DNA from: Pelagibius sp. Alg239-R121 | Lineage (GTDB): Bacteria; Pseudomonadota; Alphaproteobacteria; Kiloniellales; Kiloniellaceae | DNA: 64,000 nucleotides | NCBI RefSeq assembly: GCF_947331435.1 | Contig: NZ_CAMZOF010000007.1 | Span: forward strand, 124,001 to 188,000 | Direction: 5' to 3' | Shown: positions 1-64,000 of the stretch, one piece after another | Layout of the letters: every line of letters begins with the position of its first letter | How positions within the stretch are numbered: the first letter of the stretch is position 1 | Notes under the pieces: model-generated | The model's database searches: none | Seen by the model: only the letters and a program-made list of their open reading frames with translations | What the model was told of the DNA's origin: nothing | Position numbers and translations under genes: made by a program

Positions 1-462
1 CGCCACCGAGCGCGTGATCGCCAGCATTCCTAGAGTGACTACGAAGGGTGCGAGCCTGAGATAGGCGATCAGCACGCCGTTGATCAGGCCTACCAGCCCC
101 GCCATACCGATGCAGGCCAGGAACCCGAGGCCCACGCCAAAGCCCGCCTGCATCACCAACCCCGTGACGATCCCGGCCAGCCCCATCAGGGAACCCACTG
201 AAAGGTCGATGCCAGCAGTCACGATCACCGCCGTCATTCCAAGCGCCATGATCCCAAAAAACGCGAAGTTGCGGGTGACGTTGAACATATTGCGGTCGGT
301 CATGAAGACATCGGAGACGACGGACATCACGGCGCCGATTGCTAGGATGGACACGAGAACCCAAAATGGCTGGGTCCGCACAATTGCCTGAAGGCCCGAC
401 ATCTCCTTGCGCGTGGTGACCGTCTGGTCGATGGCTGCGTGATCTCTCGTTTCCGTGGTCAT
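1..462 (-). CDS. ABC sugar transporter permease, N-terminal part (RbsC/FrcC type), cut by window edge
   Basis: Only the first 154 codons are visible; the gene continues off the left edge. After a polar N-terminus of about 30 residues come hydrophobic segments (WVLVSILAIGAVMSVV, then AFFGIMALGMTAVIVTAGIDLSVGS), typical of inner-membrane permeases of the ribose/fructose/inositol ABC family; AGIDLSVGS is the family's usual early motif. The ATG overlaps the stop of the upstream ATPase gene as ATGA, so the two are translationally coupled. The periplasmic binding protein is not in view and probably lies further left. The substrate is not readable from this part. A sugar or inositol is inferred from the RpiR-type operator upstream of the ATPase gene. 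Confidence 0.85.
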   Translation of the reverse strand, partial: MTTETRDHAAIDQTVTTRKEMSGLQAIVRTQPFWVLVSILAIGAVMSVVSDVFMTDRNMFNVTRNFAFFGIMALGMTAVIVTAGIDLSVGSLMGLAGIVTGLVMQAGFGVGLGFLACIGMAGLVGLINGVLIAYLRLAPFVVTLGMLAITRSVA

Positions 463-1199
463 GCCGCTTCGATCGCTCCTGTGATCAAGCCCGTTACCTC
501 TTCAGGCGTGGATTGCGCGATAGCCTTGTCCGCAACTTTCCGGCCGCGACGCAGCACAGCCACCCGGTCGCAGACTTCGAAAACATCGGGCATGCGGTGC
601 GAAATCAGAATGACCGCGTGGTTGGTTTCTTTCAGCCGCTTGATCAGATCGAGTACTTCGGCGACCTGGCGGACCGAGATCGCCGCGGTCGGTTCATCCA
701 TCAGCACCAGCTTGGGATCGCTCAGGCGGGTCCGTGCAATCGCCACGGCCTGTCTTTGGCCGCCCGACATCTGCCGGACGTAATCACGGGGGCGTGTCTC
801 GGACTTTAATTCGACGAACAGTTCTCCGGCCCTGTCGTACATGGCCTGATGATCGAGATAGGAGAAGGGGCCGATTCTGCGCTTGATCTCCCGGCCCAGG
901 AAGACGTTGGCAGCGGCCGTAAGGTTGTCGCAGAGTGCGAGGTCCTGATAGACCACTTCAATTCCGGCGTGGCGTGCGTCGATCGGTTTATGGAACTGGA
1001 CCTGCCGGCCTTCGATCTCGATCGAACCGCCGCTTTGTGGGAAATTGCCCGCGATGATTTTGACCAGCGTGGATTTACCGGCGCCATTGTCTCCCATCAG
1101 GCCGACGGCTTCGCCAGGCTGAATCTCCAGATCAATCCCGGTGAGGGCCTGGATGGCGCCGAAGTTCTTGCTCACGCCTTTGAGCGACAGCAGAGTCAC
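459..1199 (-). CDS. ABC sugar transporter ATP-binding protein (FrcA-like, single domain)
   Basis: This 246-residue cytoplasmic ATPase powers import through the adjacent permease. Walker A (GDNGAGKS, about residues 38-45), the signature MSGGQRQ and Walker B (LVLMDEPTA) are all present, so it should be active. It has one nucleotide-binding domain, like FrcA, and not the tandem-domain RbsA/IatA form. I chose a GTG start at 1199 because a good Shine-Dalgarno (GGGAGGAAC) precedes it; an upstream in-frame extension to 1268 adds a non-homologous MRLCVLC leader. The gene follows a 204-bp AT-rich gap carrying a 16-bp operator shared with the iol promoters, so it probably forms its own transcription unit under the RpiR regulator at 9114-10007. 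Confidence 0.9.
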   Translation of the reverse strand: MTLLSLKGVSKNFGAIQALTGIDLEIQPGEAVGLMGDNGAGKSTLVKIIAGNFPQSGGSIEIEGRQVQFHKPIDARHAGIEVVYQDLALCDNLTAAANVFLGREIKRRIGPFSYLDHQAMYDRAGELFVELKSETRPRDYVRQMSGGQRQAVAIARTRLSDPKLVLMDEPTAAISVRQVAEVLDLIKRLKETNHAVILISHRMPDVFEVCDRVAVLRRGRKVADKAIAQSTPEEVTGLITGAIEAA

Positions 1200-1327
1200 C
1201 GACTGTTCCTCCCTATTTGCTCCCGCTCTCTGCGGGTTCAAAGCCGTGCAAAGGACGCACAACCGCAAATTTTTATTCCAAACACCTTACAAGAGATATG
1301 CAAAATTTCAAGCAGTTTTTTTAATTC

Positions 1328-1343
1328 TGCAATTTTCATTGCA
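1328..1343. promoter_or_regulatory. Putative RpiR (IolR-like) operator before the ABC genes
   Basis: TGCAA-TTTTCA-TTGCA is a perfect 5-bp inverted repeat with a 6-bp spacer, lying in the AT-rich gap upstream of the ABC ATPase gene. The same 16-bp architecture occurs at 5436-5451 and 10074-10089. No convincing -35/-10 pair is visible for the ABC genes, so the promoter position remains open. Confidence 0.6.
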
Positions 1344-1403
1344 AAATTGAATGAGTTATTGAAATCAAGAGAAAACAGATGGTTAGAGGTATCGCCTGCG
1401 AAG

Positions 1404-2537
1404 TTAGGACAGGCTTATCCAACGGTTTTCCGCTGCCGAACGGTACAGCATTTCAACCAGCTTCTGGACCTCATAGCCCTCGCGAAAGTCCGGACCTACG
1501 AGTCCCTGTCCGGCGATGGCGTTGAGAAAATCGCGCACCTCGATGGCTTTGAGATCATTGAAGCCGAGCTGATGCCCGGGAGCGACGCAAAAGTCTCCAT
1601 AGGGCGCATGATCGGGGCCGGCGAGGATGGTACGAAAGCCCTGCAGACCCGCGCGGTCATCCATGCTGTAAAACCGCAATTCATTCAGCCGTTCGCCTGA
1701 GAAGGCCACTGCAGCTTTTGAGCCGTAAACCTCGAAGTCGTGCTGCATCTTGCGGCCTGTCGCGACCCAATTTGCTTCGACCGATCCAGTTGCGCCGTTT
1801 TCGAAATTCACGAAGGCCTGCGCCACATCTTCGGTCTGCACTGTAGCAGTTTCCCGCGAGCCGGCCGCAGTCGGCCGTTCGGGGATCAGGGTTTTACAGG
1901 TACCCATGACCGAAACGATCGGGCCAAGCAGAAAACGAGCCGTTGCAAGAACATGACTGCCCAGATCGGCCAGGGCTCCGCCGCCGCCGGCCGGGTCGTG
2001 GCGCCAGGTAAGAGGCTGGTTGGCATCGGCCATGTAGTCTTCGGCGTGGACACCGCGAAAGCTGCGAATCTCGCCGAGTTCACCGCTTGCGATCATATCG
2101 CGGGCCAGTGCGAACATAGGGTTTTTTAGATAGTTGAATCCGACCTGGGTTACGATCCCAGCGGCTTCGGCTGCCTCGGTCATTTCAAGAGCTTCGGCGG
2201 CACTGGGCGCAAGCGGTTTTTCGCAATAGACATGCTTGCCCGCAGCGATGGCGGCGAGGGCCATTTCCTTGTGCAGAACGTTCGGCGCCGTAATATCGAC
2301 AATATCAATTTCCGGATCCTTCAGCAGACTTCGCCAGTCTGCACTCGCCCTGCGAAAGCCAAACGACTGCCGGGCTGCTTCCGCCGAGGCTTCATCGACA
2401 TCGCAGACGGTGGCAAAATCCAGCTTGAAGGGGAAGTCGAACACCCGCTGCGCGGTCGCAAATCCGAAAACATGGGTCTTCCCCATGAAGCCGGAGCCAA
2501 TCAATCCCAGTCCGATTTTCGGGCTCACGCCAGTCAT
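1404..2537 (-). CDS. Gfo/Idh/MocA family NAD(P)-dependent oxidoreductase
   Basis: This 377-residue cytoplasmic dehydrogenase probably oxidises a sugar or cyclitol. The N-terminal Rossmann fold shows GLIGSGFMGKTH, the CEKPLAP motif supplies the conserved Lys, and the C-terminal domain carries GGGALADLGSHVLATARFL, with the Asp and His expected of the family active site. It resembles second inositol or scyllo-inositol dehydrogenases that accompany iolG in many operons, but the exact substrate cannot be read. I chose the ATG at 2537, which overlaps the upstream stop as ATGA; an ATG at 2549 would add four residues. It is the last gene of the iolG-aldolase-dehydrogenase operon. Confidence 0.88.
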   Translation of the reverse strand: MTGVSPKIGLGLIGSGFMGKTHVFGFATAQRVFDFPFKLDFATVCDVDEASAEAARQSFGFRRASADWRSLLKDPEIDIVDITAPNVLHKEMALAAIAAGKHVYCEKPLAPSAAEALEMTEAAEAAGIVTQVGFNYLKNPMFALARDMIASGELGEIRSFRGVHAEDYMADANQPLTWRHDPAGGGGALADLGSHVLATARFLLGPIVSVMGTCKTLIPERPTAAGSRETATVQTEDVAQAFVNFENGATGSVEANWVATGRKMQHDFEVYGSKAAVAFSGERLNELRFYSMDDRAGLQGFRTILAGPDHAPYGDFCVAPGHQLGFNDLKAIEVRDFLNAIAGQGLVGPDFREGYEVQKLVEMLYRSAAENRWISLS

Positions 2538-3517
2538 CCCGTTACACATTCCCGGCCGTATCCGATTTCCGCCCTGTTGACGACCAGGGCGGCGTCCAGC
2601 TTACCGGCAAAGAAATCGAGAATGTTCCGAGCAGAAGAAACCGCCATCCGCTCAGCACATTCGAGTGTCAGTCCTGCGGCATGAGGCGTGAGAACTGTGT
2701 TCTTGGCATTTGCCAAGAAGTGCCCTTTCGCTGGCGGCTCTTCCTCGAATACATCCAGGCCGGCTCCGGCCAGCGACCCGCTGTTCAAGGCGTTTGCAAG
2801 CGCCGCTTCGTCGACGACTCCGCCGCGCGCCGTGTTGATTACGATGCTGGTGCTTTTCATCGCGCCAAGTTCGACTGCCCCCAAAACCGGACCATCCGAC
2901 TTTGGGGTATGCACCGAGACATAATCGGCGCGTGATAGAGCCAAAAGTAGATCAGGGCAGGGCTCGACATCGGAGGCCGAGAGGTCCTTCGGTCTCAAAT
3001 AAGGATCGTGAACCATGACCCGCATGCCGAAGCCCTGTGCCAGCTTTGCAAGATGGCGACCGATACGGCCGTAACCGATGATCAACAGAGTCTTCGCGTA
3101 GAGCTCTCGTGATTCGAAGGCATTGCGGTATTCCCAGCCTTCACCGCGCGAGGAGGCATCCATTCGCAAGAGCCGTTTCCCCGTCGCCAGCATCAGCATC
3201 ATCGCGTGTTCAGCCACGGTGCGGGAGTTGACGTCGCCCACGATCGCCAGCGGAATGCTGCGTTTGTTGAGCGCGGCGACATCCACTGCGTCGTAACCGA
3301 CGCCGTGCCGGGAGACGACTTTCAGGTTTTTGCTTTTCTCGATGAAGCTGCCCGGCAAAAGCTGTGTACGCACCAGGAGAGCATCGGCGTCGAAAATCTT
3401 CGGCGCCAATGATTCCGTGGAAATCTCCTCGACATAATCGATATTGTAACCTGCGGCACCATAGAGAAGGTCGAGACCGCTGGGATGAAGTTTGCCGCCG
3501 ATCAAAATCCGGGGCAT
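2534..3517 (-). CDS. D-isomer-specific 2-hydroxyacid dehydrogenase
   Basis: This 327-residue NAD-dependent enzyme interconverts a 2-oxoacid and a D-2-hydroxyacid. The Rossmann motif is GYGRIGRHLAK, and the catalytic Arg (NTARGGVVDE), Glu (FEEEPP) and His (LTPHAAG) are all visible, so it should be active. Overall it resembles phosphoglycerate- or hydroxypyruvate-type dehydrogenases without an ACT domain. The start at 3517 lies one base after the aldolase stop; a longer reading frame to 3574 adds an Arg-rich stretch overlapping the aldolase and is unlikely to be real. Paired with the HpcH/HpaI aldolase, it could reduce a 2-oxoacid aldol product or its pyruvate-like half. That role is inference. 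Confidence 0.88.
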   Translation of the reverse strand: MPRILIGGKLHPSGLDLLYGAAGYNIDYVEEISTESLAPKIFDADALLVRTQLLPGSFIEKSKNLKVVSRHGVGYDAVDVAALNKRSIPLAIVGDVNSRTVAEHAMMLMLATGKRLLRMDASSRGEGWEYRNAFESRELYAKTLLIIGYGRIGRHLAKLAQGFGMRVMVHDPYLRPKDLSASDVEPCPDLLLALSRADYVSVHTPKSDGPVLGAVELGAMKSTSIVINTARGGVVDEAALANALNSGSLAGAGLDVFEEEPPAKGHFLANAKNTVLTPHAAGLTLECAERMAVSSARNILDFFAGKLDAALVVNRAEIGYGRECVTG

Positions 3518-3518
3518 G

Positions 3519-4334
3519 TCAGTAACCCTTCGTGTCCGACGCTTCCTCCGTCGTTCCGTGGCCGAGGAGTTCACGGGTTTGCGAAACGCTTGCGGAGGCC
3601 GAGGCGGCTAACAGCCGGACGTCGTTCAAAAGGGTGACCAGATCGAAGCCCCAGCCAATGGCCTTTGCCGCGTAGGCCGGGCTGCCGCAATGAAGACAGG
3701 CGCGGATACCCGCAGTTTTTGCGGCTGCAAGGATCCTTTGGATCGCCTCAATCATTTCCGGTTCTTCACGGTCGAAGCCAGGGGGCAGGCGGCCATTGGT
3801 GACACCGATCGTCAGATCAGCCGGGCCGATGTAAACGCCGTCCAGGCCGGGCGTGCTTACGATCTCTTCAAGGTTCTCCATGGCCTCTGCGGTTTCGATC
3901 ATGGCGAGACACAAAACTTCGTCGTTGGCTTCGGCGGCGTAACCGGCACCGGCGGAAAAGTTGGCGCGCGTCGGGCCGAAACTACGTGTTCCCCTAGGGG
4001 GATAGCGCATGTAGGACACAAGTTGTTCGGCTTCCGCGCGAGAATTGACCATCGGGCAGATGATTCCGTACGCCCCGGCGTCGAGCGCTTTCATGATGGC
4101 ACCCGCATCGAGCCACGGCACTCGTACCATCGGTGTTACGCCGCTGGCCCTCATGGCCTGGAGCATAGGCACTGCACCGCTGTAATCGATGATACCGTGC
4201 TGCAGGTCGACAGTGACGCTGTCGTACCCCTGCGCCGACACGATTTCCGCCGAAAAGGAATTGGCGATCGAGAGCCAGCCATTCAAGGCAGGTTTGCCCT
4301 CTGCCCAGAGGCTTTTCAGTCCATTTTTGATCAT
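3519..4334 (-). CDS. HpcH/HpaI family class II aldolase
   Basis: This 271-residue metal-dependent aldolase belongs to the family of 4-hydroxy-2-oxoheptanedioate and 2-keto-3-deoxy-sugar-acid aldolases, which release pyruvate from 4-hydroxy-2-oxoacids. The family signatures are present: VDLQHG with the catalytic His near residue 46, PRGTRSFGP with the conserved Arg, AMIETAEAMENLEEI with the metal-binding Glu, and GVYIGPADLT with the metal-binding Asp. In an iol-type operon it may cleave a ring-opened or dehydrated inositol derivative. The usual iolB, iolC, iolJ and iolA genes are absent from this window, so an alternative lower pathway is possible but unproven. Confidence 0.88.
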   Translation of the reverse strand: MIKNGLKSLWAEGKPALNGWLSIANSFSAEIVSAQGYDSVTVDLQHGIIDYSGAVPMLQAMRASGVTPMVRVPWLDAGAIMKALDAGAYGIICPMVNSRAEAEQLVSYMRYPPRGTRSFGPTRANFSAGAGYAAEANDEVLCLAMIETAEAMENLEEIVSTPGLDGVYIGPADLTIGVTNGRLPPGFDREEPEMIEAIQRILAAAKTAGIRACLHCGSPAYAAKAIGWGFDLVTLLNDVRLLAASASASVSQTRELLGHGTTEEASDTKGY

Positions 4335-4372
4335 GACATCTCTCTACAGTCGTTGATGTTTGTTGGCTGAAA

Positions 4373-5380
4373 CTATCCGATTTCCTCGACGCGCACACAC
4401 CGCTTCTCTGCAATGGACCTGTAGGCGGCTTCTGCGAGAATCAAAGCTTGGCGTCCATCCTCGAATCCCACTTCCGGCGCGGTCTGGTTTTCGATGCTCT
4501 CCACGAAGGAAGATATCTCCGCCATGAAGGCTTCGTGATAGCGTTCGATGAAAAAGTATAGATAGGGGGCCGCGATCTCGGTGCTGTTCGCGGTGAAGCG
4601 TTTCATCTCCTGCGGTTTGCGGTTGTCGCTGAGCAACATGCCCTTGGTGCCGAGGAGTTCCACCCGCTGATCGTAACCGTAGACGGCGGCGCGCGAGTTA
4701 TTGATATGGCATTGCTTGCCGTCGGCGGTCCGCATGATGATCATCGCCGTATCGACATCGTCTAGCTCGGCCCCGAGTGCCGGATCGATCAGAGCGCCGG
4801 CGACGGCAAAGACCTCGACTGGTTCGTCGTCCAGCATAAAGCGCGCCAGATCGAAATCGTGGATGGTCATATCGCGCAGCAGTCCCCCGGCGGCCTCGAT
4901 GTATTGGCGGGGTGGCAGGCCTGGATCGCGAGACGTAATGACAACCTGATGGAGATCGCCGATCTCGCCGGCGAGCATAGCATCGCGCGCAGCCCGGTGG
5001 CCCGGGTCGAAGCGCCGGTTGAAGCCAAGCTGGATGGGAACCTTCGTGCCCGCGATGGCTTTGGCACAACGGTTGACTCGTTCCAGGTTGAGATCGATCG
5101 GTTTTTCGCACAAGACCGCCTTACCGGCAGCGGTGGCCATTTCGATGTAGTCGGCATGGGTTTCCGTAACGGTGGAAATCAGCACGGCATCAATCTGAGG
5201 GTCTGCGAAAACCGCCTCGGCACTTTGCGCGACTGGCACAGAATGTTCTGACCCGACCTCGTTTGCGGAAGGGGCGTATAGGTCATAGACCGCGGCAAGT
5301 TCCGCTTTCGGATGGGCGGCGATATTGGCGGCATGCATCCGGCCGATTCGACCGCATCCCAGCACTGCGATTTTGACCAT
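4373..5380 (-). CDS. iolG: Inositol 2-dehydrogenase (IolG)
   Basis: This 335-residue NAD-dependent enzyme of the Gfo/Idh/MocA family is predicted to oxidise myo-inositol to 2-keto-myo-inositol (scyllo-inosose). The Rossmann motif VLGCGRIGRMHAAN starts near residue 5. The catalytic Lys lies in CEKPIDL, and the Asp and His in GGLLRDMTIHDFDLARFM match the IolG active-site triad. The length is normal. I chose the ATG at 5380 because GGGAGGACGGGA precedes it; the open frame runs on to 5692 but crosses the divergent iolD start. It is the first gene of the leftward operon and faces iolD across a shared promoter region with an RpiR-type operator. Confidence 0.93.
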   Translation of the reverse strand: MVKIAVLGCGRIGRMHAANIAAHPKAELAAVYDLYAPSANEVGSEHSVPVAQSAEAVFADPQIDAVLISTVTETHADYIEMATAAGKAVLCEKPIDLNLERVNRCAKAIAGTKVPIQLGFNRRFDPGHRAARDAMLAGEIGDLHQVVITSRDPGLPPRQYIEAAGGLLRDMTIHDFDLARFMLDDEPVEVFAVAGALIDPALGAELDDVDTAMIIMRTADGKQCHINNSRAAVYGYDQRVELLGTKGMLLSDNRKPQEMKRFTANSTEIAAPYLYFFIERYHEAFMAEISSFVESIENQTAPEVGFEDGRQALILAEAAYRSIAEKRCVRVEEIG

Positions 5381-5435
5381 TCCCGTCCTCCCTGATTGTG
5401 CTTTTATTATGCGCTGAAAGCCACAAAGTGACATT

Positions 5436-5469
5436 TGCAATAATCGTTGCCATATACTAGTTTTGTCAA
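5436..5469. promoter_or_regulatory. Divergent iolG/iolD control region with RpiR-type operator (5436-5451)
   Basis: TGCAA-TAATCG-TTGCC (5436-5451) matches the sites at 1328 and 10074 except for the last base. On the minus strand a TTGACA -35 (5464-5469) and GATTAT -10 (5440-5445) with an 18-bp spacer point toward iolG, and the operator covers that -10. On the plus strand TATACT at 5453-5458 may serve as the iolD -10. Binding here could repress both directions at once. Confidence 0.55.
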
Positions 5470-5518
5470 TAAACATTCTTAAAAGACGACATAAATCCGC
5501 TCTCGGGGAGGACGAAAA

Positions 5519-7366
5519 ATGACCACTGGAACGGTCCGGCTGACGATGGCGCAGGCTCTGGTCCGCTATCTTTGTAATCAGTTTACGGAACTGGATGGCG
5601 CACGGGTTCCTCTGTTCGCGGGCGTCTTTGGGATTTTCGGCCACGGTAATGTGACCTGTCTCGCCGAGGCCCTGGAAGCTGTTCAGGGTCAACTGCCGAC
5701 CTGGCGTGGTCAGAACGAACAGTCAATGACGCTGGCTGCCATCGCCTATGGCAAGGCCAAGCGCCGCCGCCAGATTATGGTCGCGACGAGTTCTGTTGGC
5801 CCTGGCGCGACCAACATGGTTACGGCGGCGGGGGTTGCCCATTCCAATCGGCTCCCTGTGCTGATCCTCAGCGGCGACGTCTTCGCCAATCGCCGTCCGG
5901 ACCCGGTTCTGCAGCAGGTCGAGCACTTTGGCAATCCAACCACATCGGTCAACGATGCGTTTAAGGCGGTGACCCGCTACTGGGACCGCATCACCCATCC
6001 GGAACAGATCATTTCTTCGCTGCCCCAGGCGGTTGCGGCCATGTTGGACCCGGCGGACTGCGGTCCGGCCTTTATCGGTCTCTGCCAGGACACGCAGGAG
6101 ATCGCATTCGACTATCCCGAAGCCTTCTTCGAGCCACGCATGCATGCCGTGCCGCGGCCGCGGCCGGACCGGGAGCGTCTGGCGGCTGCAGTAGAGAAGC
6201 TGACGTCGGCGAAACGCCCGCTGATCATTGCCGGTGGCGGCGTGCGCTATTCCCAGGCGGAAGAACAGGTCGCTGCCTTCGCCGAATCCCGTGGGATACC
6301 CTTGGCCGAGACCATTGCGGGGAAGGGGACTGTCGTTCACGACCATCCTGCTCACGTCGGGCCGATGGGCGTGATCGGATCCTCCTCGGCGAATGCCATG
6401 GCGGGAGAGGCAGATGTCGTTCTCGCCATCGGAACCCGTCTGCAGGACTTCACCACTGGATCCTGGACTGCTTTCGCAGGGGAGGCCGAATTCATCTCGA
6501 TCAACGCTGCGCGTTGGGACGCGACCAAGCACAGGGCGCTGGCTGTGGTTGGCGATGCGCTGGAGGCGGTCACCGAATTGGACGAAGGGCTTGGCGATTG
6601 GAAGGCCGATGAGGCCTGGACCGCGAAAGGCCGCTCGGAATTTGCCGCTTGGAACCGGCTTCTCGACGAACATCAGAAGCCGACAAATGCGCCGGTACCA
6701 ACTTACGCCCAGGTGGTCGGCGTGGTGAACCGCAAGGCCGGGGAGCGGGATCTGATTCTCACAGCAGCCGGTGGCTTGCCCGGGGAAGTGACCAAGGGCT
6801 GGCGGATCAAAACGCCCGGGACCTTCGATTGCGAGTTCGGATTTTCCTGTATGGGGTACGAGGTGGCTGGTGGCTGGGGTGCGGCCATGGCCGACGAAAG
6901 CCGCACGCCGATCGTCATGTCCGGCGACGGTTCCTACCTGATGATGAATTCGGACATCTACTCTTCGGTGCTCTCCGGTCACAAGATGATCCTGGTGGTC
7001 TGCGACAACGGTGGCTTTGGTGTCATCAACCGGCTGCAGAATTTTAAGGGAGGTGCATCTTTCAACAACCTGATCAAGGACAGCCGGGTGAAGCAACCCT
7101 TTGCGGTCGACTTCGTCAAACACGCAGAATCCATGGGTGCGCTGGGGCGGCAGGTGGAAAGCCTGGCCGACCTCGAGGCGGCGATGGACTGGGCCAAGAC
7201 AACCGACCGCACAACGGTCCTTTCCATCGTGACCGACGCCTTTTCCTGGGTGCCGGGCGACGCGGCCTGGGATGTCGGCGTGCCGGAAGTAAGCGATCGG
7301 GATGAGGTGCGGGCCGCCCGCAAGGATCACGATGATATTCGCGCGAAACAACGCATCGGAGTCTGA
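5519..7366 (+). CDS. iolD: 3D-(3,5/4)-trihydroxycyclohexane-1,2-dione hydrolase (IolD)
   Basis: This 615-residue thiamine-diphosphate enzyme opens the cyclohexane ring in inositol catabolism, producing 5-deoxy-glucuronate. The acetolactate-synthase-like fold is clear: an N-terminal pyrimidine-binding domain with the cofactor-activating Glu in GQNEQSMTLAAIAYGKA, a central domain (RPLIIAGGGVRYSQ), and a C-terminal diphosphate-binding domain with GDGSYLMMNSD. Length is normal for IolD. The ATG at 5519 follows a strong GGGGAGGA Shine-Dalgarno. It is the first gene of iolD-iolE-SDR, three bases from the next start, and is probably controlled by the operator at 5436. Confidence 0.95.
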   Translation: MTTGTVRLTMAQALVRYLCNQFTELDGARVPLFAGVFGIFGHGNVTCLAEALEAVQGQLPTWRGQNEQSMTLAAIAYGKAKRRRQIMVATSSVGPGATNMVTAAGVAHSNRLPVLILSGDVFANRRPDPVLQQVEHFGNPTTSVNDAFKAVTRYWDRITHPEQIISSLPQAVAAMLDPADCGPAFIGLCQDTQEIAFDYPEAFFEPRMHAVPRPRPDRERLAAAVEKLTSAKRPLIIAGGGVRYSQAEEQVAAFAESRGIPLAETIAGKGTVVHDHPAHVGPMGVIGSSSANAMAGEADVVLAIGTRLQDFTTGSWTAFAGEAEFISINAARWDATKHRALAVVGDALEAVTELDEGLGDWKADEAWTAKGRSEFAAWNRLLDEHQKPTNAPVPTYAQVVGVVNRKAGERDLILTAAGGLPGEVTKGWRIKTPGTFDCEFGFSCMGYEVAGGWGAAMADESRTPIVMSGDGSYLMMNSDIYSSVLSGHKMILVVCDNGGFGVINRLQNFKGGASFNNLIKDSRVKQPFAVDFVKHAESMGALGRQVESLADLEAAMDWAKTTDRTTVLSIVTDAFSWVPGDAAWDVGVPEVSDRDEVRAARKDHDDIRAKQRIGV

Positions 7367-7369
7367 AGC

Positions 7370-8272
7370 ATGAAGGCAAAACTCGGCATTGCGCCCATTG
7401 CCTGGTCGAACGACGACCTGCCGGAACTGGGCGGCGATACGCCTCTGGAAACCTGTCTGAGTGAAGCGCGTGAAGCGGGCTTCCTGGGTGTGGAAACCGG
7501 CGGCAAGTTTCCCACGACCACACCTGAACTGCGCACCGCACTGGGAGTGCACGGTTTGCGACTGGCCTCGGGCTGGTACTCGGGCACGGTGCTGGATTCC
7601 GAGCTGGAAGCCGAGAAAGAGCAGGCGATAGCTCAGCTTACACTGTTCCGGGACCTCAATGCCCCCTGCATAGTCTACGGCGAGACCGCGGGGACCATTC
7701 AGAATGTCCGCGGTGCAGCCCTTAATAGCCGGCGTACACTGGCCGAAGACGATTTCAAAGACTACGGCCGAAAACTGACAGCCTTCGCCGAATTTTGTGC
7801 AGAACAGGGTGTGCCGTTGGCGTTCCACCACCACATGGGGACGGCTGTCGAGACTGAGCGGGACCTGGACCTGCTGATGGCACATACGGGAGCGGCGGTT
7901 CGCTTGCTCTTTGACGCAGGGCACATGGCCTTCGCCGGCGGTGAGGTTTTGCGGGTCATCGAAAAACATGCGGCTCGGATCATTCATGTCCACGCAAAGG
8001 ATGTTCGTGGCGATGTCCTGAATAGCCTCGCGCGCGACCGCGAGAGTTTTCTCGATGCTGTGCTTAAGGGGGCTTTCACCGTACCCGGCGACGGCGGCCT
8101 GAACTTCAACGACATTGTTCAGCGGCTGGCAGATAACGGCTATGAAGGCTGGTTCGTGGTGGAGGCTGAACAGGACCCGGTCAAGGCGCCCCCATTGGAA
8201 TACGCTAAGATTGGACACCGAGCCCTGACAACTGCGCTCCTGTCCGCCGGTTACGAAATCGAGGAGGCATAA
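7370..8272 (+). CDS. iolE: Inosose (2-keto-myo-inositol) dehydratase (IolE)
   Basis: This 300-residue TIM-barrel protein of the xylose-isomerase/AP-endonuclease-2 fold dehydrates scyllo-inosose to 3D-(3,5/4)-trihydroxycyclohexane-1,2-dione, the substrate of IolD next door. Visible family features are KLGIAPIAWSNDD at the N-terminus, ETGGKFP, the metal-site region LAFHHHMGT, RLLFDAGHMAFAGG, and HVHAKDVR followed by GWFVVEAEQDP near the C-terminus. It starts three bases after iolD ends and its TAA is directly followed by the ATG of the SDR gene, so the three genes are one transcript. Confidence 0.94.
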   Translation: MKAKLGIAPIAWSNDDLPELGGDTPLETCLSEAREAGFLGVETGGKFPTTTPELRTALGVHGLRLASGWYSGTVLDSELEAEKEQAIAQLTLFRDLNAPCIVYGETAGTIQNVRGAALNSRRTLAEDDFKDYGRKLTAFAEFCAEQGVPLAFHHHMGTAVETERDLDLLMAHTGAAVRLLFDAGHMAFAGGEVLRVIEKHAARIIHVHAKDVRGDVLNSLARDRESFLDAVLKGAFTVPGDGGLNFNDIVQRLADNGYEGWFVVEAEQDPVKAPPLEYAKIGHRALTTALLSAGYEIEEA

Positions 8273-9091
8273 ATGAACAGCCTGGAAGGGAAAATCGCTG
8301 TCGTCACGGGCGGAACCCAAGGTCTGGGTGCGGCCATCGCCCGGCGCTTTGCGGAGGCGGGGGCCGCCGGTCTGGTGACTTGCGGTCGATCGCGTGAAAA
8401 GGGCCAGGCTGTTGCGGCAGTGATTCAAAAAGATACCGACTGTCCAGTGCAATTCGTCACGGCCGATCTGGGCGAGGTGGCCGATTGCCGCGCGGTCATT
8501 ACCGCTGCGGATCATCACTTTGGCCGTGTCGATGTCCTGGTCAATGCGGCAGGTCTCACGGATCGCGGAAATATTCTCGACACCTCGGAGGAACTCTTTG
8601 ACCGGATGATGGCGATCAACACGCGTGGGCCTTTTTTTCTGATGCAGGACGCCGCCAAGGTCATGATCCGCGACGGTATAGAAGGCGCGATTGTCAATAT
8701 CGGTTCGACCTCCGCCTTGGCTGGCCAGCCCTTCATCTCAGCCTACTGCACTTCCAAAGGTGCGCTTGCGACCCTTACGCGCAACACGGCTTTTGCCCTG
8801 CTGCGCAATCGAATCCGGGTGAACCAGTTAAATATTGGCTGGATGGCGTCCGATGGCGAGCATCGGATTCAGACTCAGTACCACGGGGCGGAAGACAACT
8901 GGCTGGACGCGGCCGCCGCTGCCCAACCCTTCGGGCGCTTGCTGGCGCCGGCCGAGGTCGCCAAAGCAGTCGCCTTCATGGCATCCAGTGACGCGGGTAT
9001 GATGACCGGGTCTGTCGTCAATTTCGATCAGTCGGTCTGGGGTGGATATCCCTTCGAACCCCCGGCACCGTCGGAAGCTATGTCGCTTTAG
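8273..9091 (+). CDS. SDR family oxidoreductase in the iolDE operon
   Basis: This 272-residue short-chain dehydrogenase has the cofactor motif TGGTQGLGAAIARR (about residues 11-24), a structural NAAGLT motif and the catalytic Tyr-Lys pair in YCTSKGA. The C-terminus ends FDQSVWGGYPFEPP, in place of the common VDGG ending. Its start immediately follows the iolE stop, with GAGGAGG inside iolE as ribosome-binding site, so it is tightly coupled to inositol degradation. It may oxidise an inositol isomer or a pathway intermediate; the substrate cannot be read from the sequence. Confidence 0.9.
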   Translation: MNSLEGKIAVVTGGTQGLGAAIARRFAEAGAAGLVTCGRSREKGQAVAAVIQKDTDCPVQFVTADLGEVADCRAVITAADHHFGRVDVLVNAAGLTDRGNILDTSEELFDRMMAINTRGPFFLMQDAAKVMIRDGIEGAIVNIGSTSALAGQPFISAYCTSKGALATLTRNTAFALLRNRIRVNQLNIGWMASDGEHRIQTQYHGAEDNWLDAAAAAQPFGRLLAPAEVAKAVAFMASSDAGMMTGSVVNFDQSVWGGYPFEPPAPSEAMSL

Positions 9092-9113
9092 GATATATCG
9101 CGTTGAGCCGGAA

Positions 9114-10007
9114 CTACTTTTCCGTCACGACAGGAATGCGCGGCGTCTCTTCGCCCTTTTGCAGGCGGGAGGCCAGCGCGACCATCAGGGCTTGCGCCAG
9201 ACACATGGGGGCGGCCAGTGAACGGGAAAAAGCGTATTCATCTTCCGGTACGGCAAAGAGCACCTCGGCGGTTTTGGCCAGGGGTGACAGGGTACTGTCG
9301 GAGATCGCGATGATCGGCACGCCGTGCGCTGCCGCGTCTTCGGTGATGTTCACGACTTCGGTAGCGTAAAAGCGGAAGGAGACAGCCAGCAATACGTCGC
9401 CGGGCTGCATCACCTTGGCCATCTGCGTCGCCAGACCACCGGCAGTGTCCAGGAAGGTCGTCTTACGTCCCAACATGGTCAGGATATAGCGCATCAAATT
9501 GGCGATCGGCTCCGACCGCAGTTGCCCAACCAGATAAATGGTGTCGGCCTGCTCCAGCAGATCGACGGCGCGGGCCAGATCCTCCTCCGAGGTGCCGGCC
9601 ATGAGGTTTTCGAGCGAGGTGATGTCCCGGACGACGAGGTCGCTCAGAAAGCCGCGCATACCTTCGCGCGTATGCATGTCCAGATCGCTCTTCAGGGCCT
9701 TAATGCGCGCGTCGAAACCGGGGGCCGCGGTGGCCAGGCGGTTCTGGAAAATAACCTGCAGTTCCTTGAAACCCTTGAAGCCGAATTGCTGGGCAAAGCG
9801 TACCAGGCTCGAGGCATGCACGCCGCAACGGGCGGAGAGGGCGTTCACCGACAGCATGGCAATATCGTTGGGATTCTGTGTGACGAAGCGTGCGACCTTC
9901 TGATAGCTCTTGCTGAGCCCATCATAGTGATCGTGAACCGCCTGGGTCAGATCTTCGTAATTGTCGGGTGGCGAATTCGACTGCCCGGCCATCGCGGTAT
10001 TCCCCAT
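9114..10007 (-). CDS. MurR/RpiR family transcriptional regulator (IolR-like)
   Basis: This regulator of about 297 residues has an N-terminal RpiR helix-turn-helix (SYQKVARFVTQNPNDIAMLSV, then VNALSARCGVHASSLVRFAQQFGF) and a C-terminal SIS sugar-phosphate-binding domain (DTIYLVGQLRSEPIANLMRY, DVLLAVSFRFYATEV). SIS domains in such repressors usually bind a sugar-phosphate pathway intermediate. The start is uncertain: ATG at 10007, or ATG at 9992 with GGGGAA upstream; a TTG at 10049 is less likely. It converges on the SDR gene, and its own promoter overlaps the same 16-bp operator found at the iol and ABC promoters, which points to autoregulation and makes it the prime candidate regulator of all three sites. 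Confidence 0.9.
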   Translation of the reverse strand: MGNTAMAGQSNSPPDNYEDLTQAVHDHYDGLSKSYQKVARFVTQNPNDIAMLSVNALSARCGVHASSLVRFAQQFGFKGFKELQVIFQNRLATAAPGFDARIKALKSDLDMHTREGMRGFLSDLVVRDITSLENLMAGTSEEDLARAVDLLEQADTIYLVGQLRSEPIANLMRYILTMLGRKTTFLDTAGGLATQMAKVMQPGDVLLAVSFRFYATEVVNITEDAAAHGVPIIAISDSTLSPLAKTAEVLFAVPEDEYAFSRSLAAPMCLAQALMVALASRLQKGEETPRIPVVTEK

Positions 10008-10061
10008 TTCATCTGCTGGCCGCAGTTTGAACCGGGCGCATGTATTCAACGAAACTTGATT

Positions 10062-10090
10062 ATATTACGTTTCTGCAATTACCGTTGCAA
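10062..10090 (-). promoter_or_regulatory. rpiR promoter with overlapping operator (10074-10089)
   Basis: On the minus strand TTGCAA (10090-10085) and TAATAT (10067-10062) are separated by 17 bp, a good sigma-70-like promoter for the regulator. The operator TGCAA-TTACCG-TTGCA is a perfect inverted repeat that overlaps the -35 hexamer, the arrangement expected of a self-repressing gene. Confidence 0.6.
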
Positions 10091-10291
10091 TGTTTCTGTT
10101 TTCTGTTGAGTTCTTATTGTTCTTTTTCAAGATCGACCATCAGTCGATAAGCTGATTAATTTCAAACAGGTCGAGCAGCTCAACTGCAGTAGGGTTTGAA
10201 GCAGGATGTTCCTGTTCGATCTGCGGAACAGTTGTCGGGACAAGATATCGACAGCTGCTCAAAATTGCGCTGAGTAGCTGATGGCGGGACT

Positions 10292-11167
10292 TTAGTGCCA
10301 GTCAAAACCTGTTGCCGCTTGACGGAAGGTGGCCAGGGCCTGAGAGACAGTGGCATTCACAGTCGTAACCAATTCAAGCTTGCGCTCGTTGGGTAGATCG
10401 CTGATCGGGCGGTAGGACAAGCTGTTCAAGATCACAGAACTTGTCGGCATGACACTGACGCCCAGACCGTTCTGAAGCAGCTCCAAAATCCAGTCCTCGC
10501 GTTCACTTCGTAAGGCCACGTTGAGGAGCAGTCCGCTTGCCTTTGTGAGATTGAGAAAATCATCGCGGAATTCACAATGGAGGCGGTCGAGGTAGGCTTC
10601 TTCTGCAATTTCCGACAGCGGTACCGTTTCGAAGTCGTTGAAACGATGGCCATCGGCAAAGGCGACGACAAGACTCTCGGTAAAGAGATGAATCGCCTCA
10701 AAGCGCGGATCGTGCTCTTTCGAGCGGCCGCAAAACACGCAGTCCGCCTGGCCGTTCAACAGCAGGTCGGGTATTCGTGAGGCTGTGACATCGTGCAGCG
10801 TAATTTCGATGTGCGGATGGGCCGTGCGAAAGCTCTCCAGAAACCGGCTGAAGCGGTGCGGGCCTATGGTGCACATGACACCCACATCCAACTTTTCAAT
10901 AGCAGTTCTGGCAGCAACCCGTGCGGCGTCACGGGCTTTGCGCCGGCTGTCGTCGATCCGTTCAAAATGAACCCTCATGGTTCGGCCAAAGTCGGTGAGC
11001 TCAATCTGTTGTGAGCTCCTGTCGAACAAATCGGCGCCGAGCGTGACCTCCAATTTTCGGATTGCTTTCGACAAAGCGGGTTGCGACACGGCACAGGCCT
11101 TTGCCGCGCTCGTAAAGTTCAGGGCTTCGGCGACTGCGAGAAAATATCTGATCTGTGTGAGTTCCAT
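10292..11167 (-). CDS. LysR family transcriptional regulator
   Basis: This 291-residue protein has the LysR winged helix at residues 1-60 (ELTQIRYFLAVAEALNFTSAAKACAVSQPALSKAIRKLE) and an effector-binding domain after about residue 90 (KLDVGVMCTIGPHRFSRFLESFRTAHPHIEI). It is divergent from the cytochrome P460 lipoprotein gene with a gap of about 220 bp. An inverted repeat TATTTCA-N14-TGAAATA at 11235-11262 lies between them and could be its binding site. The usual LysR logic suggests it controls the P460 gene; the effector is unknown. Confidence 0.9.
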   Translation of the reverse strand: MELTQIRYFLAVAEALNFTSAAKACAVSQPALSKAIRKLEVTLGADLFDRSSQQIELTDFGRTMRVHFERIDDSRRKARDAARVAARTAIEKLDVGVMCTIGPHRFSRFLESFRTAHPHIEITLHDVTASRIPDLLLNGQADCVFCGRSKEHDPRFEAIHLFTESLVVAFADGHRFNDFETVPLSEIAEEAYLDRLHCEFRDDFLNLTKASGLLLNVALRSEREDWILELLQNGLGVSVMPTSSVILNSLSYRPISDLPNERKLELVTTVNATVSQALATFRQAATGFDWH

Positions 11168-11234
11168 AGTTCAAGTATTTCTGATGTGGAGACGAACGCA
11201 ATAACCAGAAGGTATTGCTTCGATAAGATATTGA

Positions 11235-11262
11235 TATTTCACTATTATATTGAGATGAAATA
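11235..11262. promoter_or_regulatory. Inverted repeat in the LysR/P460 divergent gap
   Basis: TATTTCA and TGAAATA form perfect 7-bp arms 14 bp apart in an AT-rich stretch. Position and size suit a LysR-type or promoter-proximal operator, but no second copy is seen, so the assignment is tentative. Confidence 0.35.
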
Positions 11263-11391
11263 GCTTTGTCCATGTCGCTACATCAAGAATCAACAAAGCC
11301 GCTGAACGGTACTCACCGCCTCCCGATCGACAATTCGGGGGACGGTACGAGGATCGGTGTCGGCATAAAACCGCATGGAGAGGGTTCAAGA

Positions 11392-12000
11392 ATGCGCAAC
11401 TATCTGCTTTCAACCGCGATCGTCTGTTCGCTTTTGGCTGGTGTTACCGCCTGCAGCATGACCAACGCCGCCGACGACGCCGTAACACCTGCCATATTTG
11501 CCGCCGATGGTCAGGTCATGATTCCAAAAGACTGGCGGCAGTGGGTTTATGTGGGGACACCTTTGACGCCGAATGCGCTGAACGACGGCAAGGCACCTTT
11601 TCCCGAATTCCATAACGTCTATATCGAGCCCACCGCCTTCGCCCATTGGCAAAGCACGGGCAAGTTTGCGAACGGTACCCAGATCGTGAAGGAGCTTGTG
11701 CTTATCCGGCAGAAGGACGCTGATGAAATGAACGAGGATGGTTCAACGGGCGAGGTTTCGGGTGTCGGCTATTTCCAGGGCGAATTCGCCGGCCTGGAAC
11801 TGACCGTAAAAGACACCACGCGGTACCCGGACGAGCCGGGCGGCTGGGCCTACTACAGCTTTGGGCATAACTCACCACCCTATGCCGATACGGCTAAGGC
11901 TTTCCCCACAGAAGCCTGCAATGCCTGTCATGAGACCAACGCCGCCGATGATTTCGTTTTTACGCAGTTTTACCCGGTGCTGCGCGCAGCAAAGCCGTAA
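11392..12000 (+). CDS. Cytochrome P460 family lipoprotein
   Basis: This 202-residue protein starts with a lipoprotein signal peptide (LLAGVTAC, lipid-accepting Cys at residue 21), so the mature protein is predicted to be membrane-anchored outside the cytoplasm. The domain opens DWRQWVYVGTPLTPNALNDG and ends with a c-type haem site CNACH near residue 185, as in cytochrome P460 proteins, known in ammonia oxidisers for hydroxylamine or NO chemistry. The cross-linking Lys of true P460 haem cannot be confirmed here without an alignment. The ATG follows GGAGAGGG; a longer in-frame leader back to 11266 is unlikely. The divergent LysR gene is the likely regulator. Its role in this organism is open; detoxification of a reactive nitrogen species is one guess. 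Confidence 0.82.
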   Translation: MRNYLLSTAIVCSLLAGVTACSMTNAADDAVTPAIFAADGQVMIPKDWRQWVYVGTPLTPNALNDGKAPFPEFHNVYIEPTAFAHWQSTGKFANGTQIVKELVLIRQKDADEMNEDGSTGEVSGVGYFQGEFAGLELTVKDTTRYPDEPGGWAYYSFGHNSPPYADTAKAFPTEACNACHETNAADDFVFTQFYPVLRAAKP

Positions 12001-12017
12001 CATTCCCCGTTGGGTAA

Positions 12018-12050
12018 TGAACACGCTTGCAAGTGTTGCAGGCGTGTTCA
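12018..12050 (+). terminator. Hairpin after the P460 gene (terminator-like, no U tract)
   Basis: Fifteen-base arms TGAACACGCTTGCAA and TTGCAGGCGTGTTCA pair completely with one G-U wobble around a 3-nt loop, 17 bp after the stop. No T run follows, so it may end transcription weakly or protect the mRNA 3' end. Confidence 0.5.
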
Positions 12051-12210
12051 GTCGTTATGCCGAAAAGGCTTGAACTAACAAGAAATAAAGAGCTCCACAT
12101 TTGAGAAGGCAACGAGAACTATATGGCTATGCATCTTGAAGTCTGCGTATCGCAGAGAGCGGTATTTTTAAAGCGTTTGCAAAAGAAAATCCACCGATCG
12201 CAGCTTACTT

Positions 12211-14301
12211 TTACGCGATTGGCGTTAGTCGTGTAGTTCGAGGTACTCGGATTTTCCCAACTGTGCCGATCGAGGCGCCCACAACTTTTAAGCCGTCTCG
12301 CAGTCGTTTCCAGTCAGATCTGTTCCGAATGGGGAATGTTTGAAGTAACCATTCTGCTATTGCGCGGTCTTCAAAAGCTTTTGCTCCTTGCCAATCCTGG
12401 CGGATCAGGTTTTTAAAGTAGTCCCACTTTTCTCGTGCCTCCAAGATTAACCCAAGCTGTCCAAGTGTCGCTACGTTCCAACCTAAGAAACTATATGCCA
12501 CGTCTCCAGAGCGTGTTGATGCCTTTAACGCGCCTTCATAGTCGCTACATAGAAATCGGATTATTGTTTGATAGCCCCAATGAAGTGGTTCTACTGTCAA
12601 ACCGAGTTCAACAGCCTGATTTGCCCGTGTGAGCGCGATCTCATGGCGCCCGCAGAGCGCTAACCCCAACGTGGATGAAACGAGAGTCCATGGATCATTC
12701 TCGTTCAGATCATACGCCGTCTTGTATCCCAGTTCCGCAAGGTCGAACTGACCGTTCATTGCGTAAGACCAGGCTGCACAGAGCTGTGTCTTCGAATTAG
12801 TCGGCTCGAGCCCAACGACAACTTTTACAAGAGACGTGGCTTCTCTCATGTTCTCTTCTGTACGGAATACACCGGGAAACATCTGATTTACTGAGTTGTG
12901 GAAATTTATGAGATTGCAATAAGCTGGTGCAAAACTCGGCGCATCTCCGATTATCGAACGAAAGAAACTGGCGGTCCGAATTCGATTCTTGGGCCTCCAC
13001 AGTCGGGCTTGATCTAACCCCTTCAGCCAGCGATCGAAAATGGGGAGTGAGATGTCGGGTTTTCCAATCACCTTGCTGACGCGATCGGCAGATAGATGGA
13101 CATTGAGAGCGAATGCGATCTTGCGTACGACTTGGCGTTGGCTTGCGAGCCATTGTTCAGAGTTTTCTGAGTATTCTGCACTCCAGACGTACTCTTTCGA
13201 ACCCTGATCACTGGCAGTGAGAATTAGTTCTATTTTTCCGTTTGATTGGTAGGAAGTTGCTTCGATTGTGTATTGGGCTCGGTCAGGTGTCGGCAACTTG
13301 AATAGTGGATTCTCGGTTGATCCATCTATGACGGACCATTCGCGAAAACGAACAAGGTTAGAAATTAGGTGATGCCGAAATCCCTTCATCAACTGTCCTT
13401 GCGCAGACTGACCGGTGTTTTCGCCAACTGTGTGAGACTGAAATGCCCCAACAACGATCATAAGACGGTTTGCCGTGACGTTTTGTTTGCCACTATCGAG
13501 AGCACCTGCTTCGGTCGTAGCGATACGTTCTGCCCGATGTGATGGCTCAATTAAAGGTGGGTCAAAATCTCCGATTTTGATGCTAACAACTAAGTTCTGA
13601 GTCTTGATGGAAGGCTCCATGTCGTGCTCTGTGTCCAGCAAGTCATAAAGCGCTTTGTATCGATCAAGTGCTCTCGAGATGTCTCCCTCTTTCGCGTAGG
13701 TCAACATCAAGTATCGACAAGCTCCCTCGTGAGTCGGATCAAGGTTTGAAAGTGCAAGCGCTAGCTCTTTTGTTGCTTGATGTTGTTGCGAACCGACGTT
13801 TTCCTCCATAGCGTTAAGCTTCGATTCCAACGAAAAAACTAAGCGCTCGTGAAATATCTGTCTTTGCACCATTAGCCATGATTTGACAGCTGCATCGACA
13901 TCTTCAAATCCGAGTAAAAGTTCTTCTGATAGGCACTTTTTCTCGAGCATCAGTGGATGCGGCTTAGCGCATTCTGTGTTGTCCAAGACAGACCAAACGT
14001 CGACTTCAAATTCCGAAGAGTCCAGGGAGGCTTCATTGCGGCTGATCTGCAAACCTGGCGAGCTGAGTTCGGCAAATACCTGTTTCAGGCTGCGCAATGC
14101 CTGGCGCAGTGAACCCCGTGCATTCGATTCTGGAACATTACTCCACAACAGCCCTGCAAGTTGTTCCCTCGTTTGCCGGAAGTCTTGGCTAAGGGCGAGA
14201 TACGCCAGCAGTACCTGTGCCTTACGGTTGCGAATAGCAATTCTGCGGCCACTGTATGTTAGGGAGAATCCGCCGATAAGAGAGAGGTATAAATACTGCA
14301 T
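12211..14301 (-). CDS. BTAD-domain transcriptional regulator with C-terminal TPR region
   Basis: This protein of about 696 residues starts with an OmpR-like winged helix (about 1-85: MQYLYLSLIGGFSLTYSGRRI), followed by a bacterial transcriptional activation domain (about 90-240, AKEGDISRALDRYKALYDLL) as in SARP-type regulators. A middle domain (RLMIVVGAFQSH) resembles the TolB/adenylate-cyclase-associated module, and the C-terminal 250 residues look like TPR repeats (AWSYAMNGQFDLAELGYKTAYDLN). I prefer the ATG at 14301; a TTG at 14352 would add 17 residues and neither has a clear Shine-Dalgarno. Base composition is visibly more AT-rich than the flanking operons, suggesting transfer. The signal and target genes are unknown. 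Confidence 0.8.
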   Translation of the reverse strand: MQYLYLSLIGGFSLTYSGRRIAIRNRKAQVLLAYLALSQDFRQTREQLAGLLWSNVPESNARGSLRQALRSLKQVFAELSSPGLQISRNEASLDSSEFEVDVWSVLDNTECAKPHPLMLEKKCLSEELLLGFEDVDAAVKSWLMVQRQIFHERLVFSLESKLNAMEENVGSQQHQATKELALALSNLDPTHEGACRYLMLTYAKEGDISRALDRYKALYDLLDTEHDMEPSIKTQNLVVSIKIGDFDPPLIEPSHRAERIATTEAGALDSGKQNVTANRLMIVVGAFQSHTVGENTGQSAQGQLMKGFRHHLISNLVRFREWSVIDGSTENPLFKLPTPDRAQYTIEATSYQSNGKIELILTASDQGSKEYVWSAEYSENSEQWLASQRQVVRKIAFALNVHLSADRVSKVIGKPDISLPIFDRWLKGLDQARLWRPKNRIRTASFFRSIIGDAPSFAPAYCNLINFHNSVNQMFPGVFRTEENMREATSLVKVVVGLEPTNSKTQLCAAWSYAMNGQFDLAELGYKTAYDLNENDPWTLVSSTLGLALCGRHEIALTRANQAVELGLTVEPLHWGYQTIIRFLCSDYEGALKASTRSGDVAYSFLGWNVATLGQLGLILEAREKWDYFKNLIRQDWQGAKAFEDRAIAEWLLQTFPIRNRSDWKRLRDGLKVVGASIGTVGKIRVPRTTRLTPIA

Positions 14302-14752
14302 TGAAGAGAACGCATCCGTATTTTCATTTCGTCCAGCAGAACGCTCAATCAACTTAAGTTACGTCAGCTGCCACTGATGGTTTTCAGCAACCCTGTAGCT
14401 TAAGGAAATATTCTTCCAAAGGGTTTAGTTTACCAAAAATTGTGGTGGTGAGAAGCTGTACTTCCGACACGGGCACTTCTCCTGACGACAAAAAATTGGG
14501 TGTCCATTCTGGAACCCAAACAGAGCGCAGCACTCTGACTCTATGTGATTGGGGGGAATTTACATGGAAGTGTATCGGGCTTCACGTTGTCCAACATGCA
14601 AGTGCAGTGGTCGTAGTAAAGACCGTTCGGTCGCTTGTTTTCTTTAGGAGTTTCATTTTCTAGACTGACGCAGCATAAGAGATTCTTGATGAATTGACAT
14701 CCCTGCAGCGTTATTGAACCGATTTGAAGTCTAGTCGATCCCTTAAGCGTGC
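14302..14752. other. Gap of about 450 bp without a recognisable gene
   Basis: AT-richer sequence between the BTAD regulator start and the end of the HAD gene. An open frame of 73 codons (14442-14663) lacks a ribosome-binding site and any recognisable motif. I see no hairpin with a T tract here. Confidence 0.5.
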
Positions 14753-15457
14753 TCATATGTATCGCTGAAGCGTTGCAATTTCTCCAAAGACAGCTGCCGG
14801 TTCCAACGCCTCCAACCCTGCGCGGTGGCTGTCGGTTTGCGCGTGCCCGCCACCGGTAAAGCCGACCACACTCATTCCCGCGCGCTTGGCGGCTTCGATC
14901 CCGGCAGGGCTGTCTTCGATTACCAAACAATCTTCCGGAGCCGTTCTCATTACCCGTGCAGCATGGAGAAACAGATCCGGTGCCGGCTTGCCGTTGGTGA
15001 CCATCGACGCACTATAGATATGAGGATCGAACGCCGAGAGAAGGCCGGTGATTTCGAGGGAAAGCCGAATGCGTTCCAACTGGCTGGACGAGGCAACGCA
15101 GACCGGCAAATCCAGCGTACGCAGCAATTCGGCGATGCCGGGTATGGGGCGAAGTTCTTTCCGGTAGAGATCAAAGAGCTGCAGCCGCATGGATTCAAGG
15201 TCGGCGGATGAGAAATCAACGCCGAAGTCGCGGCTTAAAATTTCGGTGGTGGTTGCCAGACTCTTCCCGAGGAAAAGCTTGTAGCAGTCCTGCATGGGGA
15301 TCGACGCGCCTGCGGCTGCCACGTTGTCGCGCAGAACGCGAAACGACAGAGGTTCGCTGTCGACCAGCACGCCGTCACAGTCGAAGATGATAAGACGCGG
15401 GCGCTTCAGAGGCGCCGTGTCCTTAGGTCGTTGTTTACCAGCAGGTGTATCCGCCAT
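14753..15457 (-). CDS. HAD-IA family sugar-phosphate phosphatase (PGM-beta-like)
   Basis: This 234-residue hydrolase shows all HAD motifs: DCDGVLVDSE (nucleophile and acid Asp), VASSS (motif II), the conserved Lys in NGKPAPDLF, and EDSPAGIEAAKRAGM (motif IV). This is the profile of phosphatases or phosphomutases acting on small sugar or polyol phosphates. The gene is last in the smo-type polyol operon and overlaps the upstream SDR gene by 23 bp, so it probably dephosphorylates an intermediate or a toxic dead-end phosphate of that pathway. Confidence 0.9.
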   Translation of the reverse strand: MADTPAGKQRPKDTAPLKRPRLIIFDCDGVLVDSEPLSFRVLRDNVAAAGASIPMQDCYKLFLGKSLATTTEILSRDFGVDFSSADLESMRLQLFDLYRKELRPIPGIAELLRTLDLPVCVASSSQLERIRLSLEITGLLSAFDPHIYSASMVTNGKPAPDLFLHAARVMRTAPEDCLVIEDSPAGIEAAKRAGMSVVGFTGGGHAQTDSHRAGLEALEPAAVFGEIATLQRYI

Positions 15458-16211
15458 CCGCCACCACGATTGATCCGGTCATCAGGCTCGACGCATCTGA
15501 TGCCAGAAAGTGTACAATTGATGCGATCTCATCGGGTTGGCCGACTCGGCCCATCGGGGTCATCTCCAGCCAGGTTTTATACATTTCCGGCTCCTCCGTC
15601 ATGCCGAAGTGGGTCAGCGGAGTCTCGATGTAGGTGGGAGCCACCGCGTTCACTCGAACGCCGCGTGCGGCCCACTCGGCCGCAAGGGACTTGGTCAACT
15701 GATGCACAGCGGCTTTCGATGCGTTGTAGAAGGACTGCGGCTGCGGCTTGTTGACGATCAGACCGGACATGGAGCCGATGTTGATAATGGAGCCGGAACC
15801 CTGTTTGAGCATCTCGCGGCCGAAGGCGCGGCAGCACCAGAAGAGGCCGTCGAGATTGACGTCCATGTGAAAACGCCAGTGTTCGTCAGAAGTATCTTCG
15901 GCCCGCACGTCGCTGTTCGCCACGCCGGCGTTGTTGACCAAGATGTCGACACGCCCATGTTCTTTCATGACCGCAGTCACGGCTGTATCTACCGCGCCCG
16001 ATTTGGTGACGTCCATCACGATGCCATGGGTTTCGATGCCGAAAGTCTTCAATTCCGCTACGCTGGCGTCGACCCGGTCAGGAAAGAGGTCGGCGACCAC
16101 GACCGTTGCGCCGGCTTCACCGAGCGCGCGGGCGCAGGCAGCTCCTATGCCCTGGCCAGCGCCGGTTATGATCGCGACTTTTCCATCCAGCTTTAACTTC
16201 TCGAGATACAC
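15435..16211 (-). CDS. SDR family polyol dehydrogenase
   Basis: This 258-residue short-chain dehydrogenase has TGAGQGIGAACARALGEAGA as cofactor motif (about residues 15-34), VNNAGV, a catalytic YNASK, and ends VADGGYTCW, an ending common among polyol and threitol/erythritol dehydrogenases of Alphaproteobacteria. It lies 29 bp downstream of the smoS-like gene in the same operon. It probably oxidises a second polyol carried by the same transporter. Specificity is not readable. Confidence 0.9.
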   Translation of the reverse strand: MYLEKLKLDGKVAIITGAGQGIGAACARALGEAGATVVVADLFPDRVDASVAELKTFGIETHGIVMDVTKSGAVDTAVTAVMKEHGRVDILVNNAGVANSDVRAEDTSDEHWRFHMDVNLDGLFWCCRAFGREMLKQGSGSIINIGSMSGLIVNKPQPQSFYNASKAAVHQLTKSLAAEWAARGVRVNAVAPTYIETPLTHFGMTEEPEMYKTWLEMTPMGRVGQPDEIASIVHFLASDASSLMTGSIVVADGGYTCW

Positions 16212-16240
16212 GGTTCACTTCCTTAATATTATGTGAGGTT

Positions 16241-17020
16241 TCAGCTCATCCAGTTGCCGCCGTCGACGTTCAAGGTCTGAGCGGTGATGTAGCGGGCATC
16301 ATCAGATGCGAGAAAAACACAGGGGGCGGCCACGTCCCGAGGGTCGCCCATGCGACCAAGGGGAACGGCCGTGCCGACTTCACGCTTCTTCTGGCCCTTG
16401 GGTTTGTTTTCGTATTCGGCGAACTGCGCATCGACCAGATCCCACATCGGCGTGTCGATGACGCCGGGCGCAATGGCGTTGACGCGGATGTTGTCCCCGG
16501 CCAGCTCCAGCGCCAGCGACTGCGTGATCGAGATCACGGCCGCCTTGGTCGAACAGTAAATCGTGATATTGGGCTCCCCACGGCGCCCGGCCTGGCTGGT
16601 GAAATTCACGATCACACCGCCGCCGCGTTTTCGCATCGAGGGCACGACCGCCTGCGCGGTAAAAACCGTGCCGGCAACGTTCACATCATACTGACGGCGG
16701 TAGTCTTCGAACGTGATCCTGTCGATGGAGGCCATGTTGAAGATGCCGGCGTTGTTCACCAGAATATCGATTCCGCCCCAGGCTTCCTCGACAGCGGCGA
16801 CACCGGCTGTGATGGAGGAGGGATCGGCCACGTCCATGGCAACCGCCATTCCGCCACCGATGGTCCCGGCGAGTGCCGTGGCGGTCTCTTTCGCATCCTC
16901 TTCCAGCAGATCGGCGACGGCCACCTTTGCGCCGGCGGCCGCGTAGGCCTCGCAGATCGCGCGTCCGATGCCGCGGGCGCCGCCGGTTACTAGTGCTACT
17001 TTTCCTTCAAGTTTCGTCAC
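16241..17020 (-). CDS. smoS: L-iditol/sorbitol 2-dehydrogenase (SmoS-like SDR)
   Basis: This 259-residue SDR closely follows the pattern I recall for Rhodobacter sorbitol dehydrogenase Smo[44 protein letters not shown] with the catalytic Tyr-Lys, the long [21 protein letters not shown] segment, and the C-terminus [10 protein letters not shown]. It should oxidise D-sorbitol, and perhaps galactitol or L-iditol, to the ketose with NAD. Its start overlaps the SmoK stop (ATGA type), binding it to the transporter operon. Confidence 0.9.
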
Positions 17021-18021
17021 GCGATTCGAAGTCCCTGCTGGTCGAACTTGTGGATCTGTTCGGCATTGGGGGTCAGATGGATCGTGTCGCCGTAGTGCAA
17101 ATCGACCTCGCCGCCGGCGCGAACGGTCAACGGCTCGCCAAAGCCGTCGACATTCACGTGGAAGAAGGTATCGCTGCCCAGATGCTCAGAGACACCTACG
17201 GTGCCTTGCCAGGCGCCGCTGTCGCCCGAGACGGAGATGTGTTCCGGGCGGACGCCGATGGTATGGGCGTCGTGTTTACCGGCCTCGGGCCCTTCGATCA
17301 GGTTCATTTTGGGCGAACCGATGAAGCCGGCCACGAACCTGTTACGGGGTGTACGATAAAGCTCCAGCGGACTGCCGACCTGTTCGATCACGCCGGCCTG
17401 CAGCACGACGATCTTGTCAGCCATGGTCATAGCCTCGACCTGGTCGTGGGTGACGTAGACCATCGTGGTATCAAGCCGTTTGTGCAGTTCGCTGATCTCA
17501 AGCCGCATGCCGACACGCAGCGCGGCGTCGAGGTTCGATAGCGGCTCGTCGAAAAGAAACGCTGCAGGTTCGCGGACGATGGCCCGGCCGATGGCGACGC
17601 GCTGACGCTGGCCGCCTGACAACTGACCGGGACGCCGGTCGAGATAGTCGGTCAGGTTCAGCGCTTTCGCGGCTGCCTCGATCCGTTTGTCCTGTTCCTC
17701 CTTGCTCATTTTCGCCATGCGCATGGGAAAGGCGATGTTCTTGCGCACCGACATGTGCGGATAGAGGGCGTAGCTTTGAAACACCATCGCGAGGCCGCGC
17801 TTGGCGGGGGGCAGGCCCGTTGCGTCCTGCCCGTCGATCTCGATGTTGCCCGAGGTCGTGTCTTCGAGCCCCGCGATCAGGCGCAGAAGCGTGGACTTGC
17901 CGCAACCCGAGGGTCCGACAAAGACCACGAACTCGCCATCTTCGATCTCCAGGTCCAGCGGCGGGATGACCGTCACCTCACCAAAGGACTTTTTGACTTG
18001 TCTTAGATGTATGCGTCCCAT
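17017..18021 (-). CDS. smoK: Polyol ABC transporter ATP-binding protein (SmoK/UgpC/MalK type)
   Basis: This 334-residue ATPase of the carbohydrate-uptake CUT1 type has Walker [10 protein letters not shown] (about residues 36-44), the Q-loop [13 protein letters not shown], signature [14 protein letters not shown], Walker [12 protein letters not shown] and the H-loop [15 protein letters not shown]-terminal regulatory OB/TOBE domain follows from about residue 235 ([20 protein letters not shown]). It energises import by the SmoF/SmoG permease pair. It lies 10 bp downstream of smoG and overlaps smoS. Confidence 0.94.
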
Positions 18022-18031
18022 GTTTGGTTCC

Positions 18032-18862
18032 TTACTTCACGGCGCCGAAGGTCAGACCCCGGACGAGTTGCTTCTGGCTGAACCAGCCCATGATCAGGAT
18101 CGGCGCGATCGCCATGACCGAGGCGGCGCTGAGCTTGGCGTAGAACAGGCCCTCGGGACTGGAGAAAGAGGCAATGAAGGCGGTGAGCGGCGCGGCTTTC
18201 GCGGCGGTCAGATTGAGCGTCCAGAAGGCTTCGTTCCAGGCCAGGATGATGTTCAACAGGATGGTCGAGGCCATGCCGGGGATCGCCATGGGCGTCAGGA
18301 CGTAGATCACTTCATCGCGCAGGGACGCCCCGTCCATCCGCGCGGCCTCCAGGATCTCGCCGGGAATTTCACGGAAGTAGGTGTAGAGCATCCAGATGAT
18401 GATCGGCAGGTTGATCATCATCAGCACGAAGACCAGGCCGATGCGGCTGTCGAGAATGCCGAAGTCGCGAAAGATCAGATAGATCGGGATCAGGACGCCG
18501 ACCGGCGGCAGCATCTTCGTGGACAGCATCCACATCAGCACGTCTTTGGTGCGCTTGGCCGGAACAAAGGCCATGGCCCAGGCGGCGGGGATCGCGATGA
18601 CCAGCCCGAGGAAGGTCGAGCCGAGCGAGATGATCACCGAGTTGGAGAAGTGCTTGAAGTAGTCCGAGCGCGCCTGAACCGCCCCGTAGCTTTCGAAGGT
18701 CCAGCCCGAAAACAGGACCTCCAAGGGGGCCCGGATCGCGTCGCCTTCGGATTTAAAGGATAGGATGACGATCCAGAGGATCGGAAAGAACATCAGCACG
18801 CCGAGGCTGCCGGCGAGCAGCGTGTTGAAGGACTTGCGGGAGTTTGAGACTGCGCGTGCCAT
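18032..18862 (-). CDS. smoG: Polyol ABC transporter permease (SmoG-like)
   Basis: This 276-residue inner-membrane protein has about six hydrophobic segments and the cytoplasmic EAA loop [14 protein letters not shown], which docks the ATPase. It is the second of two CUT1 permeases; the ending LTFGAVK is typical of this subfamily. It is 21 bp downstream of the SmoF gene. Length is normal for the family. Confidence 0.92.
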
Positions 18863-18883
18863 GATGTCCGTCCTTATCCGTCC

Positions 18884-19756
18884 TTACGCGTCCAGGTTCT
18901 TGCCGATCATGCGCATCAGGAAGAATGCGACGATATTGGCAAGGATGATGGCGACGACACCGCCCGCACTGCCGATGCCGACGTCGTACTGCAAAAGCGA
19001 CGAGACATAGATCAGGTAGGTGAGGTTGGTGGTCGCGGTGCCCGGGCCGCCGTTGGTTGTCACGAGGATCTCGGCAAAGATCGACAGCAGGAAGATGGTC
19101 TGGATCAGAACCACCACGGTGATGGCGCGGGCCAGATGCGGCAGCATGATGAACCAGAAGCGCGCGAGCCAGCTTGCCCCGTCCATCTCGGCCGCCTCGA
19201 GCTGCTCCTGATCGAGCGATTGGAATGCCGTCAGGAGGATCAAGGTCGCGAAGGGCAGCCACTGCCAGGCAACGATGAAGACGATCGACAGCAACGGTAT
19301 CTGGCCAAAGAAGTCGAGGGGCTGCATCCCCAGGGCTTGCGCCAGATGCCCGAAAATCCCGTTCACCGGGTTCATGAACATGTTCTTCCATACCAGACCC
19401 GAGACCGTCGGCATGACGAAAAACGGGGCAATCACCATGATGCGGATGACGCCCTGGCCCCACATCGGCTGGTTCAGCAGCAAAGCGAACAGGATGCCGC
19501 CGATGGTGGTGATCAGCAGGACTCCGCCGACCAGCACCAGCGTGTTGATCATGGCGTCGGTGAAACTGGGGTCGGTGAAGAACCAGTAGTAGTTCTCCCA
19601 CCCGACGAAGGGATTGTTGCCCGGCTGCAGCAGGTTATAGCGTAGGAAGGAGAAATAGATCGTCATGCAGAGCGGAACGAGCATCCAGCCCAGCAGGAGA
19701 AGCACGGCGGGGGAGATCATCAGCCGGGCGGCGGAACGGGATGCTTTGGTCGCCAT
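18884..19756 (-). CDS. smoF: Polyol ABC transporter permease (SmoF-like)
   Basis: This 290-residue inner-membrane permease has six hydrophobic stretches, an early periplasmic loop NPFVGWENYYWFFTDPSF typical of CUT1 first permeases, and the EAA loop EAAEMDGASWLARFW. With SmoG it forms the channel for a polyol, probably sorbitol or mannitol judging from the SmoS-like dehydrogenase. A 162-bp gap with a GC-rich hairpin separates it from the binding-protein gene upstream. Confidence 0.92.
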   Translation of the reverse strand: MATKASRSAARLMISPAVLLLLGWMLVPLCMTIYFSFLRYNLLQPGNNPFVGWENYYWFFTDPSFTDAMINTLVLVGGVLLITTIGGILFALLLNQPMWGQGVIRIMVIAPFFVMPTVSGLVWKNMFMNPVNGIFGHLAQALGMQPLDFFGQIPLLSIVFIVAWQWLPFATLILLTAFQSLDQEQLEAAEMDGASWLARFWFIMLPHLARAITVVVLIQTIFLLSIFAEILVTTNGGPGTATTNLTYLIYVSSLLQYDVGIGSAGGVVAIILANIVAFFLMRMIGKNLDA

Positions 19757-19873
19757 TCGATCGGTCCTCCGGGAGAAGGTGAGGCCAGCACTGAAGGGAA
19801 GACCCTTTTTCAGGTCCTCGCTACAAGGCTAACAGGAAATCGGCCAAGAAACCGGTCGCGAAACCGGCACTAG

Positions 19874-19908
19874 CGCGGTGGGCCGATGCATCCGGCATCG
19901 CCCCGCGC
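19874..19908 (-). terminator. GC-rich hairpin between smoE and smoF (attenuator or mRNA stabiliser)
   Basis: GGGCCGATGC and GCATCGCCCC pair with one mismatch around a short loop, and the stem extends outward through GCGCGG/CCGCGC with a small bulge. No T tract follows on the minus strand. Such hairpins directly after binding-protein genes often raise their expression relative to the permeases by partial termination or 3'-end protection. Confidence 0.5.
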
Positions 19909-19918
19909 CGGGAGGCGG

Positions 19919-21241
19919 CTACTTGATGTAACCGGCTTTCGTCATTTCGCGCAGGGCGAAGCGCTGGCTGTTGGCCAGAGCCTCATCGACGGTCTGCTGA
20001 CCGGCCAGGGCAGCCGAGATCTGCTGACCGACGTAGTTGCCGATGCCTTGGAACTCAGGGATCGCAACGAACTGAACACCGGTGTAGGGCACGGGATCGC
20101 GCGTTGCGTCGGCGGGGTTCGCGGCCAGGATCGACTTCTCGACGGTGGCGGCGAAAGGTGCCGCATCAAGATAGGCCTGATTCTCGTAGGTTGATTTCCG
20201 GGTGCCCGGAGGCGCGGCGACCCAGCCTTTCGTTTCACCCACGAGCTTCACGTAGTCTGCCGAAGTGGCCCATGCCAGGAAGTCCTTGGCGGCGGCTTCC
20301 TTGGTGGAGCTGGCCGGAACCGCCAGCGCCCAGGCCCAGAACCAGCCGGTGCCCTTGTCGGTCACCTGCTTCGGCGCCTGGAAGAAGTCGGTTTTGTCGG
20401 CGACCGAAGACTGATCGGGGTTGAAGATATAGCCCGCCGCCGATGTGGCATCGACCCAGGTCGCGCACTTGCCGTCGGCGAAGAGCGCGCGGTTCTCGTT
20501 GTGGCCGTTCGAGGACGCGCCCGGAGGCCCGTAGTTGTTCATCAGGTCGACATAGTAGTTGACCGCGGACTTCCACTCGTCGCTTTCCAACTGCGGCTGC
20601 CAGTCCATGTCGAACCATTTGCCGCCGAAGGCGTTCACCATCGGGCCGACGAAGGCCATGTTCTCGCCCCAGCCGGCTTTGCCGCGCTGGCAGGTGCCGT
20701 AAATACCCTTGTCGGGGGCATGCACCTTGGCAACGATTTCCGCGAACTCTTCGTAGGTGATCTGCGCATCGCCAACCTTGATGCTTGCCGCATCGAAGAG
20801 GTCCTTGCGGTAGAAGGTAAAGGAGCTTTCGGCGTAGAAGGGAACCGCATAGAGGGACCCATTTGCCGACAGACCGTTGCGGATCGGCTCGTAAATGTCG
20901 TCGTAGTTGTAGGCATCGCCCAGATCGTCGAGCGGCTTCAGCCAGTCCTGGGCGCCCCAGATCGGTGCTTCGTAGGCGCCGATCGTGATGACGTCGAAGG
21001 ATCCGCCGTTGGTGGCGATATCAGTCGTGACGCGCTGGCGCAGAACGTTCTCTTCAAGGACAACCCAGTCCAGCGTGTGGCCCGACTGTTCTTCCCACTT
21101 CGAAGACAGCTCCTGCATGATGATCATGTCGGAGTTGTTCACGGTGGCGATGGTCAGGGTTTCGGCCAAGGCGTAGCTGGCCGCCAGGCTTGTCATAGCG
21201 AGTGCCGAGCACGCGCCGAGCATCGATGCTTTCAAATTCAT
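19919..21241 (-). CDS. smoE: Polyol ABC transporter substrate-binding protein (SmoE-like)
   Basis: This 440-residue periplasmic binding protein has an N-terminal signal peptide (about 26 residues, cleavage after SYALA) and the CUT1 binding-protein pattern: VVLEENVLRQRVTTDIATNGGSFDVITIGAYE, GLSANGSLYAVPFYAESSF, and a C-terminal PYTGVQFVAIPEFQGIGNYVGQQISAALAG. The family includes sorbitol/mannitol-binding proteins of Rhodobacter and rhizobia. The ATG is preceded by GGGAGGAAAAATC. As first gene of the operon it lies beneath a promoter with SorC-type repeats (21283-21337). Confidence 0.93.
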   Translation of the reverse strand: MNLKASMLGACSALAMTSLAASYALAETLTIATVNNSDMIIMQELSSKWEEQSGHTLDWVVLEENVLRQRVTTDIATNGGSFDVITIGAYEAPIWGAQDWLKPLDDLGDAYNYDDIYEPIRNGLSANGSLYAVPFYAESSFTFYRKDLFDAASIKVGDAQITYEEFAEIVAKVHAPDKGIYGTCQRGKAGWGENMAFVGPMVNAFGGKWFDMDWQPQLESDEWKSAVNYYVDLMNNYGPPGASSNGHNENRALFADGKCATWVDATSAAGYIFNPDQSSVADKTDFFQAPKQVTDKGTGWFWAWALAVPASSTKEAAAKDFLAWATSADYVKLVGETKGWVAAPPGTRKSTYENQAYLDAAPFAATVEKSILAANPADATRDPVPYTGVQFVAIPEFQGIGNYVGQQISAALAGQQTVDEALANSQRFALREMTKAGYIK

Positions 21242-21282
21242 GATTTTTCCTCCCGCACAGGTCTTGGGGTGGCTCTTTGGGT

Positions 21283-21337
21283 TTGAGCAATTGCCTATGT
21301 GTTGAGCAATTACTCACTAAAATGGTTAAAGAGTCAA
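21283..21337 (-). promoter_or_regulatory. smo operon promoter with candidate SorC operators
   Basis: On the minus strand TTGACT (21337-21332) and AGTAAT (21314-21309) are 17 bp apart. The decamer AATTGCTCAA occurs twice as a direct repeat, 19 bp apart (21292-21283 and 21311-21302). The distal copy lies in the palindrome TGAGTAATTGCTCA, which overlaps the -10 element. The SorC regulator at 22570-23529 is the obvious candidate ligand. Confidence 0.5.
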
Positions 21338-21389
21338 GAGGGAATCGTTTCTGCAACGCAAAATTGTAGAGTGTTTTTGCGTTTTACAT

Positions 21390-21482
21390 GGCTCAAAATT
21401 CACTGCCTCGCAATCAGCATGCTACTGATTTCAAAAGGATATTTTGAAATCTGTGATTTAGGAAAACCCAAAACACTGTTGT
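21390..21482. repeat. Dispersed structured intergenic element, copy B
   Basis: This block aligns over about 90 bp with 27570-27665. The best conserved part is the core TCAGCATGCT flanked by arms that pair (AATCAG/CTGATT), inside outer arms TCAAAAT/ATTTTGA. The paired bases differ from copy A in a compensatory way, so the fold seems to be conserved. It lies between the lipoprotein gene end and the smo promoter. Confidence 0.6.
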
Positions 21483-21661
21483 GCGAGTTTAATGGAAACC
21501 GCTGACCGTCGTTGGGGGATTTTTGGTCGGATTATGTCTAGGTCGCATTGAAGCGGCGGACACAGTGGGGCTTAGGCCTGATTCAAGATAGCGTTCGAAA
21601 CGGAGGTTATCAGTCTGCCGACGGAAAACATGGAATGGAACTGCGAAGAAGTACGCCCGGC

Positions 21662-22000
21662 CTATCGTATCCTATAGGTCGCTTGTGAGCCGTTGCTGCG
21701 GATGAAGGTTACTCGGTTGCCGTTAAAGAGCACGGATTGGCAGTCCGAGCCTGCGAGACTATCAGGTTTCGTCAATGTACGGCAGAACTTGCCGTCTTTG
21801 ACTTCCCAAGTGCCTCGGACACCTGTTCCAGTGAGCGTGCCATCCTGGTTTAGATGAACTGTTGCATTTTGGCTGTCCAGCGTTCTTCCGGAGAGCGCAG
21901 CTTCAAGAGGAGCGGCGGGCTGAGGTTTCTCTCCACTTGTCGTCGTCTGACAGGCAGCCAATGTCAGACCGATCAACGCCATTGGAACAAAAGGTTTCAT
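21662..22000 (-). CDS. Small lipoprotein of unknown function
   Basis: This 112-residue protein has a lipoprotein signal peptide (MALIGLTLAAC, lipidated Cys at residue 17) followed by a low-complexity linker (QTTTSGEKPQPAAP) and a compact C-terminal domain: LSGRTLDSQNATVHLNQDGTLTG, WEVKDGKFCRTL, SDCQSVLFNGNRVTFIRSNGSQATYRIR. The domain has an even number of Cys (FCRTL and DCQSV), which may form a disulfide. This resembles small beta-barrel outer-membrane-associated lipoproteins, but I do not recognise a named family. I chose the start at 22000, ahead of the 22-residue longer frame, because it gives a proper signal peptide. Confidence 0.7.
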   Translation of the reverse strand: MKPFVPMALIGLTLAACQTTTSGEKPQPAAPLEAALSGRTLDSQNATVHLNQDGTLTGTGVRGTWEVKDGKFCRTLTKPDSLAGSDCQSVLFNGNRVTFIRSNGSQATYRIR

Positions 22001-22112
22001 TAACAGATCTTGTCCTTGTAACACTCCCAAGGTGGTTAGGATGACATAGCGGCAATCTTTGTCCAAGGCCTCTGAGGTTGCCGATGCGTCGCCCGACGAG
22101 CTTTCGCAGCAT

Positions 22113-22505
22113 TCAGTACTCGGCGTAGATCTCGATCACGTTGCCTTCGGGATCGCGGAAGAAGAGCGTGCGGTGCCGCCAGTCCGGCAGGTCTGTGGGT
22201 TCCCGCAGGATCGGGACGCCCTGCGCAAGCAACTCGGCGTGGCAGACATCGACGGCGGGCGGCGGCACACGGAAGGCAAGCTGAACAGAGGCCGCACCCG
22301 GTTCTGCCGGGCCGTCGTCCCAGACCGGGTTAGCACCGCGCGGCCGCAGCGTGAGCAGGGTCGCACCGACCCGGAAGCTCACCCAGGTCTCCAGGTCTGT
22401 CTCTAAGGGAAAGCCCATCACGTCTTTATAGAAGCTGCGGGTTTCGGCCAGATTTTGGCAGAGTAGGATCGTGTAGTCGGCGTTGCGAATTTCCTTGAGG
22501 CTCAT
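22113..22505 (-). CDS. VOC/glyoxalase superfamily protein
   Basis: This 130-residue protein has the vicinal-oxygen-chelate fold pattern: ADYTILLCQNLAETRSFYKDVMGFP at the N-terminal half, then VQLAFRVPPPAVDVCHAELLAQGVPI and RTLFFRDPEGNVIEIYAEY at the end with the usual metal-binding Glu. The first-half metal ligand is replaced or unclear (YTILLCQN), so metal binding may be incomplete. The ATG at 22505 follows GAGGAG. It is 64 bp downstream of the SorC regulator on the same strand and may be co-transcribed. Substrate unknown. Confidence 0.85.
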   Translation of the reverse strand: MSLKEIRNADYTILLCQNLAETRSFYKDVMGFPLETDLETWVSFRVGATLLTLRPRGANPVWDDGPAEPGAASVQLAFRVPPPAVDVCHAELLAQGVPILREPTDLPDWRHRTLFFRDPEGNVIEIYAEY

Positions 22506-22569
22506 GGCGGGCTCCTCGTGATTTCGACAGATAACCAAAACGTGCCGTGTGGTGGCGGCCGTCGAGCGA

Positions 22570-23529
22570 TCAAGAGTCTGACAGAAGTTTTTCCGCGGTC
22601 AGTTCGTCGGTGATCAGGCCGTTGATCAGGCCGCCGCGCACGGCGGCGGCGATGGCGGGCAGCTTTTTCTCGCCCATGGCCATGCCGGTGACGAGGGAAT
22701 TTTCGCGAGAAGGAATGGGCGCGCTGGCGACCCGCGCGTTGGTGTTTCCGGCGATGAGTTGGCCCTTGGCATCGAAGACCCAGCCGGTGATCTCGCCGAC
22801 CGCGCCCGCCGCCATCAACTGGTCCATTTCGGGATCCGTGATGAAGCGGTCTTCGCGCAGCGGCGCTTCGTGGCCCAGCTCGCCGATGCCGACAAAGGTC
22901 ATGTCGGCCCTGGCCGCCAACTCCAGGGTCGAATGGATCATTTCCTGCTGGTGCAACAGTGCGCGTTCCTCGGGCGAGGAAACGTAGACGGGCAGGGGCA
23001 TGGGATAGTGCCGGGCCTTGACCGCGTCCGACATGCTGAAGATGACGTTGTAGAAGGCCGCCGAGCCGTCCGGCGCGATGCTCCCGGTCAGCGAGACGAT
23101 CTTGTGCTGCGGGCAATCCATCTGCGGCAGCTGATCCACGGCGGCCTTCAGGGTCCGCCCGGTGCCCAGCGCCATGATGATCGGCGCGCTTGATTTCAGC
23201 GCCTTCTCAATCGCCGTGGCCCCGGCCTCGGCCAGCCCCACGGTGGTCGAGGAAGACCCCGGATCGCTCGGCACCACCTCGACGGACTTCAGCCCGAAGC
23301 GCGCCTTCAGCTCCCGCCCCAGCTCCAGACAGCGTGCGATGGGATGATCGACCCGCACCTTGATCAACCCCTCGCTGACCGCCAGCGAAACCAGCCGCTG
23401 CGCCGACTGCCGCGAAATCCCCATCTTCTCGGCAATCTCGTCCTGGGTGTTCTTGGCGACGTAATAAAGCCAGCCCGCGCGCGCCGCATCGTCGAGACGG
23501 TTTCCGTTGGAGTCTTTGCGGCGTTGCAT
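22570..23529 (-). CDS. SorC family sugar-binding transcriptional regulator
   Basis: This regulator of about 319 residues has an N-terminal helix-turn-helix (AARAGWLYYVAKNTQDEIAEKMGISRQSAQRLVSLA) and a C-terminal SorC/DeoR-like sugar-binding domain with IIMALGTGRTLKAAVDQL, ADMTFVGIGELG and AVRGGLINGLITDELTAEKLL. SorC proteins respond to sugar or polyol phosphates. It sits upstream of the smoE-F-G-K-S operon on the same strand and is the natural regulator of its promoter. Start ATG 23529 assumed; a TTG at 23559 would add ten residues. Confidence 0.9.
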   Translation of the reverse strand: MQRRKDSNGNRLDDAARAGWLYYVAKNTQDEIAEKMGISRQSAQRLVSLAVSEGLIKVRVDHPIARCLELGRELKARFGLKSVEVVPSDPGSSSTTVGLAEAGATAIEKALKSSAPIIMALGTGRTLKAAVDQLPQMDCPQHKIVSLTGSIAPDGSAAFYNVIFSMSDAVKARHYPMPLPVYVSSPEERALLHQQEMIHSTLELAARADMTFVGIGELGHEAPLREDRFITDPEMDQLMAAGAVGEITGWVFDAKGQLIAGNTNARVASAPIPSRENSLVTGMAMGEKKLPAIAAAVRGGLINGLITDELTAEKLLSDS

Positions 23530-24208
23530 GAGCGTTGGACCGAGGTGGTTTGTGTGCAAGGCGGCGGCGGGATGCGTGCGGCCGATGTCTATTCACTTAC
23601 GACAGAGAGGTGGGGGATGGCAAATGACGTAGTCCAGAACCTTAACGTGAAGTCACGAAATGGCTTTGTTTTCATGACTTGTCCGGTGCAGCCGTTCAGG
23701 CTTTTGGCACGCGTGTTGAGTCCCGGATCTCCGGTGCAAGTTGAGTTGTGACTTGTCACCTCATCAAATTTCTACAACAATTTTCTGGAAAATAGTTACT
23801 TCTTGTGGAGGTCGGTAGTTGAGAATGTTGTGTTTGAGTATTGATTAAATTTTGTGCAAGAAATTGATCGGCATCTTTGATCTGTATGTTTTGAGTGCAC
23901 CTGACATATTTCGAGTTGAGAGTCTTATCAATTAGATAAGTATTTTTCAATCGAGGGTTTTTACAATAGAGCTATGGAAAAATTATACTTATCTAAATAT
24001 TTGGCATTTAGTGTTTGCGGCGGCCAAAGCGAGAGTAATTGTCTTTAGTTGATCGGACGGCCTGATTTTCACCGCGGTCCCCGCTCAAGAGAACCGAGTA
24101 TCCGAAACGCCGGCAGCGATAGGCAGGCAGGGTTCTGGAGATCCGCGAACAACAGCCCCGTATCGTGGCCGACACGCCGTGACGCGGCACGCAAACTGGG
24201 GAACGGCT
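23530..24208. other. AT-rich intergenic region of about 680 bp
   Basis: No convincing gene. The AT-rich centre (23760-24000) contains a 12-bp perfect inverted repeat, TTAGATAAGTAT (23932-23943) and ATACTTATCTAA (23985-23996), 41 bp apart. Open frames such as 23756-23950 have AT-driven codon use and no ribosome-binding site. The region separates the smo group from the diguanylate cyclase and may hold its promoter. Confidence 0.5.
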
Positions 24209-24373
24209 ATGGGAAAAGCTATGCTCGTGTCCGATGATGCTGACGCGTCGGTCCTTATGATGGACGAACGCCGGATCCGGCTCGGCCATGACGTCGGGCT
24301 CTCCCGGGACGCTTCCGCCCGTCAAAATTCGAACAAGTGGGGGGAGGAGCGGCACCATGGCCTCAATACCTGA
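24209..24373 (+). CDS. Possible small ORF overlapping the diguanylate cyclase start
   Basis: This frame encodes 54 residues, MGKAMLVSDDADASVLMMDE onward, with GGGGAA five bases before the ATG, and ends 17 bp inside the GGDEF gene. That geometry would allow translational coupling. No family is recognised and it may be chance; treat as weak. Confidence 0.2.
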   Translation: MGKAMLVSDDADASVLMMDERRIRLGHDVGLSRDASARQNSNKWGEERHHGLNT

Positions 24374-25337
24374 GAAAGACCCTGAAAGCGGTTATCTGAA
24401 AGGTATCCTCGATGCCCTGCCGGACCAAATTGCCGTTATCGACGAGCATTCCGTCATCGAATGGGTCAATAACGCCTGGGAACGTTTCTATCAGGAGAAC
24501 GGCGGGTCGCGCGACATTACGTGGTCCGGCCTCAAATACCTGGCCTGCTGCGAGCATGAGGACGTGTCGGGCGACCCCGAGGTCGCCGCATTGATCCGTG
24601 GCGTGCGAGGTGTCCTCGACAAATCGTTTGATCGCTTCGACTTTGCCTACCCCTGCGATAGTCCCGCAGAAAGGCGCTGGTTTTTGATGAGCGTCGTACC
24701 TGTCACTCTGATTGGACCACCACGTTTTGTCGTCACGCACCGGAACATCACTGAAGAGAAGCTGGCGCAGGAACAATTGAAGGAGTTGGTCGTCACAGAT
24801 GCGTTGACTGGCATGCATAACCGCCGATACTTCAACGAGCAGTTTGATCTGGAATGGCGCCGTGCGGAGCGTAATTGCCACGAGTTGTCCTTGATCTACT
24901 TCGACGTAGATTTCTTTAAACAGATCAATGACACGCTCGGTCATGTCGCCGGCGACCAGTGCCTCAAGGCTATCAGCACGACCCTGAAGCGCTTTGCCCG
25001 GCGTCCCGGCGACGTTGCCGCGCGCATCGGCGGCGATGAGTTCGCGATGCTGCTTGCCAATACCCCGCGCCATTCCGCGGAACAGATTGCGCGCCAGATT
25101 CAGGTCGCTATTGCCGACCTTGACATCATCCTGCCGCAAGACCACGCGAGTGCACATGTGACGCTCAGCATCGGTATTGCAACCGCGCTGCCCCGGCGGG
25201 GCATCCGGCAGCGCGATCTGTTAACCGCCGCCGACGATGCACTCTACGAGGCCAAACGTAACGGCAGGAATCGCATCTCCATCGCCGATGGGGCGCCGTC
25301 GCCTGATCTTTCCGAAGCCTCGGTGCAAATCCGGTAG
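24357..25337 (+). CDS. PAS-GGDEF diguanylate cyclase
   Basis: This 326-residue cytoplasmic enzyme has a PAS sensor domain at about residues 10-140 (LDALPDQIAVIDEHSVIEWVNNAW, then GPPRFVVTHRNITEEKLAQEQL) joined to a GGDEF domain (about 150-310: VTDALTGMHNRRYFNEQFD). The active-site motif is an intact GGDEF, and an RPGD inhibitory site sits five residues before it, so it should make c-di-GMP with product feedback. No membrane segment is visible, so the PAS domain senses an internal signal. The ATG follows GGGGAGGAG. It converges on the membrane-protein gene at 25388 across a hairpin. Confidence 0.92.
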   Translation: MASIPEKDPESGYLKGILDALPDQIAVIDEHSVIEWVNNAWERFYQENGGSRDITWSGLKYLACCEHEDVSGDPEVAALIRGVRGVLDKSFDRFDFAYPCDSPAERRWFLMSVVPVTLIGPPRFVVTHRNITEEKLAQEQLKELVVTDALTGMHNRRYFNEQFDLEWRRAERNCHELSLIYFDVDFFKQINDTLGHVAGDQCLKAISTTLKRFARRPGDVAARIGGDEFAMLLANTPRHSAEQIARQIQVAIADLDIILPQDHASAHVTLSIGIATALPRRGIRQRDLLTAADDALYEAKRNGRNRISIADGAPSPDLSEASVQIR

Positions 25338-25347
25338 GACTTATGCC

Positions 25348-25371
25348 AAGGGCCGGAAAATTCCCGCCCTT
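25348..25371. terminator. Hairpin between convergent genes
   Basis: AAGGGCCGG and CCCGCCCTT pair with one mismatch around a 6-nt AT loop, 10 bp after the cyclase stop. It could serve both convergent transcripts, but no long T run is present. Confidence 0.45.
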
Positions 25372-25387
25372 TCGGCAATCTCGTCCT

Positions 25388-26239
25388 TTACCCGATAAAG
25401 GCCAGGAAGGGTTGGCCCTCAATGGCTTCCACAAAGCTGTAGGCCACCAGGCCGACATAGAGGGCGGAAAAGGCCAGCACGAAGGCCTTTGCCTTGCTTT
25501 GCGCAACAACCTTGCCGACCACAAACCCAAACAACGGCACGAAGTGCATGGCGTGCAGCGCGAAGAAGTGGGGCACCCGCAGGTCGCCGCCGTCGCGGGA
25601 CCAGCCCATGATCGCCAGGCCCGCCGCGTCGGTGCCTGAACCGCCGACGAAATGGCCGCCGTTGCTGGCCAGATAGCCCGCCGTGACCAGGGTCAGGGGC
25701 AGGGTCATGATCAGGCCGGAGGCGAGCGAGAGGGAGAGGGCTGGCGGGAGGCCGCTGTCCTTGTTCCACCAGATCTGAACGCCGTAGAGCGTGCTGGCCG
25801 AGGTGATGACAGCCGCGAAGACGCCCATGAGCGAATAGAGGCTGCCCAGGAGCGGCGTCGAAACGTTGAAGTGCGAGGCGGTTCCCATGGCGGCCGCGCC
25901 GCCGATCCAGACCATCTCCGCCAGGGCCGAGAAGACCACGGCGGCGGCGAAGAGGCGGTACCAGATCTTTTGCGTCATGCCGGAGGGCAGCCAGCGGGCA
26001 AAGGCGGCGAGGGTGAGGAGAAAGACCGCCAGCGCGAATTCGAACTTCAGCGGCTTGATCCAGATGTTCTCGCCCAGGTGCAGGCGGGGATCGATCGCGA
26101 TGGCCGCCAGGGTCGGCAGCATCAGCAGCAGCATGAGGAGACCCGCGCCCGCGAAGACCGGTTCCGGCCGGAAGAGGTCGAGGAACCGCGCGGCGGAAAA
26201 GGAACGAGGCGGAACGGCAGTCAGGACGGCGCTGTTCAT
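25388..26239 (-). CDS. Multi-pass membrane protein of unknown function
   Basis: This 283-residue protein has about seven hydrophobic segments, starting with FAGAGLLMLLLMLPTLAAIAI at residues 29-49 and ending with FVLAFSALYVGLVAYSFVEA. Charged or conserved-looking patches are ENIWIKPLKFEFALAVF and the loop RVPHFFALHAMHFVPLFG, whose three His residues could bind metal or haem. A GGAGG Shine-Dalgarno precedes the ATG. It lies 75 bp downstream of the ABA4-like gene and is probably co-transcribed with it under the divergent TetR regulator. I do not recognise a named family. Confidence 0.75.
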   Translation of the reverse strand: MNSAVLTAVPPRSFSAARFLDLFRPEPVFAGAGLLMLLLMLPTLAAIAIDPRLHLGENIWIKPLKFEFALAVFLLTLAAFARWLPSGMTQKIWYRLFAAAVVFSALAEMVWIGGAAAMGTASHFNVSTPLLGSLYSLMGVFAAVITSASTLYGVQIWWNKDSGLPPALSLSLASGLIMTLPLTLVTAGYLASNGGHFVGGSGTDAAGLAIMGWSRDGGDLRVPHFFALHAMHFVPLFGFVVGKVVAQSKAKAFVLAFSALYVGLVAYSFVEAIEGQPFLAFIG

Positions 26240-26314
26240 GGTCAGGCCTCCGAGAGATGGCTTTGGGTCGTGCCGCGGGAGTTCATGCAGCGGCGGGGCT
26301 CACGCCGCAGGGGC

Positions 26315-26749
26315 TCACGCAGCCGCGGGGGCGGTCTGGAATCGCCTGACCAGACGCAGGGCCATGAAGAGCAGCAGGCCGACGGGCCCGAACATAAAGG
26401 TCAGCCCGAGACAGGGGACCACGAACCAGAAACGGATGCCTTCGGTCCGCGCGGTGCGGCATTCCCAGGCGCCGATGAAGAGATCGAACGCGAGATAGTG
26501 GATCCAGCCCGCCAGAACCAACTCGGGCAGGGTGAAGAGCTGCATGACCTCGGCGAGGCTACCGAAACCGCCTTCGCTGCCGGACCAGAAGGCCAGAATG
26601 AGCGCGCTGTAACCGACGGACAGCAGCAGCGGCAGGGCGATGCCCGCTATGCGGTCGGCCCAGACCGGAATGACGGGAGAGGCCAGCAGCACCAGCCAGC
26701 CGGCCATCGCCGTTGTGCTCGCCAGGCTAAAGATCTGATCCGGGGTCAT
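26315..26749 (-). CDS. ABA4-like (DUF4281) membrane protein
   Basis: This 144-residue protein has four hydrophobic segments and the pattern of the ABA4-like family: IFSLASTTAMAGWLVLLASP at the start, FTLPELVLAGWIHYLAFDLFIGAWE in the middle and FVVPCLGLTFMFGPVGLLLFM near the end. Plant ABA4 is needed for neoxanthin formation; the bacterial role is not established. AGGAGCG precedes the ATG. A short direct repeat GGGGCTCACGC (26295-26305 and 26310-26320) spans its stop codon. It is the first gene after the divergent TetR control region. Confidence 0.78.
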   Translation of the reverse strand: MTPDQIFSLASTTAMAGWLVLLASPVIPVWADRIAGIALPLLLSVGYSALILAFWSGSEGGFGSLAEVMQLFTLPELVLAGWIHYLAFDLFIGAWECRTARTEGIRFWFVVPCLGLTFMFGPVGLLLFMALRLVRRFQTAPAAA

Positions 26750-26790
26750 ATCGCGCTCCTGAAGTTTGCGTTGGAATTGAAGCTTTGGTC

Positions 26791-26848
26791 GAGTTCAATC
26801 TTTACGCTGTCTAGATCTATTTGAGTTATAATCTTGTCACTGTCAAGT
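26791..26848. promoter_or_regulatory. Imperfect direct repeats in the TetR/ABA4 divergent promoter
   Basis: GAGTTCAATCTTTACGCTGTCTAGA (in part, 26791-26815) and GAGTTATAATCTTGTCACTGTCAAG (in part, 26823-26848) share most positions with a 32-bp period, about three helical turns. A weaker third copy may follow at 26849-26868. The region is AT-rich inside GC-rich surroundings, so it is a good candidate for cooperative TetR binding. Confidence 0.45.
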
Positions 26849-26889
26849 TCGATTTTGACATTGGCAAGTTTGGGGCGTAAGCAAGAGCT

Positions 26890-27543
26890 ATGGCAAAATC
26901 GAAAGTTGAATCGGGAAAACCTCGCGCCTTGTACGAAGGCGCAGCTAAAGCGCGCTACCATCACGGCGATCTGCGCGCGGTGCTTTTAGAGGCGGCGGAG
27001 GCCGAGCTCTCCGAAAAGAGCATCGAAAACTTCTCTTTGCGCGGCGTCGCCAAGCGGGCGGGAGTCAGTCATGCCGCACCCGCGCATCATTTCGGTGATG
27101 TCGATGGCCTGCTGACCGCGCTCGCCGCCATTGGCCACCGGCGCTTTGTCGCCCTGCAGAACGTCCGCCAGAAGCGGGCTGTGAAGGAGGGCGCCGCGCA
27201 ACTGGTCGCCGCGGGTCTCGGTTACATCGACTTCGCCATGACAAACCCGGCGCTCTTTCGCCTGATGTTTTCCTCCAAACGCCCGGACTTTTGCCAGGGC
27301 GAACTGGCGGAAGCCGCCACCATCGCCTTCGAGAAGCTGCTCGATGACGTCGGGCGTTACCGGAACGGCGACCCGCGAGAGGACGATGGGGTTATGGCCG
27401 ATGCCATGTCGACCTGGGCCATGGTGCACGGTCTGGCCGACCTTCTGAACGGCGGGCGCATGAAGTTTCTGCAGAACCTGCCGCGCAAGCGCCGCGAGGA
27501 ACTGCTGGCCGATATGATTTTACGGGCGGCTTCGCCGGGATAG
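26890..27543 (+). CDS. TetR/AcrR family transcriptional regulator (WHG-type C-terminal domain)
   Basis: This 217-residue regulator has the TetR helix-turn-helix at about residues 18-70 (YHHGDLRAVLLEAAEAELSEK, then FSLRGVAKRAGVSHAAPAHHFGDVDGLLTALA). The C-terminal part resembles the WHG domain (AAGLGYIDFAMTNPALFRLMFS, ending MVHGLADLLNGG). It is divergent from the ABA4-like and seven-segment membrane genes and probably represses them. The ligand is unknown. Confidence 0.9.
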   Translation: MAKSKVESGKPRALYEGAAKARYHHGDLRAVLLEAAEAELSEKSIENFSLRGVAKRAGVSHAAPAHHFGDVDGLLTALAAIGHRRFVALQNVRQKRAVKEGAAQLVAAGLGYIDFAMTNPALFRLMFSSKRPDFCQGELAEAATIAFEKLLDDVGRYRNGDPREDDGVMADAMSTWAMVHGLADLLNGGRMKFLQNLPRKRREELLADMILRAASPG

Positions 27544-27569
27544 GCGGCCTTAGCGCAGTTTGCGTTAAC

Positions 27570-27665
27570 GGACTCAAAACCCGCTGCCTATCGGTCAGCA
27601 TGCTGTTGACCTTGAACGCAGGTTTTGAGAACTTCTGTTTTCGAAGAACGCAAATCGCTTGTTGG
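27570..27665. repeat. Dispersed structured intergenic element, copy A
   Basis: This copy folds into nested stems: outer CTCAAAACCCGC (27573-27584) with GCAGGTTTTGAG (27618-27629), inner GGTCAG with TTGACC around a CATGCTG loop. It aligns with 21390-21482. It lies between convergent genes, so a role in transcription ending or as a mobile palindrome is conceivable. Confidence 0.6.
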
Positions 27666-27697
27666 GTCTGTTAAACATCTCGATGTTTAACAGACCC
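27664..27697. terminator. Perfect 16-bp palindrome between convergent genes
   Basis: GGGTCTGTTAAACATC and GATGTTTAACAGACCC are exact inverted arms with a 2-bp centre, touching the stop codon of the RpiR gene at its first arm. Plus-strand transcripts continue into TAATTAAATTT, so it may act as a bidirectional terminator; a protein-binding site is also possible. Confidence 0.5.
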
Positions 27698-28569
27698 TAA
27701 TTAAATTTCCGGAAAAACCTTGTGCGGTCGAAGACGTCTTCCAGATCCTCGATGCGTTCGCGGGTGCCGTCCCAGGTCTGTTTCTGGACTTCGGCGATCA
27801 TGGTCTCCAGCAGCAGCATGATCACGACCGAAGAATCCCAGGCGGAGGGCACGACGATGCGGCTGGAAAAACAGAGATCGGCGAAGCGGCTGACCGGCGA
27901 GCGCCATTGATCGGTGAAGAGGATGATCCTGACCCCGCGCTCACCGGCCAGTTCGGCCAGCTTGATGGTGGAATTTTCGTAGCGCCGGTTGTCGAAGATC
28001 ACCAGGACGTCGCCCTCCTCCATGTCCAGCAGGGAGTGCGGCCAGGAATTTGAGCGGGATTCGATGTTCGTCACGCCGCGGCGGATCATCTGAAGATGCA
28101 TGTAGAAATAGTCGGACAGAGCCCGGGTGATTCGGCCGCCGACCACGAAGACCGTCCGCTTGGGATCGGCGAGCAGGCCGCAAGCTGTATCGAAGCTCTC
28201 CGGGTCAATCTGTGCGAGCGTCTGGTGAATGTTGTCGATGACGGCTTCGGTGAAGCGGTTCAGGATGTGCTCGTTGGGTGCGTTCTCGGCCCAGGTGTCG
28301 TGTTTGGCGATCGGATTGACGATCTTCGCTTCCAGCTCGCGGCGCAGCTCGGCCTGGAACTGCGGGAAGCCGGCATAACCCAGCTTGCGCACCATGCGCA
28401 CCACGGTCGGCGTGGACACGGCGGCATTGTTGGCGACCGTGGTGATGCTGCCGAGGCCCGAGACCGGGTAGTTTTCCAGGATCGAGTTGGCCAGTTGGCG
28501 TTCCGCGCGGGTCAGGTCGTCGAATGATCGCTGCAGGCGTTCGCCAATAGTCTCGGTCTGTGCCGGCAT
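27697..28569 (-). CDS. MurR/RpiR family transcriptional regulator
   Basis: This 290-residue regulator has an RpiR helix-turn-helix (LTRAERQLANSILENYP, then TVANNAAVSTPTVVRMVRKLGYAGFPQFQ) and a SIS domain (RTVFVVGGRITRALSDYFYMHLQMI, GDVLVIFDNRRYENST, VRIILFTDQWRSP). It is divergent from the N-formylglutamate amidohydrolase/TRAP operon. An inverted repeat TCTGTA-N8-TACAGA lies near the operon promoter. This regulator therefore probably responds to a substrate of that uptake system. It differs from the iol-linked RpiR. Confidence 0.92.
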   Translation of the reverse strand: MPAQTETIGERLQRSFDDLTRAERQLANSILENYPVSGLGSITTVANNAAVSTPTVVRMVRKLGYAGFPQFQAELRRELEAKIVNPIAKHDTWAENAPNEHILNRFTEAVIDNIHQTLAQIDPESFDTACGLLADPKRTVFVVGGRITRALSDYFYMHLQMIRRGVTNIESRSNSWPHSLLDMEEGDVLVIFDNRRYENSTIKLAELAGERGVRIILFTDQWRSPVSRFADLCFSSRIVVPSAWDSSVVIMLLLETMIAEVQKQTWDGTRERIEDLEDVFDRTRFFRKFN

Positions 28570-28643
28570 AGGGCATCCTTTTACATTTTGGCAGCGATGA
28601 TAACAGGCTAAAGCGCTCTGAAGAATATGTTTCTGAAAAGGAG

Positions 28644-28680
28644 TTGACTGTCTGGTCAGGTCTGTAATTATCTATACAGA
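28644..28680 (+). promoter_or_regulatory. TRAP operon promoter region with inverted repeat (28661-28680)
   Basis: A TTGACT hexamer at 28644-28649 may be the -35; the -10 is unclear. TCTGTA-ATTATCTA-TACAGA (28661-28680) has perfect 6-bp arms and would cover the -10 and start site, as expected of a repressor site for the divergent RpiR protein. Confidence 0.45.
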
Positions 28681-28697
28681 ATGGCTGGGGGAGAAGC

Positions 28698-29504
28698 ATG
28701 GCGTTGCAGGAGGACGGAATGGATCCGGACCAGGCCGGACCCATTTTACCGGAAGTGTTCAATGCCGGTGGATCGGGTGCCGTCGTGCTTGTCTGCGAGC
28801 ATGCGTCCAATGCTATTCCAGCCCGCTACGCGAATCTCGGTCTAGACGACGGTGACCTCACGAGCCATGTTGCGTGGGACCCCGGCGCCTACGATGTGGC
28901 GCGGGCGGTGGCTGGACAGCTCGATGCAATTTTCGTTGCGTCTCGCGTCTCGCGTCTTGTGTATGACTGCAATCGCCTACCCGAGTCACCTGACGCTATG
29001 CCTGAAATCAGCGAAATCTTTGAGATTCCAGGGAATAAAGAACTTTCTGACGCGCAAAAACGCGAACGGGTGGAGAATGTTTATCTGCCGTTTAAACAGA
29101 CGCTTTCGGATGTGATTTCGCGCGCCGGCCAACTGAAGATCATGGTCACGGTTCATAGCTTTACGCCGGTTTACTTCGGCGCTTCCCGGGATGTTCACAT
29201 CGGTATTCTTCACGACGAGGATAGCCGCTTCGCCGATGCCATGCTGGAGTTGTCCGGGCAGTTTACCAGCCTGGACGTGCGGCGGAATGAACCCTACGGC
29301 CCCGAAGATGGTGTGACCCACACCTTGATTGAGCATGGCGTCCGCAATGGGCTGATGAATGTGATGATCGAGATCAGGAACGACCTGCTGGCCGTTGAGC
29401 AGGACCGGATCATTATCTCTGATATGCTTGCGGCCTGGATTGGCGCTGTCTGCGACAAGCTGGGCATTGCGGGTGCAGGGAAGGGAACGGCATGCCCGGA
29501 GTGA
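28698..29504 (+). CDS. N-formylglutamate amidohydrolase family protein
   Basis: This 268-residue enzyme belongs to the N-formylglutamate amidohydrolase family, which hydrolyses N-formyl-L-glutamate (end of one histidine pathway) or related N-acyl amino acids. Family marks are VVLVCEHASNAIPARYANLGL, HVAWDPGAYDVARAVA, SRLVYDCNRLP, and VTVHSFTPVYFG; the His and Glu residues of CEHASN probably bind zinc. It starts the operon, with GGGGGAGAAGC before the ATG, and overlaps the TRAP small-permease gene by 13 bp. It probably hydrolyses the compound the TRAP system imports. No hut genes are near. Confidence 0.88.
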   Translation: MALQEDGMDPDQAGPILPEVFNAGGSGAVVLVCEHASNAIPARYANLGLDDGDLTSHVAWDPGAYDVARAVAGQLDAIFVASRVSRLVYDCNRLPESPDAMPEISEIFEIPGNKELSDAQKRERVENVYLPFKQTLSDVISRAGQLKIMVTVHSFTPVYFGASRDVHIGILHDEDSRFADAMLELSGQFTSLDVRRNEPYGPEDGVTHTLIEHGVRNGLMNVMIEIRNDLLAVEQDRIIISDMLAAWIGAVCDKLGIAGAGKGTACPE

Positions 29505-29998
29505 TCAGGCAATACGTGAAGATCGTCGATACGATCAACCGGCGTCTCGGGCGGCTGGTCATGTATCTGATTTTCGTGATGGTCGGCATTCTCTTGTGGT
29601 CGTCGATCTCTAAGACATTTTTTCTGCCGTCCCTCTGGACCCTGGAAATGGCGCAGTTCGCCATGGTTGCCTATTACATGCTGGGCGGGCCCTATTCGAT
29701 CCAACTCGGCTCCAATGTTCGGATGGACCTGTTCTACGGCGATTGGTCGGATCGAAAGAAAGCCTGGTTCGATGCCTTCACGGTTTTCCTGCTGATTTTT
29801 TATCTCGGCGTTCTGCTGTACGGCGGCTGGGAAAGTACGTCCTATTCGCTGCAGTACGGTGAACGCAGCAGTACGGCCTGGCGGCCAATCCTCTGGCCGA
29901 TCAAGATCACCATGTGTCTCAGCATTTTCCTCATGATTCTTCAAGCGATCTCGGAGTTCTTTAAGGACGTGGCGCGCATTCGTGGGGTTGAAATCTGA
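29492..29998 (+). CDS. TRAP transporter small permease (DctQ type)
   Basis: This 168-residue inner-membrane protein has four hydrophobic segments (first MYLIFVMVGILLWSSI near residue 25) and the DctQ-family signature WTLEMAQFAMVAYYMLGGPYSIQLGSNVRMDLFYG. It partners the large permease that follows; the TGA overlaps the next ATG by one base, so the two are coupled. Confidence 0.93.
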   Translation: MPGVIRQYVKIVDTINRRLGRLVMYLIFVMVGILLWSSISKTFFLPSLWTLEMAQFAMVAYYMLGGPYSIQLGSNVRMDLFYGDWSDRKKAWFDAFTVFLLIFYLGVLLYGGWESTSYSLQYGERSSTAWRPILWPIKITMCLSIFLMILQAISEFFKDVARIRGVEI

Positions 29999-31323
29999 TG
30001 TCCTACGAGTTGATCGCGATCCTGATGTTCTCGACCATGATGATCATGCTGATGACCGGGCAGAGGGTCTTCGGCGCCATCGGTTTCGTCGGCGTGGTGG
30101 CGGGCCTCCTGCTGTGGGGCGACACCGGCGGCAGCGACATCGCCTTCTCGGCGGCCATGAAGCTGATGAAGTGGTATCCGCTGCTGACCCTGCCGATGTT
30201 CATTTTCATGGGGTACGTGCTGTCGGAATCCAAGATCGCCGACGATCTCTACAAGATGTTTCACGTCTGGTTCGGACCGGTGCGCGGCGGCCTCGCTATC
30301 GGCACCATCCTGCTGATGGTTCTGGTTTCCGCCATGAACGGTCTCTCGGTCGCCGGCATGGCCATCGGGGCGACCATCGCCCTACCGGAACTGCTGCGCC
30401 GCGGCTACGACAAGCGCATGGTGACCGGCGTGATCCAGGCGGGCTCGTCGCTGGGAATCCTGGTGCCGCCTTCGGTGGTGCTGGTGCTCTACGCCATGAT
30501 CGCGCGCCAGCCGGTCGGGCAGCTCTGGCTCGCCGGAGTCATTCCCGGTCTGATGATGGCGGCCATGTTCATCCTCTATGTGGTGATCCGCTGCCGGCTG
30601 CAGCCCGAGCTGGGGCCCGCGCTGCCGCCCGAGGAACGCGATGTTCCGATGGCTGAAAAGCTGCGGCTGCTGCGCGCGGGAATGCTGCCGCTGGTCATCT
30701 TCGCCGCCATGATGGTGCCCTTCGTGAACGGTTGGACCAGCCTGGTGGAAAGCTCGGCCATCGGCGCCATGACGGCCTTTATGGCGGCGGTCCTGAAGGG
30801 CCGGATGAACAAGGAGGTCTTCGAGGTCTCGGTCCGCCAGACCCTTGCCATCTCCTGCATGTTCATGTGGATCATCCTGGCGGCGCTCGGCTTCGGCGCC
30901 GTGTTCGACGGGCTCGGTGCGGTCAAAGCGATCGAGAACCTCTTCACCGAACAGCTCGGCCTCGACCCCTGGATGATCCTGATCCTGATGCAGCTTTCGT
31001 TTATCCTGATGGGGACCTTCCTGGACGATACGGCGATGCTGGTAATCGTGGCGCCGCTTTACGTGCCGCTGGTCGGCGCGCTGGGCTTCGATCTGATCTG
31101 GTACGGCGTGCTCTACACCATCACGACCCAGGTCGCCTATATGACGCCGCCGTTCGGCTACAACCTGTTTCTGATGCGCGCCATGGCGCCGCCGGAGATT
31201 ACGCTGAAAGACATTTACGGTTCGATCGTGCCTTTCGTCGGGGTGATGATCGTCGCCCTGGCATTGGTGATGTCCTTTCCGGACATCGCCCTGTGGCTGC
31301 CGGATTACGTCTACGGTAAATAG
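29998..31323 (+). CDS. TRAP transporter large permease (DctM type)
   Basis: This 441-residue inner-membrane protein of about 12 segments is the sodium-coupled transport subunit. Family patterns are FIFMGYVLSESKIADDLYKMF, NGLSVAGMAIGATIALPELLRRGYDKRM, GSSLGILVPPSVVLVLYA and GTFLDDTAMLVIVAPLYVP. Its substrate is inferred to be an amino-acid-like or N-acyl carboxylate from the hydrolase in the operon. Length is normal. Confidence 0.94.
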   Translation: MSYELIAILMFSTMMIMLMTGQRVFGAIGFVGVVAGLLLWGDTGGSDIAFSAAMKLMKWYPLLTLPMFIFMGYVLSESKIADDLYKMFHVWFGPVRGGLAIGTILLMVLVSAMNGLSVAGMAIGATIALPELLRRGYDKRMVTGVIQAGSSLGILVPPSVVLVLYAMIARQPVGQLWLAGVIPGLMMAAMFILYVVIRCRLQPELGPALPPEERDVPMAEKLRLLRAGMLPLVIFAAMMVPFVNGWTSLVESSAIGAMTAFMAAVLKGRMNKEVFEVSVRQTLAISCMFMWIILAALGFGAVFDGLGAVKAIENLFTEQLGLDPWMILILMQLSFILMGTFLDDTAMLVIVAPLYVPLVGALGFDLIWYGVLYTITTQVAYMTPPFGYNLFLMRAMAPPEITLKDIYGSIVPFVGVMIVALALVMSFPDIALWLPDYVYGK

Positions 31324-31431
31324 CACCGGGCTCCGGCTGAGTATGAGGGTGGAAGAAAAAAGCTGTTAACAGGGCTCAGCCCGCTGGGATCAACCTGCCA
31401 GGCTCGGCTCATAACCAAGGGAGAAGAGGAC

Positions 31432-32478
31432 ATGACTGATAGAAGAAAGTTCCTGAAAGGGGCCGGTATCGCCGGTGTTGCCGCTGGCGCCTCCGCATTG
31501 GCCGCGCCCGCGGTGCACGCGCAGTCGAAAATCAAGTGGCGGATGCAGACCTACGCCGGACCGGCGCTGGCCGAGCATGTGATCAAACCCGCCATCGATT
31601 CCTTCAACAAGGTCGCCGGCGACGAGATGGAGATCGAGCTGTTCTTCGCTGATCAGCTGGTCCCGACCGGCGAGCTCTTCCGGGCCATGCAGAAGGGCAC
31701 GATCGATGCCGTGCAGTCCGATGATGATTCCATGGCTTCGCCGACTGAGGTGACGGTGTTCGGCGGTTATTTCCCCTTCGCGTCGCGCTATTCGCTCGAC
31801 GTGCCGGTGCTGTTCAACCAGTTCGGCCTCGACAAGATCTGGGATGAAGAATACTCCAAGGTCGGCGTGAAATGGCTGTCCGCGGGCGCCTGGGATCCCT
31901 GCCACTTCGCCACCAAGGATCCGATCCACAGCCTCGAGGATCTGAAGGGCAAGCGCGTCTTCACCTTCCCGACGGCCGGCCGCTTTCTCACCCAGTTCGG
32001 CGTGGTTCCGGTCACCCTGCCATGGGAAGACATTGAAGTCGCCGTGCAGACCGGCGAGCTGGACGGCATTGCCTGGTCGGGCATCACCGAGGACTACACG
32101 GTGGGTTGGGCGGACGTGACCAACTATTTCCTGACCAACAACATCTCCGGCGCGTGGGCTGGATCGTTCTTCGCCAACATGGACCGCTACAACGAGCTGC
32201 CCGATCATTTGAAAGAGCTGCTCAAACTGACCATGGACAGCTCGCACTATTACCGTCAGTGGTGGTACTGGGGCGGCGAAGCGCATCTGCGCACCCAGGG
32301 CACCAAGATGAAACTGACCTCGATTCCCGATGAGGAATGGGCGCAGGTCGAGGCGGCCGCCATCAAGTTCTGGGATGAGATTGCGGCTGAATCCGAAACC
32401 AAGGCCAAGGTGGTCCAGATCTTCAAGGACTACAACGCCAGCATGGAGAAAGCCGGCCGGCCGTACCGCTACGGCTGA
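31432..32478 (+). CDS. TRAP transporter substrate-binding protein (DctP type, Tat signal)
   Basis: This 348-residue periplasmic receptor starts with a twin-arginine signal (DRRKFLKG, cleavage probably after AVHA near residue 30). The mature part has the DctP pattern DLKGKRVFTFPTAGRFLTQFG and VPVTLPWEDIEVAVQTGELDGI, in which the conserved Arg and Trp region contacts the carboxylate. It is separated from the large-permease gene by 108 bp and followed by a strong terminator. A degenerate copy of its last 55 residues occurs at 37702-37869. Confidence 0.94.
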   Translation: MTDRRKFLKGAGIAGVAAGASALAAPAVHAQSKIKWRMQTYAGPALAEHVIKPAIDSFNKVAGDEMEIELFFADQLVPTGELFRAMQKGTIDAVQSDDDSMASPTEVTVFGGYFPFASRYSLDVPVLFNQFGLDKIWDEEYSKVGVKWLSAGAWDPCHFATKDPIHSLEDLKGKRVFTFPTAGRFLTQFGVVPVTLPWEDIEVAVQTGELDGIAWSGITEDYTVGWADVTNYFLTNNISGAWAGSFFANMDRYNELPDHLKELLKLTMDSSHYYRQWWYWGGEAHLRTQGTKMKLTSIPDEEWAQVEAAAIKFWDEIAAESETKAKVVQIFKDYNASMEKAGRPYRYG

Positions 32479-32502
32479 TTAGCCGCCGGGTTGAGATGAA
32501 GA

Positions 32503-32536
32503 GGGGCGCCCTGTGGGAATGGGGCGCCCTTTTTTG
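32503..32536 (+). terminator. Intrinsic terminator of the TRAP operon
   Basis: Two GGGCGCCC arms (32504-32511 and 32522-32529) form a perfect GC stem with a 10-nt loop, followed at once by TTTTTT. This is a textbook rho-independent terminator 25 bp after the DctP stop. Confidence 0.92.
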
Positions 32537-32959
32537 TGGGAAGAACGCTGCTCTCGATACTGTATGGGAGTCTCTGGCTTTGAAGTGAGATCTTTGGTTC
32601 GTTTCTGAAAATGCCAGTGATTGTTTCGACTTTCGAGCGGACCTCGGACGTAGATGAGGCGATGCTCCATGTTTTGGAAATGCCAAGAACGGAGCTTCGC
32701 TCACGCTTTAGAAAATAGCCGATCTGAGCTCAATTTGCTCATTCGGAGGAGCGCTGCGAGGGCCGTATTTTGCAGGGAACGCATGTCATGGCGTTATGTT
32801 GGCCAAGCAGCGTAGCAGCATGAAGGTTCGAATCTGACGGACGGGCGCTACGCATAAAGCATAGGCCAGGTTCCAAGAGTGAGCTTCTCCGATTTCGTTT
32901 GTACTCGCTACGGCTGAATGATTGTATCGCGCGATAATTAGCTATCGGAGACCTGGGCA
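32537..32959. other. Intergenic region of about 420 bp without a gene
   Basis: No supported gene. GCGTAGC (32810-32816) and GCTACGC (32847-32853) form a 7-bp inverted repeat flanking a GGTTCGAATC string that superficially recalls a tRNA T-loop, but no tRNA fold can be built. The promoter of the LysE gene should lie near its right end. Confidence 0.5.
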
Positions 32960-33595
32960 ATGACATTCGACATGTGGCTCGCATTTACCGCGGCATCCGT
33001 TGCCTTTTTGGCTTTCCCGATTGGCCCCACGATTTTGCTCGTCATTACGCTTGGACTCTCGAACGGGCCGCGTATCGCCCCGGTCGCCGCATTTGGCGTC
33101 GCCTTGGGAGACGCGACGGCCATGACCGTATCGTTGGCCGGGCTTGGTGCGCTTTCGCTTGCCTCTGCACAGGTTTTTGCCGCGCTTAAATGGATCGGCG
33201 CCGCCTACTTGATCTGGCTTGGTATCCGGACAATCCGGTCTGCACGTGACACAGACACAGCGCCAGGCGTTACAGATTCTCGTATCAGCGCGGCGCGGAT
33301 TGTTCGTCAATGCGCGGGAGTGACCGCCCTGAACCCGAAACCGATCGCTTTTTTTATCGCCTTTGTGCCTTACTTCATTGATCCTGCCGCGCCGCTCCTT
33401 CCGCAATTTGCGATGGCTATCGCGACCTTTACTAGCCTTGCCTGGGTAAACGCCTATGTCTATGCGCGGCTTGCCGGGCAGTTGCGGGGAGTGATCCGGC
33501 GTCCGTCGATCATTGCCTGGTTTAAGCGCGTCAGCGGCACTGTCTTGATTGGCATGGGATTGGCTACCCTTACTTTGCGCCGCTCTTCCGTCTGA
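32960..33595 (+). CDS. LysE/RhtB family amino-acid exporter
   Basis: This 211-residue inner-membrane protein has about six hydrophobic segments and the family signature FPIGPTILLVITLGLSNGPRIAPVAAFGVALGDATAM near the N-terminus, with KWIGAAYLIWLGIRTIRSA in the middle and LNPKPIAFFIAFVPYFIDP afterwards. Members export amino acids such as lysine, threonine or homoserine lactone. It stands alone; no regulator is directly coupled. Confidence 0.92.
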   Translation: MTFDMWLAFTAASVAFLAFPIGPTILLVITLGLSNGPRIAPVAAFGVALGDATAMTVSLAGLGALSLASAQVFAALKWIGAAYLIWLGIRTIRSARDTDTAPGVTDSRISAARIVRQCAGVTALNPKPIAFFIAFVPYFIDPAAPLLPQFAMAIATFTSLAWVNAYVYARLAGQLRGVIRRPSIIAWFKRVSGTVLIGMGLATLTLRRSSV

Positions 33596-33764
33596 TCGCA
33601 CCCGGCCAGTGCGATGCAATATTCCGAAAGGAGAAACGCGGGGCAGGGAAAGCGGCCATTCTACGAACAGTAAATAAAGTCTTGTGTTGCCGACGTTTGT
33701 AACTCTTGTGGCAAGGGCCTGGATTGAGCCCATTGCGTCAGTGAAGTGGAACTGCGAGTTGGTT

Positions 33765-34178
33765 CTATCTGCGTCTGCCCAGAGCATCCAGCTTCACAAT
33801 CCGTTTGCCTGGAGTTCCAACGTAGTCTTCAGTGGAAACTCGCCCTTTGTCGTCTTCAATAGTCACTGCAAATCCAGTTGTTGGTGCGAGATGAGTGAAG
33901 CGAACTTCAAATTGACGAAAGTTACTCTCAGTGGCGCCGTGCTTCGCACAAAACTGAGGGAATGCTTTTTGATACAATGAGATAGCTCGTGGGAGCCTAT
34001 CATCCACCGTTCTCCCTTTGATTGTGCCGTTCAGAAAATCAACACTAACAACGCCATCATCGTTTGAAGCTGCGTCGGCAAATACGTCTGTTCCGAACAT
34101 TCCGACAACAAAACCTAGTCCGCTAGCTAGTGAATCTGCGAAATTGTGCGCGATAGAATGTAGTTGCTTATGTTTCAT
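33765..34178 (-). CDS. Hypothetical protein
   Basis: This 137-residue protein opens KHKQLHSIAHNFADSLASGLGFVVGMFGTDVFADAA and ends with a basic tail (GRRR). The N-terminal third is mildly hydrophobic with an invariant-looking SLASGLGFVVGMF; the rest is soluble. GGAAGT lies just before the ATG. The sequence is AT-richer than its neighbours. I do not recognise a family, and no operon partner is evident. Confidence 0.6.
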   Translation of the reverse strand: MKHKQLHSIAHNFADSLASGLGFVVGMFGTDVFADAASNDDGVVSVDFLNGTIKGRTVDDRLPRAISLYQKAFPQFCAKHGATESNFRQFEVRFTHLAPTTGFAVTIEDDKGRVSTEDYVGTPGKRIVKLDALGRRR

Positions 34179-34298
34179 ACTTCCAAGATAGCAACAGCTC
34201 TAACGTCTGAAAACTCTGCTCAACCGTCCTACTGACTGGTTGTACCGACTTCCCCATTTGAGCCCGTACTTTTTTCGACAGGGTGAAGCGAATGTCGC

Positions 34299-34985
34299 TT
34301 AACGATCGCCCGCTTCACACTGCTCCAGCTCCATAAAAGCGCGCAGTCCTTTTGCCTCATCTTCATCGAACCGGTCGACGGTTATGGTGAGGTCCGCGAT
34401 ACGGTCAAATCGGAATGTGCGGAAATCCTGTCTGAGTTCGCACCAGGCTGAAAACATCCATCCATCTGTGAGGTTCCAAACCACGAGCGGGTGCAGGCGG
34501 CGCTCGGATCGATTCCCTTCGCCGTTCTCATAGACGATTTGCACGATTTGCCGTTTGCGGATCGCCTCGCGAAGCAAGCCCACATTCGGCGCTTCGCTGT
34601 TTCTACGTTGAAGGCTGAAGTAAGGGGCGTCGGCGAGTTTCCGCTCCTCCGGTTGAGGCATGCCTGCCTGGATCTTTGCGCGCGCTTCGCGGGCTGCGGT
34701 TGCCAGGACCGAATCGCCGGTGCTTTCCACAAAGGATAGGCCGACAGCCAGCGCGTCGATCTGGTCATGGGTGAAGGTCACATTCGGCAGGTCAAAACCA
34801 GGTCGCAGCAAATAGCCAACACCGGCTTCGCCTTCAATCGGAAGGCCGGAGGCCTGGAGATGGGCAATGTCGCGATAGATTGTGCTGATACTAACTTCGA
34901 AATGCTCGGCAAGTTCGTTGGCCCGGCTGATACCTCGGGTTCGCATCTCGTTCACCAGTCGAAAGAGTCTTTCTGCGCGACGCAT
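34299..34985 (-). CDS. YafY-type HTH/WYL-domain transcriptional regulator
   Basis: This 228-residue regulator has a DeoR-like helix-turn-helix (RAERLFRLVNEMRTRGISRANELAEHFEVSISTIYRDIAHLQASGLPIEGEAG, in part) and a WYL sensor domain (LREAIRKRQIVQIVYENGEG, LHPLVVWNLTDGWMFSAWCELRQDFRTFRFDRI). It is a paralogue of 36845-37528: both share the ELRQD-RxFRxDR motif. The RidA gene lies upstream on the same strand. The start at 34985 avoids an unconserved 19-residue leader. Confidence 0.9.
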   Translation of the reverse strand: MRRAERLFRLVNEMRTRGISRANELAEHFEVSISTIYRDIAHLQASGLPIEGEAGVGYLLRPGFDLPNVTFTHDQIDALAVGLSFVESTGDSVLATAAREARAKIQAGMPQPEERKLADAPYFSLQRRNSEAPNVGLLREAIRKRQIVQIVYENGEGNRSERRLHPLVVWNLTDGWMFSAWCELRQDFRTFRFDRIADLTITVDRFDEDEAKGLRAFMELEQCEAGDR

Positions 34986-35165
34986 CGGGTTACTCGCCAC
35001 TTGGAATTCGAGCGTGTTGGGGCTCAAGCAATCTTTATCCAAGACTGTATCATAAGCTCAGCGAGTCTCGATGGTCGTGAACCGGAAAGGTGCTCCAGGT
35101 CATCCGCGATACCTGTGAGACTGCACGGACGACCTGTTGCGTTCCGGAATTTCCGGAATTTGTGA

Positions 35166-35561
35166 TCAGTCGGCAGCCGTGGCCTCGATCTCAAACATCA
35201 ACGGGGGGAGCGCGAGCCGGGTTACGCCCATAAGCGTCATTGGAGGCGCAGCGTCAAGGGGTCCAAATCGTGATCCGAAAACATCGAAGTGCTTCATGGC
35301 TTCATCCACGTCGGTCGTATAGATCTTGAGTTGAATGACGTCAGAGAGACCCATCTGGGCAGCGCTCAACACGGTTTCCAAATTGTCTATGGCCAGCGCC
35401 ATTTGCTTGCGCATGTCCCCTGGGTGCTGCGGGTTGCCGTCAGCGTCGACGGCGGTCTGGCCTGCGCAGACTAACTGCCGGTTCACTCCATCGAGCACTT
35501 CGGCCTGATTGTAGCCGAATTTCAGCGACCACGGCCATGGGTTAACGGCTGTTCTTTTCAT
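35166..35561 (-). CDS. RidA (YjgF/UK114) family protein
   Basis: This 131-residue protein has the RidA pattern VNRQLVCAGQTAVDADGNPQHPGDMRKQM, a central LSAAQMGLSDVIQLKIYTTDVDEAMKHF and the C-terminal TRLALPPLMFEIEATA with the conserved Arg. RidA proteins hydrolyse reactive enamines/imines made by PLP enzymes; subfamilies without that activity also exist. It lies 180 bp upstream of a WYL regulator on the same strand, which may control it. A 9-bp tandem TTCCGGAAT duplication sits between them (35142-35159). Confidence 0.9.
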   Translation of the reverse strand: MKRTAVNPWPWSLKFGYNQAEVLDGVNRQLVCAGQTAVDADGNPQHPGDMRKQMALAIDNLETVLSAAQMGLSDVIQLKIYTTDVDEAMKHFDVFGSRFGPLDAAPPMTLMGVTRLALPPLMFEIEATAAD

Positions 35562-35842
35562 AGCAAATGCGTCCTCAATGAGAAATCAGAGGGCTCCTAT
35601 GAACCACAGGTCTCCATTCACCGTGGTGGCAGGAGTGTCTCAAGCTGAAGAATAATTCGTTCGATCAGATTGGGAACTCAACAACCCATATTCATCGAAA
35701 CGCGCCGATACCCTTTGTCGATTGCTGGTGTTTATCCAGACTGCAGCGAATAGCCGGGTTGAGCCACGAGCTGCCTTCCAATACAGCGTATCAAATACAA
35801 AATACGCCGTTGCTTACGCTCGGGCCATAATCGCGAAAAGCC

Positions 35843-36727
35843 CTATCCGGACTGCGGTGCATTCACGACACTCTCTCTTGTCGCCAAGTATGCCCCCCCA
35901 ACAACAAGGACAGTGCCTGCAATCGTTGCAGCAAAAATGGGTTCATCCCAAAAGATGAATCCAATAATCGCTGCAAACACGAGCGACATATAAATCCATG
36001 TGTTCACTTTGTCGCCCGGCGCCACAGAGAATGCCTTGGCATAGAAGAATTGCCCGACAATTGTGAAAACGGCGATGAAAAAAACTTGGATCATCTGGAT
36101 TATTGCGGGCCATTGCCATACCCAAGGGAGTGTAAGAGCGGACAGCAGCAGCGCAAAGAATGAGAAATAGAACATCTGTCTGTCGGGCGGCTCCGTCGTC
36201 CCCAGAGACCAGATGACCATCGCCGCAGCTGCGCCTCCGAGGGCTGCAAATAAAGCAGATACCTCTCCTATCGAAATTCCCACATGGTCAGGCCGCACAA
36301 TCAGCAACACGCCAACGAAGCTGATGAGAACGCCCAGCCAAACATATCGATCTGACAATCTGCGAAAAATGAGCAAGGCAAGAATTGGAACGAATAGAGG
36401 GCCCATGGACTGTAAAATCACCGCATTCGCAAAGGGAATATGAACCACCGCAAAAAAATAGGCGACGATTGCGCCGTAGGTGAAGGCTGACCTTAAAAAG
36501 TGCTTTGCCAGCTTGTTGGTGCGAAGGCCACTGGCCGAGCGCCTCAACACGACCCATCCGCACATAAGCGCGAACATCCAGAGATTGGTCCAAAACACGA
36601 GAACCAGCACATTGAGTTCGCTGGCTGCAAACCTCGCTACGGCAGGCGCCAAGGCAAAGAGTAGCGCCGCAATGATCACATACGCCGTTCCTCGCCCTAT
36701 TTGATTTCCTGTAACGGGTGCCGCCAT
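35843..36727 (-). CDS. DMT superfamily (EamA) transporter
   Basis: This 294-residue inner-membrane protein has ten hydrophobic segments arranged as two EamA repeats (first near GTAYVIIAALLFALAPAVARF, second from IGEVSALFAALGGAAAAMVIW). Members export small metabolites such as amino acids or drugs. The ATG at 36727 is preferred; a TTG at 36751 would add eight residues. It is divergent from a WYL regulator across a long perfect palindrome, which suggests direct control. Confidence 0.9.
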   Translation of the reverse strand: MAAPVTGNQIGRGTAYVIIAALLFALAPAVARFAASELNVLVLVFWTNLWMFALMCGWVVLRRSASGLRTNKLAKHFLRSAFTYGAIVAYFFAVVHIPFANAVILQSMGPLFVPILALLIFRRLSDRYVWLGVLISFVGVLLIVRPDHVGISIGEVSALFAALGGAAAAMVIWSLGTTEPPDRQMFYFSFFALLLSALTLPWVWQWPAIIQMIQVFFIAVFTIVGQFFYAKAFSVAPGDKVNTWIYMSLVFAAIIGFIFWDEPIFAATIAGTVLVVGGAYLATRESVVNAPQSG

Positions 36728-36771
36728 TGATTGTTCCAACCTCACTGCCAATACCTGAGTCCGAGCCGTTC

Positions 36772-36815
36772 TACCAAATCACTGCTGACATCTGTGTGGC
36801 AGCAGTGATTTGGTA
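36772..36815. promoter_or_regulatory. 16-bp perfect inverted repeat between DMT transporter and WYL regulator
   Basis: TACCAAATCACTGCTG (36772-36787) and CAGCAGTGATTTGGTA (36800-36815) are exact arms around a 12-bp spacer, in the middle of the 117-bp divergent gap. Length and position strongly suggest the operator of the WYL regulator at 36845. Confidence 0.65.
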
Positions 36816-36844
36816 TATTTGCAAAAAGGAACGGAGGTTGAATC

Positions 36845-37528
36845 ATGTCCAAAGCAGCGCGGCTTTTTGAAGTGATACAATTGCTGAGGTCAGCAAAGGG
36901 GCCGATTTTGGCTCGCGACATAGCTAGCGCGCTCGAGATTTCGATACGGACAGTTTACCGGGATATCGCCAGCCTCCAGGCGATGCAGACACCGATTCTG
37001 GGTGAGCCTGGAGTGGGCTATGTCATGCGCAAGGGATACGATTTGCCTCCAATCAATTTCGACGCCGAAGAAGCTGAGGCCATTACCGTTGGCCTCAGCT
37101 TGGTCGCACGAACGGGAGATCCGGGCTTGTGGCGGGCGGCCAATCGTGCCGCGCGCAAATTGCATGAAACGGCACCGGGAACGCGCAGACTCATTACGTC
37201 GTCTTGGCGCATGGAATGTACACCTAACCTAGAGCTCTCTGAGCTTCGGAAAGCGATCCGCAACGAGACGAAGATGCGAATCACTTACTGCGATGTCGAG
37301 CAACGGGAAACTAGGCGCGTGATCTGGCCGCTTGTCCTTATCTACTATTTGGACGCAGCGATGATCGTGGCTTGGTGCGAATTGCGTCAGGATCTGAGGC
37401 ATTTCAGATTGGATCGTGTGATGAGCTGCACGGTGCTGGCCGACAGCTTTCGCGGACGTGGAGACAAGTTGATCTCCGAATGGGAAGAAAGCCAAAAAGG
37501 CAGAGCCGTGCCGGCTCTGGATCTGTAG
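36845..37528 (+). CDS. YafY-type HTH/WYL-domain transcriptional regulator
   Basis: This 227-residue protein has an N-terminal helix-turn-helix (AARLFEVIQLLRSAKGPILARDIASALEISIRTVYRDIASL, in part) and a WYL domain (LRKAIRNETKMRITYCDVEQ, IWPLVLIYYLDAAMIVAWCELRQDLRHFRLDRV). It is divergent from the DMT exporter with a palindrome between them. It resembles the regulator at 34299 in both domains, so the two are paralogues flanking RidA and DMT genes. Confidence 0.9.
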   Translation: MSKAARLFEVIQLLRSAKGPILARDIASALEISIRTVYRDIASLQAMQTPILGEPGVGYVMRKGYDLPPINFDAEEAEAITVGLSLVARTGDPGLWRAANRAARKLHETAPGTRRLITSSWRMECTPNLELSELRKAIRNETKMRITYCDVEQRETRRVIWPLVLIYYLDAAMIVAWCELRQDLRHFRLDRVMSCTVLADSFRGRGDKLISEWEESQKGRAVPALDL

Positions 37529-37701
37529 TTCGAACTGCCGTCATTCATAGTGCCGCACCGGATGGCCGCTTTGTCAAAACTGCCACTGTTTGAGGCATTT
37601 GAAATGAGATGGCGTTATCAGCCAGCTGATCGGCGGTGACTATGCTTGTAGATTTCAGTTTTTGTCGCGATCCGTGAACCGGCCTTCGGATCCGGTGCAG
37701 C

Positions 37702-37869
37702 AAGATGGAACGGACCTTCATGCCCGGCGACGAGCGAGCACGGGTGGAAGCGGCCGCCGTGAAGTTCTGGGATAGGATCGCCGCTGAATCCGAGACGAAG
37801 GCGAAGGTCGTTCAGGTCTTCAAGGGCGGCAATGTGGCTGTGGAAAGGGCTGACCATTGCCAGGGCTGA
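37702..37869 (+). pseudogene. 3' remnant of a TRAP substrate-binding protein (DctP) gene
   Basis: The frame reads KMERTFMPGDERARVEAAAV and goes on to KFWDRIAAESETKAKVVQVF, aligning with the last 55 residues of the DctP protein at 31432-32478 (VEAAAIKFWDEIAAESETKA and following). The rest of the gene is missing. After the stop the sequence TTGAGATGAAGCGGCGCGCTCTCC-type tail resembles the intact gene's terminator region in degraded form. It abuts the pxpA end, so a TRAP system probably once lay beside pxpABC. No start signal is present and the fragment is not expected to function. Confidence 0.8.
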
Positions 37870-37926
37870 TCAGCCGATTTGCTTGAGATGAAGCGGCGCG
37901 CTCTCCTTTTTTGCAAAGAGATCACT

Positions 37927-38697
37927 TCAGGCGGTTCCGAAAGTGCGGATTTTGACCCCCGCGTCCTCCAGTCGCTTACGCACGGCCTCGGCCAGCTTTA
38001 CCGCGCTGGGCTCGTCGCCGTGGACGCAGACAGTATCCGGCTCCACTGGTACCTTGGTGCCGTCCATCGCCGTGACTGCGCGCTCTTCGACCATGCGCAG
38101 CACGCGATCCGCGGCGATCTCGGCCTCGTGAATGACTGCGCCCGGCGTGCTGCGCGGCACCAGCAGGCCGTTGGGCTGATAGGCCCGGTCGGCGAATACT
38201 TCCCGCGCGAGTCCGATGTTCGCCGCTTCGCCCTCGCTCTGCAGGGCCGTGGCCGCGACCGCGACGAGGATGAGGGTTGGATCGGCCTTGGCCGCGGCGC
38301 CGATGCACTGAGCCGCCAGTTCGGCATCCTCGCTCGCCATGTTCGACAGCGCCCCATGCATCTTGACGTGGCGAACCTTTGCACCTTGGGATCGTGCGAT
38401 CGCCTGCAGGGCGCCGATCTGATAGATCAGCATGGCCTCCATTTGGGCCTGCGGGGTGCCGTGAATGCGCCGGCGGCCGAAACCATGCAGGTCGTTGAAA
38501 CCCGGATGCGCCCCGATGCCGACGTTCTTTTCCAGACAGAGCGTAACCGTCTTGGCCATGATCTCCGGGTCGCCCGCGTGAAACCCGCAGGCGATGTTGG
38601 CGCTGGTGACGATATCCAACATCGCGGCGTCATCGCCCATCGGCCAGGGACCGTAGGACTCGCCGAGGTCGGCGTTGAGGTCGATAGTGGGACTCAT
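37927..38697 (-). CDS. pxpA: 5-oxoprolinase subunit PxpA (LamB/YcsF family)
   Basis: This 256-residue cytoplasmic protein is the LamB/YcsF subunit of the bacterial ATP-dependent 5-oxoprolinase, which hydrolyses pyroglutamate to glutamate. The family mark DLNADLGESYGPWPMGDDAAM is at the N-terminus, followed by TSANIACGFHAGDPEIM and NVGIGAHPGFNDLHGFGRR. The ATG overlaps the pxpC stop (ATGA). Gene order pxpB-pxpC-pxpA is the common arrangement. Confidence 0.95.
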   Translation of the reverse strand: MSPTIDLNADLGESYGPWPMGDDAAMLDIVTSANIACGFHAGDPEIMAKTVTLCLEKNVGIGAHPGFNDLHGFGRRRIHGTPQAQMEAMLIYQIGALQAIARSQGAKVRHVKMHGALSNMASEDAELAAQCIGAAAKADPTLILVAVAATALQSEGEAANIGLAREVFADRAYQPNGLLVPRSTPGAVIHEAEIAADRVLRMVEERAVTAMDGTKVPVEPDTVCVHGDEPSAVKLAEAVRKRLEDAGVKIRTFGTA

Positions 38698-39734
38698 TGT
38701 GGCTCCTCCGCGCCAGAAACGACGCCGTCGATCAGGTTGTAGGACAGAAGGTCGGTTATTTCGCGAGGGTCCCGCAGCAGCGGTCTGATCGCTCCGCGGA
38801 ACGCTTCGCGCGTTGACATTTCGCGCCGCAAGGCCTCAACCGCCGTCTCCTCATCGACCATAATGAAGCGGAATCCGCTGCCCGTCGAGAGCTGCGCAAG
38901 AGCCGGCAGGTCGGCCGTCGTTACCGTGGCAATACGCGGATAACCGCCGGTCGGCTGGCAGTCGGCCAGCAGGGCGATGGGTAGGCCGTCTCCGGTCAAC
39001 TGGACATCGCCGATCGAAACGGCATCCGACAGGCCCGACAAGGCGCCTTCCGTTTGGAAGGGAGGGCCTTCGAAGTCGAGCCGTGTGCCCATGCGGTCGC
39101 GCTTTGCCGAGAGCTTGAAATCGGTGGCGGCGAACCGTTCGCGTTCGGCTTCGGGATAGAGGTAGGCGTGCGATCCCCAGAGGGCGCGGATCTCTTTTTT
39201 CGCAAAGCGGTCGCTTACGGGCAGAAGCATTCCCGTAGTGTCGCCTGCGTCATCACCAACAGGCAGGTGCGCGCCTGCCGTCAAAGCACCGCCACCCAGT
39301 CCTGCACGCAAATGGGCCGCCCGGGAGCCGAGCTCTGGGGGTGTCACGATACCGCCGCCGATGCTGATATATCCGGCGAAGCCATTCTTGACGGCACCGA
39401 TCTCAAGAATCTCGCCGGGAGCCAGGCTGAGACTGCTGCACCAGGTCACGGGACTGCGTTCACCGGAGGTTGTTATCTGGACGGAGGTCATGGGCGCGCC
39501 CGTGAGGGCGATGCGCAGTGGGCCACCATTGGCTTTGAAGCTGCCGCCGAACATACAGAGTTCGATCACCGCCAGACCGACGTCCTGGCCGAGCAGGGCG
39601 GCGCCCTCGTCCACGGCAATCGGGTCGAGCGCGCCGCCGGTCGAAACGCCGTAGCGCTGATAGCCCGGCCGCCCGCGGTCCTGGATGCTGGCAGCGGGGC
39701 CCACAGAGAGGACTTCCAAATAGCGCCCGGTCAC
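38694..39734 (-). CDS. pxpC: 5-oxoprolinase subunit PxpC (carboxyltransferase-like)
   Basis: This 346-residue subunit has the biotin-dependent carboxyltransferase-like fold: LEVLSVGPAASIQDRGRPGYQRYGVSTGGALD at the N-terminus, LTGAPMTSVQI, and SDAVSIGDVQLTGDGLPIALLADCQPTGGYPRI near the end. I chose GTG at 39734 because GGAG lies eight bases upstream and it starts 13 bp after the pxpB stop; a longer frame to 39836 overlaps pxpB. It works with PxpA and PxpB as one 5-oxoprolinase complex. Confidence 0.93.
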   Translation of the reverse strand: MTGRYLEVLSVGPAASIQDRGRPGYQRYGVSTGGALDPIAVDEGAALLGQDVGLAVIELCMFGGSFKANGGPLRIALTGAPMTSVQITTSGERSPVTWCSSLSLAPGEILEIGAVKNGFAGYISIGGGIVTPPELGSRAAHLRAGLGGGALTAGAHLPVGDDAGDTTGMLLPVSDRFAKKEIRALWGSHAYLYPEAERERFAATDFKLSAKRDRMGTRLDFEGPPFQTEGALSGLSDAVSIGDVQLTGDGLPIALLADCQPTGGYPRIATVTTADLPALAQLSTGSGFRFIMVDEETAVEALRREMSTREAFRGAIRPLLRDPREITDLLSYNLIDGVVSGAEEPQ

Positions 39735-39747
39735 CTTAAGCGCTCCG

Positions 39748-40506
39748 TCATGTGATCGCTTCCGGCTGTACGATCGGAAGGCCCTCGGCGGTCTTGGCTG
39801 CGAGTTTGGCGAAGTCGGCCTCCGAGACAGGATCAAAGGTGATCTCGTCGCCGGGCTCCAGCAGAAAGGGTGGGTCGTTTTTCAGATCGAAACTCAGGAA
39901 CGGCGTCCGGGCGATCGTTCTCCAACCCGTGGGTATGGTAGTCGCACTGAAAGTCGTCTGGCGCACGGCGACGGAGATGGAGCCTGGCGGCACCTTCGGC
40001 TTGACGTAAGACAGGCGGGGGATCGCCCAGGCCTTGGAGAGACCGCCGAGGTAGGCGAAGCCGGGCGCAAAGCCGAGCATCAGGACTCTTTGCCGGGTCG
40101 AAGCGTGATCCTGGATGGAGCCGTCTTCACTCATCCCTGTCAGGTCGGCGACTTCTGCTAGGTCCGGTCCCGCCTCTCCACCATAGTGCGCGGGCAGCCG
40201 CCAAAGACGCCGGTTGTCGGGCGGGGGCGCCTCAAGCCAGTTTCGTTCTGCCAGCAGTTCGCCAAGTTTATCGCGCATCGCGGCGGGCGGGGAAATCAGG
40301 GGATCGAAACGTACAAACACCGAGCGGATCGCCGGCGCGGTCTCCACTATTTCCGGGAAACTGAAGGACCGCAGCCGGGCATCGAAGGCCAAGACCGCAT
40401 TGGAGATGGACTCGGACAGACGGTTGCCGAATTCGATGATGACCGCACTGTCACCGGCAGGCCTGAAAAGGGGAGATGATTCGGTCTCTGGGCTTGCCAC
40501 CTTCAA
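39748..40506 (-). CDS. pxpB: 5-oxoprolinase subunit PxpB
   Basis: This 252-residue protein has the KipI-like allophanate hydrolase subunit 1 fold: FRPAGDSAVIIEFGNRLSESISNAV at the start, HYGGEAGPDLAEVADLTGMSEDGSI, and the signature MLGFAPGFAYLGGLSKAWAIPRLSYVKPKVPPGSISVA (in part). The start codon is uncertain: TTG at 40506 or GTG at 40500. It is the first gene of the pxpBCA operon. Confidence 0.93.
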   Translation of the reverse strand: MKVASPETESSPLFRPAGDSAVIIEFGNRLSESISNAVLAFDARLRSFSFPEIVETAPAIRSVFVRFDPLISPPAAMRDKLGELLAERNWLEAPPPDNRRLWRLPAHYGGEAGPDLAEVADLTGMSEDGSIQDHASTRQRVLMLGFAPGFAYLGGLSKAWAIPRLSYVKPKVPPGSISVAVRQTTFSATTIPTGWRTIARTPFLSFDLKNDPPFLLEPGDEITFDPVSEADFAKLAAKTAEGLPIVQPEAIT

Positions 40507-41106
40507 TTATCCAACGCTGCAGTCAAGTCACGCTTCCCGGATCGCCGTTGCCAGATGCGCGCCTGCACCCGATCAATTCCAGCTCAGTGCCCATCGAACC
40601 AAGTCGACTAATCTAACGCCGACCAATCTAACGAAGGGCCTCATGCCGTCAAGCCTTCGAAACCAGGATGGAAGCGCACGAGGTCTTTGCGGATTGCAAC
40701 ACCGGTACGGAATGAGCCGGGCTGGCTGGTCGCACCGACTGATCAGCCGACAGTGTTACTTCGAGAGGAGCGATCAAAGAGGAGTGTCCTTTTTCATGTG
40801 CAAAATCAATGCGCTCTGCACGAACCTTCCTCTGCTTTGCAATTATGTCAACACTGTCCACTCGGTTATCATGGGGTTTCAATCGGCAGGAGATCACAGT
40901 GAACGCGGTCATCTGGTCGGCGACGTTCCACTCTTGTTTATTGTGAGCATCATCATTTGGTACTCGATGCCGCCGAAGGGGGCAAAGGGGCAGATTACCG
41001 ATTCACGTTGATGGTCATGCCGGATCAGGGGTGATCAGCATCATGGTTGTTTGATGTCGGCTGTGCACTAATGCCTGTGATTGAAGGCGGGGACAGTGCC
41101 ACGCGG
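40507..41106. other. Intergenic region of 600 bp without a supported gene
   Basis: Several overlapping open frames exist but none has a ribosome-binding site, homology signal or consistent codon use. A short frame ending near 40710 (RQAFETRMEAHEVFADCNTG) looks protein-like but lacks a beginning, so part of the region may be decayed coding sequence. Confidence 0.45.
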
Positions 41107-41613
41107 TCATTCAGGGATCTCTCGTTTTTGCACGTTGTAGGTTGGTAAAACATCACACCACGGTCGTGGCGGATATCGCAGTTGGTGGGGATCACACCAG
41201 AAGTCTTGCAGTCCCTGATATTGAGGCGGGCAGTGATTCCAGCCAGCGTAATTGTAAATGCGGATAGCCTGATTGTTGTCCGCATCACCCTCTTGAATCG
41301 TAGGTCTATTATACCAATCCAGCGGACGGGTGATGATCAGCTTTCTGCCAGTACCAGCCATGCCTGTCTTGACCTTGCAGTTGTGCTGCGCATTGCGCAT
41401 GCAAACTACTCGGTCTTCCCCGGTCTTTTTCAGGTGTTTGTTGTCGTAGCATTGGTTCAAAGCACTGTCTTGCCCAAGAATGCAGGTGAAATACTCAAAA
41501 CACTGGGAGCGAGACAAATGGTCGGCAGATGAAGGTCCGGACAGCAAACCTATGCAGATTGTTGCGAATGCGAACAGAGTGCTGTTGAGGGGCAACCAAT
41601 GACTTTGACCCAA
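41107..41613 (-). CDS. Secreted cysteine-rich protein of unknown function
   Basis: This 168-residue protein has a signal peptide of about 30 residues (LFAFATICIGLLSGPSSA) and a mature part with eight Cys (SRSQCFEYFTC, LNQC, RVVCMRN, HNC, NHCPPQ, FWCDPH, PWCDVL), an even number that would suit four disulfides in the periplasm or outside the cell. The C-terminal half is rich in Tyr, Trp and Pro (LDWYNRPTIQ, YQGLQDFWCDPHQLRYPPRPW). I recognise no family. It stands alone, with AT-richer flanks. Confidence 0.6.
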   Translation of the reverse strand: MGQSHWLPLNSTLFAFATICIGLLSGPSSADHLSRSQCFEYFTCILGQDSALNQCYDNKHLKKTGEDRVVCMRNAQHNCKVKTGMAGTGRKLIITRPLDWYNRPTIQEGDADNNQAIRIYNYAGWNHCPPQYQGLQDFWCDPHQLRYPPRPWCDVLPTYNVQKREIPE

Positions 41614-41874
41614 AACCTGCCCCTTTTGTGGAATGCCGGAGACAATCGATCGTACGCACGATGTACAAATCGATCAAGATTTTGAGTTTCCAGTTTAAAT
41701 CAGTAGCGGCTATGGCTGGGACCAAGTCACATGTTCGCTCCGTTCTACAGAGCTATCGTTGTTAGAGCCGGACACGGTGACTTCCCGAATTTGATCCATC
41801 CCAAACATTTTCTGCTCTGCAGTCAACATCCGTATTCTTTTTACCTTCGGACGGACGAAAGCTAGCGGCAGCAC

Positions 41875-43041
41875 CTATCTTGACTGCGAACGAAATTGCA
41901 CTAGCAAATTGATCGCTCCAACGAGCGACAGGACGATCAATGCGGCAACCGGGAGGACGGAGAGTCCCGTGTTCATGGCCAACAAGCTCGCTAAACCTGA
42001 TCCAAAAGCGATCCCCAAATAGCTAGCAGACGAATTTACTGCCAAGATTAGGGCATGCCGATCCTGGTGGACGATTTCAACCAGTCGACTCTGCTGGGGT
42101 GTCGTAAACAAGGTTCCAGCAAAGGCGCATCCTGCGAGTACGAGTGTTCCGTAAACCGGGCCGAGGTCAGCATTCATAAGCAGAAGCAGGGCGGCCAGAC
42201 CGGTGATACTGACCCACACGAGTACATCCGATCCTACGCGATCAGTCAGAAAACCAGCGGCAGCATTCCCGGCAACACCAAAGATGCCGAACAGCAGGAT
42301 TGCGGCCGGCAGGCCTGCATCGCTCACACTGAATTCTTGGCCAAGCAATTCCCCCATCAGAGAATAAATCGTAAACTGGGCAGCCAGCATTCCCAGCGTT
42401 GCCAGCAAGACCATTGTGGGTTTCCAAAGGCCAACGCTGGGGGTTTCATCCTGCCCACCATCGCCCACGGCGATCGTTTCGTTCGGAAGAACGGCAAGCA
42501 CAAGAAGCAAAAGCAACAGTGCCGCAACGGCAATCGCTGCCATCGCGCCTCGCCAATCAAGCATCAGCGTGAGCCATGTCATGATTGGCACGCCCGCCAC
42601 TGTAGATAGCGTGAAACCGGTAAAGACGATGGCAAGAACCGCGCCTCTGCGGCCGACCGGGGTCATTGCGACAGCAACTGCTGCACTTGTCGGCGCGATC
42701 AGTGAGCTTCCCAGGGCGGCAGCAATACGTGAAAACAGCAGACTTGAAAATCCCGCAGCGAGCGCTGCCCATGTCAAAGCGGCTGTCAGTATGACCGTGC
42801 CGACGATAATGAGACTACGCGGCGAATAGCGTTTTCCCAACGCAAACTGCGCGATTGGTGCGACGACAGCGAACGTCGCTGCAAATGCAGTCACCAGCCA
42901 GCCAGCAGCGCCGGGTGAAACCGCCAGATCGCGGGTCATCGCGGGGCCGACTCCAAGTATGCTGAGCGACGTTGTTCCTATGACAAACATGCCTAGCGAG
43001 AGGATCCACGGAACTAGATGGCTGTGTTTGAAAGCCGGCAT
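41875..43041 (-). CDS. MFS transporter (DHA1 type)
   Basis: This 388-residue inner-membrane protein has 12 hydrophobic segments with the usual MFS marks: an early FALGKRYSPRSLIIVGTVI loop between segments 2 and 3 and FLTDRVGSDVLVWV at the equivalent place in the second half. The segment-5 region reads FTGFTLSTVAGVPIMTWL, typical of AraJ-like sugar or drug efflux pumps. It follows a LysR gene on the same strand after a 220-bp gap; co-regulation is possible. Confidence 0.9.
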   Translation of the reverse strand: MPAFKHSHLVPWILSLGMFVIGTTSLSILGVGPAMTRDLAVSPGAAGWLVTAFAATFAVVAPIAQFALGKRYSPRSLIIVGTVILTAALTWAALAAGFSSLLFSRIAAALGSSLIAPTSAAVAVAMTPVGRRGAVLAIVFTGFTLSTVAGVPIMTWLTLMLDWRGAMAAIAVAALLLLLLVLAVLPNETIAVGDGGQDETPSVGLWKPTMVLLATLGMLAAQFTIYSLMGELLGQEFSVSDAGLPAAILLFGIFGVAGNAAAGFLTDRVGSDVLVWVSITGLAALLLLMNADLGPVYGTLVLAGCAFAGTLFTTPQQSRLVEIVHQDRHALILAVNSSASYLGIAFGSGLASLLAMNTGLSVLPVAALIVLSLVGAINLLVQFRSQSR

Positions 43042-43261
43042 AGGGTTACTTCATATGACCAATAGGCAACTATGAGTCTTGTCTGACGGTGAGGGTATCG
43101 CAGCATCATCCCTCTAAAATAAAGAAGAATCGGCGCGCGTGAGTTTTCTATTTGATCGCAAGGCGTTATTGAAAGCAGACTTTGGCAAAAGCTTGGAAGG
43201 TTTAGTTTTTTCATTAAAACTGCCTCCGTCGTAGACCTGTGGATTACCGCTTTTTGGGCCT

Positions 43262-44230
43262 TCATTCAGATCTGTCTGTCGTCAACCAATCCAGAAATGC
43301 CTTGGCGGCTGGACGCCCGAAGGCGGTTGTTGATCCCACCGCAGCATAAAGTGCACCGGTGGCCCAGACCGGGCCAGTCTGGACCAGCGTTCCCTTGGCA
43401 ATGTCACGTGAAATCAAGAACCCGGGCAGCAAGGCAGACCCGCTGTCCGCCAGTACGCCCTCGCGGATCATGTAGAAGTGGTCGAAGGCGAGTTGGGGTT
43501 GAGAACCTGAAACTGGCCGGCCTGAGCCTGCTTGGCCTGAAACCACCCGACCGGGGGAGGCCGTGATGGCGCGAGCTTCGGCGAAGGCGTCCCAGGCGTT
43601 GGGGCGGGTGGTGTGTGCGAGGCGGGGTGCGGTCCAGAAGTCGGCGACGGTCTCGATACCGTGTTGGGCTTTGAATTCCGGACTGCAGACGGCGATCATC
43701 TCTTCACGGAACAGGACCTTCGCGGTCAGGGGCGTCCAGCCGCCGTGACCCCAGGTTAGGACGATGTCCAAGAGAGATGGGTCCCAGTTCACCGGGTCTT
43801 TGTGGGCCGCACTGAAGTCCGCATCGACTGTCGAGACCGTAACGGAGAGTCCGGGATGAAGCTGTGCGAAGGCCTGGAGGCGCGGCGCTAACCAAAGACC
43901 GCCCAGGGAGGGCAGGACGCCGATCCGCAAGCTTCCGGTCAGTGAGCCGCTCAACTCGAGTCGGGTGGTTTCGATCTGACGCAGGATCGAAGTTGCGCTC
44001 TCGGCCAGCCGCAGGCCGTCAGTCGTTATTTTGACTGTGCGGCCCTGGCGCGTGAAGAGAGCGACCCCGAGGTGGCTCTCTAAGGATTGGATGCGCCGGG
44101 AGACTGCGCCCTGGGTCAATCCGAGTTCCTGTGCCGCACGGGTGAAGCTGCCGAGGCGTGCGGCCGCTTCGATGGCGGGTAGGGCAGCCAGAACGAGAGA
44201 ATCCGTCGCGCGGGGTGGTGATTTTTGCAT
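43262..44230 (-). CDS. LysR family regulator (GcvA-like) with a Gly/Ser insert
   Basis: This 322-residue regulator has a LysR winged helix at about residues 13-75 (LPAIEAAARLGSFTRAAQELGLTQGAVSRRIQSLE, in part) and an effector domain from about residue 95. An unusual low-complexity stretch VVSGQAGSGRPVSGSQPQ sits near residue 235, where relatives usually have none; it appears to come from small DNA duplications. It is divergent from the class V aminotransferase gene, and an inverted repeat CATGA-N7-TCATG overlaps its start codon. Confidence 0.88.
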   Translation of the reverse strand: MQKSPPRATDSLVLAALPAIEAAARLGSFTRAAQELGLTQGAVSRRIQSLESHLGVALFTRQGRTVKITTDGLRLAESATSILRQIETTRLELSGSLTGSLRIGVLPSLGGLWLAPRLQAFAQLHPGLSVTVSTVDADFSAAHKDPVNWDPSLLDIVLTWGHGGWTPLTAKVLFREEMIAVCSPEFKAQHGIETVADFWTAPRLAHTTRPNAWDAFAEARAITASPGRVVSGQAGSGRPVSGSQPQLAFDHFYMIREGVLADSGSALLPGFLISRDIAKGTLVQTGPVWATGALYAAVGSTTAFGRPAAKAFLDWLTTDRSE

Positions 44231-44244
44231 GAGTTTTAATCATG
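44228..44244. promoter_or_regulatory. Inverted repeat at the LysR start, candidate operator
   Basis: CATGA-GTTTTAA-TCATG contains a T-N11-A LysR box, and CATGAGTT recurs 13 bp on. It includes the regulator's own start codon, which would suit autoregulation in the divergent gap. Confidence 0.35.
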
Positions 44245-44359
44245 AGTTATTGCTCGAATTAAAGCTTTTTACCGCGTGAATGATGGTGGTATCAAGCAAC
44301 TCTCCTGCCAAGGCAGTTATGCCCCGCGCCGTGACAAGCGGCGAAAGAAGGAAAAGAAG

Positions 44360-45616
44360 ATGCTTGGATCCAACGAAAACCTTATCCACGACGTCCGCGC
44401 GAAGTTTGCGCATGTGGATAGCTGCCCATACCAGGGGACACGAGTGTTCTTTGAGAATGCCGGCGGTGCTCTGACCTTGAATTCCGTGGCCGAGAAGTCG
44501 CAGGAAATGGCGGCGATTCCGGACAATCAGGGGCGCGACAATCCGGCGGCCCATGAGCTGGTCCGGATTATCGCCAAGGCCAAGGACGACACAAAGCTGT
44601 TTTTCAATGCTTCGGGCGGTCAGGTTTTCGTGGGCGAGAGTGGCACGGAACTGCTTTTCCGTTTAATCAGCGCTGCCATACTGGGCGCCGAAAAGGGCGG
44701 CATTGTTTTGGGCAGCACACTGGAGCATCCGGCCTCGCGCAGCGCCTGCATCCGCTGGGCCGATATCGCCGGCAAGGACTATGTCAGCGTACCGCATAAT
44801 GCGGAAACCGGATCGGTGACGGCCGAAGACTACTTGCCACACATCAGCCCAGACACCCGGGTGGCGACCATTCTGCACACCTCACCGGTCAGCGGCATGG
44901 CGGTGGATGTCGGTGCGATCGCGAAGGCAATCCGAAACGTTGCACCGGACTGCTATATCATTATCGACGGCATCCAGCATGCGGCGCATGGTGGCATCGA
45001 TATCGATTCCTACGGCATCGATGGATATGTGATCTCGCCCTACAAGGCCTTCTCGCGTCACGGCTATGGTCTTGCCTGGATCTCGGACCGCTTTACCCAG
45101 CTGCCGCATGACGGTCTGATTGGTGCGCCGCAGGCGCAGTGGGAGCTCGGAACACGGGACACCGGAGCCTACGCGACCTTTTCGGAGGTCGTGGCCTATT
45201 TTGAATGGCTGGGCAGCCAGGTGACCGATTCAACCGACCGCCGCGCGCGAATTGAAGCGGCGGGGAAGGCGATCCATGCTCACGAAAAGGACCTCACCGA
45301 CGCCATGCTTTTTGGCATTGGGAATCTCAAAGGCTTGACTGAAATGCCCGAAGTCGGCGTTCTCTGCGGTGCTGAAAATCCTCTGCGCGAGGGATTGGTC
45401 TCCATGACCGTAAAGGGAATGGACGCAGAGACACTGGTTTCGGCGCTACGTGAGCGCGGCATCCGGGTTCATGCCCGCAAGGCGGATCACTACTCGGCAA
45501 ACATTCTCACACCTCTCGGTCTCGAAGACTGCGTCAGAGTGTCGATGTGCCACTACAACAGCGAGCAGGAAGTCGCGCAATTCCTGACTGCAATGCAGGA
45601 AATTGTTGCGCTGTAA
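44360..45616 (+). CDS. Class V aminotransferase / cysteine-desulfurase-like PLP enzyme
   Basis: This 418-residue fold-type I enzyme has the PLP Lys in SPYKAFSRHGYGLAW (about residue 245), the cofactor Asp-Gln region IIDGIQHAAHGGID, and a substrate-side TRVFFENAGGALTLNSVAE at the N-terminus. This matches cysteine desulfurase-like (SufS/CsdA and kynureninase-like) aminotransferases, yet no sulfur-transfer partners are near. I chose ATG 44360 because AAGGAAAAG precedes it. The gene is divergent from LysR, so it probably has a catabolic role on an amino acid induced by that regulator. The substrate is open. Confidence 0.85.
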   Translation: MLGSNENLIHDVRAKFAHVDSCPYQGTRVFFENAGGALTLNSVAEKSQEMAAIPDNQGRDNPAAHELVRIIAKAKDDTKLFFNASGGQVFVGESGTELLFRLISAAILGAEKGGIVLGSTLEHPASRSACIRWADIAGKDYVSVPHNAETGSVTAEDYLPHISPDTRVATILHTSPVSGMAVDVGAIAKAIRNVAPDCYIIIDGIQHAAHGGIDIDSYGIDGYVISPYKAFSRHGYGLAWISDRFTQLPHDGLIGAPQAQWELGTRDTGAYATFSEVVAYFEWLGSQVTDSTDRRARIEAAGKAIHAHEKDLTDAMLFGIGNLKGLTEMPEVGVLCGAENPLREGLVSMTVKGMDAETLVSALRERGIRVHARKADHYSANILTPLGLEDCVRVSMCHYNSEQEVAQFLTAMQEIVAL

Positions 45617-45732
45617 GACCGGGGCGACCGGGCTGCTATTCTCAATGAAGAGGGCGGGCATGTCGCCTTGCTGTGGAGCGCCTGCCTGATTCACCCTGCA
45701 GCATAAAATTCAGTGGTTTTTCCTCCGGTCTC

Positions 45733-45764
45733 TTGAAATTTAACGCCTGTCGTGTATATTCACG
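45733..45764 (+). promoter_or_regulatory. marR promoter with MarR palindrome (45751-45764)
   Basis: TTGAAA (45733-45738) and TATATT (45755-45760) are 16 bp apart. The palindrome CGTG-TATATT-CACG covers the -10. The predicted transcription start falls at or one base before the ATG at 45767, so the marR mRNA may be leaderless. Confidence 0.6.
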
Positions 45765-45766
45765 TT

Positions 45767-46228
45767 ATGAGCAACGAACGCACAAAACTGGACCTGAAGG
45801 CAGCCGCAAGAGAGGCGAGTCAGAGTTGTGCCTGTCTCAAGGTGCGACAGGCATCCCGGATGATCACCAAGACCTATGAAGAGGCTTTGCGCCCAACCGG
45901 CCTAAAGGCGACGCAATACACGATGCTGTCGGCGGCCACGCTGGCTGACGGGGCTGTTTCGCTGACCGACCTGGCGGAGGCGCTGGGAATGGATCGCAGT
46001 ACCTTCAGCCGTAACCTTGGTCCGCTGGAACGTCAGGGACTGGTCGAGCTCACGGACGATGGCTACGGACGCGCCCGAAGCGTCAAGCTGACCGAAGCAG
46101 GCGCTAAACTCTACGCGCAGGCCGTCCCGCTCTGGCAGAGTGCCCAAAGAGATTTACGAACAGCCCTTGGCGAAGAGGGTTGGCAGGCATTCCACACACA
46201 GATGTCATCGGCGGCAAATTACGCCTGA
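45767..46228 (+). CDS. MarR family regulator with an OhrR-position Cys pair
   Basis: This 153-residue repressor has a MarR winged helix (VSLTDLAEALGMDRSTFSRNLGPLERQGLVEL and the basic wing DDGYGRARSVKLTEAG). Its N-terminal helix carries CAC at residues 21 and 23 in SCACLKVRQASRMITKTYEEAL, which lines up by eye with the peroxide-sensing Cys of OhrR, so thiol sensing is possible. The start ATG lacks a Shine-Dalgarno because the operator lies directly before it; GTG 45752 is the alternative. It precedes the RND-fusion and DUF1302 genes, and the same palindrome lies in front of both units. Confidence 0.88.
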   Translation: MSNERTKLDLKAAAREASQSCACLKVRQASRMITKTYEEALRPTGLKATQYTMLSAATLADGAVSLTDLAEALGMDRSTFSRNLGPLERQGLVELTDDGYGRARSVKLTEAGAKLYAQAVPLWQSAQRDLRTALGEEGWQAFHTQMSSAANYA

Positions 46229-46288
46229 CAGATTCCGGGAAAAGGGAGACCGATATGCCGTTTTCGAACGATCCGTTTAACTCTATAA

Positions 46289-46302
46289 CGTGTATATACA
46301 CG
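46289..46302 (+). promoter_or_regulatory. MarR palindrome before the RND-fusion gene
   Basis: CGTGTATATACACG is a perfect 14-bp palindrome matching the marR site in 13 of 14 bases. A TATAAC at 46284-46289 may be the -10, so bound MarR would block this promoter. Confidence 0.65.
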
Positions 46303-46343
46303 ACACAAAGAGATATTTCTCTTGCCGCTGTAGGAGCGGTTTC

Positions 46344-49300
46344 ATGATTAGAGAAAACGCATTTGCTAGACGGTTTTTTATGGCCGTGACCGCTTTTCCC
46401 AAAACGGTTCTTTTCTTCAGTTTTCTGGCGATCCTGGGTGCCGCTGCATTCCTGCCTCTGCTGAACAAGGATACGACTCCGGACGCCTTCATCGCTGCCG
46501 ACAATCCCGCGGTGATCTACCGCGACAAAGTGAAAGAAATCTTCGGCCTGGACGACCCCTTCGTTGTGGCTGTGATCGACCGGCGGGAGCGCGGCATTTA
46601 CAATCCGGTGACACTCGGACTGGTGCAGGATCTTTCCGAGCAGCTTGGGAAACTGCGGAATGTCGACCCGGATCGGGTCACCAGCCTTGCGACCGAGAGC
46701 AACATCGTCGGAACTGAAGACGGTATGGAGGTCGATGATTTTTATGAGCTCGGGACAGGCCGCAGTCTCGACCCCGCAGCGCTGAAGGCTGCGATCGAAG
46801 ATTTCCCGCTCTATCAGGGCGCTTTGGTTGCCAGGGACGGCAGCGCGACACTGATCGTGGCCGAGGTCATCGACCATACCTTAAGCCAGTCTACTTATGA
46901 CGAGATCCGCGCGATCGTCGACGCAAGTATCCTGCCGGAGGGTGTGGAGGTTCACGTGGCGGGCGAGGGGGCGATCTCTGGCTTCCTGGGAACCTACATC
47001 GACAATGACGCGACACGCCTGAATCCGCTGACGGCCGTGGTGATTACCCTGGTCCTTGTGGTGGCGTTCCGGACCTTCGCCGGCGCGCTTCTGCCCAACA
47101 TAATCGTGCTCGCTACGGCGGCGGCGGCGTTGGGGCTGATGGCCGCGTTCGGGGTTTCCTTCTTCGTCATTACGAACGGGCTGTTACCGATCCTGATCGG
47201 CATCGCGGTGGCGGACTCCATCCATGTGCTGAGCGATTACTACGAACTGGCCGTCACGCATCCCGAACTCAGCCGCCGCGAAGTGATCGTACGGGCGATG
47301 CAGCGGATGTACCGGCCCATCACCCTGACCACGCTGACGACGATCGCCGGCTTCATGGGCCTTTTCATCGGCGCCGAAATGCCACCGATGAAATACTTCG
47401 GCCTCTTTGCAGCGATCGGGGTTACGGCAGCCTGGTTCTATACCATCCTCGTTCTGCCGGCGGCGGTTACGCTCTTCAAGGTGAAGCCAAGCAACGCCTT
47501 CGCTCTCAATAAATCAACCGACGTCTATGGCCGTTTGATGACGCGCTTTGGCCATATTGTTCTTCGGCACCCGCGGACCGTGGTCGCCGTCGTTGCCGCT
47601 GTTGCGATTACCGGTGCTGTCGGCGCTTCCAGGGTGATTGTGGAGGAGTCGCAGATCGAAAACTTTCAACGCGATGAGCCGATTTACCTCGCCGACCAGG
47701 TTATGAACCAGGTGTTCGACGGCACGAACTACATCGACATGGTGGTCGAAACGCCCAACCGGGAAGACCTTTTCAAGCCGGATAATCTGGCACGGATCGA
47801 GGCACTCCAACGTTACGCCGAGACCCTCGACGGCGTGCAGGGCTCGACCTCCGTCGTTGACTACATCAAGCAGATGCATAAGGCGGTCAATGAGAATCGG
47901 CAGGAGTTTTATAGCATTCCGGACGATGACTTCCTGATCGCGCAGCTGTTCCTGCTCTATTCTACCTCGGCCAATCCAACCGACTTCGAAGAAGAGGTCG
48001 ACTACGACTATCGGCGTGCCAACATCCGGCTCAACCTGAACAGCAGCCTGTACCGCAGCAATCGCGAGGTGATTGCCGCGCTGGAAGATTACGTTGCGAA
48101 AGAGTTCATCGACGGCGGCATGACAGTCAATCTGTCGGGGCGTGTCTATGTGAACTTCCATTGGCTGAACACCATCGGTGACAACCACCTGCGCAGCCTG
48201 ACGATCTCGCTGGTGCTGGTTTGGCTGATGGCGTCGCTGGTGTTCCGTTCGGCACTGGCGGGTGCCTTTGCCCTTATCCCCGTCGGGATGTCGATCCTGC
48301 TGATCTATGCGGTGATGGGTTTCAGCGGGATCTGGTTGGGCGTCGGGACCTCGATGTTTGCCGCAATCGCCATCGGTCTCGGTATCGACTTTTCCATCCA
48401 TACGATCGATCGCATGAAGGAGTTAGCCATGACGGGTTCAGGTTCGTTCGACGAGCGCATCGCGCCGCTATTTCCCTCCACCGGCCGGGCATTGTTCTTC
48501 AACTTCGCTGCCATCGGCTTGGGTTTCGCCGTGCTCACCACCAGCGAGGTTCCGCCGTTGCTGAAGTTCGGTGTGCTGGTCGGCATCGCTGTCGCTGCCG
48601 CTTTCATCGCCAGCATGGCGATCATGCCTGCACTCGCGAAGCTATTGAAACCCCGTTTCATCTGGCCTGAACAGGCACCTCACAGCGATGCTGTGGGCTT
48701 GAAGCCTTCAAGCGTCAAAGCTGCGGTTGCAGCAATTGCCATGACAGGGATTGCCTTGTTGGCGGTTGCTGGGAAGGCGGATGCGGAAGACTTACCCGAC
48801 GGTCGGGAAATCATGCAGCGGGTTGTCGACCGCGACGAGGGTGAGTGGGTGACGCGCACGCTGATCATGGAGATGACCGACCGCAGCGGCACGACCCGCA
48901 AAAGAGAGACGGCAGCCTTCCGGCGCTACTACGGTCAGGAAAAGCGTACGGTCATGTTTTACAAGTCGCCTACCAACGTAAAGGGTACCGGATTTCTGAC
49001 CTACGACTACCCGGAAGCCGATAAGGATGACGATCAGTGGCTCTATCTGCCGGCGTTGCGCAAGGTGCGCCGTATCTCGGCATCGGACCGGGGCGACTAT
49101 TTCCTCGGCACTGATCTGACCTACGAGGACATGAAAAAGGAAAACAAGGTCGCCCTTGAGGACTATGATTTCACGACTATCGGTCAAGAAAAAGTAGACG
49201 GCCACACGACCTTTATTGTCGAGGGTGTGCCCGTTAGTGAAGAAATCGCGAATGAACTCGGGTATAGTAAAGCCGTGTGGCGAGTCGACTCGGCGATTTG

Positions 49301-49523
49301 GATCTCCCGCGAGGCGGAGATGTGGGATGTAAACGGTAATCCGCTGAAGACGATCCGCTCGACGGAGATTGAGGCGGTCGACGGGATTTGGACGGTGCAT
49401 CGCATTCATGTGGAGAATCACAAGACGAGACACCAGACGCTCTTCCGCTTCGGCGACATCGACTACAAATCGGAAATCAAAGACAAGGTATTCAAGACAC
49501 GGAATCTGAAACGGGGGCTGTAA
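46344..49523 (+). CDS. RND/MMPL-type transporter fused to a LolA-like outer-membrane lipoprotein-sorting domain
   Basis: This 1059-residue protein joins two parts usually encoded separately. Residues 1-780 form an RND permease: a first membrane segment at about 20-40, a large periplasmic loop, then two membrane blocks with Asp-containing motifs LIGIAVADSIHVLSDYYE (near 290) and AIAIGLGIDFSIHTIDRMKE (near 682). Residues 793-814 (AAVAAIAMTGIALLAVAGKADA) look like a signal peptide ending in a peptidase site. Residues 815-1059 match the LolA-like outer-membrane lipoprotein-sorting family (GREIMQRVVDRDEGEWVTRT, FLTYDYPEADKDDDQWLYLP). The ATG follows GGAGCGG; a GTG at 46290 lies in the MarR palindrome. 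It probably moves a lipid or hydrophobic compound to the DUF1302 protein. Confidence 0.9.
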   Translation: MIRENAFARRFFMAVTAFPKTVLFFSFLAILGAAAFLPLLNKDTTPDAFIAADNPAVIYRDKVKEIFGLDDPFVVAVIDRRERGIYNPVTLGLVQDLSEQLGKLRNVDPDRVTSLATESNIVGTEDGMEVDDFYELGTGRSLDPAALKAAIEDFPLYQGALVARDGSATLIVAEVIDHTLSQSTYDEIRAIVDASILPEGVEVHVAGEGAISGFLGTYIDNDATRLNPLTAVVITLVLVVAFRTFAGALLPNIIVLATAAAALGLMAAFGVSFFVITNGLLPILIGIAVADSIHVLSDYYELAVTHPELSRREVIVRAMQRMYRPITLTTLTTIAGFMGLFIGAEMPPMKYFGLFAAIGVTAAWFYTILVLPAAVTLFKVKPSNAFALNKSTDVYGRLMTRFGHIVLRHPRTVVAVVAAVAITGAVGASRVIVEESQIENFQRDEPIYLADQVMNQVFDGTNYIDMVVETPNREDLFKPDNLARIEALQRYAETLDGVQGSTSVVDYIKQMHKAVNENRQEFYSIPDDDFLIAQLFLLYSTSANPTDFEEEVDYDYRRANIRLNLNSSLYRSNREVIAALEDYVAKEFIDGGMTVNLSGRVYVNFHWLNTIGDNHLRSLTISLVLVWLMASLVFRSALAGAFALIPVGMSILLIYAVMGFSGIWLGVGTSMFAAIAIGLGIDFSIHTIDRMKELAMTGSGSFDERIAPLFPSTGRALFFNFAAIGLGFAVLTTSEVPPLLKFGVLVGIAVAAAFIASMAIMPALAKLLKPRFIWPEQAPHSDAVGLKPSSVKAAVAAIAMTGIALLAVAGKADAEDLPDGREIMQRVVDRDEGEWVTRTLIMEMTDRSGTTRKRETAAFRRYYGQEKRTVMFYKSPTNVKGTGFLTYDYPEADKDDDQWLYLPALRKVRRISASDRGDYFLGTDLTYEDMKKENKVALEDYDFTTIGQEKVDGHTTFIVEGVPVSEEIANELGYSKAVWRVDSAIWISREAEMWDVNGNPLKTIRSTEIEAVDGIWTVHRIHVENHKTRHQTLFRFGDIDYKSEIKDKVFKTRNLKRGL

Positions 49524-50864
49524 ATGCGGGGGAATCCGAGAGGATGTTTTAGAACGCCTCTCATCATGATCTGCTGTTTCGTCCAGCCGGCTCTGGTCTC
49601 TGCCGAAAACCTGCTGGACGAAGCAGAATTTTCAGCACTTTTGGAGACGCGCTTCGGATGGGAAACAGAGCGCGACGAGCTGCAATTCGGTGAGGCCGTC
49701 TTCACGCCGGAAGTCAACATGCGCCTCGGCGAGAGCGTGAAGCTGAATGGCATTTTCAGGTTTCGCGGCGACACAGAAGACCGGCTGGAACCCGGCCGTC
49801 CGTCGGAGGATAACCGGGATGCCATCTCAGAACGCGCGTTCGTCGGCGATGACGTCGACATCGAACTGCGTGAACTCTATCTGGATATCGATTTAGAAGA
49901 CGCCTTTGTGCGGCTGGGCAAACAGCAGGTGGTCTGGGGAGAGGCCGACGGACTGAAGGTCCTGGATGTCATCAATCCGCAGTCCTTTCGCGAGTTCATC
50001 CTGCCCGAGTTCGAGGATTCGCGCATTCCCCTCTGGACGGTAAATGCCGAGATTCCCGTGGGCGAAGACAGCCTGGTTCAGCTGCTCTGGATTCCCGATC
50101 AGACTTACAATGACATTCCCGACTCTGATGCTGCCTTTGCCTTCTCTTCGCCGCGGCTTGTGCCGCGATTGCCGGCCGGTGTAACCGTCCTCAGCACCGA
50201 ATTCGACCGGCCAAACAGTTTCGTCGAAGACTCAGATGCCGGTGCGCGCTTTACAACCTTTCTGGACGGCTGGGAACTTTCAGCAAATTACTTTTTTCAC
50301 TACAGCGACACTCCCGTCACGCGACGGCGTTTGCTTCCCGGCGGTGTCGCAGTGACGCAAGATTATGAGCGGACGCATCTGCTGGGCGGAAGCTTCAATA
50401 ACGCGTTCGATGACTGGGTGGTGCGCGGCGAAGTCGGTTATTCGACCGATCGCTTTTTTATCACTGAAGACGCTGGCGACAGCGATGGTGTCGTGAAATC
50501 AGGCGAGGTGAGTTATGTTCTGGGGCTCGATTACCAGGGGATCACCGATACCTTTCTCAGTGCTCAGCTCTTTCAGTCTTTCATCGCCGACCACGAGGAC
50601 GGAATTGTTCAGGATCAGGTCGAAACCTCCGCAACTTTCCTGGTCGAACGCACCTTCGAGAACGAGACCATCAAACTGAGCCTGCTGGTTATTCAGAGCC
50701 TTAACGAAGGAGACGGGGTCGTGCAGGCTGAGTTGGATTATCAGCTCTATAGTGACGTCAATCTTACTCTTGGCGCCGATATCTTCTACGGCGATGAAGA
50801 CGGCCTCTTTGGGCAGTTCCGGAATCGCGACCGGATCACATTCGGCGTGACCGTTGGTTTCTAG
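49524..50864 (+). CDS. DUF1302-type outer-membrane beta-barrel protein
   Basis: This 446-residue protein has an atypical signal peptide (PLIMICCFVQPALVSA, cleavage near residue 27) and a long beta-rich body ending in Phe (RITFGVTVGF), the outer-membrane insertion mark. Internal features such as DDVDIELRELYLDIDLEDAFVRLGKQQVVWGEADGLKVLDVINP (in part) are typical of the DUF1302 family. The start follows the RND-fusion stop with no gap, so the two are one unit, and DUF1302 proteins often accompany RND and LolA-like or DUF1329 proteins in lipid or steroid handling. It ends six bases from the convergent dehydratase gene. Confidence 0.85.
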   Translation: MRGNPRGCFRTPLIMICCFVQPALVSAENLLDEAEFSALLETRFGWETERDELQFGEAVFTPEVNMRLGESVKLNGIFRFRGDTEDRLEPGRPSEDNRDAISERAFVGDDVDIELRELYLDIDLEDAFVRLGKQQVVWGEADGLKVLDVINPQSFREFILPEFEDSRIPLWTVNAEIPVGEDSLVQLLWIPDQTYNDIPDSDAAFAFSSPRLVPRLPAGVTVLSTEFDRPNSFVEDSDAGARFTTFLDGWELSANYFFHYSDTPVTRRRLLPGGVAVTQDYERTHLLGGSFNNAFDDWVVRGEVGYSTDRFFITEDAGDSDGVVKSGEVSYVLGLDYQGITDTFLSAQLFQSFIADHEDGIVQDQVETSATFLVERTFENETIKLSLLVIQSLNEGDGVVQAELDYQLYSDVNLTLGADIFYGDEDGLFGQFRNRDRITFGVTVGF

Positions 50865-50870
50865 TCAGAC

Positions 50871-52595
50871 TTATAGGATGGCGGGTTCGCCAGGATTGGG
50901 GCCATAACTTGATTCGAGAAAATCGAGGTCACATCCTTTGTCGGCTTGCAGAATGTGGCGGGTAAAGACCCAGCCATAACCCCGTTCGAAGCGGGATTCT
51001 GGCGCGGTCCAGTCGGCCCTGCGCCGCACAAGCTCTGCCTCGCCGACCTCCATGTCGATCCGACGAGCGGCCACATCGACAGAGACGATATCGCCCGTTT
51101 GAATGAGTGCCAGGGGGCCGCCAACATGGGCCTCCGGTGCCACATGAAGGACGCAGGCACCGTAGCTGGTGCCGCTCATGCGGGCATCCGAAATCCTCAG
51201 CATGTCGCGCACGCCTTGCTTTAACAACTTTGCCGGGATTGGCAGCATGCCCCACTCCGGCATTCCTGGCCCGCCTTGTGGTCCCGCCCCACGCATCACC
51301 AAAACTGTGTCTTCCGTCACGTCCAACTCAGGATCGTCGATCCGTTCCTTCATTTCTGCATAGTCGTTGAACACCAGCGCCGGCCCGCGATGCTTCAGAA
51401 ACTTCTGGGCACAGGCAGAAGGTTTGATGACGCAGCCGTCCGGCGCCAGGTTCCCGCGCAGTACGGCGAGGGCGCCTTCTGCGTAGAGTGGATTGTCGAG
51501 CGGGCGGATGACGTCGTCATTCCAGACCTTGGCACCTGCGATATCCTCGCCCAGGGTCGCGCCTGATACGGTTGGGGCACTCAGGTCGAGGTGATCGGCG
51601 AGGCGGGTCATCAGTGCGCGGAGTCCGCCGGCATAAAAGAAATCTTCCATCAGATAGCGGTCGCCCGATGGCCGGATGTTGGCGATCACCGGGATTTCCC
51701 GGCTCAAACGGTCGAAGTCTTCAAGGCCGACCTCGATCTTGGCGCGCCGCGCCTGGGCGATGAGATGAATGATGGCGTTGGTCGAGCAGCCCATGGCCAT
51801 GGCCACGACGATGGCGTTTTCAAAAGACGCGCGTGTAAGGATCTGACTGGGGCGCAGGTCGGACTGCACCATCTCGACGACGCGGCGACCGGCGGCGGCA
51901 CACATGCGGATATGGTTGGCGTCAGCGGCAGGGATCGAGGAGGCACCCGATAGAGTCATGCCCAGCGCTTCGGTTGTGCCGGTCATAGTGCTCGCCGTGC
52001 CCATGGTCATGCAGTGGCCATAGGAGCGGGCGATCCCGGCTTCTACGCCTGTCCAGTCGTCCTCGGTAATATTGCCCGCGCGCTTCTCGTCCCAATACTT
52101 CCAAGCGTCCGAACCTGATCCCAAAACCTCTCCACGCCAGTTGCCGCGCAGCATGGGACCGGCGGGAACATAGATCGCAGGAAGATCCATCGAGGTTGCG
52201 CCCAACAAAAGACCTGGTGTGGTCTTGTCGCAACCGCCCATCAAGACCGCGCCGTCGACCGGATGTGAACGCAGCAGCTCCTCGACCTCCATTGCGAGCA
52301 GATTGCGGTAAAGCATTGTGGTTGGCTTTACGAAGTTCTCCGAAAGGGAGAGGGCAGGGAGCTCGATCGGGAAACCGCCCGCCTGGAGTACGCCGCGCCG
52401 GATATCTTCAACCCGGCTTTTGAAGTGCGCATGGCAAGGATTGATGTCGGACCAGGTATTGATGATTGCGATCACCGGCCGCCCAGACCAGTCGTCCGGC
52501 CCATAGCCCATCTGCATGATGCGGGAACGATGGCCAAAACCCCGCAGGTCCTGACTGTCGAACCATCTGGCGCTGCGGAGTGTCCGTTCGGTCAT
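50871..52595 (-). CDS. IlvD/Edd family dehydratase (sugar-acid type, L-arabonate dehydratase-like)
   Basis: This 574-residue iron-sulfur enzyme has the expected Cys residues in SDINPCHAHF, GGCDKTTPGLL and MGCSTNAIIHL, and a C-terminal part GTSYGACVLHVAPEAHVGGPLA. Length and motifs fit aldonate dehydratases (L-arabonate, D-xylonate), which are close to dihydroxy-acid dehydratase IlvD; housekeeping IlvD is usually longer (about 610). It converts a 2,3-dihydroxy acid to a 2-keto-3-deoxy acid. A 203-bp gap separates it from the decarboxylase gene, so it may have its own promoter within the IclR module. Confidence 0.9.
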   Translation of the reverse strand: MTERTLRSARWFDSQDLRGFGHRSRIMQMGYGPDDWSGRPVIAIINTWSDINPCHAHFKSRVEDIRRGVLQAGGFPIELPALSLSENFVKPTTMLYRNLLAMEVEELLRSHPVDGAVLMGGCDKTTPGLLLGATSMDLPAIYVPAGPMLRGNWRGEVLGSGSDAWKYWDEKRAGNITEDDWTGVEAGIARSYGHCMTMGTASTMTGTTEALGMTLSGASSIPAADANHIRMCAAAGRRVVEMVQSDLRPSQILTRASFENAIVVAMAMGCSTNAIIHLIAQARRAKIEVGLEDFDRLSREIPVIANIRPSGDRYLMEDFFYAGGLRALMTRLADHLDLSAPTVSGATLGEDIAGAKVWNDDVIRPLDNPLYAEGALAVLRGNLAPDGCVIKPSACAQKFLKHRGPALVFNDYAEMKERIDDPELDVTEDTVLVMRGAGPQGGPGMPEWGMLPIPAKLLKQGVRDMLRISDARMSGTSYGACVLHVAPEAHVGGPLALIQTGDIVSVDVAARRIDMEVGEAELVRRRADWTAPESRFERGYGWVFTRHILQADKGCDLDFLESSYGPNPGEPAIL

Positions 52596-52798
52596 GCTTT
52601 CGGTTCCCTGTAACTTGTTTTTGGGTGTGTTGTTCTATTGCAAGGGATTATATACCAACCGATCCACCGCTTCGTTCAAAGCGGTTTCAATCATCTGTCC
52701 CCCTCTTAAAGGCCGCGGCCGGCGTTATGTTATCGCTGTTTGCCGTACGGGCGGGAAAACAGGCCATGCTGGTTGAAGAAGGCTAGAGTCTGATCCAG

Positions 52799-54214
52799 CT
52801 AGATATCAAGAGAAGCTGCACAATCAAGAATGACGCCCAAGGCGGAGAGAACGTCCTCTTCGGTGGTCTCGAACTGCCCGGCCTGAAAGCGGATCACCAG
52901 TGCGCCGTCGACCCGTGTCTGGGTCAGATAGATGCGGCCGTCGTTGTTGATGGCGTTGACCAATTGAAGGTTGAGCGCGTCCAAGTCGTCGATGTTGGGT
53001 GGGGCATAGCGGAAGGAAAAGAGCGATAGCATCGGATCGGTCACGAGTTCGAAATTGTTTTCCGCAGCGATCTTTTGAGCCAGTTGTTCCGACCAGGCAA
53101 CGTGATTTCTGATCATGCGCCGAAGGCCTTCCAGACCGTGGGCGCGAATAAGAAACCAGATCTTCAGGGCGCGGAATCGGCGGCCCAATGGCACTGACCA
53201 TTCCGAGTAGTTGATGATGCCGTCTTGCCCGTGGGTTTTCAGATATTCCGGCTGGATTGCAAGGGTCTTAACCAGGCTGTCCGGGTTCCGTATGAAGTGG
53301 GCTGAACAGTCGAAGCTTGCCCCCAGCCATTTGTGCGGATTGAAGACGACGGAATCGGCCAACTCAACACCTTGCCACAACGACCGGAACTCCGGGCAGA
53401 TCATTGCCGAACCGGCCCAGGCGGCGTCGACATGAACGTAGAGGTCGTGGTCGCGCGCGATCCGGCAGATCTCCGCAATGTCGTCGGTCGCCCCGACACT
53501 TGTGCCTCCGACGCAGGCGATGATACCGGTCGGTAAAAGACCAGCTGCTCTGTCACGCGCGATGGCGGCCTCGAGCTCGGCGGGGTCGAGGGCGCGCTGC
53601 GGTCCGGATACGGGAATGCGCACCAGGTTTTCTTCGCCGATTCCCGAGACCCAGATGGCGCGGTCGATGGAAGTGTGAACCTGATCGGACGCATAGACAC
53701 GCAGAGCGGGATGATTAGCGAGCCCGCGCTGGTTGCCGGCCCAATTCAACGCGCGTTCGCGCATGGTCAACACTGCCGCCAGGGTTGCCGACGAGGCCGA
53801 ATCCTGGATGACGCCGGTAAAATCCTCCGGCAGGCCTAAAGCCTGTCGCAGCCAGTCCAGAACCACGGTCTCCAGCTCCGTAGCCGCGGGCGATGTCTGC
53901 CAGAGCATACACTGAGCGCCCATGGCGGTTACCAGATACTCGGCGACAACGGAAACCTGTGCAGCATTGGCGGGAAAATAGGCGAAGAAGCGCGGATGCT
54001 GCCAATGGGTCATACCAGGCACGATATCCCGCTCGAAATCGGCAAAAATGGCGTCCATTTCTTCCGGCTGCTCGGGTGGTGACTTAGCGATCTTGGCGGT
54101 TACTTCGCCCGGTGCTGTCCGGGCACGAACCGGGTGTTTGCCTACGGTTTCACGATAGTCGGCACCCCAGTTGGCAGCCGTCTGCGACCACTTTCGAAAC
54201 GCGTCTTTGTTCAC
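52799..54214 (-). CDS. PLP-dependent decarboxylase (aromatic-L-amino-acid decarboxylase family)
   Basis: This 471-residue group II decarboxylase shows HPRFFAYFPANAAQVSVVAEYL, the substrate loop HVDAAWAGSAMICPEFR and the PLP Lys in VVFNPHKWLGASFDCSA. Members decarboxylate aromatic or acidic amino acids (tyrosine, DOPA, glutamate, aspartate-like); specificity cannot be read. It lies 27 bp after the Tm-1-like gene in the IclR operon, so it probably acts on an amino acid or amino-acid derivative in that pathway. Confidence 0.92.
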   Translation of the reverse strand: MNKDAFRKWSQTAANWGADYRETVGKHPVRARTAPGEVTAKIAKSPPEQPEEMDAIFADFERDIVPGMTHWQHPRFFAYFPANAAQVSVVAEYLVTAMGAQCMLWQTSPAATELETVVLDWLRQALGLPEDFTGVIQDSASSATLAAVLTMRERALNWAGNQRGLANHPALRVYASDQVHTSIDRAIWVSGIGEENLVRIPVSGPQRALDPAELEAAIARDRAAGLLPTGIIACVGGTSVGATDDIAEICRIARDHDLYVHVDAAWAGSAMICPEFRSLWQGVELADSVVFNPHKWLGASFDCSAHFIRNPDSLVKTLAIQPEYLKTHGQDGIINYSEWSVPLGRRFRALKIWFLIRAHGLEGLRRMIRNHVAWSEQLAQKIAAENNFELVTDPMLSLFSFRYAPPNIDDLDALNLQLVNAINNDGRIYLTQTRVDGALVIRFQAGQFETTEEDVLSALGVILDCAASLDI

Positions 54215-54241
54215 TCTTGTCTCCGGCTGTCTGGTTTCTGT

Positions 54242-55498
54242 TCAGGTCGAGGCGTCGGCAACACCCGCTACGATGATTCCATCGGCCACCCAGGAATCGA
54301 AAACCTTCAGGGCTTCGGTGGCGAAAACCCGGTCGTTGATATGGCAGGCGAGGCTTGTCAGTTCGACCGGCTGCTCGACGGCTTGCTGGAGTTCGTCAAC
54401 AAAGGCGGCATGTCCGACCGGATCATAAAGCACTTCGCCCGACCGGTCCCATTCCTCGATTCCCTGGGTGGGTAATAGGATGTGCACCGGCGCCGTCGCT
54501 GCCTTCAGTTTTTCACAAATCGCGCGCGCCGTGCGTCTGCGCTCGTCTGGACTCACCGTAACCGAGGCGATCAGGCGGTTGTGCGCATGATACTCCCGAT
54601 CTTGATATTTCTCGGGAAGTGGCGCCGCCGTCGCGAGATCGATCAGATCAACGGCGCCAGGTGCGACGATTTGGGGAATGCCCGCTCTGCCGCAGTTCTC
54701 AAGCCGGTCCGCACCGGCGGTTACGATCGAGCCGTTTAGGTCATTGCTCAACTCCTGCAGGCTGAAATCCATCACCGCGGCGAAGGCGCCTTCGGCAGCC
54801 AAAGATTCAAACGCACGGCCGCCCATTCCGGTCGTATGAAAAACGGCAACCTCGTAACCGCGTTTCTCCAGCGCAGGTTTCAGGAACACCATATACTTGA
54901 GACAGGATTTTCCCAGGCTGGTGATGCCGACCAACGGACGGTCACGTAGTGGAGGTTCGGCGGTTCGCACGGCTCCGACCACCGCGCCTGCGGCTTGACT
55001 GAGCGATGATTTACAGATCGCGTTGAGACCGTAGAGGCCACCGGCCCAGAGGATCATTTGCGTGTCTGCAGCAAGGCGTTCTGCAGGAATCAGTGGGGAG
55101 AAGGCGATGGTCGAAACCACATATTTAGGAACGCCCAAAGGAAGAGCCTGACAGACATCGAGCGCCAGATCGGTGCCCATGGTGCCGCCGAGCGCGAGCA
55201 CACCATGGATCTTACCGTCGTCGTACAGCTGCCGCGCGAGCAGGCTTGCGCCCTCTGCGGTCTTCGTCATTGCCTGGTTTTCGTCACCCAAGGCGATGAT
55301 CGCCTCGTTACTAGTCTTTGCGGCAGCGGCAACATCATGCTTTGTCGATTGGGGTTTGAAGTCTGGATCACCGAGAACACCGACGTCCATGATGTGAGCC
55401 CTTCCGCCACCGGTTTCGATGCGGTCTTTCAGATAAAGCAGTTCATCCGATTTGGTGTCGGCCGTTCCGATGACGAGGATGACGGGAGTGTCGGACAA
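54242..55498 (-). CDS. Tm-1-like ATP-binding domain protein (UPF0261)
   Basis: This 418-residue protein belongs to the Tm-1-like ATP-binding family: ILVIGTADTKSDELLYLKDRIE at the N-terminus, VLALGGTMGTDLALDVCQALPLGVPKYVVST in the middle, GITSLGKSCLKYMVFLKPAL and the ending IINDRVFATEAL-like HINDRVFATEALKVFDSWVADG. Bacterial members often accompany a TIM-barrel phosphoenolpyruvate hydrolase-like partner, which is not in this cluster. The biochemical role is not established. It is in the IclR operon between the aminotransferase and the decarboxylase. Confidence 0.88.
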   Translation of the reverse strand: MSDTPVILVIGTADTKSDELLYLKDRIETGGGRAHIMDVGVLGDPDFKPQSTKHDVAAAAKTSNEAIIALGDENQAMTKTAEGASLLARQLYDDGKIHGVLALGGTMGTDLALDVCQALPLGVPKYVVSTIAFSPLIPAERLAADTQMILWAGGLYGLNAICKSSLSQAAGAVVGAVRTAEPPLRDRPLVGITSLGKSCLKYMVFLKPALEKRGYEVAVFHTTGMGGRAFESLAAEGAFAAVMDFSLQELSNDLNGSIVTAGADRLENCGRAGIPQIVAPGAVDLIDLATAAPLPEKYQDREYHAHNRLIASVTVSPDERRRTARAICEKLKAATAPVHILLPTQGIEEWDRSGEVLYDPVGHAAFVDELQQAVEQPVELTSLACHINDRVFATEALKVFDSWVADGIIVAGVADAST

Positions 55499-55551
55499 GA
55501 TCGCTCTCCAGGGTCTACCGAATTCGCACGGTTAAAGGCAGGTTCAGATCA

Positions 55552-56907
55552 TTAGAAGGCAGCAACCTGCAAACCGGCGTCGAGAGCTTCGACAATCCGC
55601 GTCACATCATCCGAGGTCAAGACCAGAGGCGGAGAGAGGATTACGTTGTTGCCGGAAATTCGGACCATTACACCGGCTTCGTAGGTGCCTTCGAACATTC
55701 TGGCAATGGCATCCTTGCTAAGCGGTGTCTTGTTCGTGCGGTCGCTGACTAGTTCAAGGCAGGTCATCAGCCCTTTTCCCCGGACGTCGCCGACCATGTC
55801 ATGTTTTTTCTGCAGCGCAAGGCAACCGTCCATCAGCTCGTCACCGCGTACCGCCGCATTGCGCGCGACGTCCAGGCGTTTGGTCTCCGCCAGCGCGGCC
55901 AATGCTGCTGCTGCGCCAACCGGGTGGGCGGAGTAGGTGTAGCCATGTCCGATATTACCGAAACTGTCTTCGTTGCTCTCAAACACTTCAACGACTTTTT
56001 CGCCGAGCATCACCGCGCCAAAGGGATAGTAGCCATTGGTGATGGCTTTGGCGGTGGTCATCATGTCGGGCTTTACACCCCAGAGACGGGACCCGGTCCA
56101 GGCGCCGGTACGGCCGAAGGCGGTGATAACCTCGTCGGCGATCAGGAGCACGCCGTGCCGGTCGCAGATCTCGCGGACGAGCGGCATAAAGCTTTCGTGC
56201 GGCGGAATAACGCCGCCCGCACCCAGGATCGGTTCCATGATGAAAGCTGCGACTGTATCCGGGCTCTGGAATTTGATCTCGTCTTCCAGCATGGCGGCAC
56301 AAAGCTGCGCCAAACGGGCCGGGTCTGTCTCGCCGAAGGGATTGCGGTAAGGCCAAGGGGCGGGGATGTGATAGACGCCGGGCAACAGCGGTTCGTAATT
56401 TCGCCGGAAGTTGGCATTGCCATTGACTGATGCGCCCCCGAAGTGAGTGCCGTGATAGCCTTTCTTGATCCCGATGAACTTTGTGCGGTCCCGTTCGCCG
56501 CGGATCTTATGATACTGCCTTGCCAGTCGCAGGGCGGTCTCGACGGAATCCGAGCCCCCGGAAGTAAAGAAGGCGCGGGTTAGTCCGTCCGGCGCAAACC
56601 ATTCGCGCAGTTCGTAAGAAAGCTCGATTGCCGGCCCTGTCGATGTGCCCCGAAAGGCGGAGTAGTAAGGCAGTTGCTCGAGCTGGTCCCGGATCGCGTC
56701 TTTTACGGGCTGGCAGGAGTAACCAAGATTGACGTTCCACAGGCCGCCGACCGCATCCAGCACGCGCTGGCCCTGGACATCTGTCAGTTCAACGCCTTCG
56801 GCGGCAGTGATGACCTTGGGAGGGTTTTTTTGCATCTCGGCTGGATGCGCCATGGGATGCCAGAAGTGCCGGGCATTGTTCTCGATCAGGAAGTTGGCGT
56901 CACGCAT
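55552..56907 (-). CDS. Class III (omega) aminotransferase
   Basis: This 451-residue fold-type I enzyme has the PLP Lys in MMTTAKAITNGYYPFGAV (near residue 288), the cofactor site FTSGGSDSVETALRLAR, the catalytic Asp in LIADEVITAFGRTG and IMEPILGAGGVIPP. This is the pattern of beta-alanine/taurine/putrescine-pyruvate aminotransferases, which move an omega-amino group and yield a semialdehyde. The aldehyde dehydrogenase at 61633 would suit that product. It overlaps the HAD gene by 8 bp. Confidence 0.93.
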   Translation of the reverse strand: MRDANFLIENNARHFWHPMAHPAEMQKNPPKVITAAEGVELTDVQGQRVLDAVGGLWNVNLGYSCQPVKDAIRDQLEQLPYYSAFRGTSTGPAIELSYELREWFAPDGLTRAFFTSGGSDSVETALRLARQYHKIRGERDRTKFIGIKKGYHGTHFGGASVNGNANFRRNYEPLLPGVYHIPAPWPYRNPFGETDPARLAQLCAAMLEDEIKFQSPDTVAAFIMEPILGAGGVIPPHESFMPLVREICDRHGVLLIADEVITAFGRTGAWTGSRLWGVKPDMMTTAKAITNGYYPFGAVMLGEKVVEVFESNEDSFGNIGHGYTYSAHPVGAAAALAALAETKRLDVARNAAVRGDELMDGCLALQKKHDMVGDVRGKGLMTCLELVSDRTNKTPLSKDAIARMFEGTYEAGVMVRISGNNVILSPPLVLTSDDVTRIVEALDAGLQVAAF

Positions 56908-57577
56908 CGATAGCCTCCGTTTGTTTTAGTCCAAGCAGCGCCAGAGCCGCCGCATAGCTTTTGCCCGGTGTCCGAACGTCGAAATGAACACATTGCATAC
57001 CGACCGCCAGCGCGCCCTCGATATTGCGCAGTTGGTCGTCCACGAATACGCAGTCGTCTGCCGTCAATCCCAGTCTGCGGATGCAGGTTTCATAGGCCTG
57101 CGGGTCGGGTTTCAGAATCTTGGTGTAGGTGGCATCGACAATGACGTCGAAATCAGCCATGAACGGCAGCTTTTCTCTAAAGTCCACGCCGTAGAATAGA
57201 TCCAGCTCGTTGGAGAGAATGGCAAGTCGGCATCCCGCGGCTTGGGCCGCAGTGATGGCCGACAGGGCTTCCGGCCGGATGGCAGAGGCCGGATCGGCGC
57301 CGCGCGCCCGCTGCACGAACTGAACCATCGATGTCCAGTCTTCGCCGAGCATCCGGCCGACCTCTTTCGTGCGAGTCAGCCAATAGTCGCGTTCAGAAAT
57401 TTCCTCTGCCTGCATGCTCTGCCAAAGCGGATCGCTCTCTGGAGCAAAGGGGCCGCGCCAGGTGAGTGTGCCTTCCGGAAGGCCAAGTGCCCGCTCATTT
57501 TGTGGCTGAGTCTCGAACAGCGTTCGGGAAATTACACCGCCGAAGTCCAGAACCAAAGCTTTGCTTTTCTCCGTCAT
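56900..57577 (-). CDS. HAD-IA family hydrolase
   Basis: This 225-residue hydrolase has motif I LDFGGVISRT, in which the second acid Asp of the usual DxD is Gly, as in YihX-type and epoxide-hydrolase-N-terminal-like members; LAILSNELD (motif II), the Lys in KILKPDPQAYE (motif III) and VFVDDQLRNIEGA (motif IV). The missing acid residue makes a classical phosphatase mechanism less certain. Its ATG overlaps the IclR stop (ATGA) and it overlaps the aminotransferase by 8 bp. Confidence 0.9.
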   Translation of the reverse strand: MTEKSKALVLDFGGVISRTLFETQPQNERALGLPEGTLTWRGPFAPESDPLWQSMQAEEISERDYWLTRTKEVGRMLGEDWTSMVQFVQRARGADPASAIRPEALSAITAAQAAGCRLAILSNELDLFYGVDFREKLPFMADFDVIVDATYTKILKPDPQAYETCIRRLGLTADDCVFVDDQLRNIEGALAVGMQCVHFDVRTPGKSYAAALALLGLKQTEAIDA

Positions 57578-58362
57578 GTTCCATTCGCGCCTGCCTGCGC
57601 CTGCAACAGGATATCGTGTGGGTCGGCGCCAAAGGTCTTGGTAACTTCGATGGCTGCCGTGCGCACGGCCCAGCCGATTTCAACTTCCGCTTCCGGCGTC
57701 ATGCGCGTTGAGGGTGTTGCGACCGCGATGGCGCCGCAGGCAAATCCCGTCCAGTCGAAAATCGGTGCTGCAACGCCCGAAACCTCCTGATCGTAACCCT
57801 GATGAATCTTTCCGATGCCACTCCGGCGCGCGGTTTCAATCATCGCCCGGATCTTGTCCGCTTCGGTGATGGTGTCCGGTGTAAACTTGGCCAAGGGTTT
57901 CGCAAGTATGCCGTCGACCAGTGGTTCCGGCGAAAAAGCGAGATAGGCGATCCCCGACCCAGTGCAGTGCAGTGGCAACTGCTCGCCGCGCTGCATGGAG
58001 ATGCGGTTGGTTCTTGGACTTTCAGCAATGCCGAGCGTCGAGAGCACATCCCCGGTTGCCATCGAAAAGTGTGCGGTCTCCCGGGTTTTCTCAGCGAGCC
58101 GCCTGAGCACCGGCTCGACAACGGCGCCGATAGGGAAGGTCGCCTCGCGGACTCGGGCGAGACGCAGCAGACCCGCGCCGAGGCGGTACTTTTTGCTCTC
58201 CGGATGCTGCTCGACCATGCCGTGATCGGCGAGGGCCGAGAGCATGCGTTGAGTTGTCGCCTTGTCGTAGCCGGCGGTGCGCGCCAATTCGCTCAAACCG
58301 TACTCTGGTGAGGACTCGCTGAAAAAGTTCAAAAGAGTCAACGCTCTACGAACGGTTCTCAT
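57574..58362 (-). CDS. IclR family transcriptional regulator
   Basis: This 262-residue regulator has the IclR winged helix (RRALTLLNFFSESSPEYGLSELARTAGYDKATTQRMLSAL) and an effector domain (VVEPVLRRLAEKTRETAHFSMATGD, ending GYDQEVSGVAAPIFDWTGFACGAIAVATP). It heads the leftward operon HAD-aminotransferase-Tm1-decarboxylase and is divergent from tctCBA, with a 171-bp gap that should hold its binding sites. It is the likely switch for the whole module. Confidence 0.92.
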   Translation of the reverse strand: MRTVRRALTLLNFFSESSPEYGLSELARTAGYDKATTQRMLSALADHGMVEQHPESKKYRLGAGLLRLARVREATFPIGAVVEPVLRRLAEKTRETAHFSMATGDVLSTLGIAESPRTNRISMQRGEQLPLHCTGSGIAYLAFSPEPLVDGILAKPLAKFTPDTITEADKIRAMIETARRSGIGKIHQGYDQEVSGVAAPIFDWTGFACGAIAVATPSTRMTPEAEVEIGWAVRTAAIEVTKTFGADPHDILLQAQAGANGT

Positions 58363-58533
58363 ATTTTCTCACCAAATTCCCTTGCAGACGGCACGGACAG
58401 TCGAAAGCTGGCCCCGGCATTTTGCTTGACAGAAGTAGAGGGTCATTGCAACATAAATTTAAACCGACGGTGATAATAATGAACCGACTGACTTCAGCCG
58501 AAGTTTGGTCGAAACGAAGAGGGGGGAGACGCA

Positions 58534-59481
58534 ATGAAATCTCTGATTGGAACGGTTCTTTCGGGAGCCTTGTTGGCATTGTCCGCGACGTTCTGGGCGG
58601 CGCAGGCCGAGTATCCGGAAAAGCCGGTGTCCTTTGTTGTCCCGTTTCCTCCGGGCGATCTTGAGGATGTTCTGACCCGCCTTATTGCCGAGGACTTTCA
58701 GGCCGAAACAGGCGTTGCCGCTGCAGTGGTCAACAAACCTGGCGGTGGCGGCGGGCCTTTCCCCGGTGCAATCGAGGTCGCGAACGCCCCCGCTGACGGA
58801 ACGATGGTCGGGTCTTTTGTCATCGGTGTCCCGGTCGTGGGACCGACCATCGGCATCGACGAGTTGAAGGAGGATACTTTCGAGCCGGTCGGTATCTTCC
58901 TGACCTATCCTTTCGTCGTAGTGGCGAAAAGCGACGCCCCCTTCGGGTCGATGAAAGAACTGGCAGCGCACGCGCAGGATCACGAGGTTGCGCTGGGACA
59001 TTTCGGATCCTTCCTCATTCCGACGCAGATTTCCTTCGCGGCGGCCAAGACCATGGGCTTCGAATGGGGCTCCGAAGCGGCCTTCGATGCGGTCGACTGC
59101 AATACGCTGGCATCGGGCGATGCCGATGTTATCAATACGACCCTGCAGCTTGTGCTGCCTTGCCTGAAGGACGTGAAGGTTCTGGCAGCCATCACCGACG
59201 AGCGTATCCCGATCGTGCCCGACTCGCCGACCATGGCGGAAGTCGCACCGAGCCTGAATGCCTCTCTCTGGAACGGTCTCTTCGTGAAGAAGGGCACACC
59301 GCAGGAGGTCAAGGACAAGATCGCAGCGATTGCCAAGAAGACCGTCATGGGTGAGCGGGCGCAAAAGATCGCGGCCGAAACCGGTGCCGGCATTTACTGG
59401 ATGGATGCAGCTACCGCTGCCAAACGGATCGAAAACGACCGGGCGACGGTCGCCAAGATCAATGAAATGATTGGCGAGTAA
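58534..59481 (+). CDS. tctC: TTT transporter substrate-binding protein (TctC)
   Basis: This 315-residue periplasmic receptor has a signal peptide (cleavage after AAQA near residue 24) and the family pattern YPEKPVSFVVPFPPGDLEDVLTRL, NKPGGGGGPFPGA, then TIGIDELKEDTFEPVGIFL and LNASLWNGLFVKKGTP. The usual residue after PFPPG is G-x-D; here it is DLEDV. The ATG follows a GGGGGAG Shine-Dalgarno. A TTGACA at 58429-58434 suggests a promoter. Substrates of the family are carboxylates. Confidence 0.92.
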   Translation: MKSLIGTVLSGALLALSATFWAAQAEYPEKPVSFVVPFPPGDLEDVLTRLIAEDFQAETGVAAAVVNKPGGGGGPFPGAIEVANAPADGTMVGSFVIGVPVVGPTIGIDELKEDTFEPVGIFLTYPFVVVAKSDAPFGSMKELAAHAQDHEVALGHFGSFLIPTQISFAAAKTMGFEWGSEAAFDAVDCNTLASGDADVINTTLQLVLPCLKDVKVLAAITDERIPIVPDSPTMAEVAPSLNASLWNGLFVKKGTPQEVKDKIAAIAKKTVMGERAQKIAAETGAGIYWMDAATAAKRIENDRATVAKINEMIGE

Positions 59482-59517
59482 TCGCGCGTTTCGCCGTGAC
59501 GCTACGGAATCAACGAC

Positions 59518-60144
59518 ATGTCCGTTATGGGAAGGGCACCCGACTTGTCTCGTAGTGAAGAATCGAGTGTCCCCGACGGCTTGGCGGCTGAACCGGTGGA
59601 ACAAGGACATCGGCGGCCACGCGCGCCGCTGATGCCCGGTGTGGTGCTGGCCTCGGGTGTCTTCTTTGCCATTGGTCTCCTCCTGCTCTCGCAGGTCGGT
59701 GTGGAAACCAAATGGTTCAAGCGGGTTCCGGTCGTGCTGCAGCCGGCTTTCTGGCCGACGGTCAGCCTGGCGGTCATGTCGTTCTTTTCAGGTGCGGTCT
59801 TTATCACCAACCTCATTGTCTGGCGCCGTGCTGAACTGCGGGCACCTCTATTGCCGGGCGACGGCGTGGCGGGCCTGTTGCGTCCGTTTGAGTTTGTTTT
59901 CTGGTTTCTGGCCTACGCGACCTCGGTGCCTTATCTGGGGTATTTAATCTCGACGGTGATCTTCATGCCTTTGCTCGGCATTCGGGTCGGATGCCGTAAA
60001 GCCTCCACGCTTATTCTGTTGGCGCTTGTTGGCCTAGCGACAGTGTTGCTTTTTAAGACCGGTTTTTCGGTCAAGATGCCCGCCGGTGCACTTTACGACC
60101 TGGCGCCCGATGTCCTGCGCAATTTTCTGATCAGGAACTTCTGA
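59518..60144 (+). CDS. tctB: TTT transporter small permease (TctB)
   Basis: This 208-residue inner-membrane protein has a polar N-terminus of about 40 residues, then four hydrophobic segments (GVVLASGVFFAIGLLLLSQ, LAVMSFFSGAVFITNLIV, FWFLAYATSVPYLGYLIS, TLILLALVGLATVLLFKTGF), the TctB layout. It lies between tctC and tctA, five bases before tctA, as in the family. Confidence 0.9.
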   Translation: MSVMGRAPDLSRSEESSVPDGLAAEPVEQGHRRPRAPLMPGVVLASGVFFAIGLLLLSQVGVETKWFKRVPVVLQPAFWPTVSLAVMSFFSGAVFITNLIVWRRAELRAPLLPGDGVAGLLRPFEFVFWFLAYATSVPYLGYLISTVIFMPLLGIRVGCRKASTLILLALVGLATVLLFKTGFSVKMPAGALYDLAPDVLRNFLIRNF

Positions 60145-60149
60145 GCGAC

Positions 60150-61640
60150 ATGGAACTCCTTGCTGCAATCGCCGAACAGATCTTGCGCCTGGACGTCTTT
60201 ATTGCACTTGCCGTGGGGGCGATCGGCGGCGTGATCATCGGGGCGATTCCAGGTGTGGGCCCGGCCGTGGCCATTGCCATCCTCCTGCCGGCCACCTTTC
60301 AATTCGAGCCCATCGTCGGCCTGACACTGTTGCTGGGAATCTACGGCTCCTCCATGTATGGCGGCGCATTGCCGGCTATCCTGATCAATACGCCGGGGAC
60401 CGCGGTCAACGCACTGACCACCTATGACGGCTATCCTATGACCCAGAGAGGTGAAGCGCGCCGCGCCCTGTCCCTGGCCTATAGCGCATCGTTCTTCGGT
60501 GCGGTTTTTTCAATCTTCTGCCTGTTGGCATTAAGCCCGGTGCTGGCTAGCATCGCGCCTTTGTTCGGCTCGCGGGATATTTTCATGGCCGCGTTGCTCG
60601 GTGTCATCTGCGTGGTTTTGGCCCACCGGGGACAGACCATGATCGCCGCGGCCTTGCTCTGCTTCGGCATGTTTCTCAACACTGTGGGTTTAGAAGCGGT
60701 ACGCTACTCTAAACGGTTCACTTTCGATCAATCCTGGCTCAATTCCGGCTTCGATCTGATCGTGGTTATTCTGGGATTGTTCGCTCTTTCCCAGGCCTAC
60801 TTTCTGCTGGGCGATCGCGGACAGCAGGCGAAGCTTCCTGATGTGACAGGGAGTCGGCTGTCTGGGTTTGGTGAGATCCTGCGCCATAAGCGCCTAGCTG
60901 CGGTTTCTTCTGGCTTCGGCGTGATCATGGGAATGATTCCGGGGGTCGGTGAGTTCACAGCGCAATTCTTCTCCTATGCCTACGCTCAGAAGACCTCAAA
61001 GCAGCCAGAGCTGATCGGCCGAGGTTCGCCGGAAGGTTTGATCGCGTCGGAATCGGCAAACAACGCCGTTCCCGCTGCTGCCATGATTCCTCTTTTGGCC
61101 CTCGGTATTCCGGGCGAGGCGCTGACCGCCATGATGCTTTCAGTCTTCTACGTGCACGGTGTGATACCTGGGCCATCCTTCTTCGAAACCCAGTCGGGCT
61201 TCTTCTACAGCCTCTTTGTCGTGCTCCTGGTGATCAACTGCGTGGTTCTGATTTTTCTGCTGCTCGCCACCAATGGCCTGATCAAGGTGATCAAAATTCC
61301 CAACCGGATCCTGGGCGTCATTGTCATGACGCTCAGCCTGGTTGGTGTCTACTCCCTGCGGAATAGCCTGACCGATTGCGCGATCGCGGCGGTTTTTGGA
61401 CTGATCGGGCTTGCGCTGCGTCATCTCAACTGGCCAATCGTTCCGATTATTCTGGGAATGGTTCTGGGCCGGATCATGGAGGACAAGTTCCGTGCCTCAA
61501 TGGCCCGGGTCGACAGCCCGCTAGACTTTATCGACCGGCCGGTGTCCGGCACGCTCTTTGCCATCATCGTGCTCGCACTCCTATTTCACATCGCGGGCCT
61601 GATCCGCGAACGCAGAATTTCCAGGAGCCTTCATGCTTGA
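60150..61640 (+). CDS. tctA: TTT transporter large permease (TctA)
   Basis: This 496-residue inner-membrane protein is the transport subunit, with about 12 segments. Family signatures are GAIPGVGPAVAIAILLPATFQ and YGSSMYGGALPAILINTPGTAVNALTTYDGYPM in the N-terminal half and GVIMGMIPGVGEFTAQFFSYAYAQ plus ESANNAVPAAAMIPLLALGIPGEALTAMM in the second, i.e. an internal repeat. It overlaps the aldehyde-dehydrogenase start by 8 bp. Confidence 0.95.
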   Translation: MELLAAIAEQILRLDVFIALAVGAIGGVIIGAIPGVGPAVAIAILLPATFQFEPIVGLTLLLGIYGSSMYGGALPAILINTPGTAVNALTTYDGYPMTQRGEARRALSLAYSASFFGAVFSIFCLLALSPVLASIAPLFGSRDIFMAALLGVICVVLAHRGQTMIAAALLCFGMFLNTVGLEAVRYSKRFTFDQSWLNSGFDLIVVILGLFALSQAYFLLGDRGQQAKLPDVTGSRLSGFGEILRHKRLAAVSSGFGVIMGMIPGVGEFTAQFFSYAYAQKTSKQPELIGRGSPEGLIASESANNAVPAAAMIPLLALGIPGEALTAMMLSVFYVHGVIPGPSFFETQSGFFYSLFVVLLVINCVVLIFLLLATNGLIKVIKIPNRILGVIVMTLSLVGVYSLRNSLTDCAIAAVFGLIGLALRHLNWPIVPIILGMVLGRIMEDKFRASMARVDSPLDFIDRPVSGTLFAIIVLALLFHIAGLIRERRISRSLHA

Positions 61641-63123
61641 TCAGCTTGCGATCGACCGGGAACGCAAGACTACCATACCGCCGCAGAGGCATTTTATTGA
61701 TGGTAAGTGGTGCAATAGAGAGAGTGTCGATCGCCTGAACGTCGTCAGTCCGATCGACGGCGGTCATTTGACCAGCCTCGCCAGGGGCTCCGCCGCAGAT
61801 ATCGACATGGCGGTTGCCGCCGCAAGACGCAGCTTTGAATCGGGCAGGTGGTCCAACGCACCACCGGTTCATCGCAAGAAGGTTCTGCTGCGCCTGGCAG
61901 ACCTTGTGGAAGCTCACGCACTGGAGCTTGCGGTTCTTGGCGTGCGCGACAACGGCACCGAAATCTCCATGGCCTACAAGGCCGAACCAGGCAGTGCTGC
62001 AGGGACCTTCCGCTACTACGCGGAAGCTATCGACAAGGTCTACGGCGAGATTTCACCCAGCGGCCCCGACGTCCTGGGGCTGATCCATCGCGAACCCTTG
62101 GGCGTAGTGGGTGCGGTTGTGCCCTGGAATTTCCCTTTGATGATCGGCGCCTGGAAGCTGGCCCCGGCGCTCGCGGCGGGAAACTCTGTCGTGCTGAAGC
62201 CACCGGAGACTGCATCTTTGACGTTGCTGCGTCTGGCCGAACTCGCTGCAGAAGCGGGACTCCCGGACGGAGTGCTCAATGTAGTGACCGGTGAAGGCCC
62301 GGTCGTAGGCGAGGCCTTAGGTTTGCATATGGACGTGGATGCTCTGGTTTTTACCGGGTCGGGCGGTGTGGGGCGGCGTCTGCTGGATTACGCCGCACGC
62401 TCGAACCTGAAGCGCGTGTATCTGGAACTGGGCGGCAAGTCACCGAACATCGTCTTTGCCGATGCGCCGGATCTGGAAAAAGCCGCTAAGGTGTCCGCTT
62501 TCGGGATCTTTCGGAATGCCGGTCAAGTCTGTGTCGCAGGCTCCCGGCTTTTGGTCGAGGACTCTATCCACGATGCCTTCGTCGAAAAGCTCGTTTCGTA
62601 CGCCGAAAAGATCAGGGTCGGTGATCCGCTGGATCTGGGCACGGAGATGGGGGCTGTTTCCAACGACGCCCAGTTGCACCGCGATCTGCTCTGTATCGAA
62701 AGTGCGCAGTCACAAGGGGCTCATCTTGTGACCGGTGGAGCCAGGATCCTTGAAGAGACCGGCGGCAGTTACCTGCAGCCGACGATCTTCGATGAGGTCA
62801 CGCCAGATATGACGCTGGCACAGGAAGAGGTATTTGGTCCGGTCCTTGCCGTGCAACGTTTCCAGGATGCAGAAGAAGCGGTCGCGCTGGCCAACGGCAC
62901 GAGCTATGGCCTGGCAGCCGCTGTTTGGACCTCTGACCTCTCCAGGGCGCATCGGATGGTGCGTGCGGTCCGGGCAGGTGTGGTTCACGTCAATACCTAC
63001 GGCGGTGCCGATATGACAGTTCCGCTCGGTGGTACCAAGCAATCGGGTAACGGTCATGACAAGTCGCTGTATGCGCTTGAAAAATACAGCAATTTGAAGA
63101 CTGCCTGGATAGCCCTGGCTTAA
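61633..63123 (+). CDS. Aldehyde dehydrogenase (PuuC/GabD-like)
   Basis: This 496-residue NAD(P)-dependent enzyme has the catalytic Glu in VYLELGGKSPNIVFADAPDL and Cys in NAGQVCVAGSRLLVED, the Asn in VVPWNFPLMIGAWKLAPALAAGN and the NAD motif FTGSGGVGRRLLDYA. It resembles gamma-(glutamylamino)butyraldehyde and related semialdehyde dehydrogenases. Co-transcription with tctA and the presence of a class III aminotransferase in the divergent operon suggest oxidation of a transaminated aldehyde. It ends 10 bp from the convergent LysR gene. Confidence 0.93.
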   Translation: MLDQLAIDRERKTTIPPQRHFIDGKWCNRESVDRLNVVSPIDGGHLTSLARGSAADIDMAVAAARRSFESGRWSNAPPVHRKKVLLRLADLVEAHALELAVLGVRDNGTEISMAYKAEPGSAAGTFRYYAEAIDKVYGEISPSGPDVLGLIHREPLGVVGAVVPWNFPLMIGAWKLAPALAAGNSVVLKPPETASLTLLRLAELAAEAGLPDGVLNVVTGEGPVVGEALGLHMDVDALVFTGSGGVGRRLLDYAARSNLKRVYLELGGKSPNIVFADAPDLEKAAKVSAFGIFRNAGQVCVAGSRLLVEDSIHDAFVEKLVSYAEKIRVGDPLDLGTEMGAVSNDAQLHRDLLCIESAQSQGAHLVTGGARILEETGGSYLQPTIFDEVTPDMTLAQEEVFGPVLAVQRFQDAEEAVALANGTSYGLAAAVWTSDLSRAHRMVRAVRAGVVHVNTYGGADMTVPLGGTKQSGNGHDKSLYALEKYSNLKTAWIALA

Positions 63124-63133
63124 TCCGATGGGC

Positions 63134-64000
63134 TTACGAACCTGAAGTCAGCCATCCTGCAAATGCTTCCCGGTCAGGATTTGATGCTTTGATACGGGGC
63201 GTGAGCAGATAGTAGCCGGACTCGGTACGAACCGATTCTTCCAGCAGCCGCACGAGCTTGCCTTCCTTAAGGTGGTCGTCTACCAGATGGCGCCATCCCA
63301 GGGCTATGCCTAGCCCATCGCTCGCCGCTTGAACTGCCAGCGGGTAGGTATTGACGGTTAGATACTGGACGCTGTCGGGAAACGGGACTCCGACGGCGGC
63401 GAACCAACCGCGCCAGTCCAGCCATTCCTCGTGATGGCTCGCAACGTCAATCAAAGTGCAACTGGCGAGGTCTTCGGGGCGTGTGCCTTGAGGTACCCTG
63501 CTTGCCGGCGAGGTTCCACCAACGGGATAAACCTCCTCGTCCAGCAGCCTCTCAGCCATAAATCCTTCCCAAATGCCTTCGCCACGCAGGATGGCGAGGT
63601 CCACATCCGCTGCAAGGCAGTCGGCGTCGTCATCAGAGGAAATCAGTTTGATCTCAATGTCGGGATAGGCTTCTCGGAAGGATTGAATCCTCGGCATCAG
63701 CCAGAGCGTGGCGATCGAGTTGGTCGCCGCAATGGTCACACGCGCTGAAGTTTGCGCTTTGCGGATATCCCGAGAGGCGTCGGCGAGTTGGTCGAGGGCG
63801 CGGGCAACGATGCGGCGGTAGGCCTCGCCTTCAGGGGTCAGATGCACGGCCCTATGGGTCCGGACAAACAAATCCTGGCCCAAATTCTGCTCGAGCAGGC
63901 GGATCTTGCGGCTCACCGCGGCCTGGCTGACATTTAGTGAGTTTGCCGCGGCTGTGAAGCCGCCAAGCGCCGCCGCCGCCTCGAAAGCGATCAAATAATC
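63134..64000 (-). CDS. LysR family regulator, cut by the right edge
   Basis: At least 289 residues are visible; the frame stays open to the window end (DYLIAFEAAAALGGFTAAAN), matching the start of the LysR helix-turn-helix, so the true start lies beyond 64000. The helix-turn-helix (VSQAAVSRKIRLLEQNLGQDLFVRT) and effector domain (RVTIAATNSIATLWLMPRIQSFREAYPDIEI, in part) are clear, and it resembles GcvA-type members. It converges on the aldehyde dehydrogenase gene. Confidence 0.9.
   Translation of the reverse strand, partial: DYLIAFEAAAALGGFTAAANSLNVSQAAVSRKIRLLEQNLGQDLFVRTHRAVHLTPEGEAYRRIVARALDQLADASRDIRKAQTSARVTIAATNSIATLWLMPRIQSFREAYPDIEIKLISSDDDADCLAADVDLAILRGEGIWEGFMAERLLDEEVYPVGGTSPASRVPQGTRPEDLASCTLIDVASHHEEWLDWRGWFAAVGVPFPDSVQYLTVNTYPLAVQAASDGLGIALGWRHLVDDHLKEGKLVRLLEESVRTESGYYLLTPRIKASNPDREAFAGWLTSGS

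Follow-up and report, generated by a model that had tools for sequence, protein, structure and literature searches.

The AmeABCD cassette of Castellaniella defragrans brings together an RND permease, a periplasmic protein of the LolA superfamily (DUF1329) and a DUF1302 outer-membrane protein, and efflux of hydrophobic compounds was proposed from its deletion mutant, which shows lower monoterpene tolerance and higher Nile Red accumulation (PMC6394551). A comparable set in P. putida comprises a DUF1302 protein, a DUF1329 protein, a periplasmic protein and a transporter, which the phenotypes of mutants and contact predictions tie together; in that study PP_0765, PP_0766, PP_2018 and PP_2019 are required for growth on Tween 20, and PP_2019 is termed a multidrug efflux transporter (PMC10866462). 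Pairs of adjacent genes for an MMPL protein and an 'outer membrane lipoprotein-sorting protein' occur in iron-regulated operons of Bacteroidota, with ABC subunits as their partners (PMC10434189). The same two protein kinds are encoded side by side, by two genes, on a Thalassospira plasmid. Machines of the RND plus LolA/DUF1329 plus DUF1302 type are recurrent in environmental bacteria, and few have been studied.

The 64,000-nucleotide window from Pelagibius sp. Alg239-R121 (the whole stretch of DNA analysed) contains a module made up of a MarR regulator, a fusion of pump and carrier, a barrel and a 12-bp palindrome, with the following features:

45752-45763, no strand: operator-like palindrome GTGTATATTCAC with 1 mismatch, just ahead of the MarR ATG
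45767-46228, + strand: MarR-family regulator gene (Pfam MarR_2, E 1.5e-9), with an alternative GTG start at 45752 inside the palindrome
46290-46301, no strand: perfect 12-bp palindrome GTGTATATACAC, between the MarR gene and the fusion gene
46344-49523, + strand: fusion gene, RND/MMPL permease plus internal signal peptide plus LolA-like domain, 1059 aa plus stop
46344-48683, + strand: permease portion (RND) of the fusion, with 12 TM-like peaks over residues 1-780
48675-48788, + strand: joint, residues 778-815, model pLDDT <50, no helix
48714-48770, + strand: residues 791-809, the joint's hydrophobic core, an apparent signal-peptide h-region and the 13th TM-like peak
48777-48785, + strand: A-D-A, predicted signal peptidase I site, residues 812-814, predicted cut after 814
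48786-49520, + strand: LolA-like domain (PF17131), residues 815-1059, best solved fold match LolA3 of Porphyromonas gingivalis (9tp6)
49524-50864, + strand: DUF1302 outer-membrane beta-barrel, its ATG immediately following the stop codon of the fusion, identified by Pfam, its model and porin-like Foldseek matches

AmeABCD consists of four separate genes, including an extra periplasmic protein, AmeC, whereas here pump and carrier are fused and no AmeC gene adjoins them. The P. putida set, in which we take PP_2019 to be an RND transporter, likewise differs in occupying two loci with nothing fused. The carriers differ too: that of the fusion belongs to PF17131, and that of AmeABCD is a full DUF1329 protein. 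With a partial DUF1329 match (residues 857-950) and with MarR and a convergent dehydratase as the genes on either side of fusion and barrel, the locus does not fall within the AmeABCD lineage. The same genome also holds an AmeABCD-like set elsewhere (L140), with DUF1302, DUF1329 and YCF48/PSII_BNR matches and an RND-like ORF.

The fusion ORF is open without interruption on the + strand from GTG 46290 or ATG 46344 to TAA 49521-49523, and the ATG is preceded by AGGAG at a spacing of 7 nt. A sequence-only reading had described a single frame of 1059 codons holding a permease, a joint with A-D-A and a LolA-like part, followed without a gap by the barrel; the count is reproduced from ATG 46344, the domains agree with Pfam matches and hydropathy, and the barrel's ATG 49524 directly follows the stop. 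Pfam MMPL (PF03176) matches two stretches, the best at residues 557-775 (123 bits against a cut-off of 20.5), and the Sterol-sensing family matches residues 252-376. Hydropathy gives 13 TM-like peaks, 12 of them ahead of the joint and the last at 791-809. Residues D291, H294, D682 and H686 are kept in 74/80, 80/80, 79/80 and 79/80 alignment rows; the score above cut-off, the 12 peaks and the retained acidic residues of TM4 and TM10 (D291 and D682) identify an MMPL/RND permease. The best-scoring NCBIfam model is the HAE3 subfamily (TIGR00921), though at 231.9 bits the protein lies below its curated cut-off of 351.9. Fold matches of this part are MmpL4/5, NPC1-type proteins and HpnN.

Residues 866-1057 match Pfam LolA_like PF17131 (E 4.7e-54, 183.3 bits against a cut-off of 30), and this together with the fold match to 9tp6 (32% identity, TM-score by target 0.90) places the domain in the family; DUF1329 is also above its cut-off (37 against 23.1 bits), over residues 857-950 only. 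LolA3 of P. gingivalis, the closest solved fold, is a free periplasmic protein whose binding to LolB is reported to be weak (PMC13103446), whereas the domain here is fused to a permease. We reject true lipoprotein sorting by a Lol pathway because the domain is paired here with an RND permease; LolCDE and LolB were sought as partners at the locus, and the adjacent genes are MarR and DUF1302 instead. The barrel matches DUF1302 (PF06980) with E 5.1e-20 and 72.4 bits against a cut-off of 23.2, the first 142 of 541 profile positions being unmatched, and its model is mostly beta at pLDDT 92.0. A homologous barrel lies downstream in 29/30 fused and 42/56 split loci, 74 of these 86 loci having at least 900 nt downstream. 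The sole fused locus lacking a barrel at BLAST level, L046, has a 444-aa ORF beginning 1 nt downstream.

The fusion is a single ORF in 33 of 90 loci having both domains, or 30 once repeats are removed. By source, these are 27/79 loci of a public scan and 6/11 loci picked from a 30-locus relative set, of which just those 11 were taken in. Fused loci come mostly from Gammaproteobacteria, plus Alphaproteobacteria of the source organism's order. Separate genes for permease and LolA-like protein (57/90 loci) are common, as the sequence-only reading had supposed; its suggestion of rarity is not supported, many genomes carrying the fusion besides Pelagibius sp. Alg239-R121. Two same-genus genomes (G001 and G003) have the fusion at 82% identity, and a third (G002) has a split paralogue only. 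The possibility raised beforehand that a sequencing frameshift had joined two genes is not borne out by these copies and the 33 single ORFs. That the fusion is decayed, or was created by an error in sequencing or assembly, has a negligible probability: nothing was found in favour of it, 33/90 related loci share the intact frame, and the sequence is conserved on either side of the joint. Wide occurrence with a known function had also been named as grounds for refutation; of these two parts, the wide occurrence applies. A literature search largely confined to sources other than subscription journals and preprints found no published description of the system. Matching plasmid records number 60, all below 60% identity; among the well-covered annotated ones listed the two parts are separate features, and several carry no annotation. 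Since the joint is real and present in many bacteria, the fusion is a variant of a known, little-studied export machine and not a new kind of machine.

The joint is apparently the signal peptide of the LolA-like protein, retained in frame and ending in ...GKADA|EDLPDG. The low model confidence here may merely reflect the variable alignment. Median conservation over the 30 fused rows is 0.23 in the joint, compared with 0.60 in the RND and 0.70 in the LolA parts. The outstanding residue of the joint is the Ala at -1 (A814), kept in 26/30 fused rows (conservation 0.87), and in six aligned fusions A812 and A814 are the sole invariant columns between A763 and L817. Strict A-x-A occurs in 24/33 c-regions against a shuffled mean of 15.3, matched in 1 of 3000 shuffles, whereas the looser [AVSTIL]xA motif is not above shuffles (30/33 against 27.4, reached in 374 of 3000). 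Joints of a second fused clade (L136-L138) end in ASA, AQA and AAA. The flank before the hydrophobic core, on the cytoplasmic side, is net positive in 30/30 fused rows. A signal-peptide matrix was built from the signal peptides of 47 split forms, each of these being left out when it was scored itself. It gives 5.2 for fused joints, 7.9 for split signal peptides and 2.7 for control in-to-out TM ends (174 ends from the same proteins; TM3 alone 4.6); the fused-joint median is attained by 27% of the control ends, a modest separation. Four loci (L008, L009, L010 and L013), in which the LolA frame or signal region is not resolved, were omitted from this and the start-codon comparison.

These features of an internal-signal-peptide polyprotein (A-x-A, positive-inside charge and hydrophobic core) are features of sequence, and they suggest that the fusion is probably inserted with the joint as TM13 and then cut by signal peptidase I. 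The earlier alternative of an extra membrane segment or a cleaved one would thus become two stages of one process. Bradyrhizobium FbcH, a cytochrome b/c1 polyprotein cut by signal peptidase, is likewise a polytopic membrane protein followed by an internal signal peptide and a periplasmic domain; it differs in being a respiratory enzyme of unrelated sequence. An uncut protein, whose signal peptide would now be a lasting TM13 that tethers the LolA domain to the pump as a fixed receiver in the periplasm, is unlikely. It retains a minor share of probability because fused joints have the longer hydrophobic run: the median uncharged run is 16 against 12 in 24 split Pseudomonadota relatives (P 0.001), so that fused joints may be drifting towards a TM segment. 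The 13 TM-like peaks and the lower matrix scores of fused joints point the same way. However, two clades retain A-x-A in an otherwise drifting linker, the model has no confident TM13 helix, and split members nest within the fused clade, as expected if fused and split forms give the same products. That the frame yields two proteins, the second from a translation start inside it and ahead of the core, seems highly improbable. An in-frame ATG precedes the core in L002, L003 and L004 (SD energy -6.9 in L003), and 7/29 joints have some start codon at SD energy <= -6, but the Pelagibius fusion has only TTG and GTG there, with weak SD (-0.1, -2.0, -0.3), and over the tested stretch 16/29 joints lack an ATG and 5/29 lack any start codon. 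In matched windows plus null windows, an ATG with SD energy <= -6 is found in 2/29 fused joints, 28/47 split LolA starts and 56/760 null windows. Re-initiation as a general mechanism is rejected, SD strength in fused joints being indistinguishable from null windows (P 0.32).

In both trees, split rows fall within the fused clade. These were quick trees with SH-aLRT support only, in which gain and loss of fusion are not distinguishable; at least six changes of the fused/split label are needed, and starred branches force 5 and 4. The long-branched L006 lies outside the main fused clade in one tree and inside it with support 82 in the other; as the trees disagree, no origin of its own is assigned to it. 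Dropped from the rows were L065, L075 and L094 (treated as duplicates of the L003, L006 and L008 contigs, whose lengths they share), L043 (joint identical to L042) and L096 (no LolA match); partial contigs L050, L057, L083, L099, L109 and L110 were omitted from the first tree, and L026 and L140 yielded no pair for the second. We see an even chance that these loci represent an undescribed, widespread polyprotein class, with a 12-TM RND lipid pump and its periplasmic carrier in one chain that signal peptidase I divides at an internal signal peptide, and in which the fusion has two or more origins and fused and split forms change into one another.

The module is rather likely to be a MarR-regulated, envelope-spanning exporter of the RND(MMPL) plus LolA/DUF1329-like plus DUF1302 type, with pump and carrier made as one polyprotein, and by analogy with AmeABCD its likely role is the transport of hydrophobic or amphiphilic compounds through the envelope. 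The permease would span the membrane with its 12 TMs, both termini lying inside, and the former LolA signal peptide would serve as TM13 and direct the LolA domain into the Sec pathway. A cut by signal peptidase I would probably follow after residue 814, leaving a TM13 stub at the permease C-terminus and a free carrier, 1:1, delivered at the pump; the 'fixed 1:1 trans-envelope path' proposed earlier is supported as 1:1 synthesis only. By analogy with MmpL proteins, a flow of protons in which D291/D682 take part would power the permease, and the permease would load its substrate onto the carrier's groove, and the carrier would pass it to the barrel. The same machine could instead import lipids or fatty-acid esters or traffic outer-membrane lipids, a possible though not favoured direction that is compatible with either fate of the joint. 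The requirement of the P. putida homologues for growth on Tween 20 could mean uptake (PMC10866462), and the permease has weak profile similarity to the hopanoid/sterol transporters HpnN and BstA and fold similarity to NPC1-type proteins. Against this stand the reported AmeABCD deletion phenotype (PMC6394551), the MarR regulator, and the TetR, glutathione S-transferase or alpha/beta-hydrolase genes neighbouring some related loci (one member of each checked). The natural fusion fixes the ratio of pump to carrier and shows which of them belong together, and it offers a clean test case for docking of LolA-like proteins on pumps, for cutting of internal signal peptides behind polytopic proteins, and for cargo.

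Under the export reading, the MarR protein would probably bind GTGTATATACAC and release it when such a compound is present. This palindrome is the sole exact copy in the 8-Mb genome, and as such a direct handle on the inducer. A MarR homologue lies upstream in 40 of the 74 loci with at least 900 nt of upstream region. Regulator and palindrome co-occur weakly (P 0.036): 25/40 MarR loci lack a palindrome, and 5/34 loci without a detected MarR have one.

The sequence-only reading had placed an RND permease, a signal-peptide-like joint and a LolA-like domain in one unbroken frame followed by a DUF1302 barrel, and both its coordinates and its domains proved correct. The permease part of the single ORF (residues 1-780) matches MMPL in Pfam, PF17131 LolA_like lies at residues 866-1057 (E 4.7e-54), and the joint (778-815) contains the last of 13 transmembrane-like hydropathy peaks (791-809). 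The locus comprises the following features:

44360-45613, plus strand: class-V aminotransferase gene, upstream of the MarR gene
45752-45763: copy of GTGTATATACAC with one mismatch, before the MarR start
46290-46301: palindrome GTGTATATACAC, between the MarR gene and the fusion; sole exact copy in the 8,021,677 bases of the genome
46344 (ATG) to 49521-49523 (TAA), plus strand: fusion gene, frame without interruption
49524-50864, plus strand: barrel ORF (DUF1302 in Pfam), starting at the base after the fusion stop
50874-52595, minus strand: L-arabinonate dehydratase gene (1069 bits in NCBIfam), convergent with the barrel gene

The joint resembles a signal peptide. In the alignment of the first six fusions, no column between A763 and L817 is invariant except A812 and A814, which correspond to positions -3 and -1 of a signal peptidase site. 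Over 30 fusions the median conservation is 0.23 in the joint, 0.60 in the RND part and 0.70 in the LolA part, and 0.87 at A814 (26/30). A net positive flank precedes the hydrophobic core in all 30, a net negative one follows it in 22, and residue -1, read post hoc and by eye from the listing, is Ala in 29 and Ser in one. Adding three members of a second fused clade, whose joints end in ASA, AQA and AAA, gives 33 c-regions; strict A-x-A occurs in 24 of these versus a shuffled mean of 15.3 (24 or more in 1 of 3000 shuffles), and the loose -3/-1 motif shows no enrichment (30 versus 27.4). The AlphaFold2 model of the fusion (mean pLDDT 89.4, pTM 0.81) has its only stretch with pLDDT below 50 at 778-815, without a helix.

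The joint might instead persist as a thirteenth transmembrane segment. With a matrix built from the signal peptides of 47 split proteins, split proteins (each left out in turn) score 7.9, fused joints 5.2, 174 other in-to-out transmembrane ends 2.7 and TM3 alone 4.6. Fused joints exceed the control ends (P 1.5e-4, the rows not being independent), but 27% of these ends reach the fused-joint median, which counts against cleavage. So does the uncharged run, with a median of 16 in fused joints versus 12 in 24 split Pseudomonadota relatives (P 0.001); transmembrane segments measure 17-21. The intermediate score and longer run therefore place the joint, as judged from sequence, between a signal peptide and a transmembrane segment; cleavage is favoured, and probable, over a permanent TM13. 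Separate products could also arise from an internal start. A comparison over windows of matched size finds an ATG at SD energy ≤ -6 in 2/29 fused joints, 28/47 split LolA starts and 56/760 null windows, and any start codon at that threshold in 7/29, 29/47 and 130/760; five of the 29 joints contain no start codon in the tested stretch. The window's joint has weak TTG/GTG codons and its sole ATG lies within the hydrophobic core. Internal initiation could operate in single species, such as the carrier of L003. The fusion is undescribed in the literature we searched for an RND/LolA/DUF1302 system. The component proteins and their partnership are already known; the novelty lies in the fused architecture, which is probably self-splitting, and in its spread. 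FbcH, the Bradyrhizobium cytochrome b/c1 polyprotein, would be a precedent.

Full-length intact fusions are present in 6 of 98 nearby genomes (the window's own and five at 82, 82, 58, 57 and 42% identity), and the same six are the carriers among 61 genomes of the order; a genome of the same genus (G002) showed only the split paralogue. Of 525 relatives confirmed in a scan of public genomes we used the best 80, ranked by closeness to the fused query; 79 of these loci and 11 from the nearby genomes contain both domains. A single-ORF fusion occurs in 33 of these 90 (30 without repeats), which is no rate of fusion, because the 80 scan relatives are those nearest to a fused query. The sampled fused loci are mostly from Gammaproteobacteria (Marinobacter, Marinomonas, Microbulbifer, Pseudohongiella, Porticoccaceae, Oleiphilus), the remainder from Alphaproteobacteria of the window's order. 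In wider samples of 385 genomes of the class and 398 of the phylum (E ≤ 1e-100), at least three long stop-free matches fall outside the genus (G289, G582 and the contig-cut G550), fusion counts here being lower bounds given this threshold and the two candidates scored per genome. These three form the second fused clade, with split sister rows in the tree. Its loci L136, L137 and L138 share about 30% identity with the window's fusion, each with a barrel-like ORF downstream; of the two scanned against the DUF1302 cut-off, that of L136 lies just above and that of L137 below.

In trees of 80 and 58 rows the fused state is strongly clustered, yet at least six changes are required, and split rows (L074, L076, L079, L080 and Nitrospira) nest within the window's clade. 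Easy interconversion would fit a fused precursor whose products equal those of two separate genes; the same picture would result from repeated fusion.

The gene that follows encodes a homologous barrel in 29/30 fused and 42/56 split sampled loci, and 40 of the 74 loci with enough upstream sequence have a MarR homologue there. GTGTATATACAC with at most one mismatch occurs upstream in 22 of 80 sampled loci; mononucleotide shuffles give 0.4 and the 64 control regions none. The 22 span several phyla, with Nitrospira and a Thermoanaerobaculia genome among them. Across loci the palindrome is weakly associated with MarR (P 0.036); it is likely a MarR operator. The flanking dehydratase and aminotransferase genes probably have no link to the module.

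By structure comparison the permease part resembles MmpL4/5, NPC1-type proteins and HpnN, and conserves D291/H294 and D682/H686, which we infer to carry protons. The best solved match of the LolA part is LolA3 of P. gingivalis (9tp6), for which weak LolB binding is reported (PMC13103446). The barrel model is porin-like, with a low TM-score (about 0.4-0.5 of the barrel's own length). The nearest characterised system found is AmeABCD of Castellaniella defragrans, which protects against monoterpenes (PMC6394551); growth on Tween 20 requires the P. putida homologues (PMC10866462). We therefore favour a role in exporting hydrophobic or amphiphilic compounds, powered by protons, direction and cargo being proposals. 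The same genome encodes three more RND/LolA-type/barrel systems in three other arrangements: one split with DUF1302 (C1, L139), one split with a barrel-like ORF lacking a Pfam match (C3, L141), and an AmeABCD-like four-gene set of DUF1302, DUF1329, YCF48/PSII_BNR and RND (C6, L140).
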